Positions 1 to 64,000 of a stretch of 64,000 nucleotides of DNA are shown here, piece after piece. Made by a program: the position numbers and the translations under genes. Under the pieces are notes generated by a model, which saw nothing but the letters and a program-made list of their open reading frames with translations, was not told the origin of the DNA and did not search any database. Source of the DNA: Citricoccus sp. K5 (GTDB lineage: Bacteria; Actinomycetota; Actinomycetes; Actinomycetales; Micrococcaceae). The stretch is taken from contig NZ_LR732817.1 in NCBI RefSeq assembly GCF_902506195.1, positions 2,612,245-2,676,244 of the forward strand. The letters run 5' to 3'. Within the stretch, counting starts at the first letter, position 1. Each line of letters starts with the position of its first letter.

Positions 1-1557
1 CATCGATCCGCCGAAGGCCACCGGGAGGGCGTCCATGACGGTGGGGATGAAGGCGCCGACCACGCACGCCAGGGCCAGCAGTGCGGACGGGCCGAGGGCG
101 CCGAACGTGACGGGGCCGTGGAAGCGCGTGTCCGTGACGGTCTTCAGCTCACCGTCCGTGCGGAGCTTCTTGGTGGCGAACGCACCCCACACGAAGCGGG
201 CCGAGTAGGCCACCGTCAGGACTGAGCCGAGCGCGACGACCACGAGCGGTGTCCAGGCCCAGACGTCGGCCCAGAGTCCGCCGCCGGAACCGGCCTCGGC
301 CCAGTGCAGGAGTGCCTCGAGGACGGACTCCTTGGCGACGAAGCCGAAGAGCGGCGGGATGCCGGCCATGGAGGCGGCGCAGATGACGGCGGTGGCGGTC
401 AGCCAGGGGTGGTTCCGGCCGATCCCGGAGAGCTTGGCGAGATCACGTGTGCCTGCCTCGTGGTCGATGATGCCGACGACCATGAACAAGGGCGCCTTGA
501 ACAGGGCGTGGGCCACCAGCATGGCCAGGCCTGCCATGGCGGCGTCCTGGTTGCCGAGCCCGTTGGCGACCATGAGGAAGCCGAGCTGGGACACGGTTCC
601 GTAGGCCAGGACCAGCTTGATGTCCGTCTGGCGCAGGGCCCGCCAGCCGCCGACGATCATGGTCCAGAGACCGACGCCCAGCACGAGCGCCTGCCACCAG
701 CCGGACTCCGCGAACGCCGGGGCGAGGCGGGCGACGAGGTAGACGCCGGCCTTGACCATGGCGGCGGCGTGGAGGTAGGCGGAGACCGGGGTCGGGGCGG
801 CCATGGCTGCCGGGAGCCAGAAGTGGAAGGGAGCCTGCGCGGACTTGGAGAGGGCACCCACGAGGACGAGCACGATGGCCCACTCCATGAATGCGCCGCC
901 GTAGGGACCGGCCATCAGGTCCTGACCGCGGGCCACGATCTCGGAGAGGCGGTAGGTGCCGGCGGCCTGACCGAGCATCACCAGTCCGACCAGCATCGCC
1001 AGACCGCCGAAGGTGGTGACGATCAGGGCCTGGATAGCGGACCGGCGCGCGAAGATGCGGTGGGCGGAGTAGCCGATCAGCAGGAACGAGAGGACGGAGG
1101 TCAGTTCCCAGAACGTGTAGAGCACCATCAGGTCGTCCGTGGTGACCAGTCCGAACATGGCGCCGGCGAAAGCGATCAGCTGGGCGCCGAAGGCCGCATT
1201 GCGCGGCTCGTTGACCGTGAAGTACCGGGCACAGTACGCGAGCACGAGAGCGCCGACGCCAAGGACGATCAACCCCATGAACGCGGCGAGGGCGTCCATC
1301 CGGAAGGACAGATTGATACCGAGGTCGGGGATCCACTCGTAGGTCTGGACGAGTCCGCCGGGAGCGGCGGCGGGCGGGGAGGCCCCCGAGTTGACGGCCT
1401 CCTGAGCCTCGAGGACGGCGGGCAACTGGAACAGGAGCCAGACGAAACCTGCGGCCGGGACGGCGGCGAGGATGTAGAACCCGTTGCGATCCGCGACCCG
1501 GAAGACCAAGGGTGCCACGAGTGCCATTGCAAAGAGAGCAATGAGCACAGTCAGCAC
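1..1557 (-). CDS. mnhA: Na+/H+ antiporter subunit A (MrpA/MnhA), 5' part only
   Basis: This is the large membrane subunit of the Mrp-type multi-subunit cation/proton antiporter. The window holds the first 519 codons; the C-terminal part lies beyond the left edge. I translated it from the GTG at 1557, which has GGAGG about 7 nt upstream. The protein is a string of hydrophobic helices with the conserved NuoL/MrpA core: the segment LSKSAQAPFHFWLPAAMAAP near residues 240-260, then PVSAYLHAAAMVKAGVYL, and WELTS near residue 160. WELTS and the N-terminal layout favour MrpA over NuoL. The remaining mnh subunits should lie to the left. A candidate -10 (TAGGAT) is at 1594-1599. The two long open frames over this interval on the other frames are codon-bias shadows. 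Confidence 0.9.
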   Translation of the reverse strand, partial: MLTVLIALFAMALVAPLVFRVADRNGFYILAAVPAAGFVWLLFQLPAVLEAQEAVNSGASPPAAAPGGLVQTYEWIPDLGINLSFRMDALAAFMGLIVLGVGALVLAYCARYFTVNEPRNAAFGAQLIAFAGAMFGLVTTDDLMVLYTFWELTSVLSFLLIGYSAHRIFARRSAIQALIVTTFGGLAMLVGLVMLGQAAGTYRLSEIVARGQDLMAGPYGGAFMEWAIVLVLVGALSKSAQAPFHFWLPAAMAAPTPVSAYLHAAAMVKAGVYLVARLAPAFAESGWWQALVLGVGLWTMIVGGWRALRQTDIKLVLAYGTVSQLGFLMVANGLGNQDAAMAGLAMLVAHALFKAPLFMVVGIIDHEAGTRDLAKLSGIGRNHPWLTATAVICAASMAGIPPLFGFVAKESVLEALLHWAEAGSGGGLWADVWAWTPLVVVALGSVLTVAYSARFVWGAFATKKLRTDGELKTVTDTRFHGPVTFGALGPSALLALACVVGAFIPTVMDALPVAFGGSM

Positions 1558-1682
1558 GGGGCGGCCTCCATCTTCGGGTGGGGGGTCGGATACATCCTAC
1601 CGGGCGCACGGCGACGGAATTTCCTGATTATTCTCATGGCGTCAAGGGAATACCGACGGTTTGCCCAGTGTTTACGCAGGGA

Positions 1683-3014
1683 TCAAAAGGTGTCCTCGGT
1701 CTTCGGATCCCGCACCCTGACCAGCAGGGCCATGCCGGCGATCAGCACCAGCAGGATGGCAGGGACCATATACCGCGAGTCGCCGGTCAGGGCGATCCCC
1801 ACGGAGATCAGGGCCGGGGTCAGGAAGGACACCGCCCGTCCGGTGGTGGCATAGAGGCCGTAGATCTCCCCCGCCCGCGCTTCGGAGGTCAGCCTGCCGA
1901 GGAAGGACCGGGACGAGGACTGGACGGGGCCTACAAAGAAGCACAGGAGCAATCCGAAGATCCAGAAGGCCGTGGTCCCGTTGAGGAAGAAGATGACCCC
2001 GGCGGCGACGATCAGCCCGACCAGCGACCCCATGATGACGCGCTTCGGCCCGATCCGGTCATCGATCCAGCCCCCGGCGAAGGAGCCGGCGGCGGCGACC
2101 ACGTTGGCGGCGATGCCGAAGATGAGGATGTCGGCCGGATCCACGCAGTAGACCGTGGTGCCGAGGATGGCACCATAGGCGAAGACCGCGCTGACGCCGT
2201 CACGGAAGACGGCCGAGGACGCCAGGAACCAGAAGGTGTTGCGCTGATGCCGCCACAATCCCACGATGGTCCGCCAGAGACGGCGGTAGGACTCGAGCAG
2301 GCTGACCTTCTCTTCCTCGCCGGAGCCCCGGTGTTCAGGGGTGCTGAAGAACAGCGGCAGGGCGAAGGCAACGAACCACAGGGCTGAGAAGAGGGCCACC
2401 ACACGGATGTTCATCGCGTCGTCATTGGTCACCCCGAGCCAGTGCGTGTCCCCCGAGATGAAGCCCACGTAGAGGATGAGCAGCAGGAAGATCCCGCCCA
2501 CATAACCCGCACCCCAGCCGATGCCGGAGACCTTGCCGATGGTCTTCGGGGTGGCCACCTGCAGCAGCATGGCGTTGTAGTTCACCCCGGCGAACTCGAA
2601 GGCCACATTGGCGGCGGCGATCAGGACCACACCGAGCAACAGGTACGCCTCGTCCGGGCGGACGAAGAAGCACAGGGCCGTGAGCAGGATGACCACACCG
2701 GTGTTGATGCCCAGCCACAGCTTGCGCCGGCCGCCCCGGTCCGAGCGCTGGCCCATCACGGGAGCGGTGAGTGCCACCACGATTCCGCCGATCGCGTTGG
2801 CCGCGGTGAGCCACTGCGTGCCCCGGTCATCCGGCCCGAATGAATCCGAGGCCAGATAGGTGGCGAACACGAACGTCACCATCACCGCGTTGAAGGAGGC
2901 GGAGCCCCAGTCCCACAGCGCCCACGCGGTGACGTGTCTCCGGTTCAGGGGGCGGTCGATCGGACCGGCGTCCGCCATGGCCGTGGGCGACGCCGGCGCG
3001 TTGGGTGTGCTCAT
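1683..3014 (-). CDS. MFS transporter, UMF1/Atg22-like family
   Basis: This is a 443-residue major facilitator protein with about 12 predicted membrane helices. The N-terminal stretch TAWALWDWGSASFNAVMVTF is typical of the UMF1 family (related to vacuolar Atg22), and a loop with RSDRGGRRKLW follows TM2, as in MFS proteins. The substrate is unknown. The ATG at 3014 has no Shine-Dalgarno sequence but has TAGCAT 6 nt upstream, so the mRNA is probably leaderless. The gene stands alone. Downstream, 1558-1682 holds only the mnhA promoter region. Confidence 0.88.
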   Translation of the reverse strand: MSTPNAPASPTAMADAGPIDRPLNRRHVTAWALWDWGSASFNAVMVTFVFATYLASDSFGPDDRGTQWLTAANAIGGIVVALTAPVMGQRSDRGGRRKLWLGINTGVVILLTALCFFVRPDEAYLLLGVVLIAAANVAFEFAGVNYNAMLLQVATPKTIGKVSGIGWGAGYVGGIFLLLILYVGFISGDTHWLGVTNDDAMNIRVVALFSALWFVAFALPLFFSTPEHRGSGEEEKVSLLESYRRLWRTIVGLWRHQRNTFWFLASSAVFRDGVSAVFAYGAILGTTVYCVDPADILIFGIAANVVAAAGSFAGGWIDDRIGPKRVIMGSLVGLIVAAGVIFFLNGTTAFWIFGLLLCFFVGPVQSSSRSFLGRLTSEARAGEIYGLYATTGRAVSFLTPALISVGIALTGDSRYMVPAILLVLIAGMALLVRVRDPKTEDTF

Positions 3015-3020
3015 GCGGGC

Positions 3021-3026
3021 ATGCTA
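3021..3026 (-). promoter_or_regulatory. -10 box for a leaderless MFS mRNA
   Basis: TAGCAT on the minus strand lies 6 nt before the ATG at 3014. This spacing would put the transcription start at the start codon. No -35 box is obvious. Confidence 0.45.
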
Positions 3027-3159
3027 CTTGGCTGCCGGGTCCGGACCGTGAACGGCCGGCGACGACGCGACGGCATTCCCTCCGCGTGGCCCGACCGCAG
3101 TTGTCCACAGGTTGTCCGGCCCGGGCCCGCAAGACCCTCCACCGGACCACGATGGCTTC

Positions 3160-3718
3160 ATGGTCCATCGACGCGCACTGCCGGAACCGCTGCAGCACAC
3201 GCCCTTCACCCGCGCTGAGGCACGTCGCCATGGCGTCAGCAGGAAGCGTCTCGAGGCACGGGACATCGTTCGCCTCGGACAGGACGATCCATCTGACGTG
3301 GTGTGGTGGGACTGGCGCGGCCCAGCGCAAGGGCATCACGGGCCATCGCTCACCGGTGCCAGAAGAGGATCGGGTGCGGTTCCGGCGGCTGCCACTGACC
3401 AGCCCGGCGAGAACCTGGGTGGACATGGCCAGTCTCCTGGACCTCACCGACCTCATCATCCTGGGGGATCCCAGCGACCGCTTGGCCCCAACGGCAGACC
3501 TGGGTTACCGAGATCAGAAGATTGCCATCCAGTACGACGGAAGACACCATCGCACGGCATCACAGCAGGCCTCCGATGCCTACCGAGACGCGTGGTTCCA
3601 GGAACGCGGATGGCTCGTGATCCGCCTGACGTCGCTCGCCCTCGGCCAGGGTTTCAGTCGCTTGATCCAAGTGGTTCGCCGCCGGTTCGAGGCTCATGGC
3701 AACTCAGCCACGGCGTAG
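3160..3718 (+). pseudogene. decayed AbiEi-like/DUF559 protein gene
   Basis: Two parts of one protein family are visible in different frames. From the ATG at 3160 the frame reads MVHRRALPEPLQHTPFTRAE, then ARRHGVSRKRLEARDIVRL, which looks like the winged-helix N-terminus of AbiEi-antitoxin-like proteins common in Micrococcaceae. After about 3295 homology moves to another frame, which gives LTSPARTWVDMASLLDLTDL and then DLGYRDQKIAIQYDGRHHRT and GWLVIRL, a DUF559 (Vsr-like) C-terminus ending at 3718. The linker of about 60 residues normally found between ILGD and the DUF559 core is missing, so there is both a frameshift and an internal deletion. Functional protein is unlikely. The family assignment comes from memory of the motifs. 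Confidence 0.65.
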
Positions 3719-3732
3719 GGCACCGCTTGATC

Positions 3733-3796
3733 ATCAGTTGCTGGATTCGACCCCCGTCACCGGGTCAAACACCGGGCACGGATTCAGCATCTGATC
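3733..3796. repeat. 64-bp imperfect palindromic repeat, copy 1
   Basis: The left end ATCAGTTGCTGGATTCGA and the right end CGGATTCAGCATCTGATC form an imperfect inverted repeat. The element matches in length and termini a second copy at 36917-36980. It lies between the end of the decayed gene (3718, plus) and the end of dcd (3821, minus), so it could also act as a convergent terminator. Confidence 0.6.
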
Positions 3797-3820
3797 CGTA
3801 GAGCTGGCAAGGCGACCCCG

Positions 3821-4402
3821 TCAACGTTCGATGACGGTCCGGTGGAAGTTCTGGTGCGAGCGGGACGCCGTGGGGCCGCGCTGTCCCTGGTAGCGGTTCA
3901 GGTAGGGGCCGGAGCCGTAGGAGTGCTCGGCCGGCGAGGACAGCCGGAAGAAGCAGAGCTGGCCGATCTTCGAGCCGGGCCACAGCTTGATCGGCAGGGT
4001 CGCCATATTGGACAGCTCGAGCGTCACATGCCCGGAGAAGCCGGGGTCGATGAAGCCGGCGGTCGAGTGCGTCAGCAGGCCCAGGCGGCCCAGCGAGCTC
4101 TTGCCCTCCAGGCGCGCGGCGACGTCATCCGGCAGGGTGACCTGCTCATAGGTGGAACCCAGCACGAACTCCCCCGGGTGCAGGATGAACGGTTCCTCGG
4201 GATCCACCTCGACCAGCCGGGTCAGTTCTTCCTGCGGTTCGGCCGGGTCGATGTGCGCGTACTTGTGGTTGTCGAAGAGCCGGAAGAACCGGTCAAGGCG
4301 GACGTCCACGCTGGAGGGCTGGACCATGTCAAGCACCAAGGGGTCCAGCTGGATGCGTCCGGCGCCGAGTTCGGCCCTGATATCGCGATCTGAGAGAAGC
4401 AC
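3821..4402 (-). CDS. dcd: dCTP deaminase
   Basis: This enzyme of pyrimidine nucleotide synthesis deaminates dCTP, giving dUTP (or dUMP in the bifunctional actinobacterial type). The 193-residue protein starts VLLSDRDI, with GTG at 4402. The signature [20 protein letters not shown] and then [11 protein letters not shown] carries the catalytic Glu and the nucleotide-binding Ser/Arg of the family. The length matches actinobacterial Dcd. An upstream ATG at 4558 is open in frame but runs into the tRNA gene and lies outside the conserved N-terminus, so I rejected it. TACCTT sits 6 nt before the GTG and there is no Shine-Dalgarno sequence, which suggests a leaderless mRNA. Confidence 0.95.
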
Positions 4403-4408
4403 GTACCC

Positions 4409-4414
4409 AAGGTA
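4409..4414 (-). promoter_or_regulatory. -10 box for leaderless dcd
   Basis: TACCTT on the minus strand is followed by GGGTAC and then the GTG start of dcd at 4402. The spacing puts transcription initiation at the start codon. Confidence 0.45.
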
Positions 4415-4543
4415 GCGCAGGGCCCACCAAGGTACAGAAGCAGTGCAGAGGCGGACACCGCCTGGACTCCGTGTCCGGCAGTGACCTGCGGGGGAATCCG
4501 TGTAAGCTGGACTGCGCGTGACAGGCCGACCAGGCTGTGTCCT

Positions 4544-4614
4544 GCGGGCGTAGCTCAATGGTAGAGCGCTTGCTTCCCAAGCAAGATACGCGGGTTCGAT
4601 TCCCGTCGCCCGCT
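4544..4614 (+). tRNA. tRNA-Gly (anticodon CCC)
   Basis: This is a 71-nt cloverleaf. Acceptor arms GCGGGCG (4544-4550) and CGCCCGC (4607-4613) pair perfectly. The D arm contains TAGCTCAATGGTAGAGC, the anticodon stem CTTGC/GCAAG encloses the loop TTCCCAA with anticodon CCC, and the T arm has GGTTCGATTCC. CCA is not encoded. It reads GGG codons. TAAGCT at 4503-4508 could be its -10 box. Confidence 0.97.
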
Positions 4615-4683
4615 CTCTTTCTGCCCGGGGTGCGCCCGATCCGGCCGGATCCAGCCTCAGGAGCGGAACCGCAGAGGAAGGGG

Positions 4684-5700
4684 ATGCCGGTGCTGGAGGT
4701 CATCTCCGGATTCACGGTCGTCTGGGTGATCATCCTGGTCGGCTACGTCACCGGCCGTTCGAAGGTCCTCGGTGACCATGGTCAGCCGGTCCTGTCACGT
4801 CTCGCCTTCTTCGTGGCCAGCCCCGCACTGCTCTTCGACACGCTCTCCACCGCTGACGTGCAGTCCGTGCTGGGCCCGCAGCTGCTGGTCGCAGGCATCT
4901 CCGCCTTCGCCGCCGCTGGCCTCTACCTCCTGCTGGCACGGTTCATCCTGCCGAAGCGTGACGGCTCGGAGACCGTCATCGGCGCCCTGAGCGCCTCGAT
5001 GGTCAACTCCGCCAACCTCGGCATCCCCATCGCCGCCTATGTCCTCGGCGATGCCGCCCTCGCCGCCCCGGTGCTGATCTTCCAGCTCGCCATCTACACC
5101 CCCATCTACGTGGCGTCGCTGGACTCGACCACCCTGGCCGAGGCCCGCCGCCGCGCGGATGCGGAAGGCCCATCAGGGCACGACGCCGGCCGCTCGCCCG
5201 GTCCGAAGCGGCCGCCCAACCGGTGGGTCGCCTTCTGGCGGCAGGTCGGCCACATCGCGGTGAATCCGATGATCATCGGATCGGTGCTCGGACTGGTCTT
5301 CTCAGCAACCGGGTGGGTCCTGCCGGAGCCGATCGCCGAATCCATCAGTTTGATCGCCGGGGCGTCCATCCCGGCCATGCTGGTGGCGTTCGGCATGTCC
5401 CTGGTAGGTTCCAAGCCCTTCGAGAAGGCTGCCGGCCGCCGGCCGGACGTGGCACTGGCCTCCGCCATCAAGCTGCTGATCCATCCGCTGCTCGCGTGGG
5501 TCGTGGCCGGGCCGCTGTTCGGGATGGAGGGCAACGAGCTGCTGATCGCGGTCGTCCTGGGCTCCCTGCCCACGGCGCAGAACGTGTTCGTCTCGGCCTC
5601 CCGCTATGAGACCGGCATGGTGGCCTCGAAGGACACGATCCTCATCACCACCATCGTGGCGATCCCGGCCATGATCGCCGTCGCACTGATCTTCGCCTGA
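4684..5700 (+). CDS. AEC (auxin efflux carrier) family transporter
   Basis: This 338-residue membrane protein belongs to the AEC family, which includes malonate and small carboxylate carriers. It begins [20 protein letters not shown] and has about ten helices in two five-helix halves. The first half has [15 protein letters not shown], the usual broken helix with Asn and Gly-Ile-Pro. The second half has [15 protein letters not shown], typical of AEC C-terminal halves. A hydrophilic loop near residues 150-185 separates the halves. The ATG at 4684 has AGAGGAAGGGG upstream; the same frame is open back through the tRNA, which is not coding. The substrate cannot be read from sequence. Confidence 0.9.
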
Positions 5701-5844
5701 GCGCTGCCCGCCACAGCCGAACGAGCCAGGACGCCACGAACGCCACGACGTACGCCGGGTCTCCGCAGGCCACCAGCACCAGGATCACCACGAGGGCGCG
5801 TAGCGCTGCGACGAGTACAGGCGGCCCATCCTAGGATGGCAGTC

Positions 5845-7038
5845 ATGCCAAAGGTCAGAGACGCCACCGGGACCGACGGTCGGCCGGCGCAGGACGGACC
5901 CGGAGGACGAGACGCCGCCGCAGCGGGGAACCGCCGCAGGCGAACACTGGGCCCGGCCTGGGCCTGGTGGGGCGGAGGCGCCGCGTTGTCGCTGGTGGCC
6001 GGGGGCATCGCGATCACCACGGTGAACACCACGGTCTACTCCCCCGAATCCCAGGTCGAGGACTACCTGGCAGCGCTGACAGCAGGCGAGGGCGGGACCG
6101 CTGTGGCCCTGGCCTCCGGCGACGGTTCCGCTGGTTCGCCAGCCGAACTGGCGCCCGGCACAGCCACAGACCTGCTGCAGGGCGAACCGTTGATCTCCGG
6201 CATGGCGGCCCTCGGAGACCTCACCGTCTCCCGCGGTGAGGACACGCCGGACGGCCGGTCAACAGAGGTCCTGGTCGGTTACACCGTGGACGGCGAGGAG
6301 CACAGCACCACCTTCACGGTGGAGAGGACCGGCCGCGACTGGCTCTTCTTCGACCGGTGGCGGATGGCGGAGGTTCCCGTGCAGTCGGTCCAGGTGGTGC
6401 CGACTCCGTTGCCGCCCGAAGCCGCGTCCGGTCCGCTGACCGCCTCAGTGAACGGCGTCCAGGCGCCCCTGGTGGCCGAGCAGGAGGAGACGCCCGGACG
6501 GACCTTCGCGGTACTGCCCCCGATGGTGGTGGAGGCCAGCTTCGAGAGCGCCTACCTGCAGGCCGAGCCAGCCCGGCTGGTCGTGGACCACACCGCAGCC
6601 GGGGGCACAGACGCTGAGGCCAGCACCACCGACCCGTCGGCAGATTCCCTCACGCTGGACCTGGCGCTGCAGTACACGGACGCCGTCTCCGCCGAGGTCA
6701 ACGAGCAGCTGGACCGCTTCCTCTCCGGATGCACGGAGCAGAAGGTCCTCAACCCCGCGGGCTGCCCCATGGGTTATGACACGGTGAATCGGATTCCGCC
6801 GGAGTCGATCACCTGGTCCATGGCCGGCGACCCCCAGGCCAGCGTGCACGAGCTGCCTGCCCAGGGCGACGATCCCACGGCGGTGGCACCAGTGGAGGCA
6901 GAGGCCATCCTGTCCCTGAGCGAGATCGACCTGGTGACCGGGGAACAGCACACGGTCGAGCACCGCGAACCGTTCACGCTGGAAGCCGACCTCACCGTCA
7001 CCCCGGACTCGGTGCGCTACACGCCGAACGTTCCCTGA
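5845..7038 (+). CDS. membrane-anchored protein of unknown function
   Basis: I do not recognise this protein. It has about 397 residues: a basic cytoplasmic N-terminus (about 40 residues, with RRRR), one membrane helix near residues 45-65 ([20 protein letters not shown]), and a long acidic extracytoplasmic part. After the helix, ESQVEDYLAALTAGEGGTAV looks like the start of a small NTF2/DUF4878-type repeat fold, but this is weak. Two cysteines (CTEQKVLNPAGC) in the second half could form a disulfide. TAGGAT at 5832-5837 lies 7 nt before the ATG at 5845, so I chose that start over the ATG at 5836, which overlaps the -10 box. The 5701-5831 gap before it holds no convincing gene. Confidence 0.7.
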   Translation: MPKVRDATGTDGRPAQDGPGGRDAAAAGNRRRRTLGPAWAWWGGGAALSLVAGGIAITTVNTTVYSPESQVEDYLAALTAGEGGTAVALASGDGSAGSPAELAPGTATDLLQGEPLISGMAALGDLTVSRGEDTPDGRSTEVLVGYTVDGEEHSTTFTVERTGRDWLFFDRWRMAEVPVQSVQVVPTPLPPEAASGPLTASVNGVQAPLVAEQEETPGRTFAVLPPMVVEASFESAYLQAEPARLVVDHTAAGGTDAEASTTDPSADSLTLDLALQYTDAVSAEVNEQLDRFLSGCTEQKVLNPAGCPMGYDTVNRIPPESITWSMAGDPQASVHELPAQGDDPTAVAPVEAEAILSLSEIDLVTGEQHTVEHREPFTLEADLTVTPDSVRYTPNVP

Positions 7039-7216
7039 GGCCGTCGGGCACACCGACGGGACAGCACCTCTTCCCCGGGACTTTCGCCGCCGCTACGGTG
7101 GTCGCACCAGATGCGCATGACGGAACGGTGTTCATGATGCGCAACGTCTGGCGAGGCGGTCCGGCCGTCGCCGCGGCAGCCTCCCCGCCGCCCACAGCGC
7201 CCAGAGGATGACCCCC

Positions 7217-8539
7217 ATGCAGAACACCCACCCCAACGTCCCCTCGATCGATCAACGTGACCGCACCGTCCCGATCAATCTCCGGCAGTCCGGTCCGACC
7301 CCGGTCCAGATGCTGATCGACACCCGCGTCCGCAAATCGCCCTATTGGCACCTGTCCATGGAGGCCGGCTGCTGGCGGGCCTCGGTCTACAACCGCATGT
7401 ACCACCCGCGCGGCTACGTCCGGCCGGAGGAGGGCGGGATGATGGCCGAGTACGACTCGCTCGTGAACCACGTGACGATGTGGAACGTGGCAGTGGAGCG
7501 GCAGATCCGGGTCCAGGGCCCCGGTGCCGAGGACTTCGTGAACTTCGTCATCACCCGTGACGCCACCAAGATCCCCGTCATGCATGCCCGCTACGTCATC
7601 CTCTGCAACGAGGACGGCGGGATCCTCAACGATCCGGTCCTGCTGCGCGTGGCCCAGGACGAGTTCTGGTTCAGCCTTTCGGACTCTGACCTGATGTTCT
7701 GGCTTCAGGGCGTCAACGTCGGCCGCCGGTTCGAGGTGGACATCCGCGAGATCGACGTCTCGCCGGTGCAGATCCAGGGCCCGAAGTCGGTGGACCTGAT
7801 GGCGGACCTGTTCGGCCCGGCCGTGGCCGAGCTGCCGTCCTACGGCCTGCTGGCCGGTGATGTGGGCGGCTGCCCCGTCATCGTCTCCCAGACCGGCTTC
7901 AGCGGGGAGAAGGGCTACGAGATCTACCTGACGGACTCCACGCTGCACGCAGAGACCCTGTGGAACACGGTCCTGGAGGCCGGCAGGCCCCACCAGCTGG
8001 CCGTCGTCGCCCCGGCGCACCACCGCCGGATCGCGGCCGGGATCCTGTCCTGGGGCCAGGACATGGACCAGGAGACCCTGCCCTTCCAGGCCAACCTCGG
8101 CTATCAGGTCCCCCGGCAGAAGTCCGCGGACTACATCGGCAAGGCTGCCCTGGAGGAGGCTCGGCGCCAGCTCGAAGCCGGCACCCCGCCCTACACCCAC
8201 CAGCTGGTGGGCCTGCGGCTGGGTGGCAAGCCCATCGAGGACTATGCGCCGGACTTCTGGCTCATCAGCCCCACGCACGACGGCGGCGCGGGCGAGCCGG
8301 TCGGCTACGTCACCTCCCCCTGGTTCTCACCAGAGCTCGGCCAGAACATCGCCATGGGCTACGTGCCGGTGGACTTCACCGGGATGGGGACCCAGCTGTG
8401 GGTCCAGCTGCCGGACGAGTACTCCGATGTCCCGGGCAGCCCCGTGGCCGCCGAGGTGGTCGAGGTCCCCTTCCGGCCCTCCGTCAACCCGAACCAGCGC
8501 GAGATCCTCCGCCAGCGGGGGTTGGATGCCGCCGTTTGA
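7217..8539 (+). CDS. DmdA/GcvT-like tetrahydrofolate-dependent demethylase
   Basis: This is a folate-dependent aminomethyltransferase-fold protein of about 440 residues, closest by eye to dimethylsulfoniopropionate demethylase DmdA. Matching stretches are YNRMYHPRGY, DSLVNHVTMWNVAVERQIRV, ILNDPVLLRVAQDEFWFSLS, DSDLMFWLQG, DVSPVQIQGPKSVDLMADLFG and GFSGEKGYEIYL. The last is the family's Glu/Tyr substrate-pocket segment. GcvT itself transfers an aminomethyl group with GcvPH, but no glycine-cleavage genes are nearby, so a demethylase acting on an S-, N- or O-methyl compound is more likely. AGAGG is 9 nt before the ATG at 7217; the ATG at 7208 lies too close to it. The end overlaps the IclR gene by 14 nt, suggesting co-expression. 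The substrate is unproven. Confidence 0.75.
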   Translation: MQNTHPNVPSIDQRDRTVPINLRQSGPTPVQMLIDTRVRKSPYWHLSMEAGCWRASVYNRMYHPRGYVRPEEGGMMAEYDSLVNHVTMWNVAVERQIRVQGPGAEDFVNFVITRDATKIPVMHARYVILCNEDGGILNDPVLLRVAQDEFWFSLSDSDLMFWLQGVNVGRRFEVDIREIDVSPVQIQGPKSVDLMADLFGPAVAELPSYGLLAGDVGGCPVIVSQTGFSGEKGYEIYLTDSTLHAETLWNTVLEAGRPHQLAVVAPAHHRRIAAGILSWGQDMDQETLPFQANLGYQVPRQKSADYIGKAALEEARRQLEAGTPPYTHQLVGLRLGGKPIEDYAPDFWLISPTHDGGAGEPVGYVTSPWFSPELGQNIAMGYVPVDFTGMGTQLWVQLPDEYSDVPGSPVAAEVVEVPFRPSVNPNQREILRQRGLDAAV

Positions 8540-9359
8540 GGATGAGGGCGGTGTCCGGCCCGGGCCGTACACCGCCAATGCCGCCGTCAACGGTGGTGTC
8601 GCCTCCGGGGTGCAGTCAGTGGACCGGGCCGCCACCGTCCTGCAGATCCTCGCCCGGGAAGGCCGGGCCGGGGTCAGCGAGATCGCCGCGGAGATGGGGA
8701 TCCACAAGTCCACGGTGTCCCGCCTGCTCGGCGCCCTGGTGTCACGGGAACTGGTGCAGCAGGACCATGACCGCGGCAAGTACCAGCTGGGGTTCGGCGT
8801 CCTGCGCCTGGCCGCCGCCATCCCGGGGCGGTTGAACCTGGTGCAGGAGGCCGGCCCCCTGCTGCAGGATCTCGCCACCGCGGTGAAGGAGACCGTGAAC
8901 CTGGCCGTGCTCCGCTCGGGCTACGCCGTCAACGTGGACCAGGCCCTCGGCCCGTCCACGCTGGCCACCCAGGACTGGATCGGCAGCCTGACGCCATTGC
9001 ATGCCACAGCCTCAGGCAAGGTGCTGCTGGCGGCCCTGTCCACGGAGGACCGCCGGCAACTGCTGCAGGGGACCCGCCTGCCGCGGTTCACCGCCCGGAC
9101 GATCACGTCACGGGCCCGGCTCGAGGAGGAGTTGCTGCAGGCGGCGCACGCCGGGCACGCCGTGACCCGGGAGGAGTACGAGATCGGGCTGTCCTCGGTG
9201 GCCGTCCCGGTCCACGACCACCGGGGCGCGGTGATCGCGAGCATCAGCGTGTCCGGCCCGGCCTTCCGTTTCTCCCCCGACGGCGATTCCTCGGTGCTGG
9301 AGGCCCTGCACCGGACCGGCCTGGCCGCCAGCCGGCGGATGGGGTATTCGGCCGGCTGA
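8526..9359 (+). CDS. IclR-family transcriptional regulator
   Basis: This 277-residue protein has an N-terminal winged helix (SVDRAATVLQILAREGRAGV, then EIAAEMGIHKSTVSRLLGAL, near residues 30-75) and a C-terminal IclR effector domain (HATASGKVLLAAL, VTREEYEIGLSSVAVPV). The ATG at 8526 follows GGGGG and overlaps the 3' end of the demethylase gene, so the two genes are translationally linked and the regulator probably controls that locus. The DNA upstream of the first conserved helix is open in frame but is the demethylase gene in another frame. Confidence 0.92.
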   Translation: MPPFEDEGGVRPGPYTANAAVNGGVASGVQSVDRAATVLQILAREGRAGVSEIAAEMGIHKSTVSRLLGALVSRELVQQDHDRGKYQLGFGVLRLAAAIPGRLNLVQEAGPLLQDLATAVKETVNLAVLRSGYAVNVDQALGPSTLATQDWIGSLTPLHATASGKVLLAALSTEDRRQLLQGTRLPRFTARTITSRARLEEELLQAAHAGHAVTREEYEIGLSSVAVPVHDHRGAVIASISVSGPAFRFSPDGDSSVLEALHRTGLAASRRMGYSAG

Positions 9360-9366
9360 CCCGGCC

Positions 9367-9591
<225 letters not shown>

Positions 9592-9669
9592 TCACGTCCT
9601 GCAACCGTGGACCCCGGTGAGGGATGCGTCAAGGAATCCCGGCACCCCCGAACTACCGGAGGTCGAGAA

Positions 9670-10146
9670 TCAGTGGGCGCCGCGGTCGGACAGCGACTTG
9701 CCCCAGGCCTCGATGGCTTCCCAGTTGCGGAAGTCACCGTACTGGCCCTTGACCAGCTTGATGCTCAGCTTGTCCAGGAAGCCGAGCTTCTCCTCCGTCA
9801 GGGCGCCGCGCAGGTAGGCGGTGTCCCGGGGCCCGTAGGAATCGATGGTGGCCTGCAGCCGCGGGTTGATCGAGGGCGCGGCGCCGGAGGCGAGGATGAA
9901 CAGGGACTTGTCCGCCAGCTCGGCGCGGTGGGTGTCCAGGAACGCCTTGCCGGTCTTGTCCAGTGCATCACGGTAGATCGGCAGGGCCACCACCACGGCG
10001 TCGACCGTCGCGAGCCACTTCGGGGCGTCCTTCGGGTGCTCCACCACGGTGGTCACGCCCTTGTTCACGCGCAGGACCTTGGCGATCCGTTCGGCGATCT
10101 CTCGGGTGGAACCGTGCTGTGAGGAGGCTACAACCAGGGTGGTCAT
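9670..10146 (-). CDS. flavodoxin-domain protein (HemG-like)
   Basis: This 158-residue flavodoxin-fold protein starts MTTLVVASSQHGSTREIAER, where SSQHGSTREIA is the FMN phosphate-binding loop. DAVVVALPIYRDALDK and LFILASGAAPS follow as the other FMN-contact loops. The pattern resembles the menaquinone-dependent protoporphyrinogen IX dehydrogenase (HemG)/flavodoxin group. No heme genes lie nearby, so the physiological partner is unknown. It is a single gene; the next gene upstream on this strand begins beyond 10192. Confidence 0.85.
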   Translation of the reverse strand: MTTLVVASSQHGSTREIAERIAKVLRVNKGVTTVVEHPKDAPKWLATVDAVVVALPIYRDALDKTGKAFLDTHRAELADKSLFILASGAAPSINPRLQATIDSYGPRDTAYLRGALTEEKLGFLDKLSIKLVKGQYGDFRNWEAIEAWGKSLSDRGAH

Positions 10147-10191
10147 GGGACATCTGCCGCCTTCGGGTGTCGGGTGCGGTGCTGGCGCTTG

Positions 10192-12294
10192 TCAGTGTAT
10201 CCCGCGCAGGTCCAGGTCCAGACGGGTCTCCGGCAATGTCGCCGCCTCGGTCGCGGCTTCGGTCACACCGGTTCCGGAGTGCACGGTCACCGGGATGCCC
10301 CAGTCCTGCTGGTAGAGGTGGCAGGCGGCGTGGTCCGGGATCGGCTGGCCCTTCTCGCCGTCGCAGGAGGCGGCGCGTGCGGTGATGTGCAGGACCCCCT
10401 CGGCCACGTCCGGGTTGATCCGCAGGGTGCGGTGCAGTCCGGTGGAGGTGCCGTCGCCACCCAGGAGCAGGTTCTCCGGGGAGGACGAGATCTTCAGCTG
10501 CGTGGGGTCGCCCCAGCGGTCGTCCAGTTTCTGCCCGGTCGGTGCCTTGAACGCCACGGCCAGCTCCACGTCCCCGGCGGCGATGGCGGTCCGGGGACGC
10601 TGGGTCTGCAGCGCGCCCTCGTCCACCTGCAGGTACTCGTCCGGCACGGACAGCCGCACCAGGTGGTGGGCGTTGGTCTCCACCACCACGATCGAGGCGG
10701 GGTTCCCGTCGGCGTCCGGTTCGACCAGGATGTCCGAGGGCTCCTTCAGGCCGCGGGCCACGGTGGACACCTCGGCCTCGGTGGCGCGGCCATCAGCGGC
10801 CACCCCGGCCGGGGCATACCGGCGGATGGCCCCGTTGTAGGTGTCCGCTACCAGCACGGACCCATCCGGCAGTGCGGCCACGCCCAGCGGGTGCTGGAAG
10901 CGTGCCTGCTCGGCGGCCCCGTCCCGGAAGCCGAAATCGAACAGGCCGGTCCCGACGGCGGAGCTCACCTGGCGCTCCCGAGCTTCCGCGCCGATGGCCG
11001 GGGTGATCGAGCGCAGGGCGGAGGACTCGGAGTCCGCCAGCCACAGGGTGCCGTCGGCCGACTCGGCCAGCCCGGAGGTCTGGGCGAACCAGGCCACGTC
11101 CGGGGCTCCGTCCTCCAGGCCCTCCAGTCCGGTCCCGGCGTAGACGGCGAGCTCCGCTGTGCGGGGGTCGAAGCTGAAGATCTGGTGGGTGCCGGCCATG
11201 GCCACGATGAGGGTGTCCTCGGCGGTGGACCAGAGAACGTCCCACGGGCTGGACAGGGAGGTCTGCAGCGGGTCGGTGCCGAACGGCTCGAGGGAGACCG
11301 TCTCCTCCGGGTTCTCCGGGTCCGCGGCCACGCGCGCCCGCTCCGGGTCGATCAGCCGCTGGACGCCATTGCCGGCCAGCGTCCGGACGGAACCGTCCGC
11401 CAGGCTCACCCCCCGCAGACGGTGGTTGACGGTGTCCGCCACCACCACGTCATAACCCACCGCGGTGGCGACGCCCTCGGGCAGCAGCGCCAGCCCCTGG
11501 GGCTCGTTGAAGCGCACGGTCTCCGGGCCGCCGTCGTCGGTCCCCTTGGACCCGGCGCCCTCGGCGACCGCACCGCCGATGGTGCGCACCACCGTGGTGA
11601 GGTCCCCGGCCAGCTCCACGAGACGGTGGTGGCCGGTGTCCGCCACCAGGAAGGTGCCGGGCTGCGAGCCTCGGGCTCCCAGGGCGATGGCCTTGCCGGG
11701 GAACTTCAGGTCACGGGCCACCGGTTCTGGCGGGACGTAGGGGCCGTTGCCACGGTGCAGTGTGCCCTTGGCCTCGTGCTCGGCCACCAGCTCGTCGACG
11801 AGCGAGGTCAGTCCGGCCACGTGACCCTCACCGGAGAGGTGCGCGGCGATATAGCCCTCGGGGTCCACCACCACCAGGGTCGGCCAGGCGCGGGCCGAGT
11901 AGGCCTGCCACGTGGTGAGGGTCGGATCGTCCAGCACGGGATGCTGGACGTCGTAGCGTTCCACGGCGGCGGCGAGCGCGTCCGGGTCCGCCTCGTGGTC
12001 GAACTTGGGCGAGTGCACACCTACGGTCACGAGCACGTCATGGAACTCCGCCTCCAGGGGCCGCAGTTCGTCGAGTACGTGCAGGCAGTTGACACAGCAG
12101 AAGGACCAGAAGTCCAGGATGACGATCTTGCCGCGCAGCGACTCCAGGTCCAGCGCCGTGCCGCCGGTGTTCAGCCAGTTGCGGCCGACGAGCTCCGAGG
12201 CGCGGACGCGGGACGTGGCCCGCAGCCCGGCGGCACCGGACGCGGCATCTTCGGGGGCTGCTGTGGTGACCGGCTGGTCGGCTGGAGTGCTCAT
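10192..12294 (-). CDS. thioredoxin-like protein with NHL repeats
   Basis: This is a 700-residue protein. Residues about 35-180 form a TlpA/AhpC-type thioredoxin domain with a CVNC redox centre (SFCCVNCLHVLDEL), a cis-Pro loop (ARAWPTLVVVDPEG) and the usual GEG loop. The rest is a series of NHL beta-propeller repeats (FNEPQGLALLPEG, VVADTVNHRLRGV, FQHPLGVAALPDGSVLVADT). No signal peptide is visible, so it is probably cytoplasmic, as for bacterial homologues of animal NHLRC2. The role may be in redox homeostasis, but this is uncertain. I chose the ATG at 12294 (MSTPADQP); an ATG at 12303 is an alternative. The frame stays open to 13176 only through the GntR gene on the other strand. Confidence 0.9.
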   Translation of the reverse strand: MSTPADQPVTTAAPEDAASGAAGLRATSRVRASELVGRNWLNTGGTALDLESLRGKIVILDFWSFCCVNCLHVLDELRPLEAEFHDVLVTVGVHSPKFDHEADPDALAAAVERYDVQHPVLDDPTLTTWQAYSARAWPTLVVVDPEGYIAAHLSGEGHVAGLTSLVDELVAEHEAKGTLHRGNGPYVPPEPVARDLKFPGKAIALGARGSQPGTFLVADTGHHRLVELAGDLTTVVRTIGGAVAEGAGSKGTDDGGPETVRFNEPQGLALLPEGVATAVGYDVVVADTVNHRLRGVSLADGSVRTLAGNGVQRLIDPERARVAADPENPEETVSLEPFGTDPLQTSLSSPWDVLWSTAEDTLIVAMAGTHQIFSFDPRTAELAVYAGTGLEGLEDGAPDVAWFAQTSGLAESADGTLWLADSESSALRSITPAIGAEARERQVSSAVGTGLFDFGFRDGAAEQARFQHPLGVAALPDGSVLVADTYNGAIRRYAPAGVAADGRATEAEVSTVARGLKEPSDILVEPDADGNPASIVVVETNAHHLVRLSVPDEYLQVDEGALQTQRPRTAIAAGDVELAVAFKAPTGQKLDDRWGDPTQLKISSSPENLLLGGDGTSTGLHRTLRINPDVAEGVLHITARAASCDGEKGQPIPDHAACHLYQQDWGIPVTVHSGTGVTEAATEAATLPETRLDLDLRGIH

Positions 12295-12327
12295 GAAATC
12301 CATTCTCGTCTGCGGGCGTCGGGCGAT

Positions 12328-12420
12328 GCCACTTGGTGGCGTCATACAAGGACAACGACGCCGGGCGCCGTCACCATTCCCCGGCCCGTTGCGCGTCCAT
12401 CTAATGAATGCATCAATGCA
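12328..12420. promoter_or_regulatory. two inverted repeats in the divergent NHL/GntR intergenic region
   Basis: GCCAC-TTG-GTGGC occupies 12328-12340 and TGCAT-CA-ATGCA occupies 12409-12420, the latter 7 nt before the GntR start. The second is part of a run of ATGCAT motifs and is the better candidate for an autoregulatory operator of the adjacent GntR protein. The binding assignment is inference. Confidence 0.35.
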
Positions 12421-12426
12421 TGCAAG

Positions 12427-13116
12427 ATGTACGCTGAGTTCGTGACCGAACGCATCCTGCTCCCCTGGCACGACCCCTTGCCCCGCTCTGTGGCCCTCCG
12501 CATGGCCGCCTTGACCGCCCAACGCATCGTGGAGGGCCGGCACGAGCCCGGCGAGTTGCTCACGGAAGCCCACTTGGCCGAGGCTGCCGGCGCCAGCCGG
12601 ACGCCGGCCCGGGAAGCCATGCTGCACCTGCAGTCGTGGGGACTGGTGCGGCTCGCCCCGAAGAAGGGCGGCATCGTCACGGCAGTATCGGGAGGCGAGC
12701 GTCGCGATCTGCTGGACCTCCGCGCCATGTGGGAGGTCCGCAGCGTTGAGCTGCTCGCACCGTCTGCCTCCGCGCGCTCCGAACTGGTGGCCGCCTTGCG
12801 AGCCAGCCTGGATGACCAGCGGACCGCCCTCGACGCCGGTGACGTCCTGCTCTTCGCCGAGGCGGACTTCGGTTTCCACCTGCGGATCATCGAGTCCGGC
12901 GGCAACCGTGTGGTCGCCGAGCTGGCGGCCGCCCTGGGGCCGCGTTTCGCTCGGCTGACCTACCAGGCCGCCAGCGGGGATCTCGATGCCGCCCGCCGAT
13001 ACCACGGCGAACACGAGGACCTGCTCCGACCCATCGAGGCCGGTGATCCCACCGCCTTCGAAGCAGCCGTGCGCCGCCACATCCGCGCCGCCCACTTCCC
13101 GGAGGCCCACCGGTGA
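12427..13116 (+). CDS. GntR-family (FCD-type) transcriptional regulator
   Basis: This protein has about 229 residues. The N-terminal winged helix (ALTAQRIVEGRHEPGELLTE, HLAEAAGASRTPAREAMLHL) is followed by an all-helical FCD ligand domain with metal-binding-type residues (DLRAMWEVRSVE, EADFGFHLRIIESGGN, HGEHEDLL). The start is uncertain between the ATG at 12427 and GTG at 12442; neither has a strong ribosome-binding site. The stop overlaps the GTG of the following MFS gene by 4 nt (GTGA), so this regulator and the transporter form an operon. Confidence 0.9.
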   Translation: MYAEFVTERILLPWHDPLPRSVALRMAALTAQRIVEGRHEPGELLTEAHLAEAAGASRTPAREAMLHLQSWGLVRLAPKKGGIVTAVSGGERRDLLDLRAMWEVRSVELLAPSASARSELVAALRASLDDQRTALDAGDVLLFAEADFGFHLRIIESGGNRVVAELAAALGPRFARLTYQAASGDLDAARRYHGEHEDLLRPIEAGDPTAFEAAVRRHIRAAHFPEAHR

Positions 13117-14363
13117 GCCGGGCGCCCTACGCCGTGACGGAACCCCGCCACCGGGCTCCATGGCTCCGGGTGGCACCGGCGGTGTTCCTGCTGGCCTGGG
13201 GAGGCAACCACTTCACGCCCCTGCTGCACCTCTACGAGGAGCTCGGCAACTACTCGCCGTGGCAGGCGAATCTCCTGCTGGGCATGTATGTCTTCGGCCT
13301 GGTCCCAGGGCTGCTCGTGGCCGCCGCCCTGTCCGACCGGCACGGCCGGCGCCGCGTGATGCTGGCCGGGGTGGCCGCCGGCACCGCTGGCAGCGTCCTC
13401 CTGGGCCTGGGGCTCCACTCGATGACCCTGCTGTGCCTCGGCCGGGCCCTCGCCGGCATCGGCGTGGGCGTGGCCATGTCCGTCGGCGCCTCCTGGATCA
13501 AGGAACTGTCCGCACCGCCGCATGACGCCCAGGCCCCGGACGGAGCGGGGTCGCGCCGTCCCTCACTCACCCTGACGCTGGGATTCGCGCTCGGGGCGGG
13601 CGTCACCGGTTCATTGGCGCAATGGGCCCCGGCCCCGGCACAACTGCCCTATGCCGTCCACCTGGCACTCATGGCCGGATCCGTTCTCCCGCTGCTGTCG
13701 GCACCGGAGACGGTCGGCCGCCGGCAGCAGGCCACCCGGCCGTGGTGGCAGGACCTTCGCGTTCCCTCGGTCGGTCACCACCGGTTCACCCGGCTCGTCC
13801 TGCCGGCGGCGCCCTGGGTCTTCGCGGCCGCGGGGGTGGCCTATGCGATCATGCCGGCCATGGTGGGGCCCGGCCTCGGCGACTGGGCGATTCTGTATGC
13901 CACGGTGATGACCGTCCTCACGCTCGGTTCCGGCGCCGCCGTCCAGCCCTTCGTGGCCCGCATCGACCGGCGCACTCGCGGCCGCGCCCTGTCCCTCGGG
14001 CTCGCCCTCATGGTCCTGGGGATGGTGCTGGCCGTGGTGGCAGGGCTGCTCCGCGACCCGGTCTTCGCCCTGGCCGTGGCCGTGGTGCTCGGCGTGGCCT
14101 ACGGCACCACCGTGGTCGCCGGGCTGGCCCACGTCCAGGCCATCGCCACGCCGCAAGACCTCGCCGGCCTGACCGGCATCTTCTACGCCCTGGCCTATTC
14201 GGGTTTCCTGCTGCCGACCCTGTTGGCCGCGTTGCTGCCGGTTTCTCCCTACCCCGTGTCCCTGGCCGCGGTGGCGGTCCTCTGCATCGCCTGCCTGGCG
14301 CTCGTGTCCACGGGGCCGTGGCACGTGGACAGGCGGTCCGCCCCGGAGCCGTCCGGCACGTAG
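13113..14363 (+). CDS. MFS transporter
   Basis: This 416-residue transporter has twelve predicted helices. The loop after TM2 has SDRHGRRRVMLAG, the MFS motif A, and AGIGVGVAMSVGASWIKELS resembles TM5 motif C-type glycine-rich sequence. It begins at GTG 13113, overlapping the GntR stop, and is translationally coupled to it. It is probably an exporter or importer controlled by the FCD regulator; the substrate is unknown. An 8-nt gap separates its end from the convergent DUF6480 gene. Confidence 0.88.
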   Translation: MSRAPYAVTEPRHRAPWLRVAPAVFLLAWGGNHFTPLLHLYEELGNYSPWQANLLLGMYVFGLVPGLLVAAALSDRHGRRRVMLAGVAAGTAGSVLLGLGLHSMTLLCLGRALAGIGVGVAMSVGASWIKELSAPPHDAQAPDGAGSRRPSLTLTLGFALGAGVTGSLAQWAPAPAQLPYAVHLALMAGSVLPLLSAPETVGRRQQATRPWWQDLRVPSVGHHRFTRLVLPAAPWVFAAAGVAYAIMPAMVGPGLGDWAILYATVMTVLTLGSGAAVQPFVARIDRRTRGRALSLGLALMVLGMVLAVVAGLLRDPVFALAVAVVLGVAYGTTVVAGLAHVQAIATPQDLAGLTGIFYALAYSGFLLPTLLAALLPVSPYPVSLAAVAVLCIACLALVSTGPWHVDRRSAPEPSGT

Positions 14364-14372
14364 CCCGCCGCG

Positions 14373-14663
14373 CTACTCCTCGTGACCCTGGTCCCGGCTC
14401 ATCTGGCCGTCGGCAGGCGGCGTCTCCCCCGGCGGCACGCTTCCACCGCGGTCCAGACCGGTGACGTTCTCCTCCTCCGGGTCCGGGTTCGCGGACTCTG
14501 CCTGCTCCTCGGAGTATGTGTCCGCGTCCTCCTCTGCCGGCTTCCCCGGCTGGTTGGCAGCACCGCTCACGCCTTGCTGGGGCTGGTAGGTCCCCCGCTC
14601 ATCGAGCTCGTTGGTCTCCGTGTCCCGAAAGCTGTCATCGGGTTGTGGCTGGGTCTCGCTCAC
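14373..14663 (-). CDS. DUF6480-like acidic small protein
   Basis: This is a 96-residue, strongly acidic, probably disordered protein. The C-terminal part [20 protein letters not shown] and [11 protein letters not shown] fits the DUF6480 family as I remember it; the function of that family is unknown. GTG at 14663 is preceded by GGAG at a good distance; an upstream in-frame ATG at 14756 would extend into a repeat array and was rejected. The region upstream (14731-14789) carries a 10-bp direct-repeat array. Confidence 0.7.
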
Positions 14664-14730
14664 GGTGTGCTCCTTCGGATTGCTGGTGAGTCGCTGCCTG
14701 CGGCCATCCTGGCAGCACCCCCGGCCCGAC

Positions 14731-14789
14731 GTGAACCCCTGTGCACCCCTGTGCACCCCGCCTGAACCCCGCTGAACCCGTGTGAACCT
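14731..14789. repeat. array of six imperfect ~10-bp direct repeats
   Basis: On the minus strand the unit is GGGGTTCA or GGGGTGCA followed by 1-3 variable bases, repeated about six times. It lies 70-125 bp upstream of the DUF6480-like gene start, so it could be a helically phased operator. Period and units were read by eye. Confidence 0.55.
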
Positions 14790-14801
14790 CCGTGAGGTTC
14801 A
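14783..14801 (-). terminator. hairpin at the lipoprotein gene stop codon
   Basis: TGAACCTC-CGT-GAGGTTCA gives an 8-bp stem that includes the TGA stop of the lipoprotein gene at 14799-14801. There is no U-tract, so termination is uncertain. It may instead be the last unit of the adjacent repeat array. Confidence 0.3.
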
Positions 14802-15761
14802 GAGCGCCCCCTCGGCGGCGGCCAGGATCTGCTCGGCGATGGCGGTGAACTCCTCGCCTGCCACCTCCGAGTCGCCGATAAAGGAGACCATGACCACGTG
14901 CCCGGCCGTCTGTCCGATCAGCACGTGGGCCGTGGTCTCCGCGCCCCCGCCTGCCGGGGTGCGGGTCCACACCAGGCCGGAATCCACTCCTTCTCCCTCC
15001 GATGCGGAGGTCCGGGCGGTGAAGTCGAACGTGGACTGCTGGAGGTTGGAGTCCGTGACGGTCATCGTCAGCTCAGGACAGTCCGCCACGAGCCGCTCGA
15101 CGTTGGCCAGGTGGTCCTCCACCACGCCGGCGTCCTCGAGGGAGGCGACCTCCACGGTGCCCGTCCCGGCGAACGTCTCAGAACCGAAGTCCAGGCGGGA
15201 GGCGTCCGCCCCGGGCATCAGGATGGGCGACCAGTCCACCGCCGTCAGGGGGGACTTGCAGCTGGCCGGCTCCACCGTGGTGCCGGAGGAGTTCGTCTGC
15301 CGCAATCGCGCGTCCTCGCGCGTGGCGGCGATCTCGGTGTCCGTGGCGGAGACCTGGTTGGTGAAGCCGAAGCTGGCGGCCCGCTCGGCGGCGGCCCCCA
15401 CCGCGGCCTGGTCGGCCCGCGCGTCGGCGGCCTCGGTCTCCGAAGGGTCGGTGGAAGCCGTGCCCGACGTCGGCGACCCACCGTCCGCGCCAGCCCCGCC
15501 TTCCGCTCCATCTCCGTTCTGGGCGTCGGCACCAGCGGTGGGCATGGCGCTACCGGACGGATTCTCCGAGGTGATCCCGTGCGGGTTGGCGGGGACGCCG
15601 GCGTCGTTCCCCTCCTGGTCACTGACACCGCCCGAACAACCGGCGAGGACGAGCATCCCGGCCAGGCCCAGGGCGGCTATCCGAGCACCCGGGCGGTGCA
15701 GCCGGCGGGAGCCGAGGATGGGCCGGATGACCGGGGTCTGGCGGGGGGAACGCGTGGTCAT
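14799..15761 (-). CDS. putative lipoprotein of unknown function
   Basis: This 320-residue protein has a signal peptide ending in a lipobox (LAGMLVLAGC, Cys near residue 42), so it is probably a membrane-anchored lipoprotein. Residues about 45-120 are a low-complexity Gly/Ala/Ser/Asp linker. The folded C-terminal part includes CKSPLTAVDWSPILMPG and ends EQILAAAEGAL. I do not recognise the fold. The ATG overlaps the stop of the CopD-CtaG gene (ATGA), so it belongs to the copper/cytochrome-oxidase cluster and may take part in metal handling or oxidase assembly. That role is context only; there is no Met- or His-rich copper motif. Confidence 0.75.
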   Translation of the reverse strand: MTTRSPRQTPVIRPILGSRRLHRPGARIAALGLAGMLVLAGCSGGVSDQEGNDAGVPANPHGITSENPSGSAMPTAGADAQNGDGAEGGAGADGGSPTSGTASTDPSETEAADARADQAAVGAAAERAASFGFTNQVSATDTEIAATREDARLRQTNSSGTTVEPASCKSPLTAVDWSPILMPGADASRLDFGSETFAGTGTVEVASLEDAGVVEDHLANVERLVADCPELTMTVTDSNLQQSTFDFTARTSASEGEGVDSGLVWTRTPAGGGAETTAHVLIGQTAGHVVMVSFIGDSEVAGEEFTAIAEQILAAAEGAL

Positions 15762-17863
15762 CGGCGGGGCTCCTCGTTGTCGGCAAGTTCTTGGTACATG
15801 CGGTTCCAGGCCTTGAGTTCGGCCTCGTCGTTGAGGTCGGCCTTGCGGTCCAGCCGCTTGGTCTCCTTGGCGTCCGTGCGAGACCACATCACGGCCACCG
15901 CCACGGCCATGAGCACCGTGGGCACCTCGCCGATCCCCCACATCACGGCGCCGCCGATCTGCTGGTCGGCGATGGCGGAGGGCCCCCAGTCGCGTCCCGT
16001 GGAACCGAACCATGAGGCCTGGAGGAGGGATTCGGAGGAGGTCATGGCCACGCCGATGAACGCGTGGAACGCCATGGTGGCCAGCAGGATCACCAAGCGG
16101 AGCGGGTAGAGCGCCTTGCGCGGCAACGGATCGATCCCGATCATCACCGAGGCGAAGATGTAACCGGTCAGCAGGAAGTGCACGTTCATGAACTCGTGCC
16201 CGAGGTGCTCCTGGAGCGAGAAGCCGAAGAACGGCGTGTAGTAGAACACCAGGATCGAACCGGCGAAGTTCACGGCGGCCACCACCGGGTTGGTGATGAA
16301 CCGGCCGAAGGGCGAGTGCACGATCCACAGGATCCACTCGCGAGGACCGCGGGTGCCGTCCGTGCGGCTGGGCAGGGAGCGCAGGGCCAGGGTGACGGGG
16401 GCACCGAGCACCAGGAACATCGGCGAGATCATGGTCAGCGTCATGTGGGCCACCATGTGGGCACTGAACAGCACCTGGCCGTAGATCGCCGGGGAGCCGG
16501 AGGTCACCCAGAACAGGATGGTCAGGCCGGCCACGAAGGAGATCGTGCGCAGTACGGGCCAGCGGTCACCGCGGCGGTGCAGCCGGATGGTGGCGCGTAC
16601 GTACCAGAGCACCAGGAACGCGATGATGGCGACCCACAGCCAGTCGAAGCGCCACTGCGTGAACCAGGTCTGGAAGGTCAGTTCCGGGGGCAGGTCGTAG
16701 CCCGTGAGGATGCGGGCCGGAGAGGCATCCGGGGCGATCTCCTCGGGGACAGGCGGAGAAGTGCGGGAGAGGACGGTGGCGAGTCCCATGATCGCCGCCA
16801 TGATGGCCGCCTCCACCGCGATCAGCTGCCAGAGCAGGCGCTTGGCGGCCGGCGGCGGGGCGGTGGTGCCGGTGGCCAGCCGCGGGATGACCCACAGCCG
16901 GTGCATCAGGCCGATCAGGCCGAGCAGCACGGAGCCCACGAGCTTGGCCAGCACCAGCACGCCATAGGGACTGGCGAGCTGCTCCAGCGTGTTCATGCGG
17001 ATGGCGGCGTTGACCACTCCGGACAGGACCACGGTGGCCAGTCCCAACCCGGCCAGGAGCGAGTAGCGGCTGACCACGGTGTAGATCAGCGGTTCAGGGC
17101 CCTGCCGGTGGGCGGAGGGCTTGCCGCTGGCGCCGTCCGGACCGTGCAGCTTCGGGGAGACCAGGGCCAGGACGATCAGCCCGCCGATCCAGACGACCAC
17201 CCCGAGCAGGTGCAGACCGATCGAGTTGACGGCCCCGTTGTGGTCATCCCCGGAGGCCGAGTGGCCGATCAGGGCCAGGGGCACGATGCCGACCAGGCCG
17301 AGCAGGGCGGTCCAGGCCAGGCCGACCGTGGAGCGGACGGCCAGGGTCAGCGAGGTGATGACGGCGGCCAGGACCGTCACCACGGTCCAAGCCTGGCCCA
17401 CCGAGATGTCCTGCAGGTAGCCGACGAGGCCGGAGGTGAACGACGCGCTGGGGTCCAGCGGCATGCCGGCGAGGTCCGAGTAGGACAACACGAGAACGGC
17501 GAGGGCGGACAGCGTCCAGACCACGGAGGCCGCGGTGGCCACCTGCATCAGCCGGGTGAAGGCCGGATGTTCGCCGCCCTGCCCACTGTGGGCGCGCTGG
17601 CCCCGGGTGGGCGGCATGATGGCACAGGCGAAGATCAGCGCGCCGACCGCGGTGGGCATGGCCAGGTTGTTGACCATCTCGGCCACCGGCAGTCCCCAAC
17701 GGGTCAGGGCCCCGGGGTCGGAGAGCTGGTCCACGGCCAGGATGCCCGTCCAGGCGGCGGCCAGCACCAGGCTGACCGCGCCGACGACTCCGGCCACGGG
17801 CCATAGCCACACCGGTGCGGAGGTGCCCCGCTCAACGGTTGGGGAAGATTTCACAGTATCCAT
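15758..17863 (-). CDS. CopD-CtaG fusion (copper import / cytochrome c oxidase assembly)
   Basis: This 701-residue polytopic protein joins two families. Residues about 20-370 carry a CopD domain (IGLHLLGVVVWIGGLIVLAL, with a membrane His). Residues about 400-690 carry a CtaG (caa3_CtaG) domain (YGQVLFSAHMVAHMTLTMIS, SPFGRFITNPVVAAV, FMNVHFLLTGYIFASVMIG, ADQQIGGAVMWGIGEVP), with several His in helices. CtaG-type proteins supply copper to cytochrome oxidase and CopD imports copper. The fusion is common in actinobacteria. ATG at 17863. It sits between copC upstream and the lipoprotein gene, with ATGA overlap at its end. Confidence 0.93.
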   Translation of the reverse strand: MDTVKSSPTVERGTSAPVWLWPVAGVVGAVSLVLAAAWTGILAVDQLSDPGALTRWGLPVAEMVNNLAMPTAVGALIFACAIMPPTRGQRAHSGQGGEHPAFTRLMQVATAASVVWTLSALAVLVLSYSDLAGMPLDPSASFTSGLVGYLQDISVGQAWTVVTVLAAVITSLTLAVRSTVGLAWTALLGLVGIVPLALIGHSASGDDHNGAVNSIGLHLLGVVVWIGGLIVLALVSPKLHGPDGASGKPSAHRQGPEPLIYTVVSRYSLLAGLGLATVVLSGVVNAAIRMNTLEQLASPYGVLVLAKLVGSVLLGLIGLMHRLWVIPRLATGTTAPPPAAKRLLWQLIAVEAAIMAAIMGLATVLSRTSPPVPEEIAPDASPARILTGYDLPPELTFQTWFTQWRFDWLWVAIIAFLVLWYVRATIRLHRRGDRWPVLRTISFVAGLTILFWVTSGSPAIYGQVLFSAHMVAHMTLTMISPMFLVLGAPVTLALRSLPSRTDGTRGPREWILWIVHSPFGRFITNPVVAAVNFAGSILVFYYTPFFGFSLQEHLGHEFMNVHFLLTGYIFASVMIGIDPLPRKALYPLRLVILLATMAFHAFIGVAMTSSESLLQASWFGSTGRDWGPSAIADQQIGGAVMWGIGEVPTVLMAVAVAVMWSRTDAKETKRLDRKADLNDEAELKAWNRMYQELADNEEPRR

Positions 17864-17940
17864 TCTCTCGCAGGTGGTTCCTGCCGGTGGGGGCCCGGGG
17901 CGGAGGTGCCCCGGGCCCCCCGGTGCGGTGCCGTGACAGA

Positions 17941-18825
17941 TCAGCGGTCGCTGGCCCCCGAGTCGTTCGATCCTCCGTCAGGACCGTTGGTACCGTCCTC
18001 GCCATCGATACCGTCGGTTCCGTCGGTGCCGTTGCCGGTACCGCCTTGACGGCCCGCGGAGCCGGTGCCGATGGCCCTGGCCTTGCGGAACACCATCAGC
18101 ATGGCGACCACGACGACGAGGACGCCACCGATGGCCGCAGGCCAGACCCAGCCCGCAACGGGGCCGGAGGGTGCCTGGCTGTCCTCGGCGGTGGCCTCGC
18201 CGGACGCCGGGTCGGTGGCCGCGGTGCCGGGTTCGGCGGTGGCCGCCGTGGTCGCCGTGGCTGCCGTGGTCGCGGAACCCGTAGCATCCGCGCCGGTGCC
18301 GGTGCCGGCATCACCCGGCGTGGTCTCTGATGAGGCCGGTGCGTCCGGGTTCGGCACCCCGCAGTCCTCCGGGGCGGCCGCTTCGGGGGCGGAGGGGTCC
18401 TCGAGGGTGAACTCGTACCCCTTCTCCTCGGAGTGGCCGTCTGAATACACGACGCGGTAGTCCACCGTGTATTCGCCGTTGGGCAGGCCCTCGCACAGGG
18501 CAGCGGTGAGGCTCGGGCCAGTGACCTGGGCTTCTCCGTCCTGCCACTGGTGGCCGTCCTCGTCCGTGACCGTCACGAGGTTCTGGATGCCCTGGCCAGT
18601 GGTCAGGTTCCCGGAGAATTCCAGGCCGATCTCGGCCGGGGCCTCGAGGACGGCGGTGCCGGCCTCCGGGGTGGCGGACAGCAGCTGGTCATGCGCTGCC
18701 GCCGGGGTGGCCGTGGCCAAGGCGAGCAGCGCGGCGGCCGAGAGGGCCGCCGTGCCGGCGCCGATGCCGCGGGCGCGCCAGGTACGCAGGGGTCGTGCAG
18801 GGGTGGTGGTTCTGTGAGTGCTCAT
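17941..18825 (-). CDS. copC: CopC-domain copper-binding protein
   Basis: This 294-residue exported protein has a signal peptide ending ATPAAA, so the mature chain starts AHDQLLSATPEAG. The N-terminal His is the conserved Cu(II) ligand of CopC, and a second site DGHSEEKGYEFTL carries the partner Asp/His. After the CopC domain (to about residue 135) comes an Ala/Thr/Gly linker, one membrane helix (VWPAAIGGVLVVVVAMLMVF) and a Gly/Asp/Asn-rich tail. This is the YcnJ/CopC form anchored by a C-terminal helix. The ATG at 18825 has AAGGA 6 nt upstream; I rejected the ATG at 18858. It leads the cluster with CopD-CtaG. Confidence 0.92.
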   Translation of the reverse strand: MSTHRTTTPARPLRTWRARGIGAGTAALSAAALLALATATPAAAHDQLLSATPEAGTAVLEAPAEIGLEFSGNLTTGQGIQNLVTVTDEDGHQWQDGEAQVTGPSLTAALCEGLPNGEYTVDYRVVYSDGHSEEKGYEFTLEDPSAPEAAAPEDCGVPNPDAPASSETTPGDAGTGTGADATGSATTAATATTAATAEPGTAATDPASGEATAEDSQAPSGPVAGWVWPAAIGGVLVVVVAMLMVFRKARAIGTGSAGRQGGTGNGTDGTDGIDGEDGTNGPDGGSNDSGASDR

Positions 18826-18917
18826 GGTGTCCTTCACAGCCCGGGCCGGGCACGGCACCGGGCAGGGGTCTGCCGGATGGAGGGTGGAGCTTCCCCGGCC
18901 GGCGGATCAGTGGGCGA

Positions 18918-19673
18918 TCAGGCGGCCAGGGCGAACTCCGGCGGACCGCGCAGCCGTTGTGTCGCCAGCAGCACCTCATCAGGCCGACGCGACCCCCGGA
19001 CTGCGCGGACGGCCACCCGGCGGACGGGGACGGTCGGGACCCACCGAGCCAGCCGGGCGCCTGGGGACCGCAGGACGAGCCCGACGGCGAGTTCCGCCAT
19101 CCGCGCCGCGAGCAGTTCCCCGCGGCGCAGGACCAGCACGGTCCCGACGGCGGCCAGCACGTGGGCGAGCACCATCCCCGCGGAGGGCGTGCTGAGGGCA
19201 TCGTCGGCGGCAGCAGGGCTCGAGAGACCGGCCAGGGAGCCAGAGCCGAGATGGCCGGCATGGGTTGCCGAGCCGAGATGGCCTGCAGCCGATCTCAGCT
19301 CGCCGAGGGCACCGGCGTCGGCGGGCACGGCGGCGATGGAGTAGAGCCAATGGAAGAGCAGTTGGCTGGCACTCACCCCGGAGGCCAGGCGCCACCAGGA
19401 CAGCCGGCGCCCGGCCAGGGCCGTACAGAGGGGGCCGGCCAGCGCGAGGGTGAGGATCCAGACGATCGGTGCCGGCCCGGCGTCGTGCAGGTGGTCTGCG
19501 ACGTGGCCGTGTGCGGGCAGATCAGCCGAGCGTGAGGCGACGGACGCAAGGGTGTGCGATCCTGCGGCCCAGAGGGTGGCGACGACGGCGGCCGCCCAGC
19601 CGCGCAGCAACCGGGCGGGGCCACGCACGGGGGCGGGGTTGGGCACAGGGTAGCGAGCAGGGTGTGTGGCCAC
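18918..19673 (-). CDS. membrane protein of unknown function in the copper cluster
   Basis: I do not recognise this 251-residue protein. It has about five hydrophobic segments (near 25-45, 70-90, 100-125, 165-185), a His-containing loop (LPAHGHVADHLHD), and a His/Gly-rich segment with the imperfect repeat AGHLGSATHAGHLGSGSLAG. The His-rich parts would suit metal binding, but that is inference. The GTG at 19673 has GGAGG 7 nt upstream. It is upstream of, and co-directional with, copC, 92 nt apart. Confidence 0.75.
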   Translation of the reverse strand: MATHPARYPVPNPAPVRGPARLLRGWAAAVVATLWAAGSHTLASVASRSADLPAHGHVADHLHDAGPAPIVWILTLALAGPLCTALAGRRLSWWRLASGVSASQLLFHWLYSIAAVPADAGALGELRSAAGHLGSATHAGHLGSGSLAGLSSPAAADDALSTPSAGMVLAHVLAAVGTVLVLRRGELLAARMAELAVGLVLRSPGARLARWVPTVPVRRVAVRAVRGSRRPDEVLLATQRLRGPPEFALAA

Positions 19674-19790
19674 CGTGCACCTCCCTGGCGTCGAGCGCTT
19701 GGACCGACCTCTATGCTACGCGGATTCTACTGGGTGTAGAAAACCGCGAGGCCGGGATGCAGGCCGGCCACGCGGGGTCGAGGGGTTAAC

Positions 19791-19827
19791 CGACGAAGGC
19801 GCCCCACTGTGTGGAGCGCCTTCGTCG
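19791..19827 (-). terminator. terminator of the HU gene
   Basis: CGACGAAGGCGC (19791-19802) pairs perfectly with GCGCCTTCGTCG (19816-19827), and an inner CCAC/GTGG stem extends the hairpin. It lies 49 nt past the HU stop. The region 19674-19790 beyond it is the upstream region of the membrane-protein gene, without a recognisable gene. Confidence 0.75.
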
Positions 19828-19875
19828 ATGGCCGGTCGCGGGACCCGTGAGGGCCACGTCCGCGGCCGTACTGGA

Positions 19876-20160
19876 TCACTTGCCGGTGGCTGCAGCCTTC
19901 AGCTTGGAGCCAGCGGAGATCTTGACCGAGTGGCCGGCCGGGATCTGGATGGTCTCGCCGGTCTGCGGGTTGCGGCCGGTGCGGGCAGCGCGGTCGGTGC
20001 GCTCGACGGCGAGCCAGCCGGGGATGGTGACCTTCTCGCCCTTGGAGACCTGGGCGGAGAAGATCTCGAAGACGGCATCCAGCACGCCGTTCACGGCGGC
20101 CTGGGAGTTGCCGGTCTTCTCGGCGGCGGCGGCGACAAGTTCACTGCGGTTCATAGCCAT
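19876..20160 (-). CDS. hup: HU-family DNA-binding protein
   Basis: This 94-residue nucleoid protein bends DNA as a dimer. It starts MAMNRSELVAAAAEKTGNSQ. The signature is GEKVTIPGWLAVERTDRAAR and then GRNPQTGETIQIPA, where the Asn-Pro hairpin intercalates into DNA. Unlike mycobacterial HupB, it has no long Lys/Ala tail. The ATG at 20160 is preceded by AGGAGG. It is monocistronic, with a strong terminator at 19791-19827. Confidence 0.96.
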   Translation of the reverse strand: MAMNRSELVAAAAEKTGNSQAAVNGVLDAVFEIFSAQVSKGEKVTIPGWLAVERTDRAARTGRNPQTGETIQIPAGHSVKISAGSKLKAAATGK

Positions 20161-20460
20161 GTGTCCTCCTGGACTTCGATGGTGGTTTCCGTTGGCCCGA
20201 ACCGGTCAGATCCGGGCACGTGCTTCGAAAGCTACCACCCGGAAGCGCGGAAACACGCCATGGAAGCCTGCAAACACGCGGATTCTGGGGGAATTCCCAC
20301 AAATTTCCGCCTCCAGGGCCCCTCCCGGCGGCAAAGGACCCTCTCCGCAGAGGAGAGGGCCCTTCGTCTTGTGGGGCATGACCAGCGCGGCTCGGAGCCT
20401 CCGGGGGTGGTCCCTGCTGGTCAGGAGGCGCGGTTCTGCAAAGCGAGGGCGAAAACGGCC
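20161..20460 (-). promoter_or_regulatory. intergenic region upstream of hup with an unassigned hairpin
   Basis: No gene is credible here. The DNA includes the hup ribosome-binding site (20161-20171) and a hairpin at 20334-20364: AAGGACCCTCTCC pairs with GGAGAGGGCCCTT (one A-C mismatch) around GCAGA. It is followed on the plus strand by CGTCTTG, so it looks like a terminator for a short plus-strand transcript. Its purpose is unclear. Confidence 0.4.
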
Positions 20461-20496
20461 GAAGGGGTGGCAGACCTCACGGTCTGCCACCCCTTC
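20461..20496 (-). terminator. terminator of the rpmB-rpmG-rpsN operon
   Basis: GAAGGGGTGGCAGACC (20461-20476) pairs perfectly with GGTCTGCCACCCCTTC (20481-20496) around a TCAC loop, giving a 16-bp stem. Reading leftward it is followed within a few bases by GTTTTCG. It lies 70 nt past the rpsN stop. Confidence 0.85.
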
Positions 20497-20566
20497 GGAT
20501 GGTGTGTTTGGCGCCGGAAGGCACCGTCACCGGGCCAGAGGCCGGCGGGCTGTCACCGGATCGACG

Positions 20567-20872
20567 TCACCAGGACGACTTGGTGATGCCCGGCAGCTCG
20601 CCACGGTGGGCCATGTCGCGGAAGCGGACACGGGAGATGCCGAACTTCTGGAAGGTACCGCGCGGGCGGCCGTCGATGGCATCGCGGTTGCGGACACGCA
20701 CCGGGGAGGCGTTGCGGGGAAGCTTCTGCAGGCCCACGCGGGCGGCCTCGCGCGCGTCATCGGAAGCGTTCGGGTCGACCAGGGTCTTCTTCAGCTCCAG
20801 GCGCTTCTCGGCATAGCGGGCAACGATGACCTTACGCTGCTCATTCTTGGCAATCATGGATTTCTTGGCCAT
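20567..20872 (-). CDS. rpsN: 30S ribosomal protein S14, zinc-free form
   Basis: This 101-residue protein ([20 protein letters not shown] to LPGITKSSW) is the longer S14 type. It has no CxxC pairs, so it needs no zinc. [20 protein letters not shown] and [15 protein letters not shown] are the conserved S14 core. It is the last gene of rpmB-rpmG-rpsN; in many actinobacteria this set of cysteine-free paralogues is repressed by Zur and made in zinc shortage. Whether this strain also has zinc-binding paralogues cannot be seen here. Confidence 0.97.
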
Positions 20873-20875
20873 GCC

Positions 20876-21043
20876 TCAGCGCTCCTCTCGAAATTCGACG
20901 TGCTGGCGTGCAACCGGATCGTACTTCTTGAGCACGATGCGGTCCGGGGTGTTGCGGCGGTTCTTGCGGGTCACATAGGTGTACCCGGTGCCGGCGGTGG
21001 ACTTCAGCTTGATGATGGGACGTACGTCCTTGTCCTTGGCCAT
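20876..21043 (-). CDS. rpmG: 50S ribosomal protein L33, zinc-free form
   Basis: This 55-residue protein starts [18 protein letters not shown] and includes [19 protein letters not shown] and [13 protein letters not shown]. No cysteines are present, so it is the zinc-independent L33. I translated it directly because it is short. The ATG at 21043 is 1 nt past the rpmB stop, and rpsN starts 3 nt after its end, so the three genes are tightly coupled. Confidence 0.96.
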
Positions 21044-21044
21044 G

Positions 21045-21281
21045 TCAGAGCTTCACTCCCTTGGCGAGCAGATCGGCGATGACGGCGTCGATACCGCGCA
21101 CGTCAATGGTCTTGATGCCCTTGGCGGACAGGGTCAGCGTCACGTTGCGGCGCAGGGACGGAACCCAGTAGGTCTTCTTCTGGATGTTCGGGTCGAACCG
21201 GCGCTTGGTGCGACGGTGCGAGTGGGAAATGCTGTGGCCGAAACCTGGCCCAGCCCCGGTTACCTGGCAGTTTGCTGCCAT
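21045..21281 (-). CDS. rpmB: 50S ribosomal protein L28, zinc-free form
   Basis: This 78-residue protein starts [20 protein letters not shown] and includes [20 protein letters not shown], the standard L28 core. It has a single Cys, not the CxxC pairs of the zinc form. The ATG at 21281 has GAGGAG upstream; the frame is open to 21338 but that part is not conserved. It is the first gene of the operon. Confidence 0.96.
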
Positions 21282-21590
21282 GATCACTCCTCGTTGCAAG
21301 TAGTAGTAAAAGAACGGGCGGAACCCGTTGTGAAGCATCCGGACGAACCGGGCGCTCCACGAGTCCCGCCACCAGTTGTGACACCGCGCTCTTACTGCGA
21401 CTTTCCGAAGGGGTAACCAGGCTGGGTGAGATCCAACCGAAGTGCCCTATATCGCGGGGGAAGACGGTGAGTCCCCAGCGGCGCCGGTGAAGGCTGGCCG
21501 GGGATCCGGTTACGGGAAGCACGTTGTTTTCCGATGTCCTGGCGACCCCTGCGGAACACGGGCACACCACAACTCAACGCGGCTTAACGC
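21282..21590 (-). promoter_or_regulatory. long 5' leader of rpmB-rpmG-rpsN
   Basis: About 310 nt separate the predicted promoter from rpmB and contain no convincing gene. Several short complementary segments occur (for example ACCGGATCC/GGATCCGGT-like arms near 21495-21515, and GGGCGG/CCGCCC-like arms near 21315), so a structured regulatory leader is possible. I could not match it to a named riboswitch. Confidence 0.35.
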
Positions 21591-21596
21591 CGTTCC

Positions 21597-21625
21597 ATCT
21601 TAGGGCACAGTCCCGCATCGTTCAA
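21597..21625 (-). promoter_or_regulatory. sigma70-type promoter of the rpmB operon
   Basis: On the minus strand TTGAAC (21625-21620) and TAAGAT (21602-21597) are separated by 17 bp. No clear Zur-type palindrome overlaps it. Confidence 0.6.
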
Positions 21626-21635
21626 ACCGGCCAAC

Positions 21636-21659
21636 AAAAAAACAACTGACGCCGGTCAG
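21636..21659 (-). terminator. terminator of the MarR gene
   Basis: CTGAC-CGGC-GTCAG on the minus strand is followed by TTGTTTTTTTG. The stem is short (5 bp), but the U-tract is the longest in the window. Confidence 0.55.
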
Positions 21660-21711
21660 CCGGGCAGGCGCTGGTCAGCCGCATCGAGGCAGTCAGGCGG
21701 GTCGAGACCGG

Positions 21712-22281
21712 TCAGGCGGGCCGGGGCTTGTCATTCACCAGCGCCGGATCCCGGAAGACCCAGTGCTCCGGGTCCAGATGCGCGAGGATCTTGGAGCCGA
21801 TCCGGCCCAGGTCCGCCAGGTCGCGGTCATCCAGGCTGTCCAGCAACCGCGCGCGCACGCTGGCCACGTGGTGGGGGGCCAGGCGGACGATCTCGGCCAT
21901 CCCCTCGTCCGTGATGACGGCCATCGTGACGCGCGCATCCTCGCTCGAGGGGCTGCGCCGCATCAGGCCACGGCCTTCAAGCTTGCGGGCCACATGGGAC
22001 AACCGTGACAGGGAGGAGTTCGTGCGGGCGGCCAGCTCACTCATCGGCAACGCCTCGCCGCTCTCCGAGAGCATGGCCAGCACCTGGTACTCGAAGAAGC
22101 TGACAGTGCCCTCCACCTGCAGGTCTGCCTCCAGGGTCGGCATGAGCTGCATGTGGGTGGCCACGAGGGTGAGCCAGGCCCGGCGTTCCGCGGCGGACAG
22201 CCAACGGACGCCGTCGAGGCCGGTCTCTGCGGAGGACTCCGTGTCCCGGGCCGCCTGAACAGAATCTCTCACGGGGTCCAT
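21712..22281 (-). CDS. MarR-family transcriptional regulator
   Basis: This 189-residue winged-helix regulator starts MDPVRDSVQAARDTESSAET. Core matches are FFEYQVLAMLSESGEALPMS, ELAARTNSSLSRLSHVARKL (recognition helix), EGRGLMRRSPSSEDARVTMA and the wing ITDEG. The frame is open to 22485, but I chose the ATG at 22281 because the MarR domain begins well after it and upstream DNA has repeats. It is divergent from the aminotransferase gene, with a 239-bp intergenic region of repeats, so it probably controls that gene and itself. Confidence 0.88.
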   Translation of the reverse strand: MDPVRDSVQAARDTESSAETGLDGVRWLSAAERRAWLTLVATHMQLMPTLEADLQVEGTVSFFEYQVLAMLSESGEALPMSELAARTNSSLSRLSHVARKLEGRGLMRRSPSSEDARVTMAVITDEGMAEIVRLAPHHVASVRARLLDSLDDRDLADLGRIGSKILAHLDPEHWVFRDPALVNDKPRPA

Positions 22282-22351
22282 GATGCCATGGTGCCATTCC
22301 GCGGGCCGAGCCCTGCGCGCATCACGCCACGTGAACCGGGCATCTGTACGA

Positions 22352-22391
22352 ACTGGTCCGCACTGGTCCGCCCTGGTCCGCACGTGGTCGC
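22352..22391. repeat. four 10-bp direct repeats
   Basis: ACTGGTCCGC occurs at 22352 and 22362, CCTGGTCCGC at 22372 and the diverged ACGTGGTCGC at 22382. The 10-bp period places each copy on the same face of the helix. It lies between MarR and the aminotransferase gene. Confidence 0.65.
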
Positions 22392-22437
22392 ATTGGCCCG
22401 CGCACGCCCGCCGCCGCGGTGGATCAGGCATGCTGGT

Positions 22438-22465
22438 GGACAGGAGTGTCCCCTGACACATCAGG
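22438..22465. promoter_or_regulatory. two adjacent inverted repeats before the aminotransferase gene
   Basis: GGACA-GGAG-TGTCC (22438-22451) and CCTGA-CACA-TCAGG (22452-22465) abut each other. GCCACACCA follows twice (about 22470-22490). One or both are candidate MarR operators, 56 nt before the start codon. Confidence 0.45.
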
Positions 22466-22520
22466 ATTGCCACACCATGTGCCACACCACGATGCCCGCC
22501 GGCCCGTACCAGGAGAGTCG

Positions 22521-23900
22521 ATGACCATTCAGCCCGTGTCCCCTGACCCGACCATCAGCGAAGACCTGCTGGCCGCCGGCCGCAAGGCCTACGACCTCGA
22601 CCGCGAGCATGTGTTCCACTCGTGGAGCGCCCAGCGGTCCATCACGCCCATGACGATCGTCAAGACCGAGGGCCCCTATGTCTGGGACGGGCAGGGCCAC
22701 CGTCTCATCGACTTCTCCTGCCAGCTGATCAACACGAACATCGGCCACTCCCACCCGAAGGTCGTGGCCGCCATCCAGGAGCAGGCCGCGGACATCGCCA
22801 CCATCAACCCTGCCCACGTCAACGCCGCCCGGTCCGAGGCGGCCCGGCTCGTGGCGGACCTGACACCCGGGGACCTGAACCACGTGTTCTTCACGAACGC
22901 AGGAGCGGACGCCGTGGAGCACGCCGTGCGGATGGCCCGGGTCCACACGGGCCGGCCCAAGGTACTGTCCGCCTACCGCGCGTACCACGGAGGCACGGAC
23001 CTGGCCTTCGCCCTGACCGCCGACCCCCGGCGGAATCCCGTCGACAAGGCGACGGCCGGCGTCGCCCATTTCATGCCCGCCTATCCGTACCGCAGTTATT
23101 TCCATGCGACCACCGAGCAGGAGGAGTCCGAGCGCGCACTGGCGCATCTGGAGCAGACCATCCTGCTCGAGGGGCCGCAGTCGATCGCGGCGGTGATCCT
23201 TGAGTCCGTCCCCGGCACGGCTGGGATCTACGTGCCGCCGGCAGGATATCTGCAGGGGGTGCGGGAGCTGACCCGCAAGTACGGCATCCTGTTCATCGCG
23301 GACGAGGTCATGGTGGGCTTCGGCCGCACCGGCGAATGGTTCGCGGTCAACCACTGGGGTGTGGAGCCGGACCTGCTGGCCTTCGCCAAGGGCGTGAACT
23401 CCGGCTACGTGCCACTCGGCGGGGTCGCCCTCTCGGACGCGGTCTACGAGACCTTCGCCGAGACGCCCTACCCGGGCGGGCTGACGTACTCCGGCCACCC
23501 GTTGGCGTGTGCCGCGGCCGTGGCCACGTTGAACGCGATGCAGGACGAGGGCATGGTGGCCAACGTGGCCCGGCTGGGCGAGGAGATCATCGGGCCGCGC
23601 CTGCGGGAGATCCTCGAAGCGCACCCCTCCGTGGGAGATGTCCGTGGCCTGGGCGCCTTCTGGGCCGTGGAGCTGGTGAAGAACCGTGAGACCAAGGAGC
23701 CCATGGCCGCCTATGGCGGTTCCTCCCCCGAGATGAACGAGCTCGTGGCCGAGTGCAAGAGGCTGGGGCTCCTGCCGTTCCAGAACATGAACCGCATCCA
23801 CGTGGCCCCGCCCCTGAACGCCCCGGACGAGGTGGTGCGCCACGGACTGGACATCCTGGACCAGGCCCTGGCGGTCACCGACCGGTACGTCACCGGCTGA
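22521..23900 (+). CDS. class III pyridoxal-phosphate aminotransferase
   Basis: This 459-residue class III (omega-type) aminotransferase has FFTNAGADAVEHAVRMARVH (PLP phosphate loop), YRAYHGGTDLAFALT, LFIADEVMVGFGRTGEWFAV (Asp that contacts the PLP ring nitrogen) and LLAFAKGVNSGYVPLGGVAL, where Lys near residue 290 forms the Schiff base. AKGVNSGYVPLG is frequent in taurine/beta-alanine/omega-amino acid:pyruvate enzymes, but the amino donor cannot be read from sequence. The ATG at 22521 follows AGGAGAG. It is divergent from a MarR regulator. Confidence 0.92.
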   Translation: MTIQPVSPDPTISEDLLAAGRKAYDLDREHVFHSWSAQRSITPMTIVKTEGPYVWDGQGHRLIDFSCQLINTNIGHSHPKVVAAIQEQAADIATINPAHVNAARSEAARLVADLTPGDLNHVFFTNAGADAVEHAVRMARVHTGRPKVLSAYRAYHGGTDLAFALTADPRRNPVDKATAGVAHFMPAYPYRSYFHATTEQEESERALAHLEQTILLEGPQSIAAVILESVPGTAGIYVPPAGYLQGVRELTRKYGILFIADEVMVGFGRTGEWFAVNHWGVEPDLLAFAKGVNSGYVPLGGVALSDAVYETFAETPYPGGLTYSGHPLACAAAVATLNAMQDEGMVANVARLGEEIIGPRLREILEAHPSVGDVRGLGAFWAVELVKNRETKEPMAAYGGSSPEMNELVAECKRLGLLPFQNMNRIHVAPPLNAPDEVVRHGLDILDQALAVTDRYVTG

Positions 23901-23918
23901 GCACGCGAGGTTCCCGGC

Positions 23919-24482
23919 TCAGTCATCAGTTCGGGATTCTGGAGGCGTCCCGGGGCGCAGCAGCGGCGGGAGCACCCCCATCAGCACCGCGATCACGAGG
24001 GCGGTGGCACCGGTGATCCACCAGGCCACGTCCGTGGCCACCAGGACGTGGGCGATGAACGCCACGCAGCCGGCCAGCAGCAGCCCCATCCCGGCCAGGC
24101 AGATCCGCACCACGCGGTCTCCGAGCGCCACGGTGCGGTCCTTGACGAGCCGGCCGAAGAAGCGTCGGTGGATCACCACGGGCAGCAGCATCAGGACGGT
24201 CAACAGCACCGCCGTCACCAGCAGCGCCAGGTACCACCCCTGGAGATGGCTGGCCACCTCGGCGAACCGGGCCTGGAACGGCAACGTCATCAGGAACGCC
24301 GTGACGATCTGCGTCCCGGTCTGCATCACCCGCAGCTCCTGGAGCAGGTCGCTCCAGTTGCGGTCCAGCTTCTCCGCCGGCGTCTCATGCCGGAGGGCCG
24401 CCTCCGGGGATGCGCCCTCACCGGCCGGCGCCGGGGAGTGCCGCTCGCCGGCCGGCTCGGGGCCGTGCGCCGCGCGGCTCAC
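23919..24482 (-). CDS. DUF6328 family membrane protein
   Basis: This 187-residue protein has a charged N-terminus and four predicted helices. LDRNWSDLLQELRVMQTGTQ and FLMTLPFQARFAEV are the DUF6328 signature. The function is unknown. Its GTG (24482) overlaps the ligD stop (GTGA), so it is the second gene of a ligD operon. Confidence 0.85.
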   Translation of the reverse strand: MSRAAHGPEPAGERHSPAPAGEGASPEAALRHETPAEKLDRNWSDLLQELRVMQTGTQIVTAFLMTLPFQARFAEVASHLQGWYLALLVTAVLLTVLMLLPVVIHRRFFGRLVKDRTVALGDRVVRICLAGMGLLLAGCVAFIAHVLVATDVAWWITGATALVIAVLMGVLPPLLRPGTPPESRTDD

Positions 24483-27142
24483 GGGATCTCCCAGCGCACC
24501 TCGTCAGGGGACTTGTCCTCACGCCAGCCCCGCCACGAGGCCTGACGGACCCGGCCGGAACGGGTCCGTCCAGCCAGGGACACCTCGCCCACCAGTGATG
24601 GAGTGACCCACCAGGCATCGGAACGGTCCTCGGCGGGCACGTCCGGCACCGGCGGGGTCTTGCGGTGCAGGCGCCGCAACCGGGATTCGGCATCCGCCAG
24701 CTGGGCCGCCGAGAATCCGGTGCCCACCCGCCCCGCGTACCGCAGGTCACCCGCCTCGTCCGGCACGGCCACCAGCAGGGAGCCGATCCCGCCCGAGCGG
24801 CCACCCTTGCCCTCCCGGGCCCCGATGACCACGACCTCCTGGTGCTGTTGCAGCTTCAGCTTGATCCACGCGGAGCCGCGCCGCCCCGGCAGATACACGG
24901 AGTCCGTCCTCTTGGCGACCACGCCCTCGAGCCCGAGATCGCGGCTGGCCTGCTGGGCGCGGGCAAGGGTCCCGCGGTATCCCGGGGGCACGGACACCAC
25001 GTCCCCGTTCCCGACGCCGGCCTCCAGCACCTCTCGACGCTCACCATAGGGGGTGCGCAGGAGGGAGCGGATCTGCCGCCCCGAGGCGCCCGGCGGCCCG
25101 AGCTGGAGGATGTCGAACACCAGATACCGCAACTCGATCCCCTCCGAATCGGCGGCGGACCGGTCGGTATGACCAGTCGGGGCGGTCCGGCCGGATCTGC
25201 CCCCACGCCGCGTTCCCCGGCTGGTGCGGCCGCTCACCTCCTGGAGCAGTCCGAAGTCCGGCCGGCCCTGGCCGTCCAGGGCCACGAGCTCCCCGTCGAG
25301 CACCGCCCCGCCACACTCCTCCGCCGGTCCAGTGAGCAGCTCGGTGAGTTCCCGCAGGGAGGGATAGTCGGCCGTCAGGTCCTTGCCGTTGCGGCTGGCC
25401 AGGACGACCTGCTCCGGCGTCACCCCGGCCAGGAGGCGGTAGCCGTCCCACTTCATCTCGTAGGACCAGTCCTCATCCGCGGTGAGGTCGGCGGGCTGAC
25501 CGGAGGTGGCCAGCATCGGAGAAGGCAGGTCTGCCACCGTGAACGCGGAGTCCTCCGAACCCTTCGCGGCACGTTTCGCGGTGGGTTTCTCGGCACGTTT
25601 CCCGGTGGGTTCAGCGGTGGTCTTCGAATCGGGTTGTGCGGTGTCCGCCTCCGGCTGGTCCTGCATGAGGTGGAGCAGCCAGTTGTCCTCCCCACCCATG
25701 CCGGGGGCGTTGATCAGGGCGTAGCGCCGCGGCACCCCGCCGAGGCCGCCGTCCGGCCGCCCGGACAGCACGGCGATGACCTCCTTGCCCTCACGCCACT
25801 TCTCGATCTCGATGGTCCCGGCGTCCCAGATGGTGACCTCCCCGGCGCCATACTCGCCCTTCGCGATGGTGCCCTCGAAGGTGCCGTATTCCAGGGGGTG
25901 GTCCTCGGTCTGGACGGCCAGTCGGTTGGTCTCGGTGTCCAGGGGTGGCCCCTTGGGCACCGCCCAGGACACGAGCACTCCGGAGTGCTCGAGCCGGAAG
26001 TCCCAGTGCAGGCGCCGGGCGTGGTGTTCCTGGATGACGAAGGTCGGCCGATCGCCCTCACCGGGCTGCCGTTCCACGGGCGCCTCCGCCGGCACTGGTT
26101 CGGCCGTCTTGTTCGCATCCCGCATGGACCGGTACTTCGCGAGGCGGTCGTTCGCGGCGCCGGTGCCCGGACCCTTGCTGCGGCCGCGTGCACCCGGCGA
26201 GCGGCCGGCGTCGCCCTCGTCCGGACCGCCGGAGCTGCCTGGGCCGTCCGGCACCCAGCCGAGGGGCGCCAGCGGGTCTTGGCCGTCGGCGACCCGCTCC
26301 AGCACCTCGCCCAGCTCCAGATGCTTCAGGTCCGGGTCCTCCAGTTCCGCCCAGGTGCGCGGCGCGGCCACCGAGGGACGGTCCCGTCCACGCAGCGAGT
26401 AGGGAGCCACCGTGGTCTTGGACCCGTTGTTCTGGCTCCAGTCCACGAACACCTTGCCGGCGCGGCTGGCCTTGCGCATGCTGGAGATGACCTCGCCCGG
26501 ATGATCTGCCTCCAGCGCCTTGGCCAGCTCGTGGGCCACGGCGCTGATGTCGTCCGCATTGTGCTGGCCGTCCAGCGCGGCGTAGAGGTGGATGCCCTTG
26601 GACCCCGAGGTCACGGGGAAGGACTCCATGCCCATGTCCGCCAGGATGTCCCGGCACCAGCGCGCCACCTCGGCACAGTCTGCCAACCCCACTCCCTCCC
26701 CTGGATCCAGATCCAGCACCAGGCGGTCCGGGTTGCGTGGCTGCCCGTTCCGCCCGAAACGCCACTGGGGCGTGTGCAGCTCCAGGGCCGCGACCTGGGC
26801 GAACCACGCCAGCACGGCCGGATCATTGGCCAGCGGATAGGTGTTGGTGTGGTCGGAGTGCGCGATCCTGCCGGTCGGGATCCAGGACGGCGCCGAGTCC
26901 TCGAGGTCCTTGCGGAAGAACACCTGTCCGGGCTTCTCCGCCGTACCCACGCCGTCCACCCACCGCTTGCGCGTGAGGGGGCGCTGGGCCACCTGCGGTA
27001 TGAGCACGTCCGCCACCGCGAGGAAGTACTGCATGACCTCGGCCTTGGTGGTGCCGGTGGCCGGGTAGAGCACCTTGTCGAGGCTGGAGACGGAGAGTTG
27101 GTGGTCCCCGACGGTGTAGGTCTGCCGCGCGGAACGTGCCAT
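24479..27142 (-). CDS. ligD: multifunctional ATP-dependent DNA ligase LigD (Pol-PE-Lig)
   Basis: This 887-residue enzyme performs bacterial non-homologous end joining with Ku. The domain order is polymerase/primase (about 1-290; LDLDPGEGVGLADC has the catalytic Asp pair, VTSGSKGIHLYAAL follows), 3'-phosphoesterase (about 365-500; FVIQEHHARRLHWDFRLEHS), and ligase (about 545-880; EMKWDGYRLLAGV with the adenylated Lys, ELVALDGQGRPDF, EGVVAKRTDSVYLPGRRGSAW). This is the mycobacterial order. A low-complexity linker with TGKRAEKPTAKRAAK joins PE and Lig. The ATG at 27142 has GGGGAGGGG upstream; the frame is open further only through ku on the other strand. Confidence 0.97.
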   Translation of the reverse strand: MARSARQTYTVGDHQLSVSSLDKVLYPATGTTKAEVMQYFLAVADVLIPQVAQRPLTRKRWVDGVGTAEKPGQVFFRKDLEDSAPSWIPTGRIAHSDHTNTYPLANDPAVLAWFAQVAALELHTPQWRFGRNGQPRNPDRLVLDLDPGEGVGLADCAEVARWCRDILADMGMESFPVTSGSKGIHLYAALDGQHNADDISAVAHELAKALEADHPGEVISSMRKASRAGKVFVDWSQNNGSKTTVAPYSLRGRDRPSVAAPRTWAELEDPDLKHLELGEVLERVADGQDPLAPLGWVPDGPGSSGGPDEGDAGRSPGARGRSKGPGTGAANDRLAKYRSMRDANKTAEPVPAEAPVERQPGEGDRPTFVIQEHHARRLHWDFRLEHSGVLVSWAVPKGPPLDTETNRLAVQTEDHPLEYGTFEGTIAKGEYGAGEVTIWDAGTIEIEKWREGKEVIAVLSGRPDGGLGGVPRRYALINAPGMGGEDNWLLHLMQDQPEADTAQPDSKTTAEPTGKRAEKPTAKRAAKGSEDSAFTVADLPSPMLATSGQPADLTADEDWSYEMKWDGYRLLAGVTPEQVVLASRNGKDLTADYPSLRELTELLTGPAEECGGAVLDGELVALDGQGRPDFGLLQEVSGRTSRGTRRGGRSGRTAPTGHTDRSAADSEGIELRYLVFDILQLGPPGASGRQIRSLLRTPYGERREVLEAGVGNGDVVSVPPGYRGTLARAQQASRDLGLEGVVAKRTDSVYLPGRRGSAWIKLKLQQHQEVVVIGAREGKGGRSGGIGSLLVAVPDEAGDLRYAGRVGTGFSAAQLADAESRLRRLHRKTPPVPDVPAEDRSDAWWVTPSLVGEVSLAGRTRSGRVRQASWRGWREDKSPDEVRWEIP

Positions 27143-27174
27143 GCCACCCCTCCCCCTGCCTGCCGGCAAGGGCC

Positions 27175-27180
27175 TATGCT
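27175..27180 (+). promoter_or_regulatory. -10 box for leaderless ku
   Basis: TATGCT is followed by GACGCCC and the ATG of ku at 27188. No ribosome-binding site is present, which suggests transcription starts at the start codon. ligD begins only 45 bp away on the other strand. Confidence 0.45.
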
Positions 27181-27187
27181 GACGCCC

Positions 27188-28180
27188 ATGAGAGCCATCT
27201 GGTCTGGATCTATCACCTTCGGCCTGGTGAACGTCCCTGTCAAGGCGTACTCGGCGGCGAAGAAGCATGACATCAGCTTCCACCAGGTCCACGACGCCGA
27301 CGGCGGCCGGATCCGGTACCAGCGCCGCTGCGAGGTGTGCGGGAAGAAGATCGACTATGAGCACATCGACAAGGCCTACGAGGACGGCGAGCAGACCGTG
27401 GTCCTCACCGAAGAGGACTTCGCCTCGCTGCCGGAAGCGCAGAACGACGAGATCGAGGTGGTGCAGTTCGTCCCCTCGGACCAGATCGACCCCATCATGT
27501 TCGGCAAGAGCTACTTCTTGGAACCTCAGGGCAAGTCCCCGAAGTCCTACCTGTTGCTGCGGCAGGCACTGGGGGACACCGACCGCACCGCCGTGGTGAC
27601 GTTCGCGCTGCGCCAGAAGACCCGGCTGGGCGCATTGCGTGTCCAGGACGACGTCCTGGTGCTCCAGGCCATGTACTGGGCGGACGAGGTCCGGGAGGTC
27701 GATTTTCCCGCGACCCGGTCCCGGGCCAAGATCGGCGCCAAGGAGAAGAAGCTGGCAGCGGCTCTGGTGGACCAGTTCGCCTCGGATTTCACGCCCGGGG
27801 AGTTCGAGGACACCTATCAGGTGGAGTTGCACAAGCTCGTCGACGCCAAACTCGAGCAGGGCGAGTCCCTGGACACCGCCGCCACGTTCGGCGACGTCAC
27901 GGAGGAGTCTGAGGGCGAGGATGCCGAGGTCATCGACCTGATGCAGGCCTTGAAGGCCTCCCTGGACAAGAAGCGGGGTGGTCACAGGACCGGTGCCAAG
28001 AAGTCTGGCTCGTCCGGTGGGTCCGATGCCTCCGGCAAGTCTGGCCAGAAGCCGGCCAAGCCGGCCAAGCCGGCCAAGTCCGCCAAGTCAGCGAAGTCCG
28101 GCAAGAAGCCGGCCACGTCGGCGAAGTCCAGCGCGACGTCCGGAGAGAAGTCCGGTTCCCGCCGCCGCAAGAGCGCCTGA
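27188..28180 (+). CDS. ku: DNA end-binding protein Ku
   Basis: This 330-residue protein forms the ring-shaped homodimer that binds double-strand ends and recruits LigD. It starts MRAIWSGSITFGLVNVPVKA. The core includes CEVCGKKIDYEHIDKAYE and QAMYWADEVREVDF. The last 65 residues form a Lys/Ala/Ser-rich tail with the repeat KPAKPAKPAKSAKSAKSG, a DNA-binding extension seen in several actinobacterial Ku proteins. The stop is 1 nt from the topoisomerase ATG. Confidence 0.97.
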   Translation: MRAIWSGSITFGLVNVPVKAYSAAKKHDISFHQVHDADGGRIRYQRRCEVCGKKIDYEHIDKAYEDGEQTVVLTEEDFASLPEAQNDEIEVVQFVPSDQIDPIMFGKSYFLEPQGKSPKSYLLLRQALGDTDRTAVVTFALRQKTRLGALRVQDDVLVLQAMYWADEVREVDFPATRSRAKIGAKEKKLAAALVDQFASDFTPGEFEDTYQVELHKLVDAKLEQGESLDTAATFGDVTEESEGEDAEVIDLMQALKASLDKKRGGHRTGAKKSGSSGGSDASGKSGQKPAKPAKPAKSAKSAKSGKKPATSAKSSATSGEKSGSRRRKSA

Positions 28181-28181
28181 G

Positions 28182-29213
28182 ATGGCCCGGCTGCGGAGGT
28201 CGACGCCGGGCACCGGGGGCTACACCCGGCACCGGGCGGGCACGGGGTTCAGCTACCGGGGCGCCAACGGACGCCGCATCACCAACGCCACCACCCTCGA
28301 ACGTCTCCGTGGCCTGGTCGTCCCGCCCGCGTGGACGGACGTCTGGATCGCCGCGGACGCCCAGGCACATATCCAGGCCACGGGCGTGGACGACGCCGGC
28401 CGGACCCAGTACATCTACCATCCCCAGTGGCGTGCGCGGCGGGACGCCGAGAAGTACGAGCGCGCCCTGTCCTTCGCCGAGGCTCTGCCCGCGCTTCGCC
28501 GCCAGGTGAGCCGGGATCTGCGCCCCGCCGGCACGGCCGGAACCACCGCGAGAGGGAGGGCGAACGGGGACGCGGCGGGCCGGCGTCGGACACTGGCCGC
28601 CGCCGTGCGACTGATGGACCGGGCGGCCCTGCGGATCGGCGGCTCCGAGCACACGGGGCAGTTGGAGGCCTTCGGGGCGACCACCCTGCAGCGCCGGCAT
28701 GTGGACGTCCATGCCCCGCACGTGCACCTGGTGTTCCGCGGCAAATCCGGCAGCGAGTGGGACGTGACGGTGAAGGACCCGGACCTGGCGGACTTCTTCG
28801 GCGGCATCCCGGCCACCCCGCGCACCGCACCGGCGGTGGCGTACCCGATCATGTCCGGCCGGCGCCGGGAGTGGAAGGGCGTGACGGCAGCGGATGTGAA
28901 CGACTATCTCACCGACCTGGCGGGGTTGGAGTTCACCGCGAAGGACTTCCGGACCTGGCAGGGAACGGTGGCGGCGGCGCGGTCCCTGGCCCGCTCGCAC
29001 CGTGCTGGAGTCACGTCCCCGGAGGCCGTGAAGATCGCCGTGCAGGCCGCGGCGGACCTGCTCCACAACACGCCCACCGTGGCCCGGGAGTCATACGTGG
29101 ACCCCCGGGTGGTGGACCTGTTCGAGCGGGGACGGGTGATGGACCTGGACCGTCAGCCGGACCGTGCGCTGCTGCACCTGCTCACCGGAACGGACCAGCC
29201 GGATCGGAACTAG
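28182..29213 (+). CDS. DNA topoisomerase IB
   Basis: This 343-residue poxvirus-type topoisomerase IB relaxes DNA by a 3'-phosphotyrosine intermediate. Visible active-site parts are RMDRAALRIGGSEH-like sequence (Arg near 150), a Lys-containing beta hairpin (VFRGKSGSEWDVTVKD), KDFRTWQGTVAAA and the nucleophile in ARESYVDPRVVDLFE (Tyr near 305). The ATG at 28182 is directly after the ku stop (TGAGATG), so the two are co-transcribed and probably translationally coupled. Its stop overlaps the convergent DUF7218-like gene's stop at a CTAG. Confidence 0.93.
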   Translation: MARLRRSTPGTGGYTRHRAGTGFSYRGANGRRITNATTLERLRGLVVPPAWTDVWIAADAQAHIQATGVDDAGRTQYIYHPQWRARRDAEKYERALSFAEALPALRRQVSRDLRPAGTAGTTARGRANGDAAGRRRTLAAAVRLMDRAALRIGGSEHTGQLEAFGATTLQRRHVDVHAPHVHLVFRGKSGSEWDVTVKDPDLADFFGGIPATPRTAPAVAYPIMSGRRREWKGVTAADVNDYLTDLAGLEFTAKDFRTWQGTVAAARSLARSHRAGVTSPEAVKIAVQAAADLLHNTPTVARESYVDPRVVDLFERGRVMDLDRQPDRALLHLLTGTDQPDRN

Positions 29214-29494
29214 TGGTTGCGCAGCTTCTCGATCAGTTCCTCCTTGCGGAGATCGGAGTAGCCGGAGAGGTCCAGCTCCTTGGCCCGGTCCTTCAACTCC
29301 TCGACGGTCCAGTCCTCATAGGAACCGGACTCGCCGCCGCGCTCACCCACCTCGGAGCGGCTGTCTCGGGCGGCGGCATTCGAGATCCGGGCCGCCTTCT
29401 CCTTGCTGGCCCCGTCCTCGCGGAGGGCTTCGTACATCTCCTCGTCCTTGATCTGCGGGGCGTCGGATTCGTTGGATGCATTCTTCTTGGCCAT
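29210..29494 (-). CDS. DUF7218/Rho_N-domain small protein
   Basis: This 94-residue basic/acidic protein starts MAKKNASNESDAPQIKDEEM and carries KEKAARISNAAARDSRSEVG. Its C-terminus is a Rho termination factor N-terminal (SAP-like) helical motif: WTVEELKDRAKELDLSGYSD, LRKEELIEKLRNH. Such motifs bind nucleic acid. Proteins of this type are common near DNA-repair genes in actinobacteria; the function is unknown. It converges on topoisomerase IB with a 4-nt overlap. Confidence 0.85.
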   Translation of the reverse strand: MAKKNASNESDAPQIKDEEMYEALREDGASKEKAARISNAAARDSRSEVGERGGESGSYEDWTVEELKDRAKELDLSGYSDLRKEELIEKLRNH

Positions 29495-29621
29495 GCGGCC
29501 AGTCTGTTCCCGCGGAGCGGTCCGTTTCAACAGCCGCCCCACGCTGACCCGCCCGATTCTCCTCCCGGGGGCCCCTCCGGTCGTCGGTGATCCACGGATC
29601 GCCCGCCGGTGATTCTCGCTG

Positions 29622-29678
29622 ATTGTTGAACAATGCATTGTCATGATTGTTGAACAACCTGTAGTGTTCCCACAGATT
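29622..29678 (+). promoter_or_regulatory. tandem GntR operators over a promoter (NRAMP gene)
   Basis: ATTGTT-G-AACAAT (29622-29634) is a perfect palindrome. TTGTT-G-AACAA (29647-29657) repeats it 24 bp further on. The second site contains a -35-like TTGAAC (29650-29655), 17 bp before CAGATT (29673-29678). The core matches the FadR-subfamily consensus TNGTNNNACNA. An identical site lies before pxpA at 36868-36880. Confidence 0.75.
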
Positions 29679-29717
29679 CGATCGGTGACCCGCATCACGC
29701 GCCCCTGGAAGGACCCC

Positions 29718-30971
29718 ATGAAGGAACCCATGCAGGACCCTGCCCTCGCGAACGCCCCGACCGCTCGGAAACGGCGTCCGAGGAACGCCCAGCGCACGGC
29801 CCTGCTCGGTGCCATGTTCCTCATGGCGACCAGCGCCATCGGTCCGGGCTTCATCACCCAGACCACCACGTTCACCGTCCAGCTCGGCGCCGCCTTCGCG
29901 TTCGCCATCCTGATCTCGATCCTCGTGGACATCGCCGTCCAGCTCAACGTCTGGCGCATCATCGGCATCTCCGGACTGCGTGCCCAGGAACTCGGCAACA
30001 AGGTCTTGCCGGGCATCGGCTGGGTGCTCGCGGCCCTGGTCTTCGCCGGCGGCCTGGTCTTCAACATCGGCAACATCGCCGGTACCGGCCTCGGGGCCAA
30101 TGCCATGCTCGGCTTGGACCCGAAGATCGGCGGCCTGGTCTCCGCGGTGGTCGCCATCTTGATCTTCCTGTCCAAGCGGGCCGGCATGGCCCTGGACCGG
30201 ATCGTCGTGATGCTCGGTGCCGTGATGATCCTGCTCATGCTCTACGTGGCCGTCGTCGCCGCGCCACCCGTCGGAGAGGCCCTGAAGAACACGGTCCTGC
30301 CGGAGACCGTGGACATCCTGGTCATCACCACCCTGGTGGGCGGCACCGTGGGCGGCTACATCACCTACGCCGGTGCCCACCGCATGATCGATTCGGGCAT
30401 CCGCGGCCCGGGGGCCGTGAAGGAGATCACCCGCACCTCCATCCTCGGCATCGTCGTCACCGGTGTCATGCGCGTGCTGCTGTTCCTGGCGATCCTCGGC
30501 GTGGTGGCCGGCGGCGTGGCCCTGACCAGTGACAACCAGGCGGCCGAGGCCTTCCAGCACGCTGCCGGCGAGATCGGGCTGCGGATGTTCGGTGTGATCC
30601 TGTGGGCCGCCTCGGTCACCTCGGTGATCGGCGCGTCCTACACCTCGGTCTCCTTCATCACCAGGTCGGACGGCAACCCCCGCCGCCGCAACCTGCTCAC
30701 CGTGGCCTTCATCGCCGTCTGCGCCGTGATCTACGCCTTCCTGGGCCAGGCACCCCAGACCCTGCTCGTCTTCGCGGGGGCGTTCAACGGTCTGATCCTG
30801 CCCATCGGCTTCGCCGTGCTGCTGTGGGTCGCCCTGCGCCGGCGGGACCTGCTGGGCGGCTACAAGTACCCCGTGTGGCTCATCGTCATCGGGGTGATGG
30901 CCTGGCTGGTGACCGTGTTCCTGGCCGTCTACTCCTTCGCCCCCGCCATCGACCTGCTGACCGGAGCCTGA
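29718..30971 (+). CDS. NRAMP-like divalent metal/solute permease of the pyroglutamate cluster (YcsG-like)
   Basis: This 417-residue membrane protein has about 11 helices. Core NRAMP elements are [14 protein letters not shown] in TM1 and [14 protein letters not shown] in TM6. Compared with canonical NRAMP metal transporters, the TM1 DPGN motif is altered (IGPGF), so it may not move Mn/Fe. Members of this subgroup sit beside pxpABC (as YcsG in Bacillus), so a lactam or amino-acid-like substrate is possible. The ATG at 29718 follows GGAAGGA; an ATG at 29643 lies within the operator and was rejected. It is 5 nt before the DUF1445 gene. Confidence 0.88.
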
Positions 30972-30976
30972 ACCGT

Positions 30977-31765
30977 ATGAGCGAGAACCTGTCCACCCTC
31001 TCCCCCGCCGAGGCCCGGGCGCGCTTCCGCGCCGGGCTGGTGCGGCCGACGTCGGGCATCTCCGCCGGGTATGCCCAGGCCAACCTGATCATCGTTCCGG
31101 CGTCCCACGCCTTCGACCTGCTGCTGTTCGCCCAACGCAACCCCAAGCCCATGCCCCTGCTCGGCGTGCTCGACGCCGGCCAGGTCACCTCGGACCTGCT
31201 GACCGGCGGCGACATCCGCACGGACGTTCCGCGGTACGTGGTCTACGAGGACGGGGTCCCGGTGGCCGAGCCGACCGAGATCACCGACTGGTGGCGGGAC
31301 GACCTCGTGACGTTCATCGTCGGCTGCTCCTTCACCTTCGAGGCGGCACTGGTGGCCGGCGGGGTGCCCGTGGCCCACCAGCAGCAGGGGGTGAACGTGC
31401 CGATGTACCGCACCTCGACCCGCTGCACCCCGGCCGGGAACCTGGCCGGACCGCTGGTCGTCTCGATGCGGCCGGTCCCCGCGTCCCAGGTGGCTGACGC
31501 CGTCCGGATCACCTCCCGCTACCCCGCGGTCCATGGGGCGCCCGTACACGTGGGGTCACCGCACGAACTCGGGATCACGGACCTGTCCCGCCCGGACTTC
31601 GGAGACCCGGTGGAGATCCCGGCCGAGCACATCCCGGTCTTCTGGGCCTGCGGCGTGACCCCGCAGGCGGCCGTCATGGAGTCGCGGCCCCCGCTGGCGA
31701 TCGGTCACGCGCCCGGCCACATGCTCATCACCGACGCGCGGGACTCCGACTACCTGGTGCCCTGA
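30977..31765 (+). CDS. DUF1445 putative hydro-lyase (YcsI family)
   Basis: This 262-residue DUF1445 protein starts [74 protein letters not shown] and [12 protein letters not shown] are the conserved blocks. D-glutamate cyclase, which makes 5-oxo-D-proline, has this fold, so a link with pyroglutamate metabolism is plausible. It follows the permease by 5 nt and converges with the GntR gene. Annotated function in homologues is mostly putative. Confidence 0.88.
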
Positions 31766-31774
31766 CCCGGGCCC

Positions 31775-32467
31775 TCAGAGCCCCCGGCGGTCCAGGTGGT
31801 CCAACAGTTCCGCCTCGGCGGTGTCCAGATACGTCCGCAGGGCGACGGCGGCCTCCTCGCGGCGGCCATCCCGCAGCATCCGAACCAGGTCACGGTTGTG
31901 CTCGGCGTACCCGGAGTGGAAATCGGGGGCATCGGACATCCGGTAGAACACCAGCCGCATCCGGGCCAGCGTCCGGTCCATGACCGTGGACAGGGTCGGC
32001 GAGCCGGCCATCGCCACGATCACCCCGTGCAGCTGCTGGTTCGCGTCCGCCATGCCGGGGACGTCATCGGCCGCGAGGGCGGCGAGCGCGCGCCCGACGA
32101 TCTCGTCCAGCTCGGCCAGCGCAGGTGCGGTCAGGTCCCCCCAGAGCAGGGCGGCCGGCTCGATCATGCGGCGGATCCGATAAATCTCCCGGATGTCCTC
32201 CGCATCCGGCTTGGCGACGAAGACCCCCCGATTGGGCAGCCGTTCGACGATCAGTTCGTCGGCCAACGTCCCGAAGGCCTCGCGCAGGGTGTTCCGGGAG
32301 ACGGCCAGGTCGGCGGCGAGCCCCTGCTCCGCCAGCTTCGCCCCGGGCAACAACTCACCGCGGGAGATCCTGGCTCGCAGGACCTGCGCCGCCCACGCCC
32401 CCGTGTGCGCGTGCGCGGCACGCGCCGTGTGTGCTGGGGTTGAGGCTGGCACTGAGGGCTCAGTCAA
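31775..32467 (-). CDS. GntR-family (FCD) regulator of the pyroglutamate cluster
   Basis: This protein has about 230 residues. It has a winged helix ([55 protein letters not shown]) and an FCD ligand domain ([46 protein letters not shown]). The start is uncertain: I used TTG 32467, about 10 nt after AGGAG; GTG 32533 and GTG 32452 are alternatives. It overlaps the biotin-carboxylase gene and ends the pxp operon. It most likely binds the ATTGTTGAACAAT sites at 29622-29657 and 36868-36880. Confidence 0.85.
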
Positions 32468-34247
32468 GGCGACCCAGCTCCTGTCCCCGTTCCACCGGGT
32501 CGCCCGGGCCGAGTCCGGCGCGGGAGAAGACACCGGCCGACGGCGCCGGCACGGCGGTCTCCATCTTCATCGCCTCCAGCACCACCAGGTCTTCCCCGGG
32601 GCTCACCTCGGCCCCGTCGTCCACGAGCCACGTCACCACGGTGCCATTCATCGGGGCGGGGACGACGCCGGCCCGCTCCCCTGACGAGGCGCGTCCCGGT
32701 CCACCGTCCGTCCCGGCGGTGTCCCCGCTGCCTCCGCTGTTACCGCTGTTGCCGCCGCTGCGCAGGGCACGCACCAGTTCGGCGGGCAGGCCGAGACTGA
32801 CGGCCCTGCCGTCCACGGTGACGGTCATCCCGGTGCGTTCGGCCCCGGGTGTGGCGGCGGCCAGGTAGGGAGAGGCCTCCAGGTCGGCGGCGAAGTCCGA
32901 CTCGATCCAGGTCGTGTGGACGCCGAGACCGTCTTGCGACGTGAAGTCAGGGTGGTCCAGGACGGCCTGGTGGAACGGGACCACGGTCGGCAGGCCGCGG
33001 ATGGCCAGTTCGTCCAAGGCGGTCCGTGCCCGCCGGAGGGCCTGCTGGCGGTCCTCCCCCCAGACGATGAGCTTGGCCAGCAGCGAGTCGTACTCGGCCG
33101 GAACGGTGGATCCCGAGCGCACACCGGTGTCCACGCGGATCCCTGCGCCGGTGGGAGCCTCGAAGGCCTCGACCGTTCCCGGGGAGGGCAGGAAGCCCAG
33201 GGCCGGGTCCTCGGCGTTGAGCCGGAACTCGAGGGCATGTCCGCGCGGGGCCGGATCCTCGCTCAGGGAGAGCCGCTCCCCCGCGGCGATCCGGAACTGC
33301 TCACGGACCAGGTCCACTCCGGTGGTCTCCTCGGTGACGGGGTGCTCGACCTGCAGACGGGTGTTGACCTCGAGGAAGGAGATCAGCCCGTCCGGGGCGA
33401 CCAGGTACTCGACCGTGCCGGCGCCGGTGTAGCCGGCCTCGCGGCAGATGGCCTTCGCCGAGGCATGGATGCGGTCGAGCTGCGCTGACGTCAGGAACGG
33501 GGCGGGGGCCTCCTCCACGAGCTTCTGGTTCCGGCGTTGCAGGGAGCAGTCCCGGGTGCCGACCACCACCACGGTGCCGTGGGTATCCGCCAGCACCTGT
33601 GCCTCCACGTGCCGCGGTTTCTCCAGGAACCGTTCCACGAAGCACTCACCACGGCCGAAGGCCGCCACGGCCTCCCGCACGGCGGAGTCGAAGGCGGACT
33701 CCACGTCCTCCATCCGGTGCACGATCTTCATGCCGCGGCCGCCACCGCCGAAGGCGGCCTTGATGGCCACGGGCAGGCCGTGCTCCTCGGCGAAGGCCCG
33801 CACCTGGGCGGCGTCCTCCGCCGGTCCATCGGTTCCCGGGACCAGGGGCGCCCCGGCGTTGACGGCGATCCTCCGGGCGGAGACCTTGTCCCCGAGGGCA
33901 CGGATCGCTGCCGGGGATGGGCCGATCCAGGTCAGTCCGGCCTCGATCACGGCCTCGGCGAAGTCCGCGTTCTCGGACAGGAAGCCGTAGCCCGGGTGCA
34001 CGGCATCGGCCCTGGAGCGCCGGGCGATCTCCAACAGCCTGCCGATGTCCAGGTAGGTCTCTGCGGCGGAGGTGCCGTCCAGTGCGTAGGCCTCGTCCGC
34101 GCGGTGCACGTGCATCGCGTCCGCATCCGGATCCGAGTACACGGCCACGGACGCGAGTCCGGCATCCGTGCAGGCGCGGGCCACGCGCACGGCGATCTCC
34201 CCGCGGTTGGCGATCAGGACCTTGGTCAGGGTTCGGTGGGGGCTCAT
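32460..34247 (-). CDS. biotin carboxylase fused to biotin carboxyl carrier domain
   Basis: This 595-residue enzyme carboxylates biotin with ATP and bicarbonate. Residues about 8-450 form the biotin carboxylase domain: [49 protein letters not shown] (ATP-grasp Gly-rich loop), [36 protein letters not shown] Gly/Ser-rich linker leads to a BCCP domain with the biotinylation motif EAMKMET (Lys near residue 559). Acyl-CoA carboxylase alpha subunits have this layout, but no acyl-CoA carboxyltransferase gene is nearby. The gene overlaps pxpBC by 4 nt (ATGA), so the partner is probably that protein. Confidence 0.92.
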
Positions 34248-36040
34248 GGATCGGTCCTCTCGGGGACGGTCTCGGAGAAGATGGTCGCGGACGGGGTGGT
34301 CTCAGGCGGAGTGGTCGCGGACGGGGTGGTCGCGGAAAGGGTGGTCAGCACGAAGCGGACACGCGCCCCGGGGGGCAGCTGCGCGGCCAGGGTCAGGTCC
34401 TCCGGGACCACGACCCCGACCACGGGATAGCCGCCGGTGACGGGATGATCGGCCAGGAACAGCACGGGCAGTCCGGACGGCGGCACCTGCAGTGCGCCGG
34501 CCACGGCTCCCTCACTGGCCAATTCACCCTCCTGGATCCGCTCCAGGGGCTTGTCGGCCTCCGGTGTCCTGCCCGGGGACACTGCGAGCCGTACGCCGAT
34601 GCGGTTGGACTGGTCGGTCACGTGCCAGTCCTGGCCGGCCAGCCGGTCCAGCCCGGCCGGGCCGAACCAGTCGTCGCGGGGTCCGGGAACCACACGCAAC
34701 TCGGTCGTCGCCCCGGACCGCGGCATGCGGCGCAACGGCGGTTCATCGCTCCCGACGGCGGCATACCCAGCTCTCGCGCCCACCGGAACCTCGGTGCCGG
34801 CGACCAGGGGTGCGGGCCCGAGTCCGGACATGGTGTCCGTCGAGCGACTGCCCAGCACCACGTTGGCCTCCAGTCCTCCGCGCACAGCCACGTAGGTGCG
34901 CAGACCGGCCGTGGGCTCACCGATCTCAAGGACCTCCCCGTCATAGAGGGCGAAGGGTGTCCGACGGGCCACGACCCGGTCGGCCGGCAGTCCTCCGGCG
35001 ACGGCCGTGATGACCGCTGGAGCTTCGGCGCCGGCGAGCGCCAGGACCTGGTGTCCGCGTGCGCGCAGCCGCAGTCCGCCGAGCAGCGTCTCGATCACGG
35101 CCGCCCCCGGTGCGTTGCCCACGATCCGGTTGGCCTGCCGGGCCGAGCCCGCGTCTGCGGCACCGGCGGCGGAGACCCCGAGGTCGCCCTGCCCCGGTCG
35201 GCCCAGGTCCTGGATGAGCGACTGCAGTCCGGGGTGTTCGATGACCACCGCGGGACCGGTGCCGGTTGCCGCGGTGCCGGCCGGCGTCGTACCAGGGTCC
35301 GTGTTTCCTCCCGCACTGATGCGCGCCTGGTCGCGGACGGCACGGTAGCGGACGCGGTCCCCCGGGGCCACCAGCGCGGGCGCGGACCGGTTCAGGTCCC
35401 ACAGGGTGGCGTTGGTGCGGCCGATCAACTGCCAGCCGCCCGGTGAGGACCGGGGGTAGACGGCGGAGAAGCGTCCGGCCAGGGCGACCGAACCGGCCGG
35501 GACCGTGGTGCGGGGGCTGTCGCGGCGGGGGATGTCCAGGGTGCGGCCATCCCCCGGGTGGTCCGCCGAGTTGTCCGCTGGGTTGTCCGCTGGGTTGTCC
35601 GCTGGCACCAGGTAGGTGAAGCCGGGGGCGAAGCCACCGAAAGCCCCGATCCAGGCGGTCTCGGTGTGCCAGCGGATGAGCCCGTCCCGGCCCAGACCGG
35701 TCAGTTCGCCGACCTCGTCCAGGTCCTCGCCGTCGTAGACGACCTCGATCTCCACCAGACCTCCCGCCTGGACGTGACCCTCCACAGGCCCCCACGCGCG
35801 CAGGACCTCCGCGGCGGACTGGGCTGCCCCGCGATGAGTGAAGGACAGCGCCAGGGTCTCGGCGGCGGCCAGCGCCTCGACCTGCCCTGGCAGCGGTTCG
35901 GAGGTGAGGCGGGCGTGCATCGCCACGACGTCGGCCAGGGACCGGCACTCGAGGAGGAAGGCCCGGGTGCCGGACCATCGGATGCCGCGCGGGCTGGTTC
36001 CCGGCTCCGCGAGGTGGCCACCGGGTGCGGTGCCGCTCAC
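34244..36040 (-). CDS. 5-oxoprolinase subunits B and C fused (KipI-KipA; AHS1-AHS2)
   Basis: This 598-residue protein joins PxpB (about 1-245; [35 protein letters not shown]) to PxpC (about 265-580; [66 protein letters not shown]). These domains are homologous to the AHS1/AHS2 part of the urea carboxylase carboxyltransferase. An in-frame 12-bp repeat encodes PADN units in the PxpB half (35559-35606), and the C-terminus ends in a Thr/Ser/Pro-rich repeat ([18 protein letters not shown]). It overlaps both pxpA (GTGA) and the biotin carboxylase gene. With PxpA it should hydrolyse 5-oxoproline to glutamate with ATP. Confidence 0.92.
35559..35606. repeat. in-frame 12-bp microsatellite within pxpBC
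   Basis: TTGTCCGCTGGG occurs at 35571 and 35583, TTGTCCGCTGGC at 35595, and the diverged GTGGTCCGCCGA at 35559. It encodes repeated Pro-Ala-Asp-Asn. Copy number changes would keep the frame. Confidence 0.7.
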
Positions 36041-36813
36041 GCGAAGGAGCCGATCCGCACCCCGGCCCCCTCGAGACCGGCCCGGACGGCAGCCGCCATC
36101 GCCACTGCCCCGGGGGTGTCACTGTGGACGCAGATGCTGGCCGCCTCCACCCGGATCTCGGTGCCGTCCACCGCCGTCAGCGTTCCCTCGGTGGCGAGCC
36201 GGACCATGCGCTCGGCGACCAGCTCCTCGTCATGGAGGACGGCGCCGGGCTCACGGCGGGAGACCAGGGTTCCCTCCGGGGTGTAGGCGCGGTCGGCGAA
36301 GGCCTCCGTCACCACGCGCATCCCCTCGGCCGAGGCGATCTCGGCGGCCACCGCCCCGGGCAGCAGGAGGAGCGGCAGCTCGGGATCGTAGGCCTTGACG
36401 GCATCCACCACGGCCCGGGCATGCACGCTGTGGTGGACGATCGTGTTGTAGAGGGCGCCATGCGGCTTGACGTACCGGACAGCGGTCCCGGCCGCATGGG
36501 CCATCGCCTCCAGGGCGCCGATCTGGTACAGGACGTCGTCGGCCAGTTCAGTGGGCGAGCAGTCCAGGAACCGGCGGCCGAAGCCGGCCAGATCCCGGTA
36601 CGCCACGTGCGCCCCGACCGTGATCCCCGCCGCCGCGGCGTCCCGGCAGGTCTGCGCGATGACCGACGGGTCGCCGCCGTGGAAGCCGCAGGCGACGTTC
36701 GCGGAGGACACCGAGCGGAAGATCGCGGCGTCGTCGCCCAGGGTGTACGAGCCGAAGGACTCGCCGACGTCACTGTTCAGGTCCATCTGTGCGGTGCTGC
36801 CCTGTGCGTTCAC
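36037..36813 (-). CDS. pxpA: 5-oxoprolinase subunit A (LamB/YcsF)
   Basis: This 258-residue LamB/YcsF protein has [78 protein letters not shown] and [17 protein letters not shown], all hallmarks of PxpA with metal-type Asp/His residues. It works with PxpB and PxpC to cleave 5-oxoproline. GTG at 36813 follows GGAGG at 8 nt. It is the first gene of the minus-strand operon pxpA, pxpBC, biotin carboxylase, gntR, all overlapping. The operator at 36868-36880 lies over its promoter. Confidence 0.95.
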
Positions 36814-36844
36814 GGTGGTGACCTCCGTCTCTCTTCTTGGTCAC

Positions 36845-36880
36845 CCCAGCATGCCCCACCGACACCGATTGTTCAACAAT
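36845..36880 (-). promoter_or_regulatory. pxpA promoter with GntR operator
   Basis: On the minus strand ATTGTT-G-AACAAT (36880-36868) contains a -35-like TTGAAC, followed 17 bp later by CATGCT as a -10. The palindrome is the same as in front of the permease gene, so bound repressor would cover the -35 region. Confidence 0.75.
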
Positions 36881-36916
36881 CTTCCGTGGGAGGTGTGGAG
36901 CCGTCCGGGTCGAGCG

Positions 36917-36980
36917 ATCAGTTGCGGGGTTCCACCCCAGTGGCCCGAGCCCGGACCGGGTCGGAATCCCGCAACTGATC
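36917..36980. repeat. 64-bp palindromic repeat, copy 2
   Basis: GATCAGTTGCGGG and CCCGCAACTGATC (arms 36916-36928 and 36968-36980) pair perfectly, and TTCC/GGAA extends the stem. It aligns over 64 bp with the element at 3733-3796. It lies 10 bp past the alcohol dehydrogenase stop and may terminate that transcript. Confidence 0.7.
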
Positions 36981-36990
36981 ACCAGGGGCG

Positions 36991-38034
36991 TCAGGAATGC
37001 GGCACGACGACGGCGCGGCCGGAGATCTTCCCGTCCACCAGGGCCTGGTAGGCCTCGAGGGCCCGGTCCATGGGGTACGTCGTGTACATCGGCTTCACCT
37101 GCCCGGCCTTGAACAGGTCGACCACCTCGTACAGCTCCTCGATGGTTCCCCAGTAGGTGCTGGTCAGCTCCACCTCATAGGGGGCCGTGAAGAAGGACCA
37201 GTCATAGGACCCTCCGGCGATCCCGACAATCGTGCAGCGGCCCTGACGTGCCGTGGAGCCCATGGCGGTCTTCACGGTCGGCCCGACGCCTACGAAATCG
37301 AATGCGGCATCCACGCCCTTCCCGCCGGTGACCTCACGGATGCGCTCGATCTGGCCCTCACCGCCCGCCACGGTGACTGCCCCCAGCTTCTCCGCCTCGG
37401 CCATGGCCTCCGGCTTCATGTCCGTGGCGATGATGGTGGCACCTGTGAGGGCCTTGAGGATCTGCACACCGAGCAGGCCGAGGCCCCCCAATCCGATGAC
37501 CAGGGCGTACTTGCCGCCACCGTTGAGGTGCGGCAGAGCCAGCTTGATCGCGTGGTAAGGGGTCAGCGCGGCGTCGGAGAGGGAGGCCGCCGCGACCGGA
37601 TCGGCGTCACCCAGTGGAACCAGGTTGCGGGCCGGCACGCGCACATACTCAGCCATCCCGCCGTCACGCCCGAGCCCCACCCCCATGTAAGGCATGGTGG
37701 CGGCGTTCTCGCAGTAGGTGTCCTGGCCACGCGAGCAGGCCCGGCAGTGCTGGCACCCGATGGGCCCGTAGACGAGGTAGGCATCCCCCTTGTTCAGGCC
37801 TTCCACACCGGGGCCGAGTTCCTCGATCCAGCCGGAGTTCTCATGACCCAGGGTGAAGGCCGGGGGAACGGCCCCCGGGGCCCCCTCGGTGAAGTCCTGG
37901 AAGATCGCGACGTCGGAGTGACAGGCTCCCGCTCCGGCCACCTTGAGCAGGACCTCGCCGGGGCCGGGAACCGGCTTCTCGACGTCCTTGAGCTCGGGGA
38001 AGGTCTGGTAGTTCTCAAACACGACGGCACGCAC
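36991..38034 (-). CDS. zinc-dependent NAD(P) alcohol dehydrogenase
   Basis: This 347-residue medium-chain dehydrogenase has GAGACHSDVAIFQD (catalytic zinc Cys), LGHENSGWIEELG (His-Glu), a structural-zinc lobe CQHCRACSRGQDTYC, and a Rossmann motif ALVIGLGGLGLLGVQILKAL. IIATDMKPE suggests NAD preference by the Asp after beta2. Substrate unknown; an alcohol dehydrogenase of the AdhP/ADH type is likely. GTG 38034 has AGGAGG 4 nt upstream; the frame open to 38106 is not conserved. Single gene. Confidence 0.92.
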   Translation of the reverse strand: MRAVVFENYQTFPELKDVEKPVPGPGEVLLKVAGAGACHSDVAIFQDFTEGAPGAVPPAFTLGHENSGWIEELGPGVEGLNKGDAYLVYGPIGCQHCRACSRGQDTYCENAATMPYMGVGLGRDGGMAEYVRVPARNLVPLGDADPVAAASLSDAALTPYHAIKLALPHLNGGGKYALVIGLGGLGLLGVQILKALTGATIIATDMKPEAMAEAEKLGAVTVAGGEGQIERIREVTGGKGVDAAFDFVGVGPTVKTAMGSTARQGRCTIVGIAGGSYDWSFFTAPYEVELTSTYWGTIEELYEVVDLFKAGQVKPMYTTYPMDRALEAYQALVDGKISGRAVVVPHS

Positions 38035-38157
38035 GGGTCCTCCTGAAAAGCGGGCTTGGCATGGTCCGGTGACCACTCTGCGAGTCCTACACGCCGTCCA
38101 CAGCACGGCGCAAGGGCTCTTCTCACCACGCGATACCAGCCGTGGAGACCGTGCCCG

Positions 38158-39402
38158 TCAGAGCCAGGGGGCGCGGACCCGGCCCTCGCGCCGCAGGTCC
38201 GCCACCGTGGCCGCCCCCATGAGCATCATCGCCACCCGGGTCTCCTCGGCGAGCAGCTCGACGGCCCGTTCCACGCCCTGCCGCCCACCGGCCATGAGGC
38301 CATACAGGTAGGCGCGGCCGATGAGGGTGAAGTCTGCCCCCAACGCCAGCGCCGCCACGATGTCCGATCCGGTGAGGATGCCGGAGTCCAGGATGATCTC
38401 CACGTCCGGGCCGGCCTCGGCGCGCACCTCGGCCAGGGCCTTGAGGGACACGGGAGCCCGGTCCAGCTGACGGCCGCCGTGGTTGGAGACCACGAGCCCA
38501 TCGGCTCCGGCATCCAGCGAGCGCCGGGTGTCCTCCGCGGTCAGCACGCCCTTGACGAACAGCCGGCCGGGCCACACGCTGCGGATCCACTCCAGGTCCT
38601 GGATGGACAGGGTGGGGTCGAACATGCTGCTGATGATGGTCGGCAGGTCTTCCGCCGAGGAGCTGAGCGAGGCGAAGGACAGCGGGTCGGTGGTCAGGAA
38701 GTTGAACCACCACTCGGGCCGGTGGCTGGCATCCAGCACCGTCTTGAGGCTCAGCCGGGGTGGGATGGTCATGCCGTTGCGCACGTCCCGCAGCCGGTTC
38801 CCCGCCACCGGGGTGTCCACCGTGACCAGCAGCGTTCCGAAACCGGCCGACGTAGCGCGTTCGATCAGGTCCAGCGACCGCTGCCGATCCTTCCAGAGGT
38901 ACAGCTGGAACCACCGGGTGCCCGGGGTCCCGTGCAGTTGGGTCCCCACGGCGTCGCTCACCTCGGCGACCTGCTCCAGTGAGCGGGTACCCATGGTGGA
39001 GAGGGTGAAGGGGATCCCCGCGGCAGCCGCCGCGGCCGCCCCGCCGTCCTCACCCTCAGCGTGCATGAACCGGGTGAAGCCCGTCGGGGCGATGCCGAAG
39101 GGCAGCGCCGAGGTGCCGCCGGCGATCGGCGTGCTCAGGTCAGCGGCGGCGGTGCCGTGCAGGATCCGTGGCAGCAGCTCCGTGGCCGCGAAGGCCTCCC
39201 GCGTGCGCCGGGCCGTCAGCTCCTGGCCGGCGGCACCGTCCACGTAGTCGAAGGCGGGGCGTGGGGTGCGCCGCTGCGCGATGGTCCGCAGATCGTCGAT
39301 GTCCGCGGCGCTGGCCAGCCGGGCGGCCCGGCGGTCCAGGCTGGGGCGGCCGAACTGCATCAAGGGCCGCAACTCGGAGATCCGGGGGAACTGCCGTCTC
39401 AT
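38158..39402 (-). CDS. FMN-dependent alpha-hydroxy-acid oxidising protein (LldD-like)
   Basis: This 414-residue TIM-barrel flavoprotein oxidises an alpha-hydroxy acid, such as L-lactate. Core motifs are FDYVDGAAGQELTARRTR, FGIAPTGFTRFMHAEGE, LVTVDTPVAGNRLRDVRNG, VVSNHGGRQLDRAPVSLKAL (catalytic His near 309 and Arg) and DSGILTGSDIVAALALGADF. The ATG at 39402 has AAGGA upstream. The frame open to 39729 overlaps the neighbouring gene and is not conserved. L-lactate dehydrogenase or lactate monooxygenase are both possible. Its neighbour starts 26 nt away. Confidence 0.9.
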   Translation of the reverse strand: MRRQFPRISELRPLMQFGRPSLDRRAARLASAADIDDLRTIAQRRTPRPAFDYVDGAAGQELTARRTREAFAATELLPRILHGTAAADLSTPIAGGTSALPFGIAPTGFTRFMHAEGEDGGAAAAAAAGIPFTLSTMGTRSLEQVAEVSDAVGTQLHGTPGTRWFQLYLWKDRQRSLDLIERATSAGFGTLLVTVDTPVAGNRLRDVRNGMTIPPRLSLKTVLDASHRPEWWFNFLTTDPLSFASLSSSAEDLPTIISSMFDPTLSIQDLEWIRSVWPGRLFVKGVLTAEDTRRSLDAGADGLVVSNHGGRQLDRAPVSLKALAEVRAEAGPDVEIILDSGILTGSDIVAALALGADFTLIGRAYLYGLMAGGRQGVERAVELLAEETRVAMMLMGAATVADLRREGRVRAPWL

Positions 39403-39428
39403 CGGGTCCTTCCGCTCAGGCTGGGCAT

Positions 39429-40538
39429 TCAGGCCGGGTAGAGGGGATTGTGGCCGGCATCCACTCGTTCGGACTCGCGCACCGGGTCCGGCGCGGTCCC
39501 CGCTCCGAACGGCGAGCCGCCGAGCTCCTCGCGTCCGTGCTCGGTGAGCCAGCCGCTCAGGTCCGGGCCCTGCGGCACGATCCCGGTCGGGTTGATGTCC
39601 CGGTGAACCTGGTAGTAATGGCTCTTGATCTGCGTGAAGTCGATCGTGTCCCCGAAGCCGGGCGTCTGGAACAGGTCCCGGGCGTATCCCCACAGCGCGG
39701 GCATCTCGTCCAGCTTGTTGCGGTTGCACTTGAAGTGCCCGTGGTAGACAGGGTCGAAACGGGCGAGTGTGGTGAAGAGCCGCACGTCGGCCTCCGTGAT
39801 GGTGTCCCCCATGAGGTATCGCCGGTCCGTGAGGCGCTCCTCGAGCCAGTCCAGGGCGGTCCAGAGACGGTCATAGGCGGAGTCGTAGGCCTCCTGGGAG
39901 CCGGCGAAGCCGCAGCGGTACACGCCGTTGTTGACCTCGGTGAAGATACGCGTGACCACTTCCCGCATCTCCGGCAGCTTCTCCTTCGGAAGCAGGTCCG
40001 GTGCGCCCTCACGGTGGTACATCTTCCACTGGGTGGAGAAGTCGAGGGTCATCTGCGGGTAGTCGTTGGTCACCACGGCGCCGGTGGGGATGTCCACGAT
40101 CGCTGGGACGGTGATGCCACGCGGGTAGCCGGGGAAGCGCTGGAAGTAGTTCTCCTGGAGGCGTTCGGTGCCCAGGACGGGGTCCTTGCCGCCCGGATCC
40201 AGGTCGAAGGTCCAGGACCGCTCGTCATGGGTGGGGCCCGGGGTGCCGAGGGAGAGGACGTCCTCCAGCCCCAGGAGCCGGCGAACGATGATGGCGCGGT
40301 TGGCCCAGGGGCAGGCCCGGGCGGCCACCAGGCGGTAGCGGCCGGGCTCCACCGGCCAGGCCTCAGCGCCTTCGGTGAGGCCGCCCTGCGCGCGGCCGAT
40401 CTTGTCTCCGGCGACCCGCGGCGCAGCCAGCGCGGCAGCCGGGTCAGCGACGATCCGGTCCTGGATGTAATTGGTGTCCCGGGTGAATTCCTGCCCGGCC
40501 ATCACGTAACTGCCCTGTCGGTTCTCGTTCTGGTCCAT
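39429..40538 (-). CDS. glutathionyl-hydroquinone-reductase-like (YqjG/ECM4) protein
   Basis: This 369-residue GST-fold protein has the catalytic CPWAN motif (ARACPWANRAIIVRRL, Cys near 76), a family hallmark, and VTNDYPQMTLDFSTQWKMYH and RFDPVYHGHFKCNRNKLDEM. In other bacteria this enzyme reduces glutathionyl-hydroquinones. Actinobacteria use mycothiol, so the physiological thiol is uncertain. The ATG at 40538 has TAGGCT 6 nt upstream and no ribosome-binding site. Its start lies only 11 bp from the divergent MBL gene. Confidence 0.9.
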   Translation of the reverse strand: MDQNENRQGSYVMAGQEFTRDTNYIQDRIVADPAAALAAPRVAGDKIGRAQGGLTEGAEAWPVEPGRYRLVAARACPWANRAIIVRRLLGLEDVLSLGTPGPTHDERSWTFDLDPGGKDPVLGTERLQENYFQRFPGYPRGITVPAIVDIPTGAVVTNDYPQMTLDFSTQWKMYHREGAPDLLPKEKLPEMREVVTRIFTEVNNGVYRCGFAGSQEAYDSAYDRLWTALDWLEERLTDRRYLMGDTITEADVRLFTTLARFDPVYHGHFKCNRNKLDEMPALWGYARDLFQTPGFGDTIDFTQIKSHYYQVHRDINPTGIVPQGPDLSGWLTEHGREELGGSPFGAGTAPDPVRESERVDAGHNPLYPA

Positions 40539-40550
40539 ACACTGAGCCTA
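40538..40550. promoter_or_regulatory. face-to-face -10 boxes of two divergent leaderless genes
   Basis: TACACT (40538-40543, plus) is 6 nt before the ATG at 40550, and TAGGCT (minus, 40550-40545) is 6 nt before the ATG at 40538. The start codons are 11 bp apart, too close for separate leaders. Confidence 0.5.
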
Positions 40551-41425
40551 TGGCCTCCACCGCACCCGCCCCAGAGCCACAGCCGGAACAGCCGCCGGTC
40601 CCTTCATCCACATCGCAGGCTGACTCGCACCTGACCGCCTCCGTACTGGCGGACAACCCCTCGGGCATGACGCTGGAGGGCACCAACACCTATCTGATCG
40701 GAGACCCTGAGGCCGAGACCGTGGTCGTGGTGGACCCGGGTCCGGTGGAGGGTGCCGAGCAGCACCTGGAGGCCGTGCTCGAGGCCGCACGGGGCCGCCG
40801 GATCGAGTTGATCCTCGTGACCCATCACCATGGAGACCACACCGGCGCCGTGGACCTCTTCGCCGCGCGGACCGGGGCTCCAGTCCGCGGCGGCTCCCCC
40901 GACTGGTCGCGCGGCGGGGAACCCCTGGTTCCGGGCGAGCGGATCCCGGCGGCCGGCGTCGTGATCACCGCCTGGCACACGCCCGGCCACACCTCGGATT
41001 CCTTCTCCTTCGCCCTGCCCGACGACGGCGCGGCCGGCTCGGTGCTGACGGGGGACACGGTGCTGGGCCGGGGGACGACCGTGATCGATCACCCGGATGG
41101 CACGCTCGCGGACTACCTTCGTTCGCTGGAGACCCTGATCGCCCTCGGCGACGCCACGGTGCTGCCGGCCCACGGCCCCGTCCTGCCGTCCATGGCGCAG
41201 GTCGGGGCGATCTACCGCAACCACCGTCAGCAACGCCTGGATCAGGCCCGCCAGGCGCTGGCGGGCCTGGAGGAGGGGCAGCGGAACACCTCCTCGATCG
41301 ACGAGCTCGCCCGACTGCTCTCCCACACCGTGTACCCGGACATCGACGAACGCGTGCGACCCGCCGCCGTCAAGTCCCTGTCCGCCCAGCTGGCCTACCT
41401 GGAGAACGAGTCTGACCAGGGCTGA
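40550..41425 (+). CDS. MBL-fold metallo-hydrolase (LACTB2-like)
   Basis: This 291-residue metallo-beta-lactamase-fold protein has the two-metal motif VTHHHGDHTGAVDL, the second His in AWHTPGHTSDSFSFAL, the bridging Asp in VLTGDTVLG and a late His in LPAHGPVLPS. NPSGMTLEGTNTYLIGD near the N-terminus is typical of the LACTB2/YhbO-like nuclease/hydrolase group. The substrate is unknown. Probably leaderless (see 40538-40550). Confidence 0.9.
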   Translation: MASTAPAPEPQPEQPPVPSSTSQADSHLTASVLADNPSGMTLEGTNTYLIGDPEAETVVVVDPGPVEGAEQHLEAVLEAARGRRIELILVTHHHGDHTGAVDLFAARTGAPVRGGSPDWSRGGEPLVPGERIPAAGVVITAWHTPGHTSDSFSFALPDDGAAGSVLTGDTVLGRGTTVIDHPDGTLADYLRSLETLIALGDATVLPAHGPVLPSMAQVGAIYRNHRQQRLDQARQALAGLEEGQRNTSSIDELARLLSHTVYPDIDERVRPAAVKSLSAQLAYLENESDQG

Positions 41426-41595
41426 CGTCGCCTGCTGCCGAGAGTGTCCAGACTGTGATCTCCCGCGCCGCCGATCTGCCGCCATTCGGGGAGTACGCGC
41501 GAATATCATGGGACGCGGAGACCCCACCTCCACCACCCCCACCTCCCGAGTACTTTTCGGCAGTCGGACGACAGTCATGAAGCAAGGCGGACCAC

Positions 41596-42435
41596 GTGGC
41601 AGAACAAATCGATGAACGCGCACTCCAGCAGGACGAACTCGTCCCGCCCGGGACCTCGTCCCGGGGCACCGGACAGACGATCCTGATCACCGGAGCCACC
41701 GCCGGGCTGGGTGCGGAATTCGCCCGGCAACTCGCCGGGCAGGGCCACCACCTTGTGATCACGTCCCGCAACCCCCTCCAGCTGGTAGCCAAGGCCCAGG
41801 GCCTCGAGGCCCAGTACGGCATCAGCGTGGAGACCCTCACCACGGACCTGTCCACCGCCGAGGGTGTTGACGTGGTGGCCGCCCGGTTGCGCCAGCGAGA
41901 ACAGCCCATCACCATGCTCGTGAACAATGCCGGTTCAGGCCTGGCCACCGAGTTCCACGAGAGTGAGTCGGAGGACGAACTGGCGATGCTCAAGCTGCTC
42001 GTCGAGGCACCGATGCTGCTCTCCCACGCCGCCATCCAGGCGTTCCTGGCCCGCGGCGGCGGCCGGATCATCAACGTGTCCTCCGTGGCCGGATTCATCC
42101 CCGAGGGCAGCTACGGCGCCGCGAAGGCCTGGTCCATCAGTTTCAGCCGCTGGGCCAATACCCGGTACAAGCCTGACGGGGTCACCATCACAGCCCTGTG
42201 CCCGGGGCCGGTGCGGACCGAGTTCCACACCCGGGCCGGGATCGACACCTCCAAGAAGCCCAAGTGGGCGTGGATGGATGCCGAGGACGTGGTCCGCGAG
42301 GGCCTGACCGCTGCCGCCGAGGGCCGGAGTGTATGCATCCCCTCCCGCCGGTATCGTTCCCTCATGGCCGCCGCCCGGTTCAGCCCGGATGCCGTGGTGG
42401 AACGGTTCAGCCGGATCGAGCCCAAGGCCAGATAG
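41596..42435 (+). CDS. SDR-family NAD(P)-dependent oxidoreductase
   Basis: This 279-residue short-chain dehydrogenase has TILITGATAGLGAEFARQLA (TGxxxGxG cofactor loop), VNNAGSGLATEF, INVSSVAGFIPEGSYGAAKA (catalytic Ser, Tyr and Lys as YGAAK) and CPGPVRTEFH. An N-terminal extension of about 30 residues precedes the Rossmann fold. The GTG at 41596 has AAGGCGG upstream. The 170-bp gap before it shows no gene. It is followed after 27 nt by the universal stress gene, perhaps co-transcribed. Confidence 0.9.
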   Translation: MAEQIDERALQQDELVPPGTSSRGTGQTILITGATAGLGAEFARQLAGQGHHLVITSRNPLQLVAKAQGLEAQYGISVETLTTDLSTAEGVDVVAARLRQREQPITMLVNNAGSGLATEFHESESEDELAMLKLLVEAPMLLSHAAIQAFLARGGGRIINVSSVAGFIPEGSYGAAKAWSISFSRWANTRYKPDGVTITALCPGPVRTEFHTRAGIDTSKKPKWAWMDAEDVVREGLTAAAEGRSVCIPSRRYRSLMAAARFSPDAVVERFSRIEPKAR

Positions 42436-42462
42436 CCCCTGACGACGAGAGGAGTACCGACC

Positions 42463-43002
42463 GTGACCATCCTCGTCGGTTACACGGCCAGCAAGGAATC
42501 GAAGGCGGCGCTCGAAGAGGCCATCCGCATCGCCCGGTCCACCCATGAGGGCCTGCTCGTGGTCAACGCGGGACCCGGCGGAGAGCACAAGCACGACTCC
42601 ATGGTCACCGAGGACCAGCAGCTGGAATTGCAGACCCTCCTGGACTCCACCGGCCTGTCCGCCGAATTCCGCCAATACGCCCGTGGCCGCTCGACGGTGG
42701 ACGAGATCAAGGACGTGGCGGACGAGGTCCAGCCCTCCGTCGTGGTGATCGGCCTCAAGCGCCGTGGCACCTTCGGTCGATTCGTCATGGGCTCCGTCTC
42801 GGACGGGCTGCTCAAGGAACTCGACCAGCCCGTGCTATGCGTCAAGGAGAATCCCGCCAAACCCTCCGGCGTGGTCCGCGATGCGCCCTCCCAGGACATC
42901 GCCGCCGCCCCGGAGCCGCGGGCCCTCGCGGAGGCCCCGGACATCACCGATGCCCCGGACGGCACTGCCACCGCCAGGACGGACACCGGCCCGCGCCGTT
43001 AG
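42463..43002 (+). CDS. universal stress protein (UspA family)
   Basis: This 179-residue protein starts with GTG (VTILVGYTASKESKAALEEA). The ATP-binding loop VVIGLKRRGTFGRFVMGSVS and then DGLLKELDQPVLCVKENP matches the G-x2-G-x9-G(S/T) pattern of ATP-binding Usp proteins. The last 35 residues form a variable Ala/Pro/Asp tail. GAGGAG precedes the start. It faces the GntR gene at 43020. Confidence 0.9.
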   Translation: MTILVGYTASKESKAALEEAIRIARSTHEGLLVVNAGPGGEHKHDSMVTEDQQLELQTLLDSTGLSAEFRQYARGRSTVDEIKDVADEVQPSVVVIGLKRRGTFGRFVMGSVSDGLLKELDQPVLCVKENPAKPSGVVRDAPSQDIAAAPEPRALAEAPDITDAPDGTATARTDTGPRR

Positions 43003-43019
43003 CCACTCGGGCCGGCACG

Positions 43020-43799
43020 TCACGCCCCCGGCTGCAGAACCTCGGGCTCTCGGGCCGACACCATGGTCAGCGGCGAGGGATTGCCGCGGGTGGCGGTCAG
43101 GGTGAAGCTCGCAGTGCCCGGCAGATACCTGTCATCCGAGGCCTCGACCGGTGCGCCCGTGCGGGTGAAGGCCCGGCGGCGCACCCGGAGCAGCGGCGTC
43201 CCCACCGGGACCTGCAGCAGGTCTGCGTCATCCGGGTCAGCACCGATGGCGTCGATGGTGCGGGTGGCATGGTGGATGTCCACCCCGGATTCGATCAGCC
43301 GCTGGTAGATGGACCCGGAGTCCGTGTCGAAAGACAGGACATGCTGCCCCACGTCGAGGGGGTAATTGAGGCGCTCGACCATGGCCGGTGCCCCGTCCAG
43401 GAGACGCAGCCGGAACACCGAGACCACCGGCGCGCCGGCGTCCAGGTCCAGCGAGGCGGCCAGAGCGGGCCACGCCGGGCCTCGGGTGACGGTCTGCGTG
43501 GCCTGCCCCGGCTCGAAGCCCGATTGACGGCACCACTCGGAGTAGGAGATCACCCCGTCGAAGGATTGGGTGGGAACATCGTCCAGAACTGTCGACCTCC
43601 GTCCTCGGCCTGAGGTGATCAGCCCCTCGGTGCGCAGGGTGGCCATGGCCTGGCGGACCGGCCCGCGGGAGGAGGTGAACCGTTCGCAGAGCTCGGATTC
43701 CGAGGGCAGCGGGTCGCCCGGGACGAACTCCTTGCGGTGGATGGCGCTCCGGAGATACGCGGCGATCTCCTCATGTTGCTGACGTGCGGCAGTAGTCAT
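43020..43799 (-). CDS. GntR/HutC-type (UTRA) regulator of the phosphonate cluster
   Basis: This 259-residue regulator has a winged helix (LRSAIHRKEFVPGDPLPSES, ELCERFTSSRGPVRQAMATL, RTEGLITSGRGRRSTVLDDV) and a C-terminal UTRA ligand domain (VERLNYPLDVGQHV, LLRVRRRAFTRTGAPVEASD, DRYLPGTASFTLTA). UTRA proteins such as PhnF control phosphonate genes. It is divergent from the phosphonate operon across a 310-bp intergenic region. Direct repression of that operon is inference. Confidence 0.92.
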   Translation of the reverse strand: MTTAARQQHEEIAAYLRSAIHRKEFVPGDPLPSESELCERFTSSRGPVRQAMATLRTEGLITSGRGRRSTVLDDVPTQSFDGVISYSEWCRQSGFEPGQATQTVTRGPAWPALAASLDLDAGAPVVSVFRLRLLDGAPAMVERLNYPLDVGQHVLSFDTDSGSIYQRLIESGVDIHHATRTIDAIGADPDDADLLQVPVGTPLLRVRRRAFTRTGAPVEASDDRYLPGTASFTLTATRGNPSPLTMVSAREPEVLQPGA

Positions 43800-44109
43800 C
43801 GTCGCCTCGGGCTCCCCTCGAGCTCAGCAGGGCCAGGCGATGATGCCGGCGGCCCCGGGTGCGGTGGTCACGTGGGTTCCCCGAGTGGCGTTGTCCCGCC
43901 GTCCAGGAAGCTGTCCCACGAATGAAGCCTATCTATACATCATCGAGACGGGCCATAGGGCGATCATAGACGGATCGTCGAGCGATCCCCGGCAGGGTCG
44001 AAATGAGACTCAGACCAGGGCTTTCTCGGGAATGTCCATCCGGTGAACAGTCGTCAAACTTGTCTATATATGGCCTTTTCGGCACCGCCGCGTCCCTACG
44101 ATCATTTGT
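43800..44109. promoter_or_regulatory. intergenic region with PhnF-like operators and a leaderless promoter
   Basis: No gene is credible here. TCTATACAT (43932-43940) and TCTATATAT (44063-44071) share the core of the mycobacterial PhnF site TGGTCTATACCA as I remember it, and TCATAGAC (43964-43971) is a third reverse-oriented match. A -10 TACGAT (44097-44102) lies 7 nt before the ATG at 44110, which has no ribosome-binding site. Confidence 0.45.
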
Positions 44110-45231
44110 ATGGACAACTCTTCCGACCTCCTCGTGATCGGCTCCGGAATCATCGGGCTCGCCACGGCATACCGCGCCCACCGACAGGGCCGGACCGTCC
44201 GTGTGATCGACAGCAACGACCGCCCCGTCGGCGCCTCCATCCAGAACTTCGGCCATGCCTGCTTCACCGGCCAGGGCGACGTTATCCAGCCCGTCGCCGA
44301 GCGAGCGCGGTCCGGCTGGCTCGAGGCCGCACGCGAGGTCGGGTTCTGGGCCGCTGAATCCGGCACCCACGTCCCGGCCATGACGGAGCTCGAGCATCAG
44401 GTGCTCCGCGAGTTCGCCGAGCACCGCGGCCCGGAGCAGGTCCGTCTCCTCGCGCGTGACGACGTGGCCGGACGCATCGGACACCCTGGCCTTCCCGCGA
44501 TCGGGGGCGCCCACCTCCCCCTGGACCTGCGGGTGAATCCTCGCGAGGCGGCTCCTGCCTTGGCCCGCTGGCTGTCCGCCCGGGGGGTCGACTTCGTCTG
44601 GGGCACCCGGGTCACCGCCCTCTCGGACGGGAGCGTGCAGACCAGCCGCGGCGACTTCACGGCCCGGCAGGTCGTGGCGTGCCCCGGAGACCAACTCGGG
44701 CAGCTCTTCCCCGAGACGGCAGCACGCCATGGAGTACGGGTGTGTACCCTCGTCATGTCCCTCATCGAGCGGCCCACGGCCGTTCCGGCGGACCTGGCGT
44801 TGCTCACGGGCACCTCGCTGGCCCGGTACGACGGCTTCGGCGCCATGCCCTCGATCGGGGCGCTGCGCCGTGAACTCGCCGAGCGGGAGCCCGAACTCGT
44901 GGGGTGCATTGCCAACCTCATGGTCACCGGCATCCCGGACGGCCTCCTCATCGGGGACAGCCACGCCTATGCGCACAGCCCGGAGCCCTTCATCGACGAG
45001 GACCTGGGCCGACTTCTCCTCGACCGCGCCAGCGCGATCCTGGGCATCGGGACGCCGGTGGTCCGGCAGCGGTGGCTCGGACGGTATGCCGACAGCGCCT
45101 CGACCAACCTCATCCTGGAGCGCCCCGACGATCGCACCACGGTTGCCGTGGTGACGTCCGGCATCGGCATGACCCTCTCCTTCGGCATTGCCGACCTCGT
45201 TCTCTCCGGCGAGTCCGTCCTCGGGTACTGA
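44110..45231 (+). CDS. FAD-dependent oxidoreductase of phosphonate catabolism (TIGR03364-like)
   Basis: This 373-residue DAO-type flavoprotein starts MDNSSDLLVIGSGIIGLATA (GxGxxG at residues 11-16), RVIDSNDRPVGASIQNFGHA, and ends with GVGMTLSFGIAD-like segment (VVTSGIGMTLSFGIADLVLS). IQNFGHACFTGQG is characteristic of the phosphonate-associated oxidoreductase family TIGR03364. It probably oxidises an aminoalkylphosphonate to the phosphonoaldehyde, which the HAD enzyme downstream could cleave. First gene of the operon; probably leaderless. Confidence 0.88.
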   Translation: MDNSSDLLVIGSGIIGLATAYRAHRQGRTVRVIDSNDRPVGASIQNFGHACFTGQGDVIQPVAERARSGWLEAAREVGFWAAESGTHVPAMTELEHQVLREFAEHRGPEQVRLLARDDVAGRIGHPGLPAIGGAHLPLDLRVNPREAAPALARWLSARGVDFVWGTRVTALSDGSVQTSRGDFTARQVVACPGDQLGQLFPETAARHGVRVCTLVMSLIERPTAVPADLALLTGTSLARYDGFGAMPSIGALRRELAEREPELVGCIANLMVTGIPDGLLIGDSHAYAHSPEPFIDEDLGRLLLDRASAILGIGTPVVRQRWLGRYADSASTNLILERPDDRTTVAVVTSGIGMTLSFGIADLVLSGESVLGY

Positions 45232-45271
45232 CCGTCCCCTCCCCCTGATTTCCGACCCCGAAAGGCACCCC

Positions 45272-46216
45272 GTGAAGAACGTCCGCCGCACCTCCCCCAC
45301 CCTCCGCACCGCCGTGATCGCCGCGACGGCGGCAGCCGCCATTCCCGTTCTCGCCGCCTGTGGCTCATCAGGGTCCGCCGACACCCTGACCTTCGCCGCC
45401 ATCCCGGCCGAATCCTCCGCCTCGCTGGAGAGCGACTACTCCAACATCGCCCAACTGATCGAACAGGAGACCGGGATCAACGTCGAGTTCCAGAACGCCT
45501 CCGACTACGCGGCCGTCATCGAGGGCCAGCGCGCGGGCCAGATCGACATCGCCTCCTATGGCCCCTTCTCCTACGTGATCGCCAAGGATTCCGGCGTGAA
45601 CCTCGACCCTGTCGCCGCCCCCACCAGTGACCAGGACCAGGCACCGGCCTACACCTCGCTGGCCTACGTGGCCGCGGACTCAGACATCCAGGATCTGGCG
45701 GACCTGCAGGGCAAGAAGGTCTGCTTCGTGGACGTCGCCTCCACCTCGGGGTATCTGGTGCCCATGAAGGGGCTGCTGGACGAGGGCATCGACCTCGACG
45801 CAGATCTCGAAGCCGTCCTGGCCGGCGGACACGACGCCTCCCTGCTGTCCTTGGACTCCGGTGCCTGCGACGCCGCCTTCGCCCACGACACCATGCTGAA
45901 CACGCTGGTCACCTCCGGTCAGATCGAGGAGGGCGCCGTGCGCCCCGTGTGGGAGTCGGAGCCGATCATCGAGGATCCGATCGCCCTGAACCTGGACACG
46001 ATCGAACCCGACGTGGCCGAGCAGATCACCACCGCCCTCCGCGAGAAGGGCAACAAGCCCGCACTGGTGGAGGCCGGCATCTGCACCTCGGAAGAGGAGT
46101 GCGAGCTGCCAGAGGAGATCGGGTACGGCTACCTGCCCGTCGATGATTCCGATTTCGAACCCATTCGCGAGATCTGCGCCGCCACCGACGCAGACGCCTG
46201 CCACAGCATCAACTGA
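45272..46216 (+). CDS. phnD: phosphonate ABC transporter substrate-binding lipoprotein
   Basis: This 314-residue lipoprotein has a signal peptide and lipobox (IPVLAACGSS), Cys near residue 30. The solute-binding part LTFAAIPAESSASLESDY, AVIEGQRAGQIDIASYGPFS, LADLQGKKVCFVDVASTSGY is the PhnD/phosphonate-binding pattern. GTG 45272 follows GAAAGG; the ATG at 45188 is inside the preceding gene. It captures phosphonate for PhnC/PhnE. Confidence 0.93.
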   Translation: MKNVRRTSPTLRTAVIAATAAAAIPVLAACGSSGSADTLTFAAIPAESSASLESDYSNIAQLIEQETGINVEFQNASDYAAVIEGQRAGQIDIASYGPFSYVIAKDSGVNLDPVAAPTSDQDQAPAYTSLAYVAADSDIQDLADLQGKKVCFVDVASTSGYLVPMKGLLDEGIDLDADLEAVLAGGHDASLLSLDSGACDAAFAHDTMLNTLVTSGQIEEGAVRPVWESEPIIEDPIALNLDTIEPDVAEQITTALREKGNKPALVEAGICTSEEECELPEEIGYGYLPVDDSDFEPIREICAATDADACHSIN

Positions 46217-46229
46217 CAGGACCCAGACC

Positions 46230-47129
46230 ATGTCTGCCCAGAACACCACCCTGGACCGCCCCGCCCGCCATCTCGACTCGGCCCCGAGCACCGCCGTCCG
46301 CCTGCGGGACGTCACCAAGGACTTCGGCGGCGGAGTGCTCGGTCTCGACGGTGTCTCCCTCGAGTTCAACACCGGCGCCATCACCGCATTGCTGGGCCTG
46401 TCCGGTTCCGGCAAGTCCACCCTGCTCCGGCATCTCAATGGACTGCAGCGGCCTTCCGCCGGCACCGTCTCCGTCCTCGGCCAGGATGTGGCCTCCCTGC
46501 GCGGTGACTCCCTGCGGTCGCTCCGCCGGGAGGTCGGGGTGATCTTCCAGCACTTCAACCTCATCGGGCCCATGTCCGTGCTGGAGAACGTGTGCACCGG
46601 GCGTCTGGGGTCCCTGAAGGGCCCCCGGCTGTCCCTGATGATGTACCCCAAGGCGGTGCGTCAGGAGGCCCTGGACAAGCTGGATCGTGTGGGCCTGGCC
46701 GATCGCGCCTTCCAGCGTGCCGACACCTTGTCCGGCGGGCAGCAACAACGCGTGGCCATCGCCCGGGCACTGATGCAGCACCCCCGGATCCTCCTCGCCG
46801 ACGAGCCGGTGGCCTCGCTGGATCCGGTTTCGGCCCGCGAGGTCATGTCCCTGCTCCAGGAGATCTCGGCCGAGAACCGCCTGACGGTCATCACCTCACT
46901 GCACCAGGTCCAGCTCGCCATCGATTTCGCCGAGCGCATCGTCGGGCTGCGCAGCGGCAGGGTCGTGCTGGATCAGTCCACCGACGGGTTGGACGCCGCC
47001 GAGGCCTCGAAGATCTACACCAGCGTGTCCGGCGTCGGGCCGAACGGCCTGGGCAGTTCAAGCAGTCCGGGCGGTCAGGACGGTCAGGACGACGGCGACC
47101 CCAGGCACGCGCACGGAGGCCACGCATGA
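46230..47129 (+). CDS. phnC: phosphonate ABC transporter ATPase
   Basis: This 299-residue ATPase has Walker A LLGLSGSGKSTLLRHLNG (about 55-70), Q-loop GVIFQHFNLIGPMSVLENVC, signature TLSGGQQQRVAIARAL (about 167) and Walker B ILLADEPVASLDP. The last 40 residues are a Gly/Ser/Asp/His-rich tail (GGQDGQDDGDPRHAHGGHA). ATG at 46230, 13 nt after phnD. Its stop overlaps phnE (ATGA). Confidence 0.95.
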   Translation: MSAQNTTLDRPARHLDSAPSTAVRLRDVTKDFGGGVLGLDGVSLEFNTGAITALLGLSGSGKSTLLRHLNGLQRPSAGTVSVLGQDVASLRGDSLRSLRREVGVIFQHFNLIGPMSVLENVCTGRLGSLKGPRLSLMMYPKAVRQEALDKLDRVGLADRAFQRADTLSGGQQQRVAIARALMQHPRILLADEPVASLDPVSAREVMSLLQEISAENRLTVITSLHQVQLAIDFAERIVGLRSGRVVLDQSTDGLDAAEASKIYTSVSGVGPNGLGSSSSPGGQDGQDDGDPRHAHGGHA

Positions 47130-48820
47130 ACACGGTGACCGCCCCGGCGCCTCCCGCAGACCTTTCCCGCCGGCCCGCACCGAAGCCGAGGAACATTGCC
47201 CCCGCCGTGGTCCTGATAGCCCTGCTGGCAGCCGGGGTCTGGTCGGTGGACGCGGTGGGCATCAACGTCCAGGCCATCGCCAGCTCCCTGGACAATGCCG
47301 TGGCCTTCACTCAACGGATGTTCCCGCTGGACTTTCCTCCGCTGCCGGAGACCGTGGGGATGGTCCTGGAGACCCTCGCCATCGTGTTCCTGGCGACCTT
47401 TCTCTCCGTCGTCCTGTCCGTTCCGTTGGCCCTGGCCGCGGCCCGGGCCACTGCCATGGGACGCCTCTCCCAGGGGGCCGCGCGCACGCTGATCGTCCTG
47501 GCCCGGGCCGTCCCGGACCTGGTGTTGGCGATCGTGTTCCTGCGCCTGTTCGGCCTGGGCGCCACCGCAGGAATCCTCGCCATGGGCATCCATTCGGTGG
47601 GCATGGTCGCCAAGTTGTACGCGGACGCCATCGAGGAGCTCGACGACGGCCCGCGGGAATCGATCGAAGCTGCCGGCGGGCATCGGCGCCAGCAGATCGC
47701 CGCAGCCATCCCGCAGGTGCTCCTGCCGCAGATGGTGGCCACGGCCTTGCACCGGTTCGACATCAACCTGCGAACCTCCGTGCTGCTCGGCTACGTCGGC
47801 GTGGGCGGCATCGGCCTCGCCATCGCGGATGCGCTGCGGACCCTGGACTACCAGCGCGGCATGGCGCTGGCCTTGCTCGTGCTCGGCCTGTGCATCGCCA
47901 TCGAACTGCTCTCCGGTGCCATCCGGGCCGCGATCATGAAACGATCCGGTGGCGCGGTGCGTGGGGGGACCTGGACTGACAAACTCTTCGCCGCCGGTGT
48001 CACCGGTGCTGACCGTGCGGCCGGCGCGGGTCCCACGGTGCGGCTGACTCCCCCGTGGACGGCCGCACGCGCCCAGCGGTTCCTCTCCAGTGCCCTCATC
48101 CTCGTTCTGTTGGCCGCCTCGCTCTGGCGAGTCGACAACTCACCGGAGGCCCTGTGGCAGGGACTGCTGTCCCTGCCCGAGACCCTCGGCCTGTTCCTGC
48201 CACCCTCCGCCGGTGGCACGTGGGACAGCGTGATGGAGCAGTTGCTGCTCACCGTCCAGATCGCGTTGGCCTCCACTCTGATCGGTGCGGTGCTGGCCGT
48301 GCCGATCGGCATCCTGGCCGCCAACAACGTGGTCGCCAACCGGGCCGTCAGGACCTTCTTCCGCGTCCTGATCGTGGTGGTGAGGGGCATCCCGGAGCTG
48401 ATCCTGGCCATCATCTTCGTGGTCATCTCCGGGCTGGGCGGAGTGGCTGGCACCCTGGCCCTGGCCGTGGGTGCGGTGGGTCTGCTCTCCAAGCTCGTGG
48501 CCGACTCCCTGGAGGAGACCGATACCGAGGTCCAGGACGCCATGCGCACCGCCGGCGCCTCGGAGGCGCAGGTCTTCTTCGCTGCGACGCTCCGGCAGGC
48601 CGCTCCCGCGTTCATCGCCCACACGATGTACCTGCTGGACTCCAATATCCGCGCCGCCACCCTCCTCGGTGTCGTCGGCGCCGGCGGCATCGGCTTCCTG
48701 CTCCTGAATGCCTCCCGCGTGAACCAGTTCGACGTGGTGACCCTGATCCTGATCCTCATGGTCGTCGTGGTCCTGGCGGTCGAGGCCCTGTCCATGTGGC
48801 TGCGCCGGGCCGTCCGCTGA
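47126..48820 (+). CDS. phnE: double phosphonate permease PhnE-PhnE
   Basis: This 564-residue polypeptide contains two consecutive PhnE-type permease modules. The first (about 70-290) has VMVLETLAIVFLATFLSVV-like sequence and the coupling-helix region ESIEAAGGHRRQQIAAAIPQ, LLGYVGVGGIGLAI. The second (about 340-564) has LLLTVQIALASTLIGAVLAV, QDAMRTAGASEAQVFFAATL and LLGVVGAGGIGFLLLNASRV. A single chain would thus replace the PhnE dimer. It overlaps phnC by 4 nt. Confidence 0.94.
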   Translation: MNTVTAPAPPADLSRRPAPKPRNIAPAVVLIALLAAGVWSVDAVGINVQAIASSLDNAVAFTQRMFPLDFPPLPETVGMVLETLAIVFLATFLSVVLSVPLALAAARATAMGRLSQGAARTLIVLARAVPDLVLAIVFLRLFGLGATAGILAMGIHSVGMVAKLYADAIEELDDGPRESIEAAGGHRRQQIAAAIPQVLLPQMVATALHRFDINLRTSVLLGYVGVGGIGLAIADALRTLDYQRGMALALLVLGLCIAIELLSGAIRAAIMKRSGGAVRGGTWTDKLFAAGVTGADRAAGAGPTVRLTPPWTAARAQRFLSSALILVLLAASLWRVDNSPEALWQGLLSLPETLGLFLPPSAGGTWDSVMEQLLLTVQIALASTLIGAVLAVPIGILAANNVVANRAVRTFFRVLIVVVRGIPELILAIIFVVISGLGGVAGTLALAVGAVGLLSKLVADSLEETDTEVQDAMRTAGASEAQVFFAATLRQAAPAFIAHTMYLLDSNIRAATLLGVVGAGGIGFLLLNASRVNQFDVVTLILILMVVVVLAVEALSMWLRRAVR

Positions 48821-48869
48821 TGCCCGCTGCAGGCACCCGATTCCACCCCCACCAGAAAGTGAGAACACC

Positions 48870-49553
48870 ATGATTGAACTCGCCATCTTCGATATGGCCG
48901 GCACCACCGTCAATGACCGAGACGAGGTCTATCGCGTCCTGCGCGCATCCACCGAGCGATTCGGTGCGCAGTTCTCGGATGAGGAATTCCAGCAGTGGAT
49001 GGGCACCGAGAAACGCTGGGCCATCACGAACCTGTTGCAGATCGGCGGGGTGGAGGCCGACGAGGCGCTCATCGAGGAGGCCTGGACCTGGTTCCGCACG
49101 GAACTGCGCCGGACCTACACCGAGCACCCCCCGGTGCCGCTGGCCGGCGTCGAACAGGCCTTGCGAGACCTCAAGGCGCGCGGCGTCAGGATCGGCCTGA
49201 CCACCGGCTTCTCCCGCGAGATCACCGATCTGATCCTGGACGCGATCGGCTGGAGCGGGTCCGATCTCATCGATCTCTCCGTCGCCGGTGACGAGGTCCC
49301 GGCCGGCCGCCCCGAGCCGTTCCTGATCCAGGCCGTGATGGAACGCCTCGAGGTGTCCGAGGCAGCGGCCGTGATCAGCGCCGGCGACACCGCCGCGGAC
49401 GTGGAATCAGCCCGACGCGCGGGCGTCACCTCCGTCGGCGTGCTCACCGGGCACCTGTCGCGCGCCGACTTCGAAGCGCTGGAAGCCGACCTCATCCTCG
49501 CCTCCGTGGCGGATCTGCCCGCGCATGTCGTGATGTCCGGAGCCTCCCGGTGA
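48870..49553 (+). CDS. phosphonatase-like HAD hydrolase (PhnX family)
   Basis: This 227-residue HAD enzyme starts MIELAIFDMAGTTVNDRDEV (nucleophile Asp8). WMGTEKRWAI places Lys48 where phosphonoacetaldehyde hydrolase has its Schiff-base Lys (MGxxK). Other matches are GLTTGFSREITD, DEVPAGRPEPFLIQAVM and VISAGDTAADVESARRAG. Cleavage of the C-P bond of phosphonoacetaldehyde or a relative is thus likely. The ATG follows GAAAGTGAGAA. Its stop overlaps the next gene (GTGA). Confidence 0.9.
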   Translation: MIELAIFDMAGTTVNDRDEVYRVLRASTERFGAQFSDEEFQQWMGTEKRWAITNLLQIGGVEADEALIEEAWTWFRTELRRTYTEHPPVPLAGVEQALRDLKARGVRIGLTTGFSREITDLILDAIGWSGSDLIDLSVAGDEVPAGRPEPFLIQAVMERLEVSEAAAVISAGDTAADVESARRAGVTSVGVLTGHLSRADFEALEADLILASVADLPAHVVMSGASR

Positions 49554-50599
49554 GGGAGACGGCCACGGCCGTCCTCTGGCGCGGCGGCGCGGAATTCCAG
49601 TCCGTCCAGGTGCCCCTGCCCCAACCTGGACCCGGCGAGACCCTGGTGCGGCTCACGGCTGCCACCGTCTGCGGCTCGGACCGGCACACCGTCAGCGGAC
49701 GCCGCTCCTCGGCCTGCCCCTCCGTGCTGGGGCACGAGGGCGTGGGAGTGGTCCTGTCCACTCGAGGCGGTCACACCGTTCAGGGCCTACCCCTCCATGA
49801 GGGTGACCGTGTGGTCTTCGGCGTCACGAGTTCCTGCGGGCAGTGCGCCCCGTGCCTCCGTGGCCTCACGGCCAAGTGCACCACCGTGCAGAAGGCCGGT
49901 CATGAGCCGTTCGAGGGCGAGTGGCCCTTGTCCGGGACCTATTCCAGCCACATCCTCCTGCGCAGCGGCCAGGCCGTGGCCCAGGCACCCGCGGTCCTCC
50001 AGGACGGAGTGGCTGCGACCGCGGGGTGCGCGGTAGCCACCGTGATGGCCGTCCTCGAGCGTGCTGGTGAGTTGCGCGGCCGCCGGGTCCTGGTCAACGG
50101 AGTCGGCATGCTGGGTCTGGTGGCTGTCGCAGCGGCCCTCGACCGCGGTGCCTCCGAGGTCATGGCCGTGGACCCGAACGCGGACCGCCGCCGGCTGGCC
50201 GAGGGACTCGGTGCCGCGACCCGGCCTCCCGGGCGCGGGTCTGAGCCCGGGAGTCGAGGCACCGTGGACGTGTCCCTCGAGCTCTCGGGGGCGCGTGCCG
50301 GCATCCAGACCTGCATCGAGGCCTTGGGCATCGGCGGCACCGCCGTACTCGCCGGAAGTGTTGCCCCCGTGGACGCCGTCGAGGTGGATCCTGAATGGAT
50401 GGTGCGTGGGTGGCGCACCATCACCGGAGTCCACAACTACGAGCCACGGCACCTGCAGGAGGCGGTCGACTTTCTGGGAACGGCGGGGCGAGCGCTGCCG
50501 TGGGATCACATCCTGGACGGGCCCATTGCCGCAGACCAGCTGGCCGCGGAGTTCCGCAGGACTGACGTGCAGCGGCTGCGCACCGTGGTAGCCCTATAG
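49550..50599 (+). CDS. HpnZ-like zinc alcohol dehydrogenase of phosphonate catabolism
   Basis: This 349-residue medium-chain dehydrogenase resembles the phosphonate-associated TIGR03366 family. ATVCGSDRHTVSGRRSSACP and LGHEGVGVVL hold the catalytic zinc ligands; CGQCAPCLRGLTAKC is the structural-zinc lobe; RVLVNGVGMLGLVAVAAALD is the cofactor loop. GTG at 49550 overlaps the HAD gene by 4 nt. It may process the aldehyde product or an alternative substrate. The stop overlaps the convergent MscS gene at CTATAG. Confidence 0.87.
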   Translation: MRETATAVLWRGGAEFQSVQVPLPQPGPGETLVRLTAATVCGSDRHTVSGRRSSACPSVLGHEGVGVVLSTRGGHTVQGLPLHEGDRVVFGVTSSCGQCAPCLRGLTAKCTTVQKAGHEPFEGEWPLSGTYSSHILLRSGQAVAQAPAVLQDGVAATAGCAVATVMAVLERAGELRGRRVLVNGVGMLGLVAVAAALDRGASEVMAVDPNADRRRLAEGLGAATRPPGRGSEPGSRGTVDVSLELSGARAGIQTCIEALGIGGTAVLAGSVAPVDAVEVDPEWMVRGWRTITGVHNYEPRHLQEAVDFLGTAGRALPWDHILDGPIAADQLAAEFRRTDVQRLRTVVAL

Positions 50600-52225
50600 C
50601 CGCGGAGTCTCATGGTCACGTTCCACAGCCTCGGCGTCAGTCGTCTCGGGATCCACGCCCTCGGAGTCAGCGGCCTCGGCGGCCTTCTCCTTCCGTTCGG
50701 CGAAGGCCGCCTCGCCCGGGCCGGCGAACTCGCGGTTGCGTTCCACCGCGGTGATGGATCCGGTGAACACCGTGGAGTCGTCGCTGGACCGGGTCAGGGG
50801 CGTGGAGCCCGTGACGGCTGCGGTGGTCCCGGTGGTCGGCTGTTGACCCGTGACGGGATTGACCTGCGGTAGGGGGCTGGTGGGGGTCCGCGGTGGAAGC
50901 GCGGCAGCACCGGACGCCACGCCACCGGACGCGCCGCCGTCGTGATCCTGTCCCGCCGGCACCCCCGTGCCGGGCGCGGCTGCACCGGGGCTGACTGCGC
51001 CGGTCTCGGCGCCGAGGGGCGCCAGGGAAGGCGCCTGCACCGGCGTCTCGGCGAAGCGCTGCGCGTAGATCGCCTCGGGGTGCTCGCTGCGCAGGAAGTT
51101 GACGAGGTCCTCCCGCACGAGGCAACGCAGGTCCCACAGATCACCGGCGTTGCGGGCGGAGACCGCCACCCAGAGCTTCACCGTGCCTCCCAATGCCTCA
51201 CTCACCTGGATGGTGCTGTCCTTGCCGTCCCAGAGCTCGGTGGAGGCGAGCAAGGCCTTGAGGCGTTCGCGGGTGGCGTCTACCGGAACCCGCCAGTCCA
51301 CGTCGATCTCCACGGTCCCGGACAAGGCAGACCCGGTGCGGGTCCAGTTCTCGAACGGGGTGGTGGTGAAGTGGCTGGAGGGGTAGATCACGCGGCGCCC
51401 GTCCCAGATCTTGACCACCACGTAGGAGAGGGTGATGTCCTCGATGGTGCCGTAGACCCCGTCCGCGGTGACCACGTCTCCCACGCGGATCGCATCGGTG
51501 AATGCCAGCTGGATGCCGGCGAACACGTTGGTCAGGGTGGACTGCACGGCGAGGCCGGCCACCACGGAGATCACGCCGGCCGAGGCCAGCAGGCCGGCGC
51601 CCACCGCGCGGACCTGGGGAATGGTCAGCAGGACGATGGACACGGCGATGACGATGACGGCGGCCTGGATCACGCGCCGCAGCAGCACGGTCTGGGTGCG
51701 GATCTTGCGGTCACGGCGGTCGTCCACCCCTTCAGAGGCGTACTTGCCGAGCAACCGCTCTTCGACGACCCGCACGACGCGCAGCGCCAACCAGGCGAGG
51801 GAGCCGATGATGCCGGCCATCAGCAGGAAGCTCACGCCGTTGAACCAGGCATAGGCGGAGGCGGTCAGTCCGAGGGCGATCCGCACCGCCAGCAGCACCG
51901 CCGCGACCGCCACCGGTACCCGGCACCGGGCGACCTGGTTGCGCAGCTGTGGCTTGCGGCGCAGCAGGGCGTTGACCAGCAGCCAGGCGACCACCAGCAC
52001 GGCCAGCGCGAACGCCACGGAGATCGCCACCGTGGAGAGCATCCCCCAGAACGGTCCGAGCGAGTCGACGGCGCCTTCGGCCCCCTCGCGGACGCTGTCC
52101 TGCATGTTCTCCGGGGACCCGCTCGGTTCCGCCGTCGGCTCGGAGTCCAGTCCCGCCCCGGACGCGAGGACGGTGGTGGTGGGCGGAGCGGTGAACAGAT
52201 CGGTGAAGAAGGACAAACTCGGCAT
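50594..52225 (-). CDS. mechanosensitive ion channel (MscS family)
   Basis: This 543-residue channel protein has about five helices, the pore helix (GAGLLASAGVISVVAGLAVQ, STLTNVFAGIQLAFTDAI) and the beta domain (RVGDVVTADGVYGTIEDITL, VVVKIWDGRRVIYPSSHFTT, PFENWTRTGS). The C-terminal 150 residues are low-complexity Ala/Pro/Gly/Thr/Glu, which is unusual for MscS. The ATG at 52225 precedes an acidic extracytoplasmic N-terminus. It is divergent from hisD. Confidence 0.92.
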   Translation of the reverse strand: MPSLSFFTDLFTAPPTTTVLASGAGLDSEPTAEPSGSPENMQDSVREGAEGAVDSLGPFWGMLSTVAISVAFALAVLVVAWLLVNALLRRKPQLRNQVARCRVPVAVAAVLLAVRIALGLTASAYAWFNGVSFLLMAGIIGSLAWLALRVVRVVEERLLGKYASEGVDDRRDRKIRTQTVLLRRVIQAAVIVIAVSIVLLTIPQVRAVGAGLLASAGVISVVAGLAVQSTLTNVFAGIQLAFTDAIRVGDVVTADGVYGTIEDITLSYVVVKIWDGRRVIYPSSHFTTTPFENWTRTGSALSGTVEIDVDWRVPVDATRERLKALLASTELWDGKDSTIQVSEALGGTVKLWVAVSARNAGDLWDLRCLVREDLVNFLRSEHPEAIYAQRFAETPVQAPSLAPLGAETGAVSPGAAAPGTGVPAGQDHDGGASGGVASGAAALPPRTPTSPLPQVNPVTGQQPTTGTTAAVTGSTPLTRSSDDSTVFTGSITAVERNREFAGPGEAAFAERKEKAAEAADSEGVDPETTDAEAVERDHETPRL

Positions 52226-52328
52226 GGCCCCAGTCTGTCATCTGGTTCTCGGACGTTCCTGAACGGGGGGAGAATGGACGCTGGACCACCGGAACCAGCC
52301 GATCCCTCGGAATCACAGGAGCCATCCC

Positions 52329-53636
52329 ATGCTTGCCACCACGGACCTGCGCGGCCGCACCTACGATCCCGCCACGGTGCTCCCACGCGCCGAGGTCGAT
52401 GTGGCCGCCGCCGTGCCAAAGGTGATGCCGATCCTGGACCGGGTGCGTACCGAGGGGGCTCGCGCCGTGCTGGATCTCGGCGAGCAGTTCGATGGGATCC
52501 GGCCGCCGTCTTTGGCCGTGCCGGCCGAGAAGCTCGCCGAGGCGCTCGAGTCGCTGGACCCGGAGGTCCGCTCCGCCCTCGAGGAGGCCATCGACCGCGC
52601 CCGCAAGGTGCACGCCGCCCAGGTCCCCGCGGGGTCGGAGGTGGAGCTCGGGGAGGGGGCCGTCGTCGAGAACCGCTGGGTCCCGGTGAACCGCGTGGGC
52701 CTCTACGTTCCGGGCGGCCGTGCCGTCTACCCCTCCTCCGTGGTGATGAACGTGGTCCCGGCCCAGGCCGCCGGCGTCACCTCGCTCGCGGTCGCCTCCC
52801 CGCCGCAGAAGGACTTCGGCGGCCTGCCGCACCCCGTCATCCTCGCGGCCTGCGCCCTGCTCGGCGTGGACGAGGTCTACGCCGCGGGCGGCGCCCAGGC
52901 GGTGGCCATGTTCGCCTACGGGGTGGCGGACGACGACGGCGCCCGAGTGTGTGCCCCCGTGGACATGGTCACGGGGCCGGGCAACATCTACGTGGCAGCC
53001 GCCAAGCGCGCCCTGCTCGGCACCATCGGCATCGATGCGGAGGCCGGACCGACCGAGATCGCCGTACTGGCCGACGGCACCGCCGACGCCCGGTGGGTGG
53101 CCGCCGACCTCATCAGCCAGGCCGAGCACGATCCCATGGCCGGCTCCGTGCTCATCACCACCTCGCCCGAGCTGGCCCGGGATGTGGCGGCCGAGATTGA
53201 GAGTCAGGTGCCGGGAAGTCTCCACGAGGAGCAGATCCGCCAGGCCCTGGGCGGCCCGCAGTCGGGGATCCTGCTCGTGGGGACCCTGGACGAGGCGCTG
53301 GCCGTGGCCGACGCCTACGCGGCCGAGCACCTCGAGGTCCACACCGTGAACCCCCTGCAGACGGCCCGCCGGGTGTCCAACGCCGGCGCCGTGTTCGTGG
53401 GCCCGCATTCGCCCGTGCCGCTGGGGGACTATTCCGCCGGATCCAACCACGTGCTGCCCACCGGTGGCTCCGCCCGCTACTCCTCCGGGCTGAACACGGT
53501 GAGCTTCCTGCGCCTGCAGCAGCTCATCCGCTACACGGAGACGGGGCTGAAGGAACTGGACACCAAGATCTCCTCCCTGTCCACGGCGGAGGGGTTGCCG
53601 GCCCACGGCGAGGCTGTCTCCCTGCGATTCCGCTGA
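52329..53636 (+). CDS. hisD: histidinol dehydrogenase
   Basis: This 435-residue enzyme makes the last two oxidations of histidine synthesis, histidinol to histidine, using NAD and zinc. Motifs are [68 protein letters not shown] (Zn ligands Gln and His), [12 protein letters not shown] and [20 protein letters not shown], near the end YRLPTGG-like [12 protein letters not shown] at 52329. Other his genes are not in the window, at least not on this strand. Confidence 0.97.
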
Positions 53637-53661
53637 CCCGCTGCCTGATCCTCAGCGGCTG

Positions 53662-53690
53662 CTTCGCCCCATTGGCATGCCGGGGCGAAG
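53662..53690 (+). terminator. hairpin after hisD
   Basis: CTTCGCCCC (53662-53670) pairs with GGGGCGAAG (53682-53690) around ATTGGCATGCC. No U-tract follows, so it is a weak or RNA-stability hairpin. Confidence 0.4.
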
Positions 53691-53720
53691 GTCACGGGGG
53701 TTCACAGTCCGAGAAACCCT

Positions 53721-53750
53721 TTGACCGCTCCGGAAGTCCGTCGTTAGTGT
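53721..53750 (+). promoter_or_regulatory. promoter of the flavin reductase transcript
   Basis: TTGACC (53721-53726) is 18 bp before TAGTGT (53745-53750). It precedes the riboswitch directly. Confidence 0.55.
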
Positions 53751-53755
53751 GGACC

Positions 53756-53852
53756 CAGAATCATGAGTTCCCGCTGTTACAGCCCTGGCTTGCGGGACGG
53801 CAACCCTCTTCACGCAGTAGTGGGGTGCTCCAGGTGAGGATTCGGCCTACCG
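53756..53852 (+). promoter_or_regulatory. SAM riboswitch, SAM-IV-like
   Basis: The conserved blocks appear in order: TCATGAGTTCC (53761), GCCCTGGCTTGC, GGCAACCCTC (53799-53808), GTGGGGTGCTCC (about 53820-53831) and GGTGAGGATTCGGCC. GCAACC and GGTG blocks are those that bind S-adenosylmethionine in the SAM-I/IV family, and the order matches the actinobacterial SAM-IV consensus as I remember it. It lies between a promoter and the flavin reductase gene (start 53952). The 100-nt gap after the aptamer would hold the expression platform. High SAM should switch the gene off. Confidence 0.8.
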
Positions 53853-53951
53853 GATGCCCCGGCAGGCAAGTACCGCGTTTCTGCTGGTGCCGATCGGGAC
53901 GTTCCCGTGGCGTGCCGCCGTGCAGATTCGCCTTCGGACGGAGGACCCACC

Positions 53952-54509
53952 ATGACCGCCCTGGCTACCCACGACCTGCAGCAGGCCCCCGGCCTCGACA
54001 CTGACCTCAACCGAGATCTGTCCACGCCGACTCTTCGCTCGGCCTTCTCCCACTTCCCCTCCGGCGTGGCGGCGCTCGCCGGTGTCGCCAACGGTTCGAA
54101 GGAGGGACTCGTGGCCTCGTCCTTCACCGTCGGGGTCTCCCTCGAGCCGGCGCTGGTCTCCTTCGCCGTACAGAACACCTCCCGCACCTGGCCCCGGCTG
54201 AAGCAGGCCGAGCGGATCGGGATCTCCATCCTCGGCGAGGACCACACCGACGTCTGCCGTCAGCTCGCGTCCAAGGAGGGGGACCGATTCGCCGGCCTGG
54301 ACATCCGGTCCACGGACGAGGGCGCGATCTTCCTGGACGGCGCCGCCCTGTGGCTGGACACCACCGTCTACTCCGAGCTGCCCGCCGGTGACCACACCAT
54401 GGTCCTGCTCGAGGTGCACGGCGTGCACGATCACTCCGCAGAGCACGAGCCGATCGTGTTCCACCGCTCGGCCTTCCGCAATCTGCGCACCGCCGAGGGA
54501 AACCAGTAG
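53952..54509 (+). CDS. flavin reductase domain protein
   Basis: This 185-residue flavin reductase-like (FMN-binding split barrel) protein has LRSAFSHFPSGVAALAGVAN, GLVASSFTVGVSLEPALVSF and AVQNTSRTWPRLKQAERIGI. It could supply reduced FMN to a two-component monooxygenase or be an NAD(P)H:FMN oxidoreductase. A SAM riboswitch controls it, pointing to sulfur metabolism, such as desulfonation. The ATG at 53952 has GGAGGACCC upstream. Nothing else in the window is a clear monooxygenase partner. Confidence 0.87.
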   Translation: MTALATHDLQQAPGLDTDLNRDLSTPTLRSAFSHFPSGVAALAGVANGSKEGLVASSFTVGVSLEPALVSFAVQNTSRTWPRLKQAERIGISILGEDHTDVCRQLASKEGDRFAGLDIRSTDEGAIFLDGAALWLDTTVYSELPAGDHTMVLLEVHGVHDHSAEHEPIVFHRSAFRNLRTAEGNQ

Positions 54510-54565
54510 CCTCACGTCCTTCCTCCCAGCGCCCCTCGGGGGCAGGCGTCCGGTCCGGAGGTAGG

Positions 54566-55063
54566 ATGTCCGGCATGCCTTCCGCCACCCCGTCCGCGCG
54601 GCGTCCAGGTTCGGCCGCAGGCGCGGGCACCGCGGCGGCCGGCTCGGTCCGCTTGGATGCCTGGCTCTGGGGCGTGCGCATGTACAAGACCCGTTCGGCC
54701 GCCACCACGGCGTGCCGGGCCGGCCACGTCCGCCTCAACGGGCAGCCGGCCAAGGCCGCCCAACCGGTCAAGCCGGGCGACACCATCCGGTTGCGGCTGC
54801 CCGGACGCGAGCGGATCCTCGAGGTCACCGGCCTGGTGGCCAAGCGGGTCGGCGCTCCGGAGGCTGTCCGGCACTACCTCGACCACTCCCCGGAACCCGT
54901 GCCCCGGGAACTGCTGGCCGTGCCCCGCCGAGACCGGGGTGCAGGCCGGCCCACCAAGCGAGACCGGCGCCAGCTGGACCGGCTCCGCGGCCGTGCCGCT
55001 CCTGAGTCTGACGCAGAGCCCGATCTCGATCTCAGCATCGATCGCGGCCTCGATCGCCAGTGA
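54566..55063 (+). CDS. S4-domain RNA-binding protein (Hsp15-like)
   Basis: This 165-residue protein has an S4 domain: VRLDAWLWGVRMYKTRSAAT, TACRAGHVRLNGQPAKAAQP, VKPGDTIRL. Hsp15 homologues bind stalled 50S subunits with peptidyl-tRNA. A basic C-terminal tail follows. GGAGG precedes the ATG at 54566; ATG 54575 is also possible because TAGGAT lies 7 nt before it. The end is an acidic/basic repeat (DAEPDLDLSIDRGLD). Confidence 0.88.
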   Translation: MSGMPSATPSARRPGSAAGAGTAAAGSVRLDAWLWGVRMYKTRSAATTACRAGHVRLNGQPAKAAQPVKPGDTIRLRLPGRERILEVTGLVAKRVGAPEAVRHYLDHSPEPVPRELLAVPRRDRGAGRPTKRDRRQLDRLRGRAAPESDAEPDLDLSIDRGLDRQ

Positions 55064-55152
55064 GCTGCTGGACCGATGATGGGCTCAGATGAACACCGGG
55101 AAAAGAATGCCCACAGTGGAAATTGAGGGCTTCAGTTCCGCGGTTTCTCCCG

Positions 55153-55158
55153 TATTAT
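55153..55158 (+). promoter_or_regulatory. -10 box of the cold-shock gene
   Basis: TATTAT lies about 150 nt before the csp start. The -35 is weak (TTCAGT at a 16-bp spacing). The region 55064-55152 holds no gene. Confidence 0.4.
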
Positions 55159-55265
55159 GTGACACAGAAGTAGTAGTAGCAGTAAGTCCGTCACCACTGC
55201 GGACCGGTTGGCCCTCGGGCCGTTCGGGGCGTTGTAGGAAGCGGTTTCGCACACGCCGCTTCGCC

Positions 55266-55288
55266 CCCGTCGGAAGACCGACGGGTTT
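55266..55288 (+). other. hairpin with U-tract in the csp 5' leader
   Basis: CCCGTCGG-AAGA-CCGACGGG followed by TTT lies 24 nt before the csp start. Cold-shock mRNAs often carry structured leaders that regulate translation or act as attenuators. Confidence 0.5.
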
Positions 55289-55311
55289 ACAACCTCAGGA
55301 AAGGGCCCATC

Positions 55312-55515
55312 ATGGCTACCGGTACCGTCAAGTGGTTCAACGCAGAGAAGGGCTACGGCTTCATCTCTCCGGACGACCAGTCCGCTGACATCTTCGTTCA
55401 CTTCTCCGCCATCGAGGGCAATGGCTTCCGCGAACTGCAGGAAGACCAGAAGGTCGAGTTCGAGTCCCAGCAGGGCCCCAAGGGCATGCAGGCTGCTGCA
55501 GTCCGCCCGCTCTGA
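55312..55515 (+). CDS. cold-shock protein (CspA family)
   Basis: This 67-residue OB-fold protein starts [20 protein letters not shown], with RNP1 KGYGFI and RNP2 [10 protein letters not shown]. It binds single-stranded RNA and DNA and is an RNA chaperone. AGGAAAGG precedes the ATG. It is monocistronic, with a strong terminator after it. Confidence 0.97.
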
Positions 55516-55542
55516 TCGAGCTCGCCTGAACCCTTCAGGCTC

Positions 55543-55582
55543 CAGAACGGCCACTCTCCCCTCGGGGACGGTGGCCGTTCTG
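55543..55582 (+). terminator. terminator after csp
   Basis: CAGAACGGCCAC (55543-55554) pairs perfectly with GTGGCCGTTCTG (55571-55582), with an inner CCCC/GGGG stem. It is 28 nt past the csp stop. Confidence 0.8.
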
Positions 55583-55630
55583 CTGTGACCAACGCGCCAT
55601 GTCAGCGCACCACTGAAACGGAATCCGGTC

Positions 55631-55636
55631 TAGGGT
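55631..55636 (+). promoter_or_regulatory. -10 box for a leaderless aldo/keto reductase
   Basis: TAGGGT is followed by ACAACC and the ATG at 55643. There is no ribosome-binding site. Confidence 0.45.
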
Positions 55637-55642
55637 ACAACC

Positions 55643-56647
55643 ATGAAATTTCGTTACCTGGGCCACAGCGGGCTCAAGATCTCAGAGATCATCTACGGCA
55701 ACTGGCTCACCCACGGCTCCCAGGTGGAGAACGAGACGGCCCATGCCTGCGTGAAGGAGGCCCTGGCACAGGGCATCACCAGTTTCGACACGGCGGACAC
55801 CTATGCGAACACCAAGGCGGAGAGCGTCCTGGGTGAGGCCCTGAAGAACGAACGCCGGGAGTCCCTCGAGGTGTTCACCAAGGTCTACTGGCCCACCGGT
55901 CCCAAGGGCCACAATGACACCGGCCTCTCCCGCAAGCACATCATGGAGTCCATCAACGGATCCCTTCAGCGTCTGGACATGGACTACGTGGACCTCTACC
56001 AGGCCCACCGCTTCGACGTGGAGACCCCGCTGGAGGAGACGATGCAGGCATTCGCAGACATCGTCCGCGCCGGCAAGGCCCTCTATATCGGCGTCTCCGA
56101 ATGGCCGGCGGACAAGATCCGGGAGGCCCACGCCATGGCCGCCCAGCTCGGGTTCCAGCTCATCTCCAGCCAGCCCCAGTACTCCATGCTGTGGCGCGTC
56201 ATCGAATCCGAGGTCATCCCAGCCTGTGAGGACCTCGGACTGTCCCAGATCGTCTGGTCCCCCATGGCCGGCGGCATCCTCACCGGCAAGTACCTGCCCG
56301 GACAGCAGGCTCCGGAAGGATCCCGAGGTGCGGATGAGAAGGGCGGAGCGCGTTCGATGGCCAGCAAGATGACGGACGAGGTCCTCACTGCCGTCCAGAA
56401 GCTGCGCCCCATCGCGGACGGGCTCGGCGCCACCATGGGTCAGCTGGCCATCGCCTGGGTCCTGTCCAACCCCAACGTGGCCGGCGCCCTGGTCGGAGCC
56501 TCCCGCCCCGAGCAGATCGCCGAGAACGTCAAGGCACTGGACCTCACCTTGGATGAGGCGACGATCGGTGCCATCGACGCGGCCATCGGCCATGTCGTCA
56601 CGGATGACCCCTTACTCGTGTCCGTCCCGGAGGGCCGCGCCGCCTGA
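55643..56647 (+). CDS. aldo/keto reductase family protein
   Basis: This 334-residue TIM-barrel oxidoreductase of the voltage-gated potassium-channel-beta-like group has SFDTADTYANTKAESVLGEA (catalytic Asp/Tyr), LEVFTKVYWPTG (Lys), YVDLYQAHRFDVETPLEETM (His) and IGVSEWPADK, GQLAIAWVLSNPNVAGALVG. It uses NADPH; the substrate is unknown. It is monocistronic and probably leaderless. Confidence 0.95.
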   Translation: MKFRYLGHSGLKISEIIYGNWLTHGSQVENETAHACVKEALAQGITSFDTADTYANTKAESVLGEALKNERRESLEVFTKVYWPTGPKGHNDTGLSRKHIMESINGSLQRLDMDYVDLYQAHRFDVETPLEETMQAFADIVRAGKALYIGVSEWPADKIREAHAMAAQLGFQLISSQPQYSMLWRVIESEVIPACEDLGLSQIVWSPMAGGILTGKYLPGQQAPEGSRGADEKGGARSMASKMTDEVLTAVQKLRPIADGLGATMGQLAIAWVLSNPNVAGALVGASRPEQIAENVKALDLTLDEATIGAIDAAIGHVVTDDPLLVSVPEGRAA

Positions 56648-56694
56648 CCCCTCCATGACGCTCATCACTCCCCTGCCTGTGACGCTTCCGTGAT

Positions 56695-56770
56695 GTGGAC
56701 ATCCGGATAGATCACGGTATGATCACAGTTAGCCGGTGTTGCCCGTTCTGCTCGACGGGGCGGGCAACAC
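56695..56770 (+). promoter_or_regulatory. promoter and 5' hairpin of the surface-protein gene
   Basis: GTGGAC (56695-56700) is 17 bp before TATGAT (56718-56723). About 12 nt further a strong hairpin GTGTTGCCCG/CGGGCAACAC (56736-56745, 56761-56770) lies near the transcript's 5' end. I do not recognise it as a named riboswitch. Confidence 0.45.
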
Positions 56771-56802
56771 GGGGTCAAGTCCCAACCGACGGGGGGCGGA
56801 GC

Positions 56803-58023
56803 ATGACCACCAAGGCAGGATGTTCTCCTGGCCACGCCTCCCAGAGCCGAGCTTTCCCGCTCCTGGGACGCTCCGTGGCCACCACAGCCGGCACCCTCAT
56901 GTTGCTGACCGGACTGGTCGGAACCGCCCAGGCCACCCCGATGCCCTCGCCCAGCGATCCCATGGGCCCCACGCAGTCGGCGACCCCGGCCCCCTCGCCG
57001 CCAGAGACCTCTTCCTCACCCTCCCCCGAGGGCAATCAGCCTCCGGAGATCGACTGTCCCGGCCTCCTCACCCAGGCTGGAGACACCGAGTCCGTGCGAA
57101 TCTATGTCCTCGACCCGGACGGGGACACCGTCACTCTGAGCGCGGGGACGTCCTGGCTCGGCGGCGAGGCCACTGTTGAGGGACACGTGGTGACGTACAC
57201 GGCACCCGCAGATGCCCAGGGGGGTGACGGCCTCACCGTCACCGCGGACGATGGACGTGGCGGTACCTCCGAGTGCGAGATCTCGATCTCGGTGCAGTCC
57301 GGGCCGAGCCCCACGCCGACCCCCACCCCCACTCCGACGCCCACCCCGACGAGTCCGAGCCCCACACCGAGTCCCACGAGTTCCGCTCCGGAACCTGGCC
57401 CCGAGCCGACCAGCGGGTCGGGCACCCCGACCCAGGCTCCGACGTCGGCCCCCACCGCCGGACCGACCAGGAATCCGACCACACCAGGCGGCTCGAGCCC
57501 GACCACCGGTGGGTCCACCGAAGTCCCCAGCAACGGAGACGGCGGCAACGGCACCAGCCCGAGCGGCCCAGCTCCTGGAGATGCGGGCAACGGCTCGGGT
57601 GGGGACGGCTCGGGCGGCAGCGGTGGTCCGGACGGTCAGACACCGGACAGCACCGAATCACCTTCCGCACCGGCGGCCGAGACTCCGAGCGCGCAGAAGC
57701 TCAGCAACATCATCAGGGACACCGCCATCGCCTGCCCGGTCCGGGCCGTGGCGGATGCCGAGAAGCTCATCGCGGGCATCTCCGCCGGCATGACGTCACG
57801 TCCCGGCGGCGGGAACTTCCCCGGCGGGGGCGGAGGCACCGGCAGTGCTGCTGACGGCACTGACGCCGCCGAGGGCACCGGCAGCGCGGAGCCCGTGGCG
57901 GCCGCCGACCGGACCGCACAGACCGGGTCCACCCTGTGGCTGTTCGCTGGAGTGGGCTCCATGATGATCGCCCTGATCGCCCTGGCCCTGGCGGCCCTGC
58001 CCCGCGGCGGCCGACGGCACTAG
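56803..58023 (+). CDS. secreted or membrane-anchored Pro/Thr/Ser-rich protein
   Basis: I do not recognise the whole protein. It has about 406 residues, a signal peptide (ATTAGTLMLLTGLVGTAQA), an Ig-like/cadherin-like domain (about 90-165; DGDTVTLSAGTSWLGGEATV, LTVTADDGRGGTSECEISIS), a PTPT- and Gly/Ser-rich stalk, and a C-terminal membrane helix (LWLFAGVGSMMIALIALALA) with a basic tail RGGRRH. This fits a cell-wall or membrane-anchored protein, though no LPXTG is visible. ATG at 56803; a strong hairpin lies in its leader. Confidence 0.7.
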   Translation: MTTKAGCSPGHASQSRAFPLLGRSVATTAGTLMLLTGLVGTAQATPMPSPSDPMGPTQSATPAPSPPETSSSPSPEGNQPPEIDCPGLLTQAGDTESVRIYVLDPDGDTVTLSAGTSWLGGEATVEGHVVTYTAPADAQGGDGLTVTADDGRGGTSECEISISVQSGPSPTPTPTPTPTPTPTSPSPTPSPTSSAPEPGPEPTSGSGTPTQAPTSAPTAGPTRNPTTPGGSSPTTGGSTEVPSNGDGGNGTSPSGPAPGDAGNGSGGDGSGGSGGPDGQTPDSTESPSAPAAETPSAQKLSNIIRDTAIACPVRAVADAEKLIAGISAGMTSRPGGGNFPGGGGGTGSAADGTDAAEGTGSAEPVAAADRTAQTGSTLWLFAGVGSMMIALIALALAALPRGGRRH

Positions 58024-58094
58024 ACTGACCGGACGATGCGGCCGTTCGGACGGATTGTCCGCCGGAGGGCCGCCCGAGATTCAGGAGGTTCGAG

Positions 58095-58406
58095 TTGGCC
58101 CGCTACGAAGACGATCTGGAACAGCAATTCATCGAAGAGCCCGAGAACGACCTGGAGCAGCCGGCTGACGGCCGCGATGGGACCACGGATCACGGTTCCT
58201 CCGATGACCCGGATTCATTGGATGCGATCGACCCGTTGCGCCGGGACACCTTCCTGCTGGACGGGGACGAGGACTACAACGGCGTCCCGGACTACCAGGA
58301 GGGCAGTTCGGATGATTCCGGCGGCGCTGCCGACCCGGATGAGGACTCCGAGTGGGCCGGCCGGGACGAGGATGAGGACGAGGAAGGCCCAGTCGTCCCG
58401 GCCTAG
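58095..58406 (+). CDS. acidic hypothetical protein
   Basis: I do not recognise this 103-residue, strongly acidic protein (DLEQQFIEEPENDLEQPADG, DRDEDEDEEG-like C-terminus). It has no membrane helix. TTG at 58095 has AGGAGG 7 nt upstream, a strong ribosome-binding site, which supports a real gene. Its neighbours are the surface-protein gene and an opposing MFS gene. Confidence 0.6.
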   Translation: MARYEDDLEQQFIEEPENDLEQPADGRDGTTDHGSSDDPDSLDAIDPLRRDTFLLDGDEDYNGVPDYQEGSSDDSGGAADPDEDSEWAGRDEDEDEEGPVVPA

Positions 58407-58439
58407 AACCGGTCAACCTCTGCTCGCGTTCAGGTCCTG

Positions 58440-59774
58440 CTAACGCTTCCGGCCGGAGACCAGTCGCTCCGTGCCGGAAGCGGCCAGGATCAGGCAGGCG
58501 CACCAGATGCCACCGGCAGGCCCGAGGGGCGCGGCAGCCAAGCCTGCCACCACCGGCATCGCCACCTGCCCCACCCGGTTGCCGACTAGCCGGAACGCCA
58601 GGGCGGGCCCACGCCAGGTCGTGGGCACCGCCTGCGTCACCAAGGACATGGTCAGTGGCTGCCCGATGCCGAGAGCGAAGCCACCGACGGCCATGAGCAC
58701 CACCGCCAGCCAGATGGCGTGCCACCCTTCCAGGGCCGGCGGCACGAATCCCAGGGCCACGGCGGAAGCCAACAGGGAGACGAGCACGAGGTGGTGCCGC
58801 TCCCACCGGCCGGACATCCAGGGCAATACGATCCTGGACAGGAACGAGGCTCCCCCGCGGACGGCCAGCAGGATGCCCACCCAGAACGGTGAGACGCCGG
58901 CCGCTTCACCGACCAGCGGCATGAATGCCGTGAGGATGTCCAGCATCGCCAGCAGTGCCAGGGACGCCATCATGTGCGAGGGGATCCCGGGGACCCGCCA
59001 GATGGCCAGCATCGTGGGCTTACCCGGCACCGCCGTGCCCTCGTCACCCGCACCCACGGAGGTCTCGGTGTGCGACGCCGGCCCCGCCGGCCCGCTGTTC
59101 TTGTCCCCCAAGCCATGGGCCCGGTCCCCCGGCTCCTCCGTGGGCTCCGCGGGCAGTCGCCGGGAGCGGCGGCCGCCGTCAGCACGCATGAGGTACATCA
59201 CCGGCACGGCAAGTAGGGAGCAGACCGCACCGAGCCATAACGCCCCATCGATGCGGCCGGCGAACTCCGTGCTGTGCGTGGCCTCGCTGAGCGTGGCGTT
59301 GCCGAGGATCAGCCCGGAGATCAACGGTCCGGACATCTGTCCCACGGAGAAGGCTGCGGTGAACCACCCGAACGCCGCGTCCATGTTCTCCGGGGCGGAA
59401 CGCCGGCCGATCACGGTCTGGCCCGCAATGGTGAACAGCAGATGGCCCATGCCGAGCACGGCCGAGGACACCATCAGCACGGCGACGTTGGAACCGAAGG
59501 CCAGGCCAACACCGCCCAGTCCCAGCACCAGCGCCCCCAGGGCGATCATGCCGCGCAGGGTGGGCAGCCGGCTGCTGAGCCGTCCCAGGGACATCGCGAA
59601 CACCAACGGGAGGATGGCATACGCAGCGGTGGCCAGGCCGACCGTCGTCTCCCCGGCTCCCAAGGCCAACAGCTTGTAGCTCGTGACGGGCCGCAACAGG
59701 TTCAGGGCGGTCTGCGTGAGGACGGCTGCGGCGATCATGACCCAGAGCCAGGTCAGGTTTCCGCGGTTTGCCAT
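58440..59774 (-). CDS. MFS transporter
   Basis: This 444-residue MFS protein has about 12 helices. MSLGRLSSRLPTLRG is the motif A-like loop after TM2. A long loop in the middle (SRRLPAEPTEEPGDRAHG, DKNSGPAGPASHTET) separates the two halves. ATG at 59774 has GGAG upstream; the frame open to 59885 was not chosen. Substrate unknown. It is divergent from another MFS gene. Confidence 0.88.
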   Translation of the reverse strand: MANRGNLTWLWVMIAAAVLTQTALNLLRPVTSYKLLALGAGETTVGLATAAYAILPLVFAMSLGRLSSRLPTLRGMIALGALVLGLGGVGLAFGSNVAVLMVSSAVLGMGHLLFTIAGQTVIGRRSAPENMDAAFGWFTAAFSVGQMSGPLISGLILGNATLSEATHSTEFAGRIDGALWLGAVCSLLAVPVMYLMRADGGRRSRRLPAEPTEEPGDRAHGLGDKNSGPAGPASHTETSVGAGDEGTAVPGKPTMLAIWRVPGIPSHMMASLALLAMLDILTAFMPLVGEAAGVSPFWVGILLAVRGGASFLSRIVLPWMSGRWERHHLVLVSLLASAVALGFVPPALEGWHAIWLAVVLMAVGGFALGIGQPLTMSLVTQAVPTTWRGPALAFRLVGNRVGQVAMPVVAGLAAAPLGPAGGIWCACLILAASGTERLVSGRKR

Positions 59775-59947
59775 GATCTCCAGAGTAGTCCTCGCACGCC
59801 CCCGCCTCCGTCCTGCGCTCCTGCGCTCCCGTCTCTCCACGCCGTTCTCGACTGCCGGCTGGGGCCCGCGGACTAGAATCGCCACGGCCCTGCCGTCGCC
59901 GGGACCTTCACCCCGTTCTCTCCGCAGCCCAGAAAGCCGGTCCCTTC

Positions 59948-61150
59948 GTGCCCTCTGAATCCAGCACCCCGCAGCCTCCGCAGCGGCTGTGGAGCCGGAA
60001 CTTCATCCTCACCTTCACGACCAACCTGTTCCTGTCCCTGGTGTTCTACCTGCTGGTGACGGCCATGGCGCTCTACGCGGTGAACGAGTTCCAAGCCTCC
60101 GAGGTCATGTCCGGATTGGCCGTCAGCGCGTTCGTGCTGGGCGCCGTGGTGGCGCGGTTGTTCTCCGGCCAGGCCATGGAGTTCATCGGACGCAAGCGAC
60201 TCCTGATCTGCGCCCTGGCCCTCTTCCTGGTTGCATCAGCCCTGTACCTTGCGGCCGACAGCCTCGGCCTGCTGGTCGCCGTCCGGCTCGTCCACGGCCT
60301 GGGGTTCGGGGCGGCGAGCACGGTGCTGGCCACCGCGGTCCAGGGCATGATCCCGCCCCACCGACGCGGCGAGGGCACCGGCTGGTTCGGCACGTCCATG
60401 AACTTCGGCGCCGCCATCGGTCCGATGCTGGCCTTCCAGCTGACCGATCGCTTCGGCTTCGACTCCCTGTTCATCGTGTGCACCGGTTTCGCCGTCATCG
60501 GCCTGCTGGCAGGCTTCCTCGTGCAGCTGCCGGCCGTCCAGCGCCACGGCAACGGATCCCGCCACCGGTTCTCCCTGCGCAGTCTGATCTCCGTGCCGGT
60601 CCTGCCCGTCGCCTTGGTCATGCTCATGGCCGGCCTGGCCTACTCCGGCATCCTGGCCTTCCTCAACGGTTACGCCCAGGAACAGGGCATCGGTCCTACC
60701 GTCACAAGCCTCTTCTTCGTGGTCTACGCGGCGGTGCTGCTGGCGTCCCGGTTCATCGTGGGTCCGGCCCAGGACCGGTACGGGGACAATGCCGTGGTCT
60801 TCCCGCTGCTGGTGCTCTTCGTGGCCGGACTGGCCGTGCTGGCCCTCTGGCCGACCACTGTCGGCATCCTGCTCTCGGCGGGCCTGTGTGCCCTCGGCTT
60901 CGGCTCCACGCTCACGTCCCTGCAGACCGTGGCGGCCACTTTGGTGCCGCCCTTCCAGATCGGCGTGGCCACCTCCACCTTCTTCCTCCTCTTGGACGTC
61001 GGTACCGGTTTGGGCCCTGTGCTGCTGGGGGCCCTGTTGCCGGCCACGGGGTTCTCCGGGATGTACCTGCTGTTGTCCGGCTTCGTCGCGTTGGCCCTGG
61101 TCGCCTACTGGTTCGCCCACGGACGCCGGGCCGGTGAGCGGGCCGGCTAG
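59948..61150 (+). CDS. MFS transporter
   Basis: This 400-residue MFS protein starts at GTG 59948 (MPSESSTPQPPQRLWSRNFI). ARLFSGQAMEFIGRKRLLI is the motif A region. LGFGAASTVLATAVQGMIPP and GEGTGWFGTSMNFGAAIGPM are typical of drug:proton antiporter-like MFS proteins. Substrate unknown. A -10-like TAGAAT lies at about 59873-59878. It converges with the next MFS gene. Confidence 0.9.
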   Translation: MPSESSTPQPPQRLWSRNFILTFTTNLFLSLVFYLLVTAMALYAVNEFQASEVMSGLAVSAFVLGAVVARLFSGQAMEFIGRKRLLICALALFLVASALYLAADSLGLLVAVRLVHGLGFGAASTVLATAVQGMIPPHRRGEGTGWFGTSMNFGAAIGPMLAFQLTDRFGFDSLFIVCTGFAVIGLLAGFLVQLPAVQRHGNGSRHRFSLRSLISVPVLPVALVMLMAGLAYSGILAFLNGYAQEQGIGPTVTSLFFVVYAAVLLASRFIVGPAQDRYGDNAVVFPLLVLFVAGLAVLALWPTTVGILLSAGLCALGFGSTLTSLQTVAATLVPPFQIGVATSTFFLLLDVGTGLGPVLLGALLPATGFSGMYLLLSGFVALALVAYWFAHGRRAGERAG

Positions 61151-61202
61151 CGGACCTGCTCCGGGGTGTTGACGGCCCGGACGCGTCGGTGCATGTGCCG
61201 GC

Positions 61203-62441
61203 TCAACCCCGGCGGGTGGTGCGGACCATGGCCACGGCCAGACCCAGCAGGACCGCATAGGCGACGCCGACCAGCACCCAGCCGAGGACGAATCCGCCGG
61301 TCAACTCCACGATCGCGCCCATCCCCACGGGACCGACGGCGAAGCCCGCGTACATGCCCATGGTGGTGGTGCCGCTGGCCGCGCCGATCCGGGCGGCATC
61401 CACGGCCTGCATGGTCCCCGCATTGACGACCACATTGGTGCCCAGCACGGTCAATCCGTGCAGGACGACCCCGGCCCAGAACAGGGCGGGCAGGTCCCAG
61501 AGTGATGAGGTGGCCATGCAGGCCATGCCGAGTAGGGCGCCGGAGGAGATCAGCAGCAGCAGGGTGCCCGGCCGGCGCCCGGCACCCAGGGCACGGCCCC
61601 AGTAGATGCGGCTGGCCACTCCCACCACTCCGGAGAGTCCGGCCGCGAGGCCGCCGATGAGCAGGCTGTAGCCGTGGTCCCGCACGGCGAAGAGTGGCAG
61701 GTAGACGTTGGTGGCCTGGGTGCCCATGCCCGAGAAGAAGGCGACGGCGGTGAACAGCCAGACCTGGACCGGCAGGGAGGCCGTCGAGCCAGGACGCCGA
61801 CGCCGGAACCGGTCCGCGAGGACCCTGCGGACGGCCGACCAGTCCGTGGGGTCCTCCGGAGGGATGTGGCGCAGCGACCACCACAGCAGCACCAGCACCC
61901 CCACGGCAGCGGCCAGCGCTGCACCGGACCAACCGGCCCAGAGGGCCGCGGCCGGGAAGAGCAGGCCGGCCACCAGCTGGCTGGCCTGGACCCCGGACTG
62001 CTTGACGCCGATCCAGCCGGACCTCTTGACGGCGGGCACGGACGAGTAGATGACGCGGTTGGTGGTCGGGTTGGCGATCACCTGCGCCGGCCCGACGAGG
62101 ACGCAGGCCACGATCAGGGTCCAGTACTGAGGGCCGAGGGCCGAGACCAGCAGCGCCAGCACGGTGCCGCCGTAGTTGAAGACCAGTTGGCTGCGGATGC
62201 TCAGGACGTCGGCGAGCCGCCCGATCACCATGGAGGAGACGGCGGCGCTGACGAACAGCACCGTCACGAGGAGGCCGAACTGGCCGGCCGAGACACCGAG
62301 TTCCTGGATCAACAGGTCCGAGGTCGCCGAGAGCCCGTAGTTGAGCAGCGGGCCCACGCCCATGGCGATGAGCAGCACGGTCAGCAGCGCCGCGCCGGCC
62401 TTCGGCACCTCGGGTTGTGGTGCCGGCGTTGCCTGACTCAA
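61203..62441 (-). CDS. MFS transporter linked to the IclR regulator
   Basis: This 412-residue MFS protein has a TTG start at 62441 overlapping the IclR stop (TTGA). LADVLSIRSQLVFNYGG is the motif A loop. GWIGVKQSGVQASQLVAGLL in TM5 resembles sugar/organic-acid MFS proteins. Co-expression with the IclR regulator suggests its substrate is a ligand of that protein. Confidence 0.9.
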   Translation of the reverse strand: MSQATPAPQPEVPKAGAALLTVLLIAMGVGPLLNYGLSATSDLLIQELGVSAGQFGLLVTVLFVSAAVSSMVIGRLADVLSIRSQLVFNYGGTVLALLVSALGPQYWTLIVACVLVGPAQVIANPTTNRVIYSSVPAVKRSGWIGVKQSGVQASQLVAGLLFPAAALWAGWSGAALAAAVGVLVLLWWSLRHIPPEDPTDWSAVRRVLADRFRRRRPGSTASLPVQVWLFTAVAFFSGMGTQATNVYLPLFAVRDHGYSLLIGGLAAGLSGVVGVASRIYWGRALGAGRRPGTLLLLISSGALLGMACMATSSLWDLPALFWAGVVLHGLTVLGTNVVVNAGTMQAVDAARIGAASGTTTMGMYAGFAVGPVGMGAIVELTGGFVLGWVLVGVAYAVLLGLAVAMVRTTRRG

Positions 62442-63196
62442 TCCATTCCTCGATTCCCCAATGCCTTAGAAAACGCCTCGGCAGCCTGCTGGAGCTGGTC
62501 GATGAGGACCGACAGCCCTGCATCCGGCAGCCGCTCTGTGGGGGCCACGACGGCCAAGCCGGCCACGGTGCGGCCGGTGACGTCCCTCAGTGGCACCGCG
62601 ACGGCGGAGATCCCCTCTGTGCTCTCGCCGCGGGACACCGCGTAGCCGGCCTGTCGGATTCTAGCCAGCATCCCCGTCAGGTCCGGCACAGTGTCCACGG
62701 TGTGGTCCGTCAGCTTTTTCAGACCACCACCGAACATTCCGGCGACGTCGGCCGGGGCCAGATCTGCCAGCATCACCCGGCCTCCGGCCGTGCCGTACGC
62801 CGGCATCCGGGCGCCGATGCGAGGAGAAGCACGGAGAACGTGGGCGGACTCGATACCGTCGACGAACTCGACCTCGGAGCGGACCAGTACGGACAGGGAG
62901 ACCGACTCCCCCGTGGCCGCGGCCAGGGACTCCATGGGGCGGTGCGCAGCCCGCCGGATCTCCCGGTTCTCCATCCCGCCACCGGCCAGGGAGAGCAGGG
63001 CGGCACCCGGCCGGTAGACGCGGCTGTAGGGATCCTGGACCACATAGTCCCGCGAGGCCAGCGTGCCTAGGAGGCGGTGTGCGCTGGACGGGGCGATGCC
63101 GAGGTCCTCGGCGATCTCCCGCACGCGGACGCCCCCCTCCGCCATGACGCGGTCCACCACTGTCAGTGCGTGGACCACGGACCTGATCTCCGTCAT
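62438..63196 (-). CDS. IclR-family transcriptional regulator
   Basis: This 252-residue IclR protein has a winged helix (TVVDRVMAEGGVRVREIAED, LGIAPSSAHRLLGTLASRDY) and effector domain (GTAGGRVMLADLAPADVAGM, AVSRGESTEGISAVAVPLRD). ATG at 63196. It is divergent from a solute-binding protein gene and overlaps the MFS gene, so it probably governs uptake of a carbon or sulfur source. Confidence 0.93.
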   Translation of the reverse strand: MTEIRSVVHALTVVDRVMAEGGVRVREIAEDLGIAPSSAHRLLGTLASRDYVVQDPYSRVYRPGAALLSLAGGGMENREIRRAAHRPMESLAAATGESVSLSVLVRSEVEFVDGIESAHVLRASPRIGARMPAYGTAGGRVMLADLAPADVAGMFGGGLKKLTDHTVDTVPDLTGMLARIRQAGYAVSRGESTEGISAVAVPLRDVTGRTVAGLAVVAPTERLPDAGLSVLIDQLQQAAEAFSKALGNRGMD

Positions 63197-63229
63197 GGCA
63201 TCCTCCTCGTCCGACCCCGCGGACTCACT

Positions 63230-63243
63230 TGTTCCGTAGAACA
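63230..63243. promoter_or_regulatory. IclR operator candidate
   Basis: TGTTC-CGTA-GAACA is an inverted repeat between the divergent IclR and binding-protein genes; GAACA repeats immediately after it. It lies 34 nt before the IclR start. Confidence 0.45.
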
Positions 63244-63358
63244 GAACAATAACTTCAATCGTTCCGCCTGATGCTCTCGCATCCTACGCTTCTGGGAACA
63301 CCGGAGTCACCATTCACCGCATCCGGGACAGCCACACCAGCACGAGCAAGGAGCCCCG

Positions 63359-64000
63359 ATGAGAACCACCGCGAGGACATGGACGAGCACCCGGCGCCGC
63401 AGCCGCTGGCTGGCACCACTGCTGGCAGCACCCTTGCTGTTGACCGCCTGCGGCGATGGCGGCATCTCAAACCAGGAATCCGGCGCTGGAACAGGGTCGC
63501 CCGCCGAGGGCACCGCTACCGGAACCGGCGGGGCGGAGGGCACCACGGAGGTCCGGGTGGCGGACACCGCCGGCATGCCCTCAGCCTTCCTCCAGTACGG
63601 GGTGAACGAGGGCTACTTCGAGGCGGAGGGCCTGGACGTCACGGTGGACGTCAGCATCGGCGGTGCCGCAGCCGTGCCGGCCGTGGTCAACGGAGAGACC
63701 CAGTTCGCCGGCTCGAACACCGTCAGCGCCATCCTGGCCGCCAGTAAGGGCCTTCCCATCACCATCGTTGCCGCTGGCACCCGCACCATGGAGGATCCCG
63801 AGGACGATTTCGCCCGCATCATGGCCTCCACGTCCAGCGGGGTCGAGGAGGTCGAAGACCTGGAAGGCGCCACCATTGCAGTCAACACACTGGAGAACAT
63901 CAACGACGTGGTCATCATGACGCTGATGGAGGACGCGGGCGCCGACCGCACCCAGGTCAAGTTCGCCGAGATGGGCTTCTCGGACATGCTCCCGGCCCTG
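63359..64000 (+). CDS. NMT1/SsuA-like ABC transporter substrate-binding lipoprotein (5' part)
   Basis: The window holds 214 codons and the gene runs past the right edge. The signal peptide ends in a lipobox (LLTACGDGG, Cys near 31). The mature part has ADTAGMPSAFLQYGVNEGYF, EAEGLDVTVDVSIGGAAAVP, AVVNGETQFAGSNTVSAILA and LEGATIAVNTLEN, the NMT1/THI5/SsuA pattern for pyrimidine-precursor, sulfonate or related compounds. ATG 63359 has AGGAG upstream. Divergent from the IclR gene, which may control it. Confidence 0.88.
   Translation, partial: MRTTARTWTSTRRRSRWLAPLLAAPLLLTACGDGGISNQESGAGTGSPAEGTATGTGGAEGTTEVRVADTAGMPSAFLQYGVNEGYFEAEGLDVTVDVSIGGAAAVPAVVNGETQFAGSNTVSAILAASKGLPITIVAAGTRTMEDPEDDFARIMASTSSGVEEVEDLEGATIAVNTLENINDVVIMTLMEDAGADRTQVKFAEMGFSDMLPAL

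Follow-up and report, generated by a model that had tools for sequence, protein, structure and literature searches.

A putative split, biotin-dependent 5-oxoprolinase encoded by a pxp operon of Citricoccus sp. K5

Background

What does a biotin carboxylase fused to a biotin carboxyl carrier protein (BC-BCCP) do in an operon that otherwise resembles that of the 5-oxoprolinase PxpABC? The question is raised by a stretch of 64,000 nucleotides of the Citricoccus sp. K5 genome (contig NZ_LR732817.1), referred to here as the window. PxpABC, AccA3-type BC-BCCP proteins and urea carboxylase are all already known. With moderate confidence, we propose a variant: a split, biotin-linked 5-oxoprolinase. 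The mechanism by which PxpB and PxpC activate 5-oxoproline is described as assumed, the assumption being that they phosphorylate it (PMC13274462), and this counts against a BC-dependent reading. Should many bacteria use biotin-borne CO2, a widespread '5-oxoprolinase' would be a biotin enzyme of a new class, acting as a lactam carboxylase/hydrolase, and certain genes now named as additional acetyl-CoA carboxylase subunits might carry the wrong name. Among the listings of open-licence PMC papers that were read, we found no biotin-dependent 5-oxoprolinase.

Organization of the gene cluster

The cluster includes the following genes (window coordinates):

29643..30971, (+): NRAMP-family permease, putatively of the YcsG/PxpT kind (PF01566, E 1.6e-25)
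30977..31765, (+): D-glutamate cyclase family protein (DUF1445), with an ATG at 30977 (PF07286, E 3.8e-66; NF003969 above cut-off)
31775..32467, (-): GntR/FCD regulator, on the same strand as BC-BCCP and downstream of it (PF00392, PF07729)
32460..34247, (-): biotin carboxylase-BCCP, AccA3-type (Pfam Biotin_carb_N, CPSase_L_D2, Biotin_carb_C and Biotin_lipoyl)
34244..36040, (-): pxpB-pxpC fusion, urea-carboxylase-type carboxyltransferase (CT) domains (CT_C_D PF02682 and CT_A_B PF02626)
36037..36813, (-): pxpA (LamB/YcsF family), predicted ring-opening hydrolase subunit (PF03746, E 3.8e-99; NF003814, 358 bits with a cut-off of 226)

ORFs, Pfam domains and junction sequence agree with the original prediction that the BC-BCCP gene overlaps pxpB-pxpC by 4 nt and that pxpB-pxpC in turn overlaps pxpA. 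Both overlaps are of 4 nt, the first reading ATGA and the second GTGA. The LamB/YcsF, DUF1445 and NRAMP-like proteins predicted to accompany them are also present, with LamB_YcsF, PF07286 and Nramp-family Pfam matches; the permease and D-glutamate cyclase family genes are convergent to the pxpA, pxpB-pxpC and BC-BCCP genes. The open frame of the GntR gene begins at 32533 and the TTG at 32467 is its presumed start, giving an 8-nt overlap with the BC gene. The permease is probably a PxpT/YcsG-type protein. The substrate, 5-oxoproline and/or Mn, is disputed; published work on such proteins describes uptake of the former as well as import of the latter (PMC13274462, PMC10448178).

PxpA, which has solved relatives (2dfa, 1v6t, 2xu2 and 1xw8), adjoins PxpB and PxpC as in PxpABC. 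The latter two fall below the NCBIfam equivalog cut-offs (TIGR00370, 107.9 vs 145.55; NF045499, 152.3 vs 500) although their Pfam domains are far over cut-off. An AF2 model of PxpBC (pLDDT 86.8) matches TTHA0988, M. smegmatis 3mml/9yx5, E. coli YbgJK and K. lactis urea carboxylase (a single-sequence fold, pLDDT 31, was of no use). In this model PxpBC has the CT fold of urea carboxylase and its gene is linked to that of the BC, making it a candidate cognate carboxyltransferase. The BC motifs of the neighbouring protein, whose residues we take to have their customary roles, are intact and a biotinyl lysine (Lys561) is predicted in EAMKM; by sequence, it has the BC and BCCP parts of a biotin-dependent carboxylase in the broad sense.

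The original prediction that no acyl-CoA carboxyltransferase gene is nearby also holds: the window occupies positions 2612245-2676244 of its contig and the four PF01039 matches of the genome lie at 17423, 634156, 2424586 and 3692695 of that contig, so that no beta subunit is encoded near BC-BCCP. The CT_A_B and LamB_YcsF matches of the window are the only ones in the genome and a search with CT_A_B therefore found no urea carboxylase elsewhere.

Conservation of the BC-PxpBC linkage

A scan of a genome collection confirmed at least 561 PxpBC loci. Among the best 80, 68 carry a BC gene, 10 do not and 2 stop at a contig end immediately after pxpC. Such a frequency indicates that the arrangement is not due to chance. 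A BCCP match accompanies the BC in all but two of the 68 (L145 and L161). These loci occur in both Actinomycetota and Pseudomonadota, in hosts including Arthrobacter, Cryobacterium, Corynebacterium, Brevibacterium, Pseudomonas, Rhizobiaceae, Comamonadaceae, Acinetobacter, Xenorhabdus and Cedecea. The BC-BCCP/PxpBC set is widespread in two phyla and is not peculiar to this genome. The gap between pxpC and BC has a median of -4 nt. It could be measured at 84 loci, counting that of the window (no start was obtained for L124, L129 and L165), and falls between -60 and +100 nt at 76 of them.

In a second PxpBC lineage (L041 and L076) the gene order is pxpA-BCCP-BC-pxpB-pxpC, with a separate BCCP and an AccC-like BC. 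This different BC implies that the pairing arose more than once.

The majority of pxp clusters of the order are without BC. This is the case for 60 of the 80 regions surveyed, a count that weighs against BC dependence (the survey took 30 short loci and these 80 regions, with more than 20 further CT_A_B places outside it). No BC adjoins pxpBCA in E. coli.

Ancestry of the two proteins

The PxpC tree places every one of the 87 BC-linked rows, that of the window among them, inside a single clade of 113 (support 98). The other 26 rows of this clade have no BC, which again counts against a BC-dependent reading. In the BC tree (94 chosen rows, including 17 of 18 order loci with a window-type BC, 31 of 68 collection loci and 15 of 22 urea carboxylases; L115, L182, L161 and L035 were too short), window-type BCs and AccA3 form one clade (support 100), with the BCs of urea carboxylases and of the second pxp lineage outside. 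Descent of the BC from urea carboxylase is therefore rejected.

The original prediction of a split urea-carboxylase-like module thus survives in part: the BC, CT and BCCP parts are indeed distributed over two proteins but the BC is related to AccA3. Neither CT nor BC branches with urea carboxylases and TIGR02712 is below its cut-off.

Residues of the BC-BCCP and PxpBC proteins

The biotin motif is strict in 76 of 83 complete ORFs, and 6 of the other 7 have a variant MK motif. By alignment, 81 of 83 pxp-linked BCCPs have an aromatic residue at position 540 (W540 in the window). A gapless reading, covering 81 of 86 pxp loci and 15 of 29 other BCs (L230 and L248 are one gene), gives an aromatic residue in 79/81 pxp-linked proteins (the other two have Val or Gln) vs 1/12 AccA3-type and 1/15 other BCCPs. 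In urea carboxylases the aromatic residue is at 538 (21/21) and never at 540 (0/21). An exception is a Comamonas BC-BCCP (L216), not pxp-linked, with Phe at 540. W540 is a post hoc marker because it was found by scanning all columns. Candidate markers of the AccA3 group at 216, 230, 260, 268, 279, 305 and 308 were dropped, as the Tsukamurella AccA3 (one gene, in the set twice as L220 and L231) has pxp-like letters. The linker is 24% identical between pxp and AccA3 groups (32% and 42% within them), compared with 64% between groups for the BC domain.

For PxpB and PxpC, an alignment of BC-linked and BC-less forms revealed no convincing separating residue. Set A2 of PxpBC sequences holds 57 of the 72 loci that were read in one frame; the other 8 of the 80 are outside it. 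In a comparison limited to PxpC, 33 positions are conserved also through urea carboxylase CT domains. E. coli keeps 18 of 18 shared positions in PxpB and 32 of 33 in PxpC and no residue found therefore marks a biotin-dependent form.

A mycobacterial complex

According to its title, PDB entry 9yx5 is the 'Structure of the long chain acyl-CoA carboxylase complex from Mycobacterium smegmatis with MSMEG_0435-MSMEG_0436 bound'. Its chain list gives M. smegmatis PxpC and PxpB as chains V and W together with AccA3, thus uniting an AccA3-type BC-BCCP with both proteins. It differs from the window in being a long-chain acyl-CoA carboxylase complex, in having PxpB and PxpC on separate chains and in its PxpC, which falls among BC-less forms. 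In M. tuberculosis AccA3 is, moreover, a shared subunit (PMC11001197). PxpBC may be present in 9yx5 as a co-purification product. We did not find the corresponding paper among the open-licence PMC papers.

Proposed mechanism and alternatives

We consider it somewhat probable that the product of the operon is a split 5-oxoprolinase that depends on biotin in the manner of urea carboxylase. The BC domain would use ATP and bicarbonate to form carboxybiotin on Lys561 of the BCCP domain. This would swing to the PxpB-PxpC fusion, the presumed carboxyltransferase, which would place the carboxyl group on the 5-oxoproline lactam, probably on the nitrogen. PxpA, as lactam hydrolase, would then open the activated ring and the resulting N-carboxy-glutamate would lose CO2 to give glutamate. 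BC-BCCP would be a dedicated AccA3-type copy, and relatives whose operon has none may draw on the housekeeping AccA3 instead. Concerning the original prediction of biotin-dependent carboxylation, the conserved linkage, the repeated independent pairing, the title and chains of 9yx5 and the BCCP signature support BC-BCCP as the partner of PxpBC, which we infer that it serves here; carboxylation of 5-oxoproline itself is a further step that we regard as plausible.

The same two proteins could form a carboxylase whose substrate is not (or not only) 5-oxo-L-proline. It might instead act on the D-isomer, a different lactam or a compound resembling urea, with subsequent hydrolysis by PxpA. All the coupling evidence is neutral to substrate. 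The PF07286 gene, found here and in the clusters of many relatives, would fit 5-oxo-D-proline if the family has the D-glutamate cyclase function that we presume. In addition, BC-linked PxpA differs from BC-less PxpA at a few positions (14, 52, 125, 185 and 227). At position 14, Ser is found in both type-d rows and in 81 of the 87 that are BC-linked, whereas 35 of the 45 BC-less rows that lie outside the clade have Ala; the 25 BC-less rows inside it are divided, with 15 Ser, 9 Ala and 1 Gly. (For this reason, and since Ser14 also occurs in P. horikoshii PxpA, 1v6t, it was dropped as a biotin marker.) We nevertheless judge a different substrate somewhat unlikely: PxpA is an ordinary member above its NCBIfam subfamily cut-off, PxpC groups with Pxp proteins in the tree, apart from urea carboxylase, and an NRAMP-family gene also accompanies pxpABC in two species with 5-oxoproline as the substrate, B. 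subtilis and C. glutamicum (PMC13274462, PMC10448178).

A broader proposal, which we think unlikely, is that PxpBC acts as a carboxyltransferase wherever it occurs. Every prokaryotic PxpABC enzyme, even one with no BC gene alongside, would then open 5-oxoproline by biotin-dependent N-carboxylation with a borrowed housekeeping BC/BCCP (AccA3 in actinobacteria), component A of the classical Pseudomonas putida enzyme would have consisted of BC-BCCP and PxpBC, and the view of PxpBC as a kinase would be mistaken.

Conversely, PxpABC may follow the assumed ATP-dependent kinase-type route, with BC-BCCP as an acyl-CoA carboxylase alpha subunit whose beta subunit is encoded elsewhere. The match of BC-BCCP to AccA3 is full-length (E 3.1e-213), and the genome contains a CT without BC neighbour (L010) that scores to AccD and AccA models. 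In 2017 Niehaus reportedly found B. subtilis PxpA, PxpB and PxpC to be sufficient for ATP-dependent 5-oxoprolinase, that is, an enzyme working without BC, which also counts against the biotin-dependent reading. However, among the actinobacterial genomes examined, such an orphan CT occurs in 4 of 11 with a linked BC and in 2 of 9 without one; given this lack of association, and its absence from 7 of the 11, it was rejected as partner. The genome already has another AccA3-type BC-BCCP gene (L004, its BC domain 64% identical to that of the window). Together with the linkage in two phyla, the different BC of the second lineage and 9yx5, this makes the kinase-type route with an acyl-CoA subunit distinctly unlikely. 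Finally, BC-BCCP might transfer no carboxyl group and bind PxpBC only to regulate it, for example by signalling the state of bicarbonate, ATP or biotin. This would suit the small differences between BC-linked and BC-less PxpB/PxpC positions but is highly improbable, since regulation would not need the biotin site, which is kept, or the BC motifs, which are kept in the window protein.

Comparison with known systems

The proposed biotin-dependent 5-oxoprolinase shares with PxpABC (E. coli ybgJKL, B. subtilis ycsF-kipIA) its three components, the common PxpB/PxpC positions and the fold of YbgJK (5dud), and differs in its fused pxpB-pxpC, its operonic BC-BCCP and its sub-cut-off equivalog scores. 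Urea carboxylase and urea amidolyase carry BC, CT and BCCP on one chain, whereas the window has two (with the ATGA stop/start overlap), a BC from the AccA3 branch, a PxpC outside the urea carboxylase branch and PxpA as hydrolase. With the AccA3/AccBC alpha subunits of actinobacterial acyl-CoA carboxylases, BC-BCCP shares architecture and clade but not the linker, the aromatic residue at 540 or a beta subunit in the window.

A two-component 5-oxoprolinase of P. putida was described by the Meister group. Component A (polypeptides of 64 and 51 kDa) is a 5-oxoproline-dependent ATPase and component B (82 kDa) is required for hydrolysis, with no mention of biotin in the portion of the source available (PMC8453981). 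Computed masses for ten Pseudomonas loci are 60.5-62.1 kDa for BC-BCCP (nine loci), 55.3-57.2 kDa for PxpBC (all ten) and 26.5-27.2 kDa for PxpA (eight). Component A would correspond to BC-BCCP and PxpBC, and component B to PxpA, which would have to be an oligomer to reach 82 kDa.

The Thermococcales are perhaps without BC. Split-CT homologues are said to occur in this group (PMC3199775). For Lactiplantibacillus pentosus, one paper reports a pxpB/pxpC pair as well as an additional BC and BCCP, with no connection drawn between them (PMC12427679); the additional BC/BCCP is a possible case of misnaming.

Organization and spread of the cluster

The pxp genes lie on the minus strand in the order pxpA, pxpB-pxpC, BC-BCCP (biotin carboxylase-biotin carboxyl carrier), GntR. 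The features are:

36037-36813, minus: pxpA
34244-36040, minus: pxpB-pxpC fusion (PxpBC)
32460-34247, minus: BC-BCCP gene (Pfam domains, BC motifs, EAMKM site)
last in minus-strand order, after the BC-BCCP gene, minus: GntR regulator
29643-30971, plus: NRAMP-family permease, converging on the minus-strand pxp genes
30977-31765, plus: D-Glu-cyclase/DUF1445 gene, converging likewise

Pfam confirms the domains named in the original prediction, and both enzyme-gene junctions read as 4-nt overlaps, GTGA (pxpA/pxpBC) and ATGA (pxpBC/BC-BCCP). The usual motifs are present in the BC, and the biotinyl residue of the BCCP, Lys561, lies in an EAMKM site. It had also been claimed that no acyl-CoA carboxyltransferase (CT) is nearby; indeed, the window contains zero PF01039 matches. 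CT_A_B and LamB_YcsF have no further match anywhere in the Citricoccus genome beyond this cluster. NRAMP-family genes are common neighbours in such clusters. From its family and place we regard the permease as a YcsG/PxpT-type protein. In the passages cited, PxpT of C. glutamicum is required for growth on 5-oxoproline (PMC13274462), and YcsG of B. subtilis is argued to import Mn (PMC10448178).

A CT_A_B match occurs in 110 of 149 genomes of the same order. The 80 regions taken (more than 20 other CT_A_B places were left out) comprise 18 with a window-type BC beside pxpC, 2 with a different, AccC-like BC (type d) and 60 without BC. A genome collection described as covering 84,980 species was scanned with an alignment of 14 BC-linked PxpBC proteins, giving at least 561 confirmed relatives. 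Among the best 80 of these, 68 loci have a BC (with a BCCP match in 66), 10 have none and 2 end just after pxpC; since the query was built from BC-linked proteins, this proportion describes this branch rather than PxpBC in general. Hosts of the kept loci include Micrococcaceae, Microbacteriaceae, Corynebacterium, Pseudomonas, Rhizobiaceae, Comamonadaceae, Acinetobacter and Xenorhabdus. BC follows pxpC with a median gap of -4 nt, and the gap is -60 to +100 nt in 76 of 84 cases measured (window included); some of the other eight are probably start-codon misassignments. The GntR, permease and DUF1445 genes are also kept in many relatives' loci. The Nesterenkonia natronophila locus (L146) has two pxp clusters: BC-BCCP is present in one, and the other is cut by the locus end. 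EAMKT replaces EAMKM in two pxp-linked BCCPs (L114 and L151).

Phylogeny

Both trees are quick, with SH-aLRT supports and no bootstrap. The PxpC tree has 191 rows. One clade of 113 (support 98) takes in every one of the 87 BC-linked rows, the window included; BC-less rows number 26 inside this clade and 53 outside. Several gains or losses of linkage are needed (13 changes for the BC-linked state, at least 6 by starred branches). Urea carboxylase and type d share one side of a branch (support 100). The BC tree (94 rows, selected from the available BCs) unites 48 pxp-linked BCs, the window and four actinobacterial AccA3-type genes (support 100), the nearest relatives of the window BC being Micrococcaceae (Arthrobacter). 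Urea carboxylase BCs fall outside this clade and both type-d BCs are placed close to AccC-like rows. In type d, a short BCCP-like frame (EIMKQF) also separates pxpA from BC. These tree positions and this layout suggest that a BC and this kind of CT came together on separate occasions in urea carboxylase, type d and the window type. This second pxp lineage occurs in the taxonomic order of the window: L041 and L076 have the gene order pxpA-BCCP-BC-pxpB-pxpC, and L035 is cut within BC.

Other biotin enzymes and AccA3

The Citricoccus genome has five BC genes, including that of the window. L004 is an AccA3-type gene whose BC domain is 64% identical to the window BC, with a strong PF01039 match (L007) some 6 kb away; L003 adjoins a second PF01039 gene (L008); L006 shares one frame with PF01039 match L009; and L005, a long frame with no PF01039 or CT_A_B match on it, is probably a pyruvate carboxylase. 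The sole CT without a BC neighbour, L010, scores to AccD and AccA models. Among actinobacterial genomes, L010-like CTs (49-61% identity) occur in 4 of 11 with a BC-linked cluster versus 2 of 9 with a BC-less one, so the distribution of this CT does not follow that of the window BC. L010 (284-2997) appears as a fused AccD-AccA-like protein, beside an ORF that we take to resemble a CaiB-type CoA-transferase.

The match of the window BC-BCCP to AccA3 is full-length (E 3.1e-213), and the same AccA3 chain is present in PDB 9yx5 together with PxpB and PxpC of M. smegmatis ('Structure of the long chain acyl-CoA carboxylase complex from Mycobacterium smegmatis with MSMEG_0435-MSMEG_0436 bound', released 2025-11-26). 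By its title and chain names, this entry is a direct structural hint of an AccA3-type BC-BCCP with PxpBC. The M. smegmatis PxpC groups among BC-less forms. In nine genomes with BC-less clusters (eight inside the BC-linked clade plus Kribbella outside; L125 was left out), one gene each matches the window BC-BCCP (57-60% over its length), with no second BC-BCCP-like gene in these nine. Both observations fit a sharing of AccA3 by BC-less clusters.

A set of 83 pxp-linked BC-BCCPs was compared with AccA3-type sequences (13 rows from 12 distinct genes). Divergence is greatest in the linker joining BC and BCCP (24% identity between groups, 32% and 42% within); the BC domain is 64% identical between groups (69% and 73% within). 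By alignment, position 540 (21 residues ahead of the biotinyl Lys) is W in 71, F in 8 and Y in 2 of the 83; a gapless recount, which read 81 of these pxp-linked rows, has an aromatic there in 79 (67 W, 8 F, 4 Y), against 1/12 AccA3-type, 1/15 other BCCPs read and 0/21 urea carboxylases, which have theirs at 538 instead (19 W, 2 F). We interpret this signature, found post hoc, as reflecting docking to an AHS-type CT. At the group columns, BC-BCCPs of eight of the nine BC-less genomes have AccA3-like letters and Tsukamurella a mixture. The AccA3 of BC-less genomes lacks the aromatic at 540, although under sharing docking would be required there too.

Proposed mechanism

We favour, with moderate confidence, a biotin-carboxylase-driven carboxylation of a lactam followed by hydrolysis. 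BC-BCCP would drive the carboxylation via PxpBC, N-carboxylation would make an unreactive amide cleavable, and hydrolysis would come afterwards, copying the N-carboxylation and cleavage of urea carboxylase plus allophanate hydrolase. Within this split-carboxylase reading the BC-BCCP/PxpBC coupling is the firmer half and 5-oxoproline as substrate the softer.

Several points count against a role for biotin. B. subtilis PxpABC reportedly works as three recombinant proteins. E. coli, too, retains the positions conserved across the groups (PxpB 18/18, PxpC 32/33); either the chemistry is the same throughout or sequence cannot distinguish the two. Phosphorylation by PxpB and PxpC is, in the part cited, the published assumption (PMC13274462).

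If biotin-driven carboxylation is correct, a 5-oxoproline-dependent ATPase needing a separate hydrolase is expected. Components A and B of the P. putida 5-oxoprolinase are so described in the section cited (PMC8453981). Component A is given there as 64 + 51 kDa, against about 62 (BC-BCCP) and 56 kDa (PxpBC) in Pseudomonas loci; component B is given as 82 kDa, and PxpA of those loci is about 27 kDa. That A and B are proteins of this pxp-BC type is offered as a suggestion only. Lombard and Moreira (2011, section 8) recognized homologues of the urea carboxylase CT in split form and remarked that functional data were then absent (PMC3199775). Among the matches listed in searches of open-licence PMC papers, we found no biotin-dependent 5-oxoprolinase.

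Neighbouring genes

Head-to-head frames at 24479-28180, which from their translations we take to be Ku-like (plus, ending at 28180) and LigD-like ligase (minus, 24479-27985), would form a bacterial NHEJ pair. It adjoins an ORF (27978-29213, plus) that presumably resembles a type IB DNA topoisomerase.
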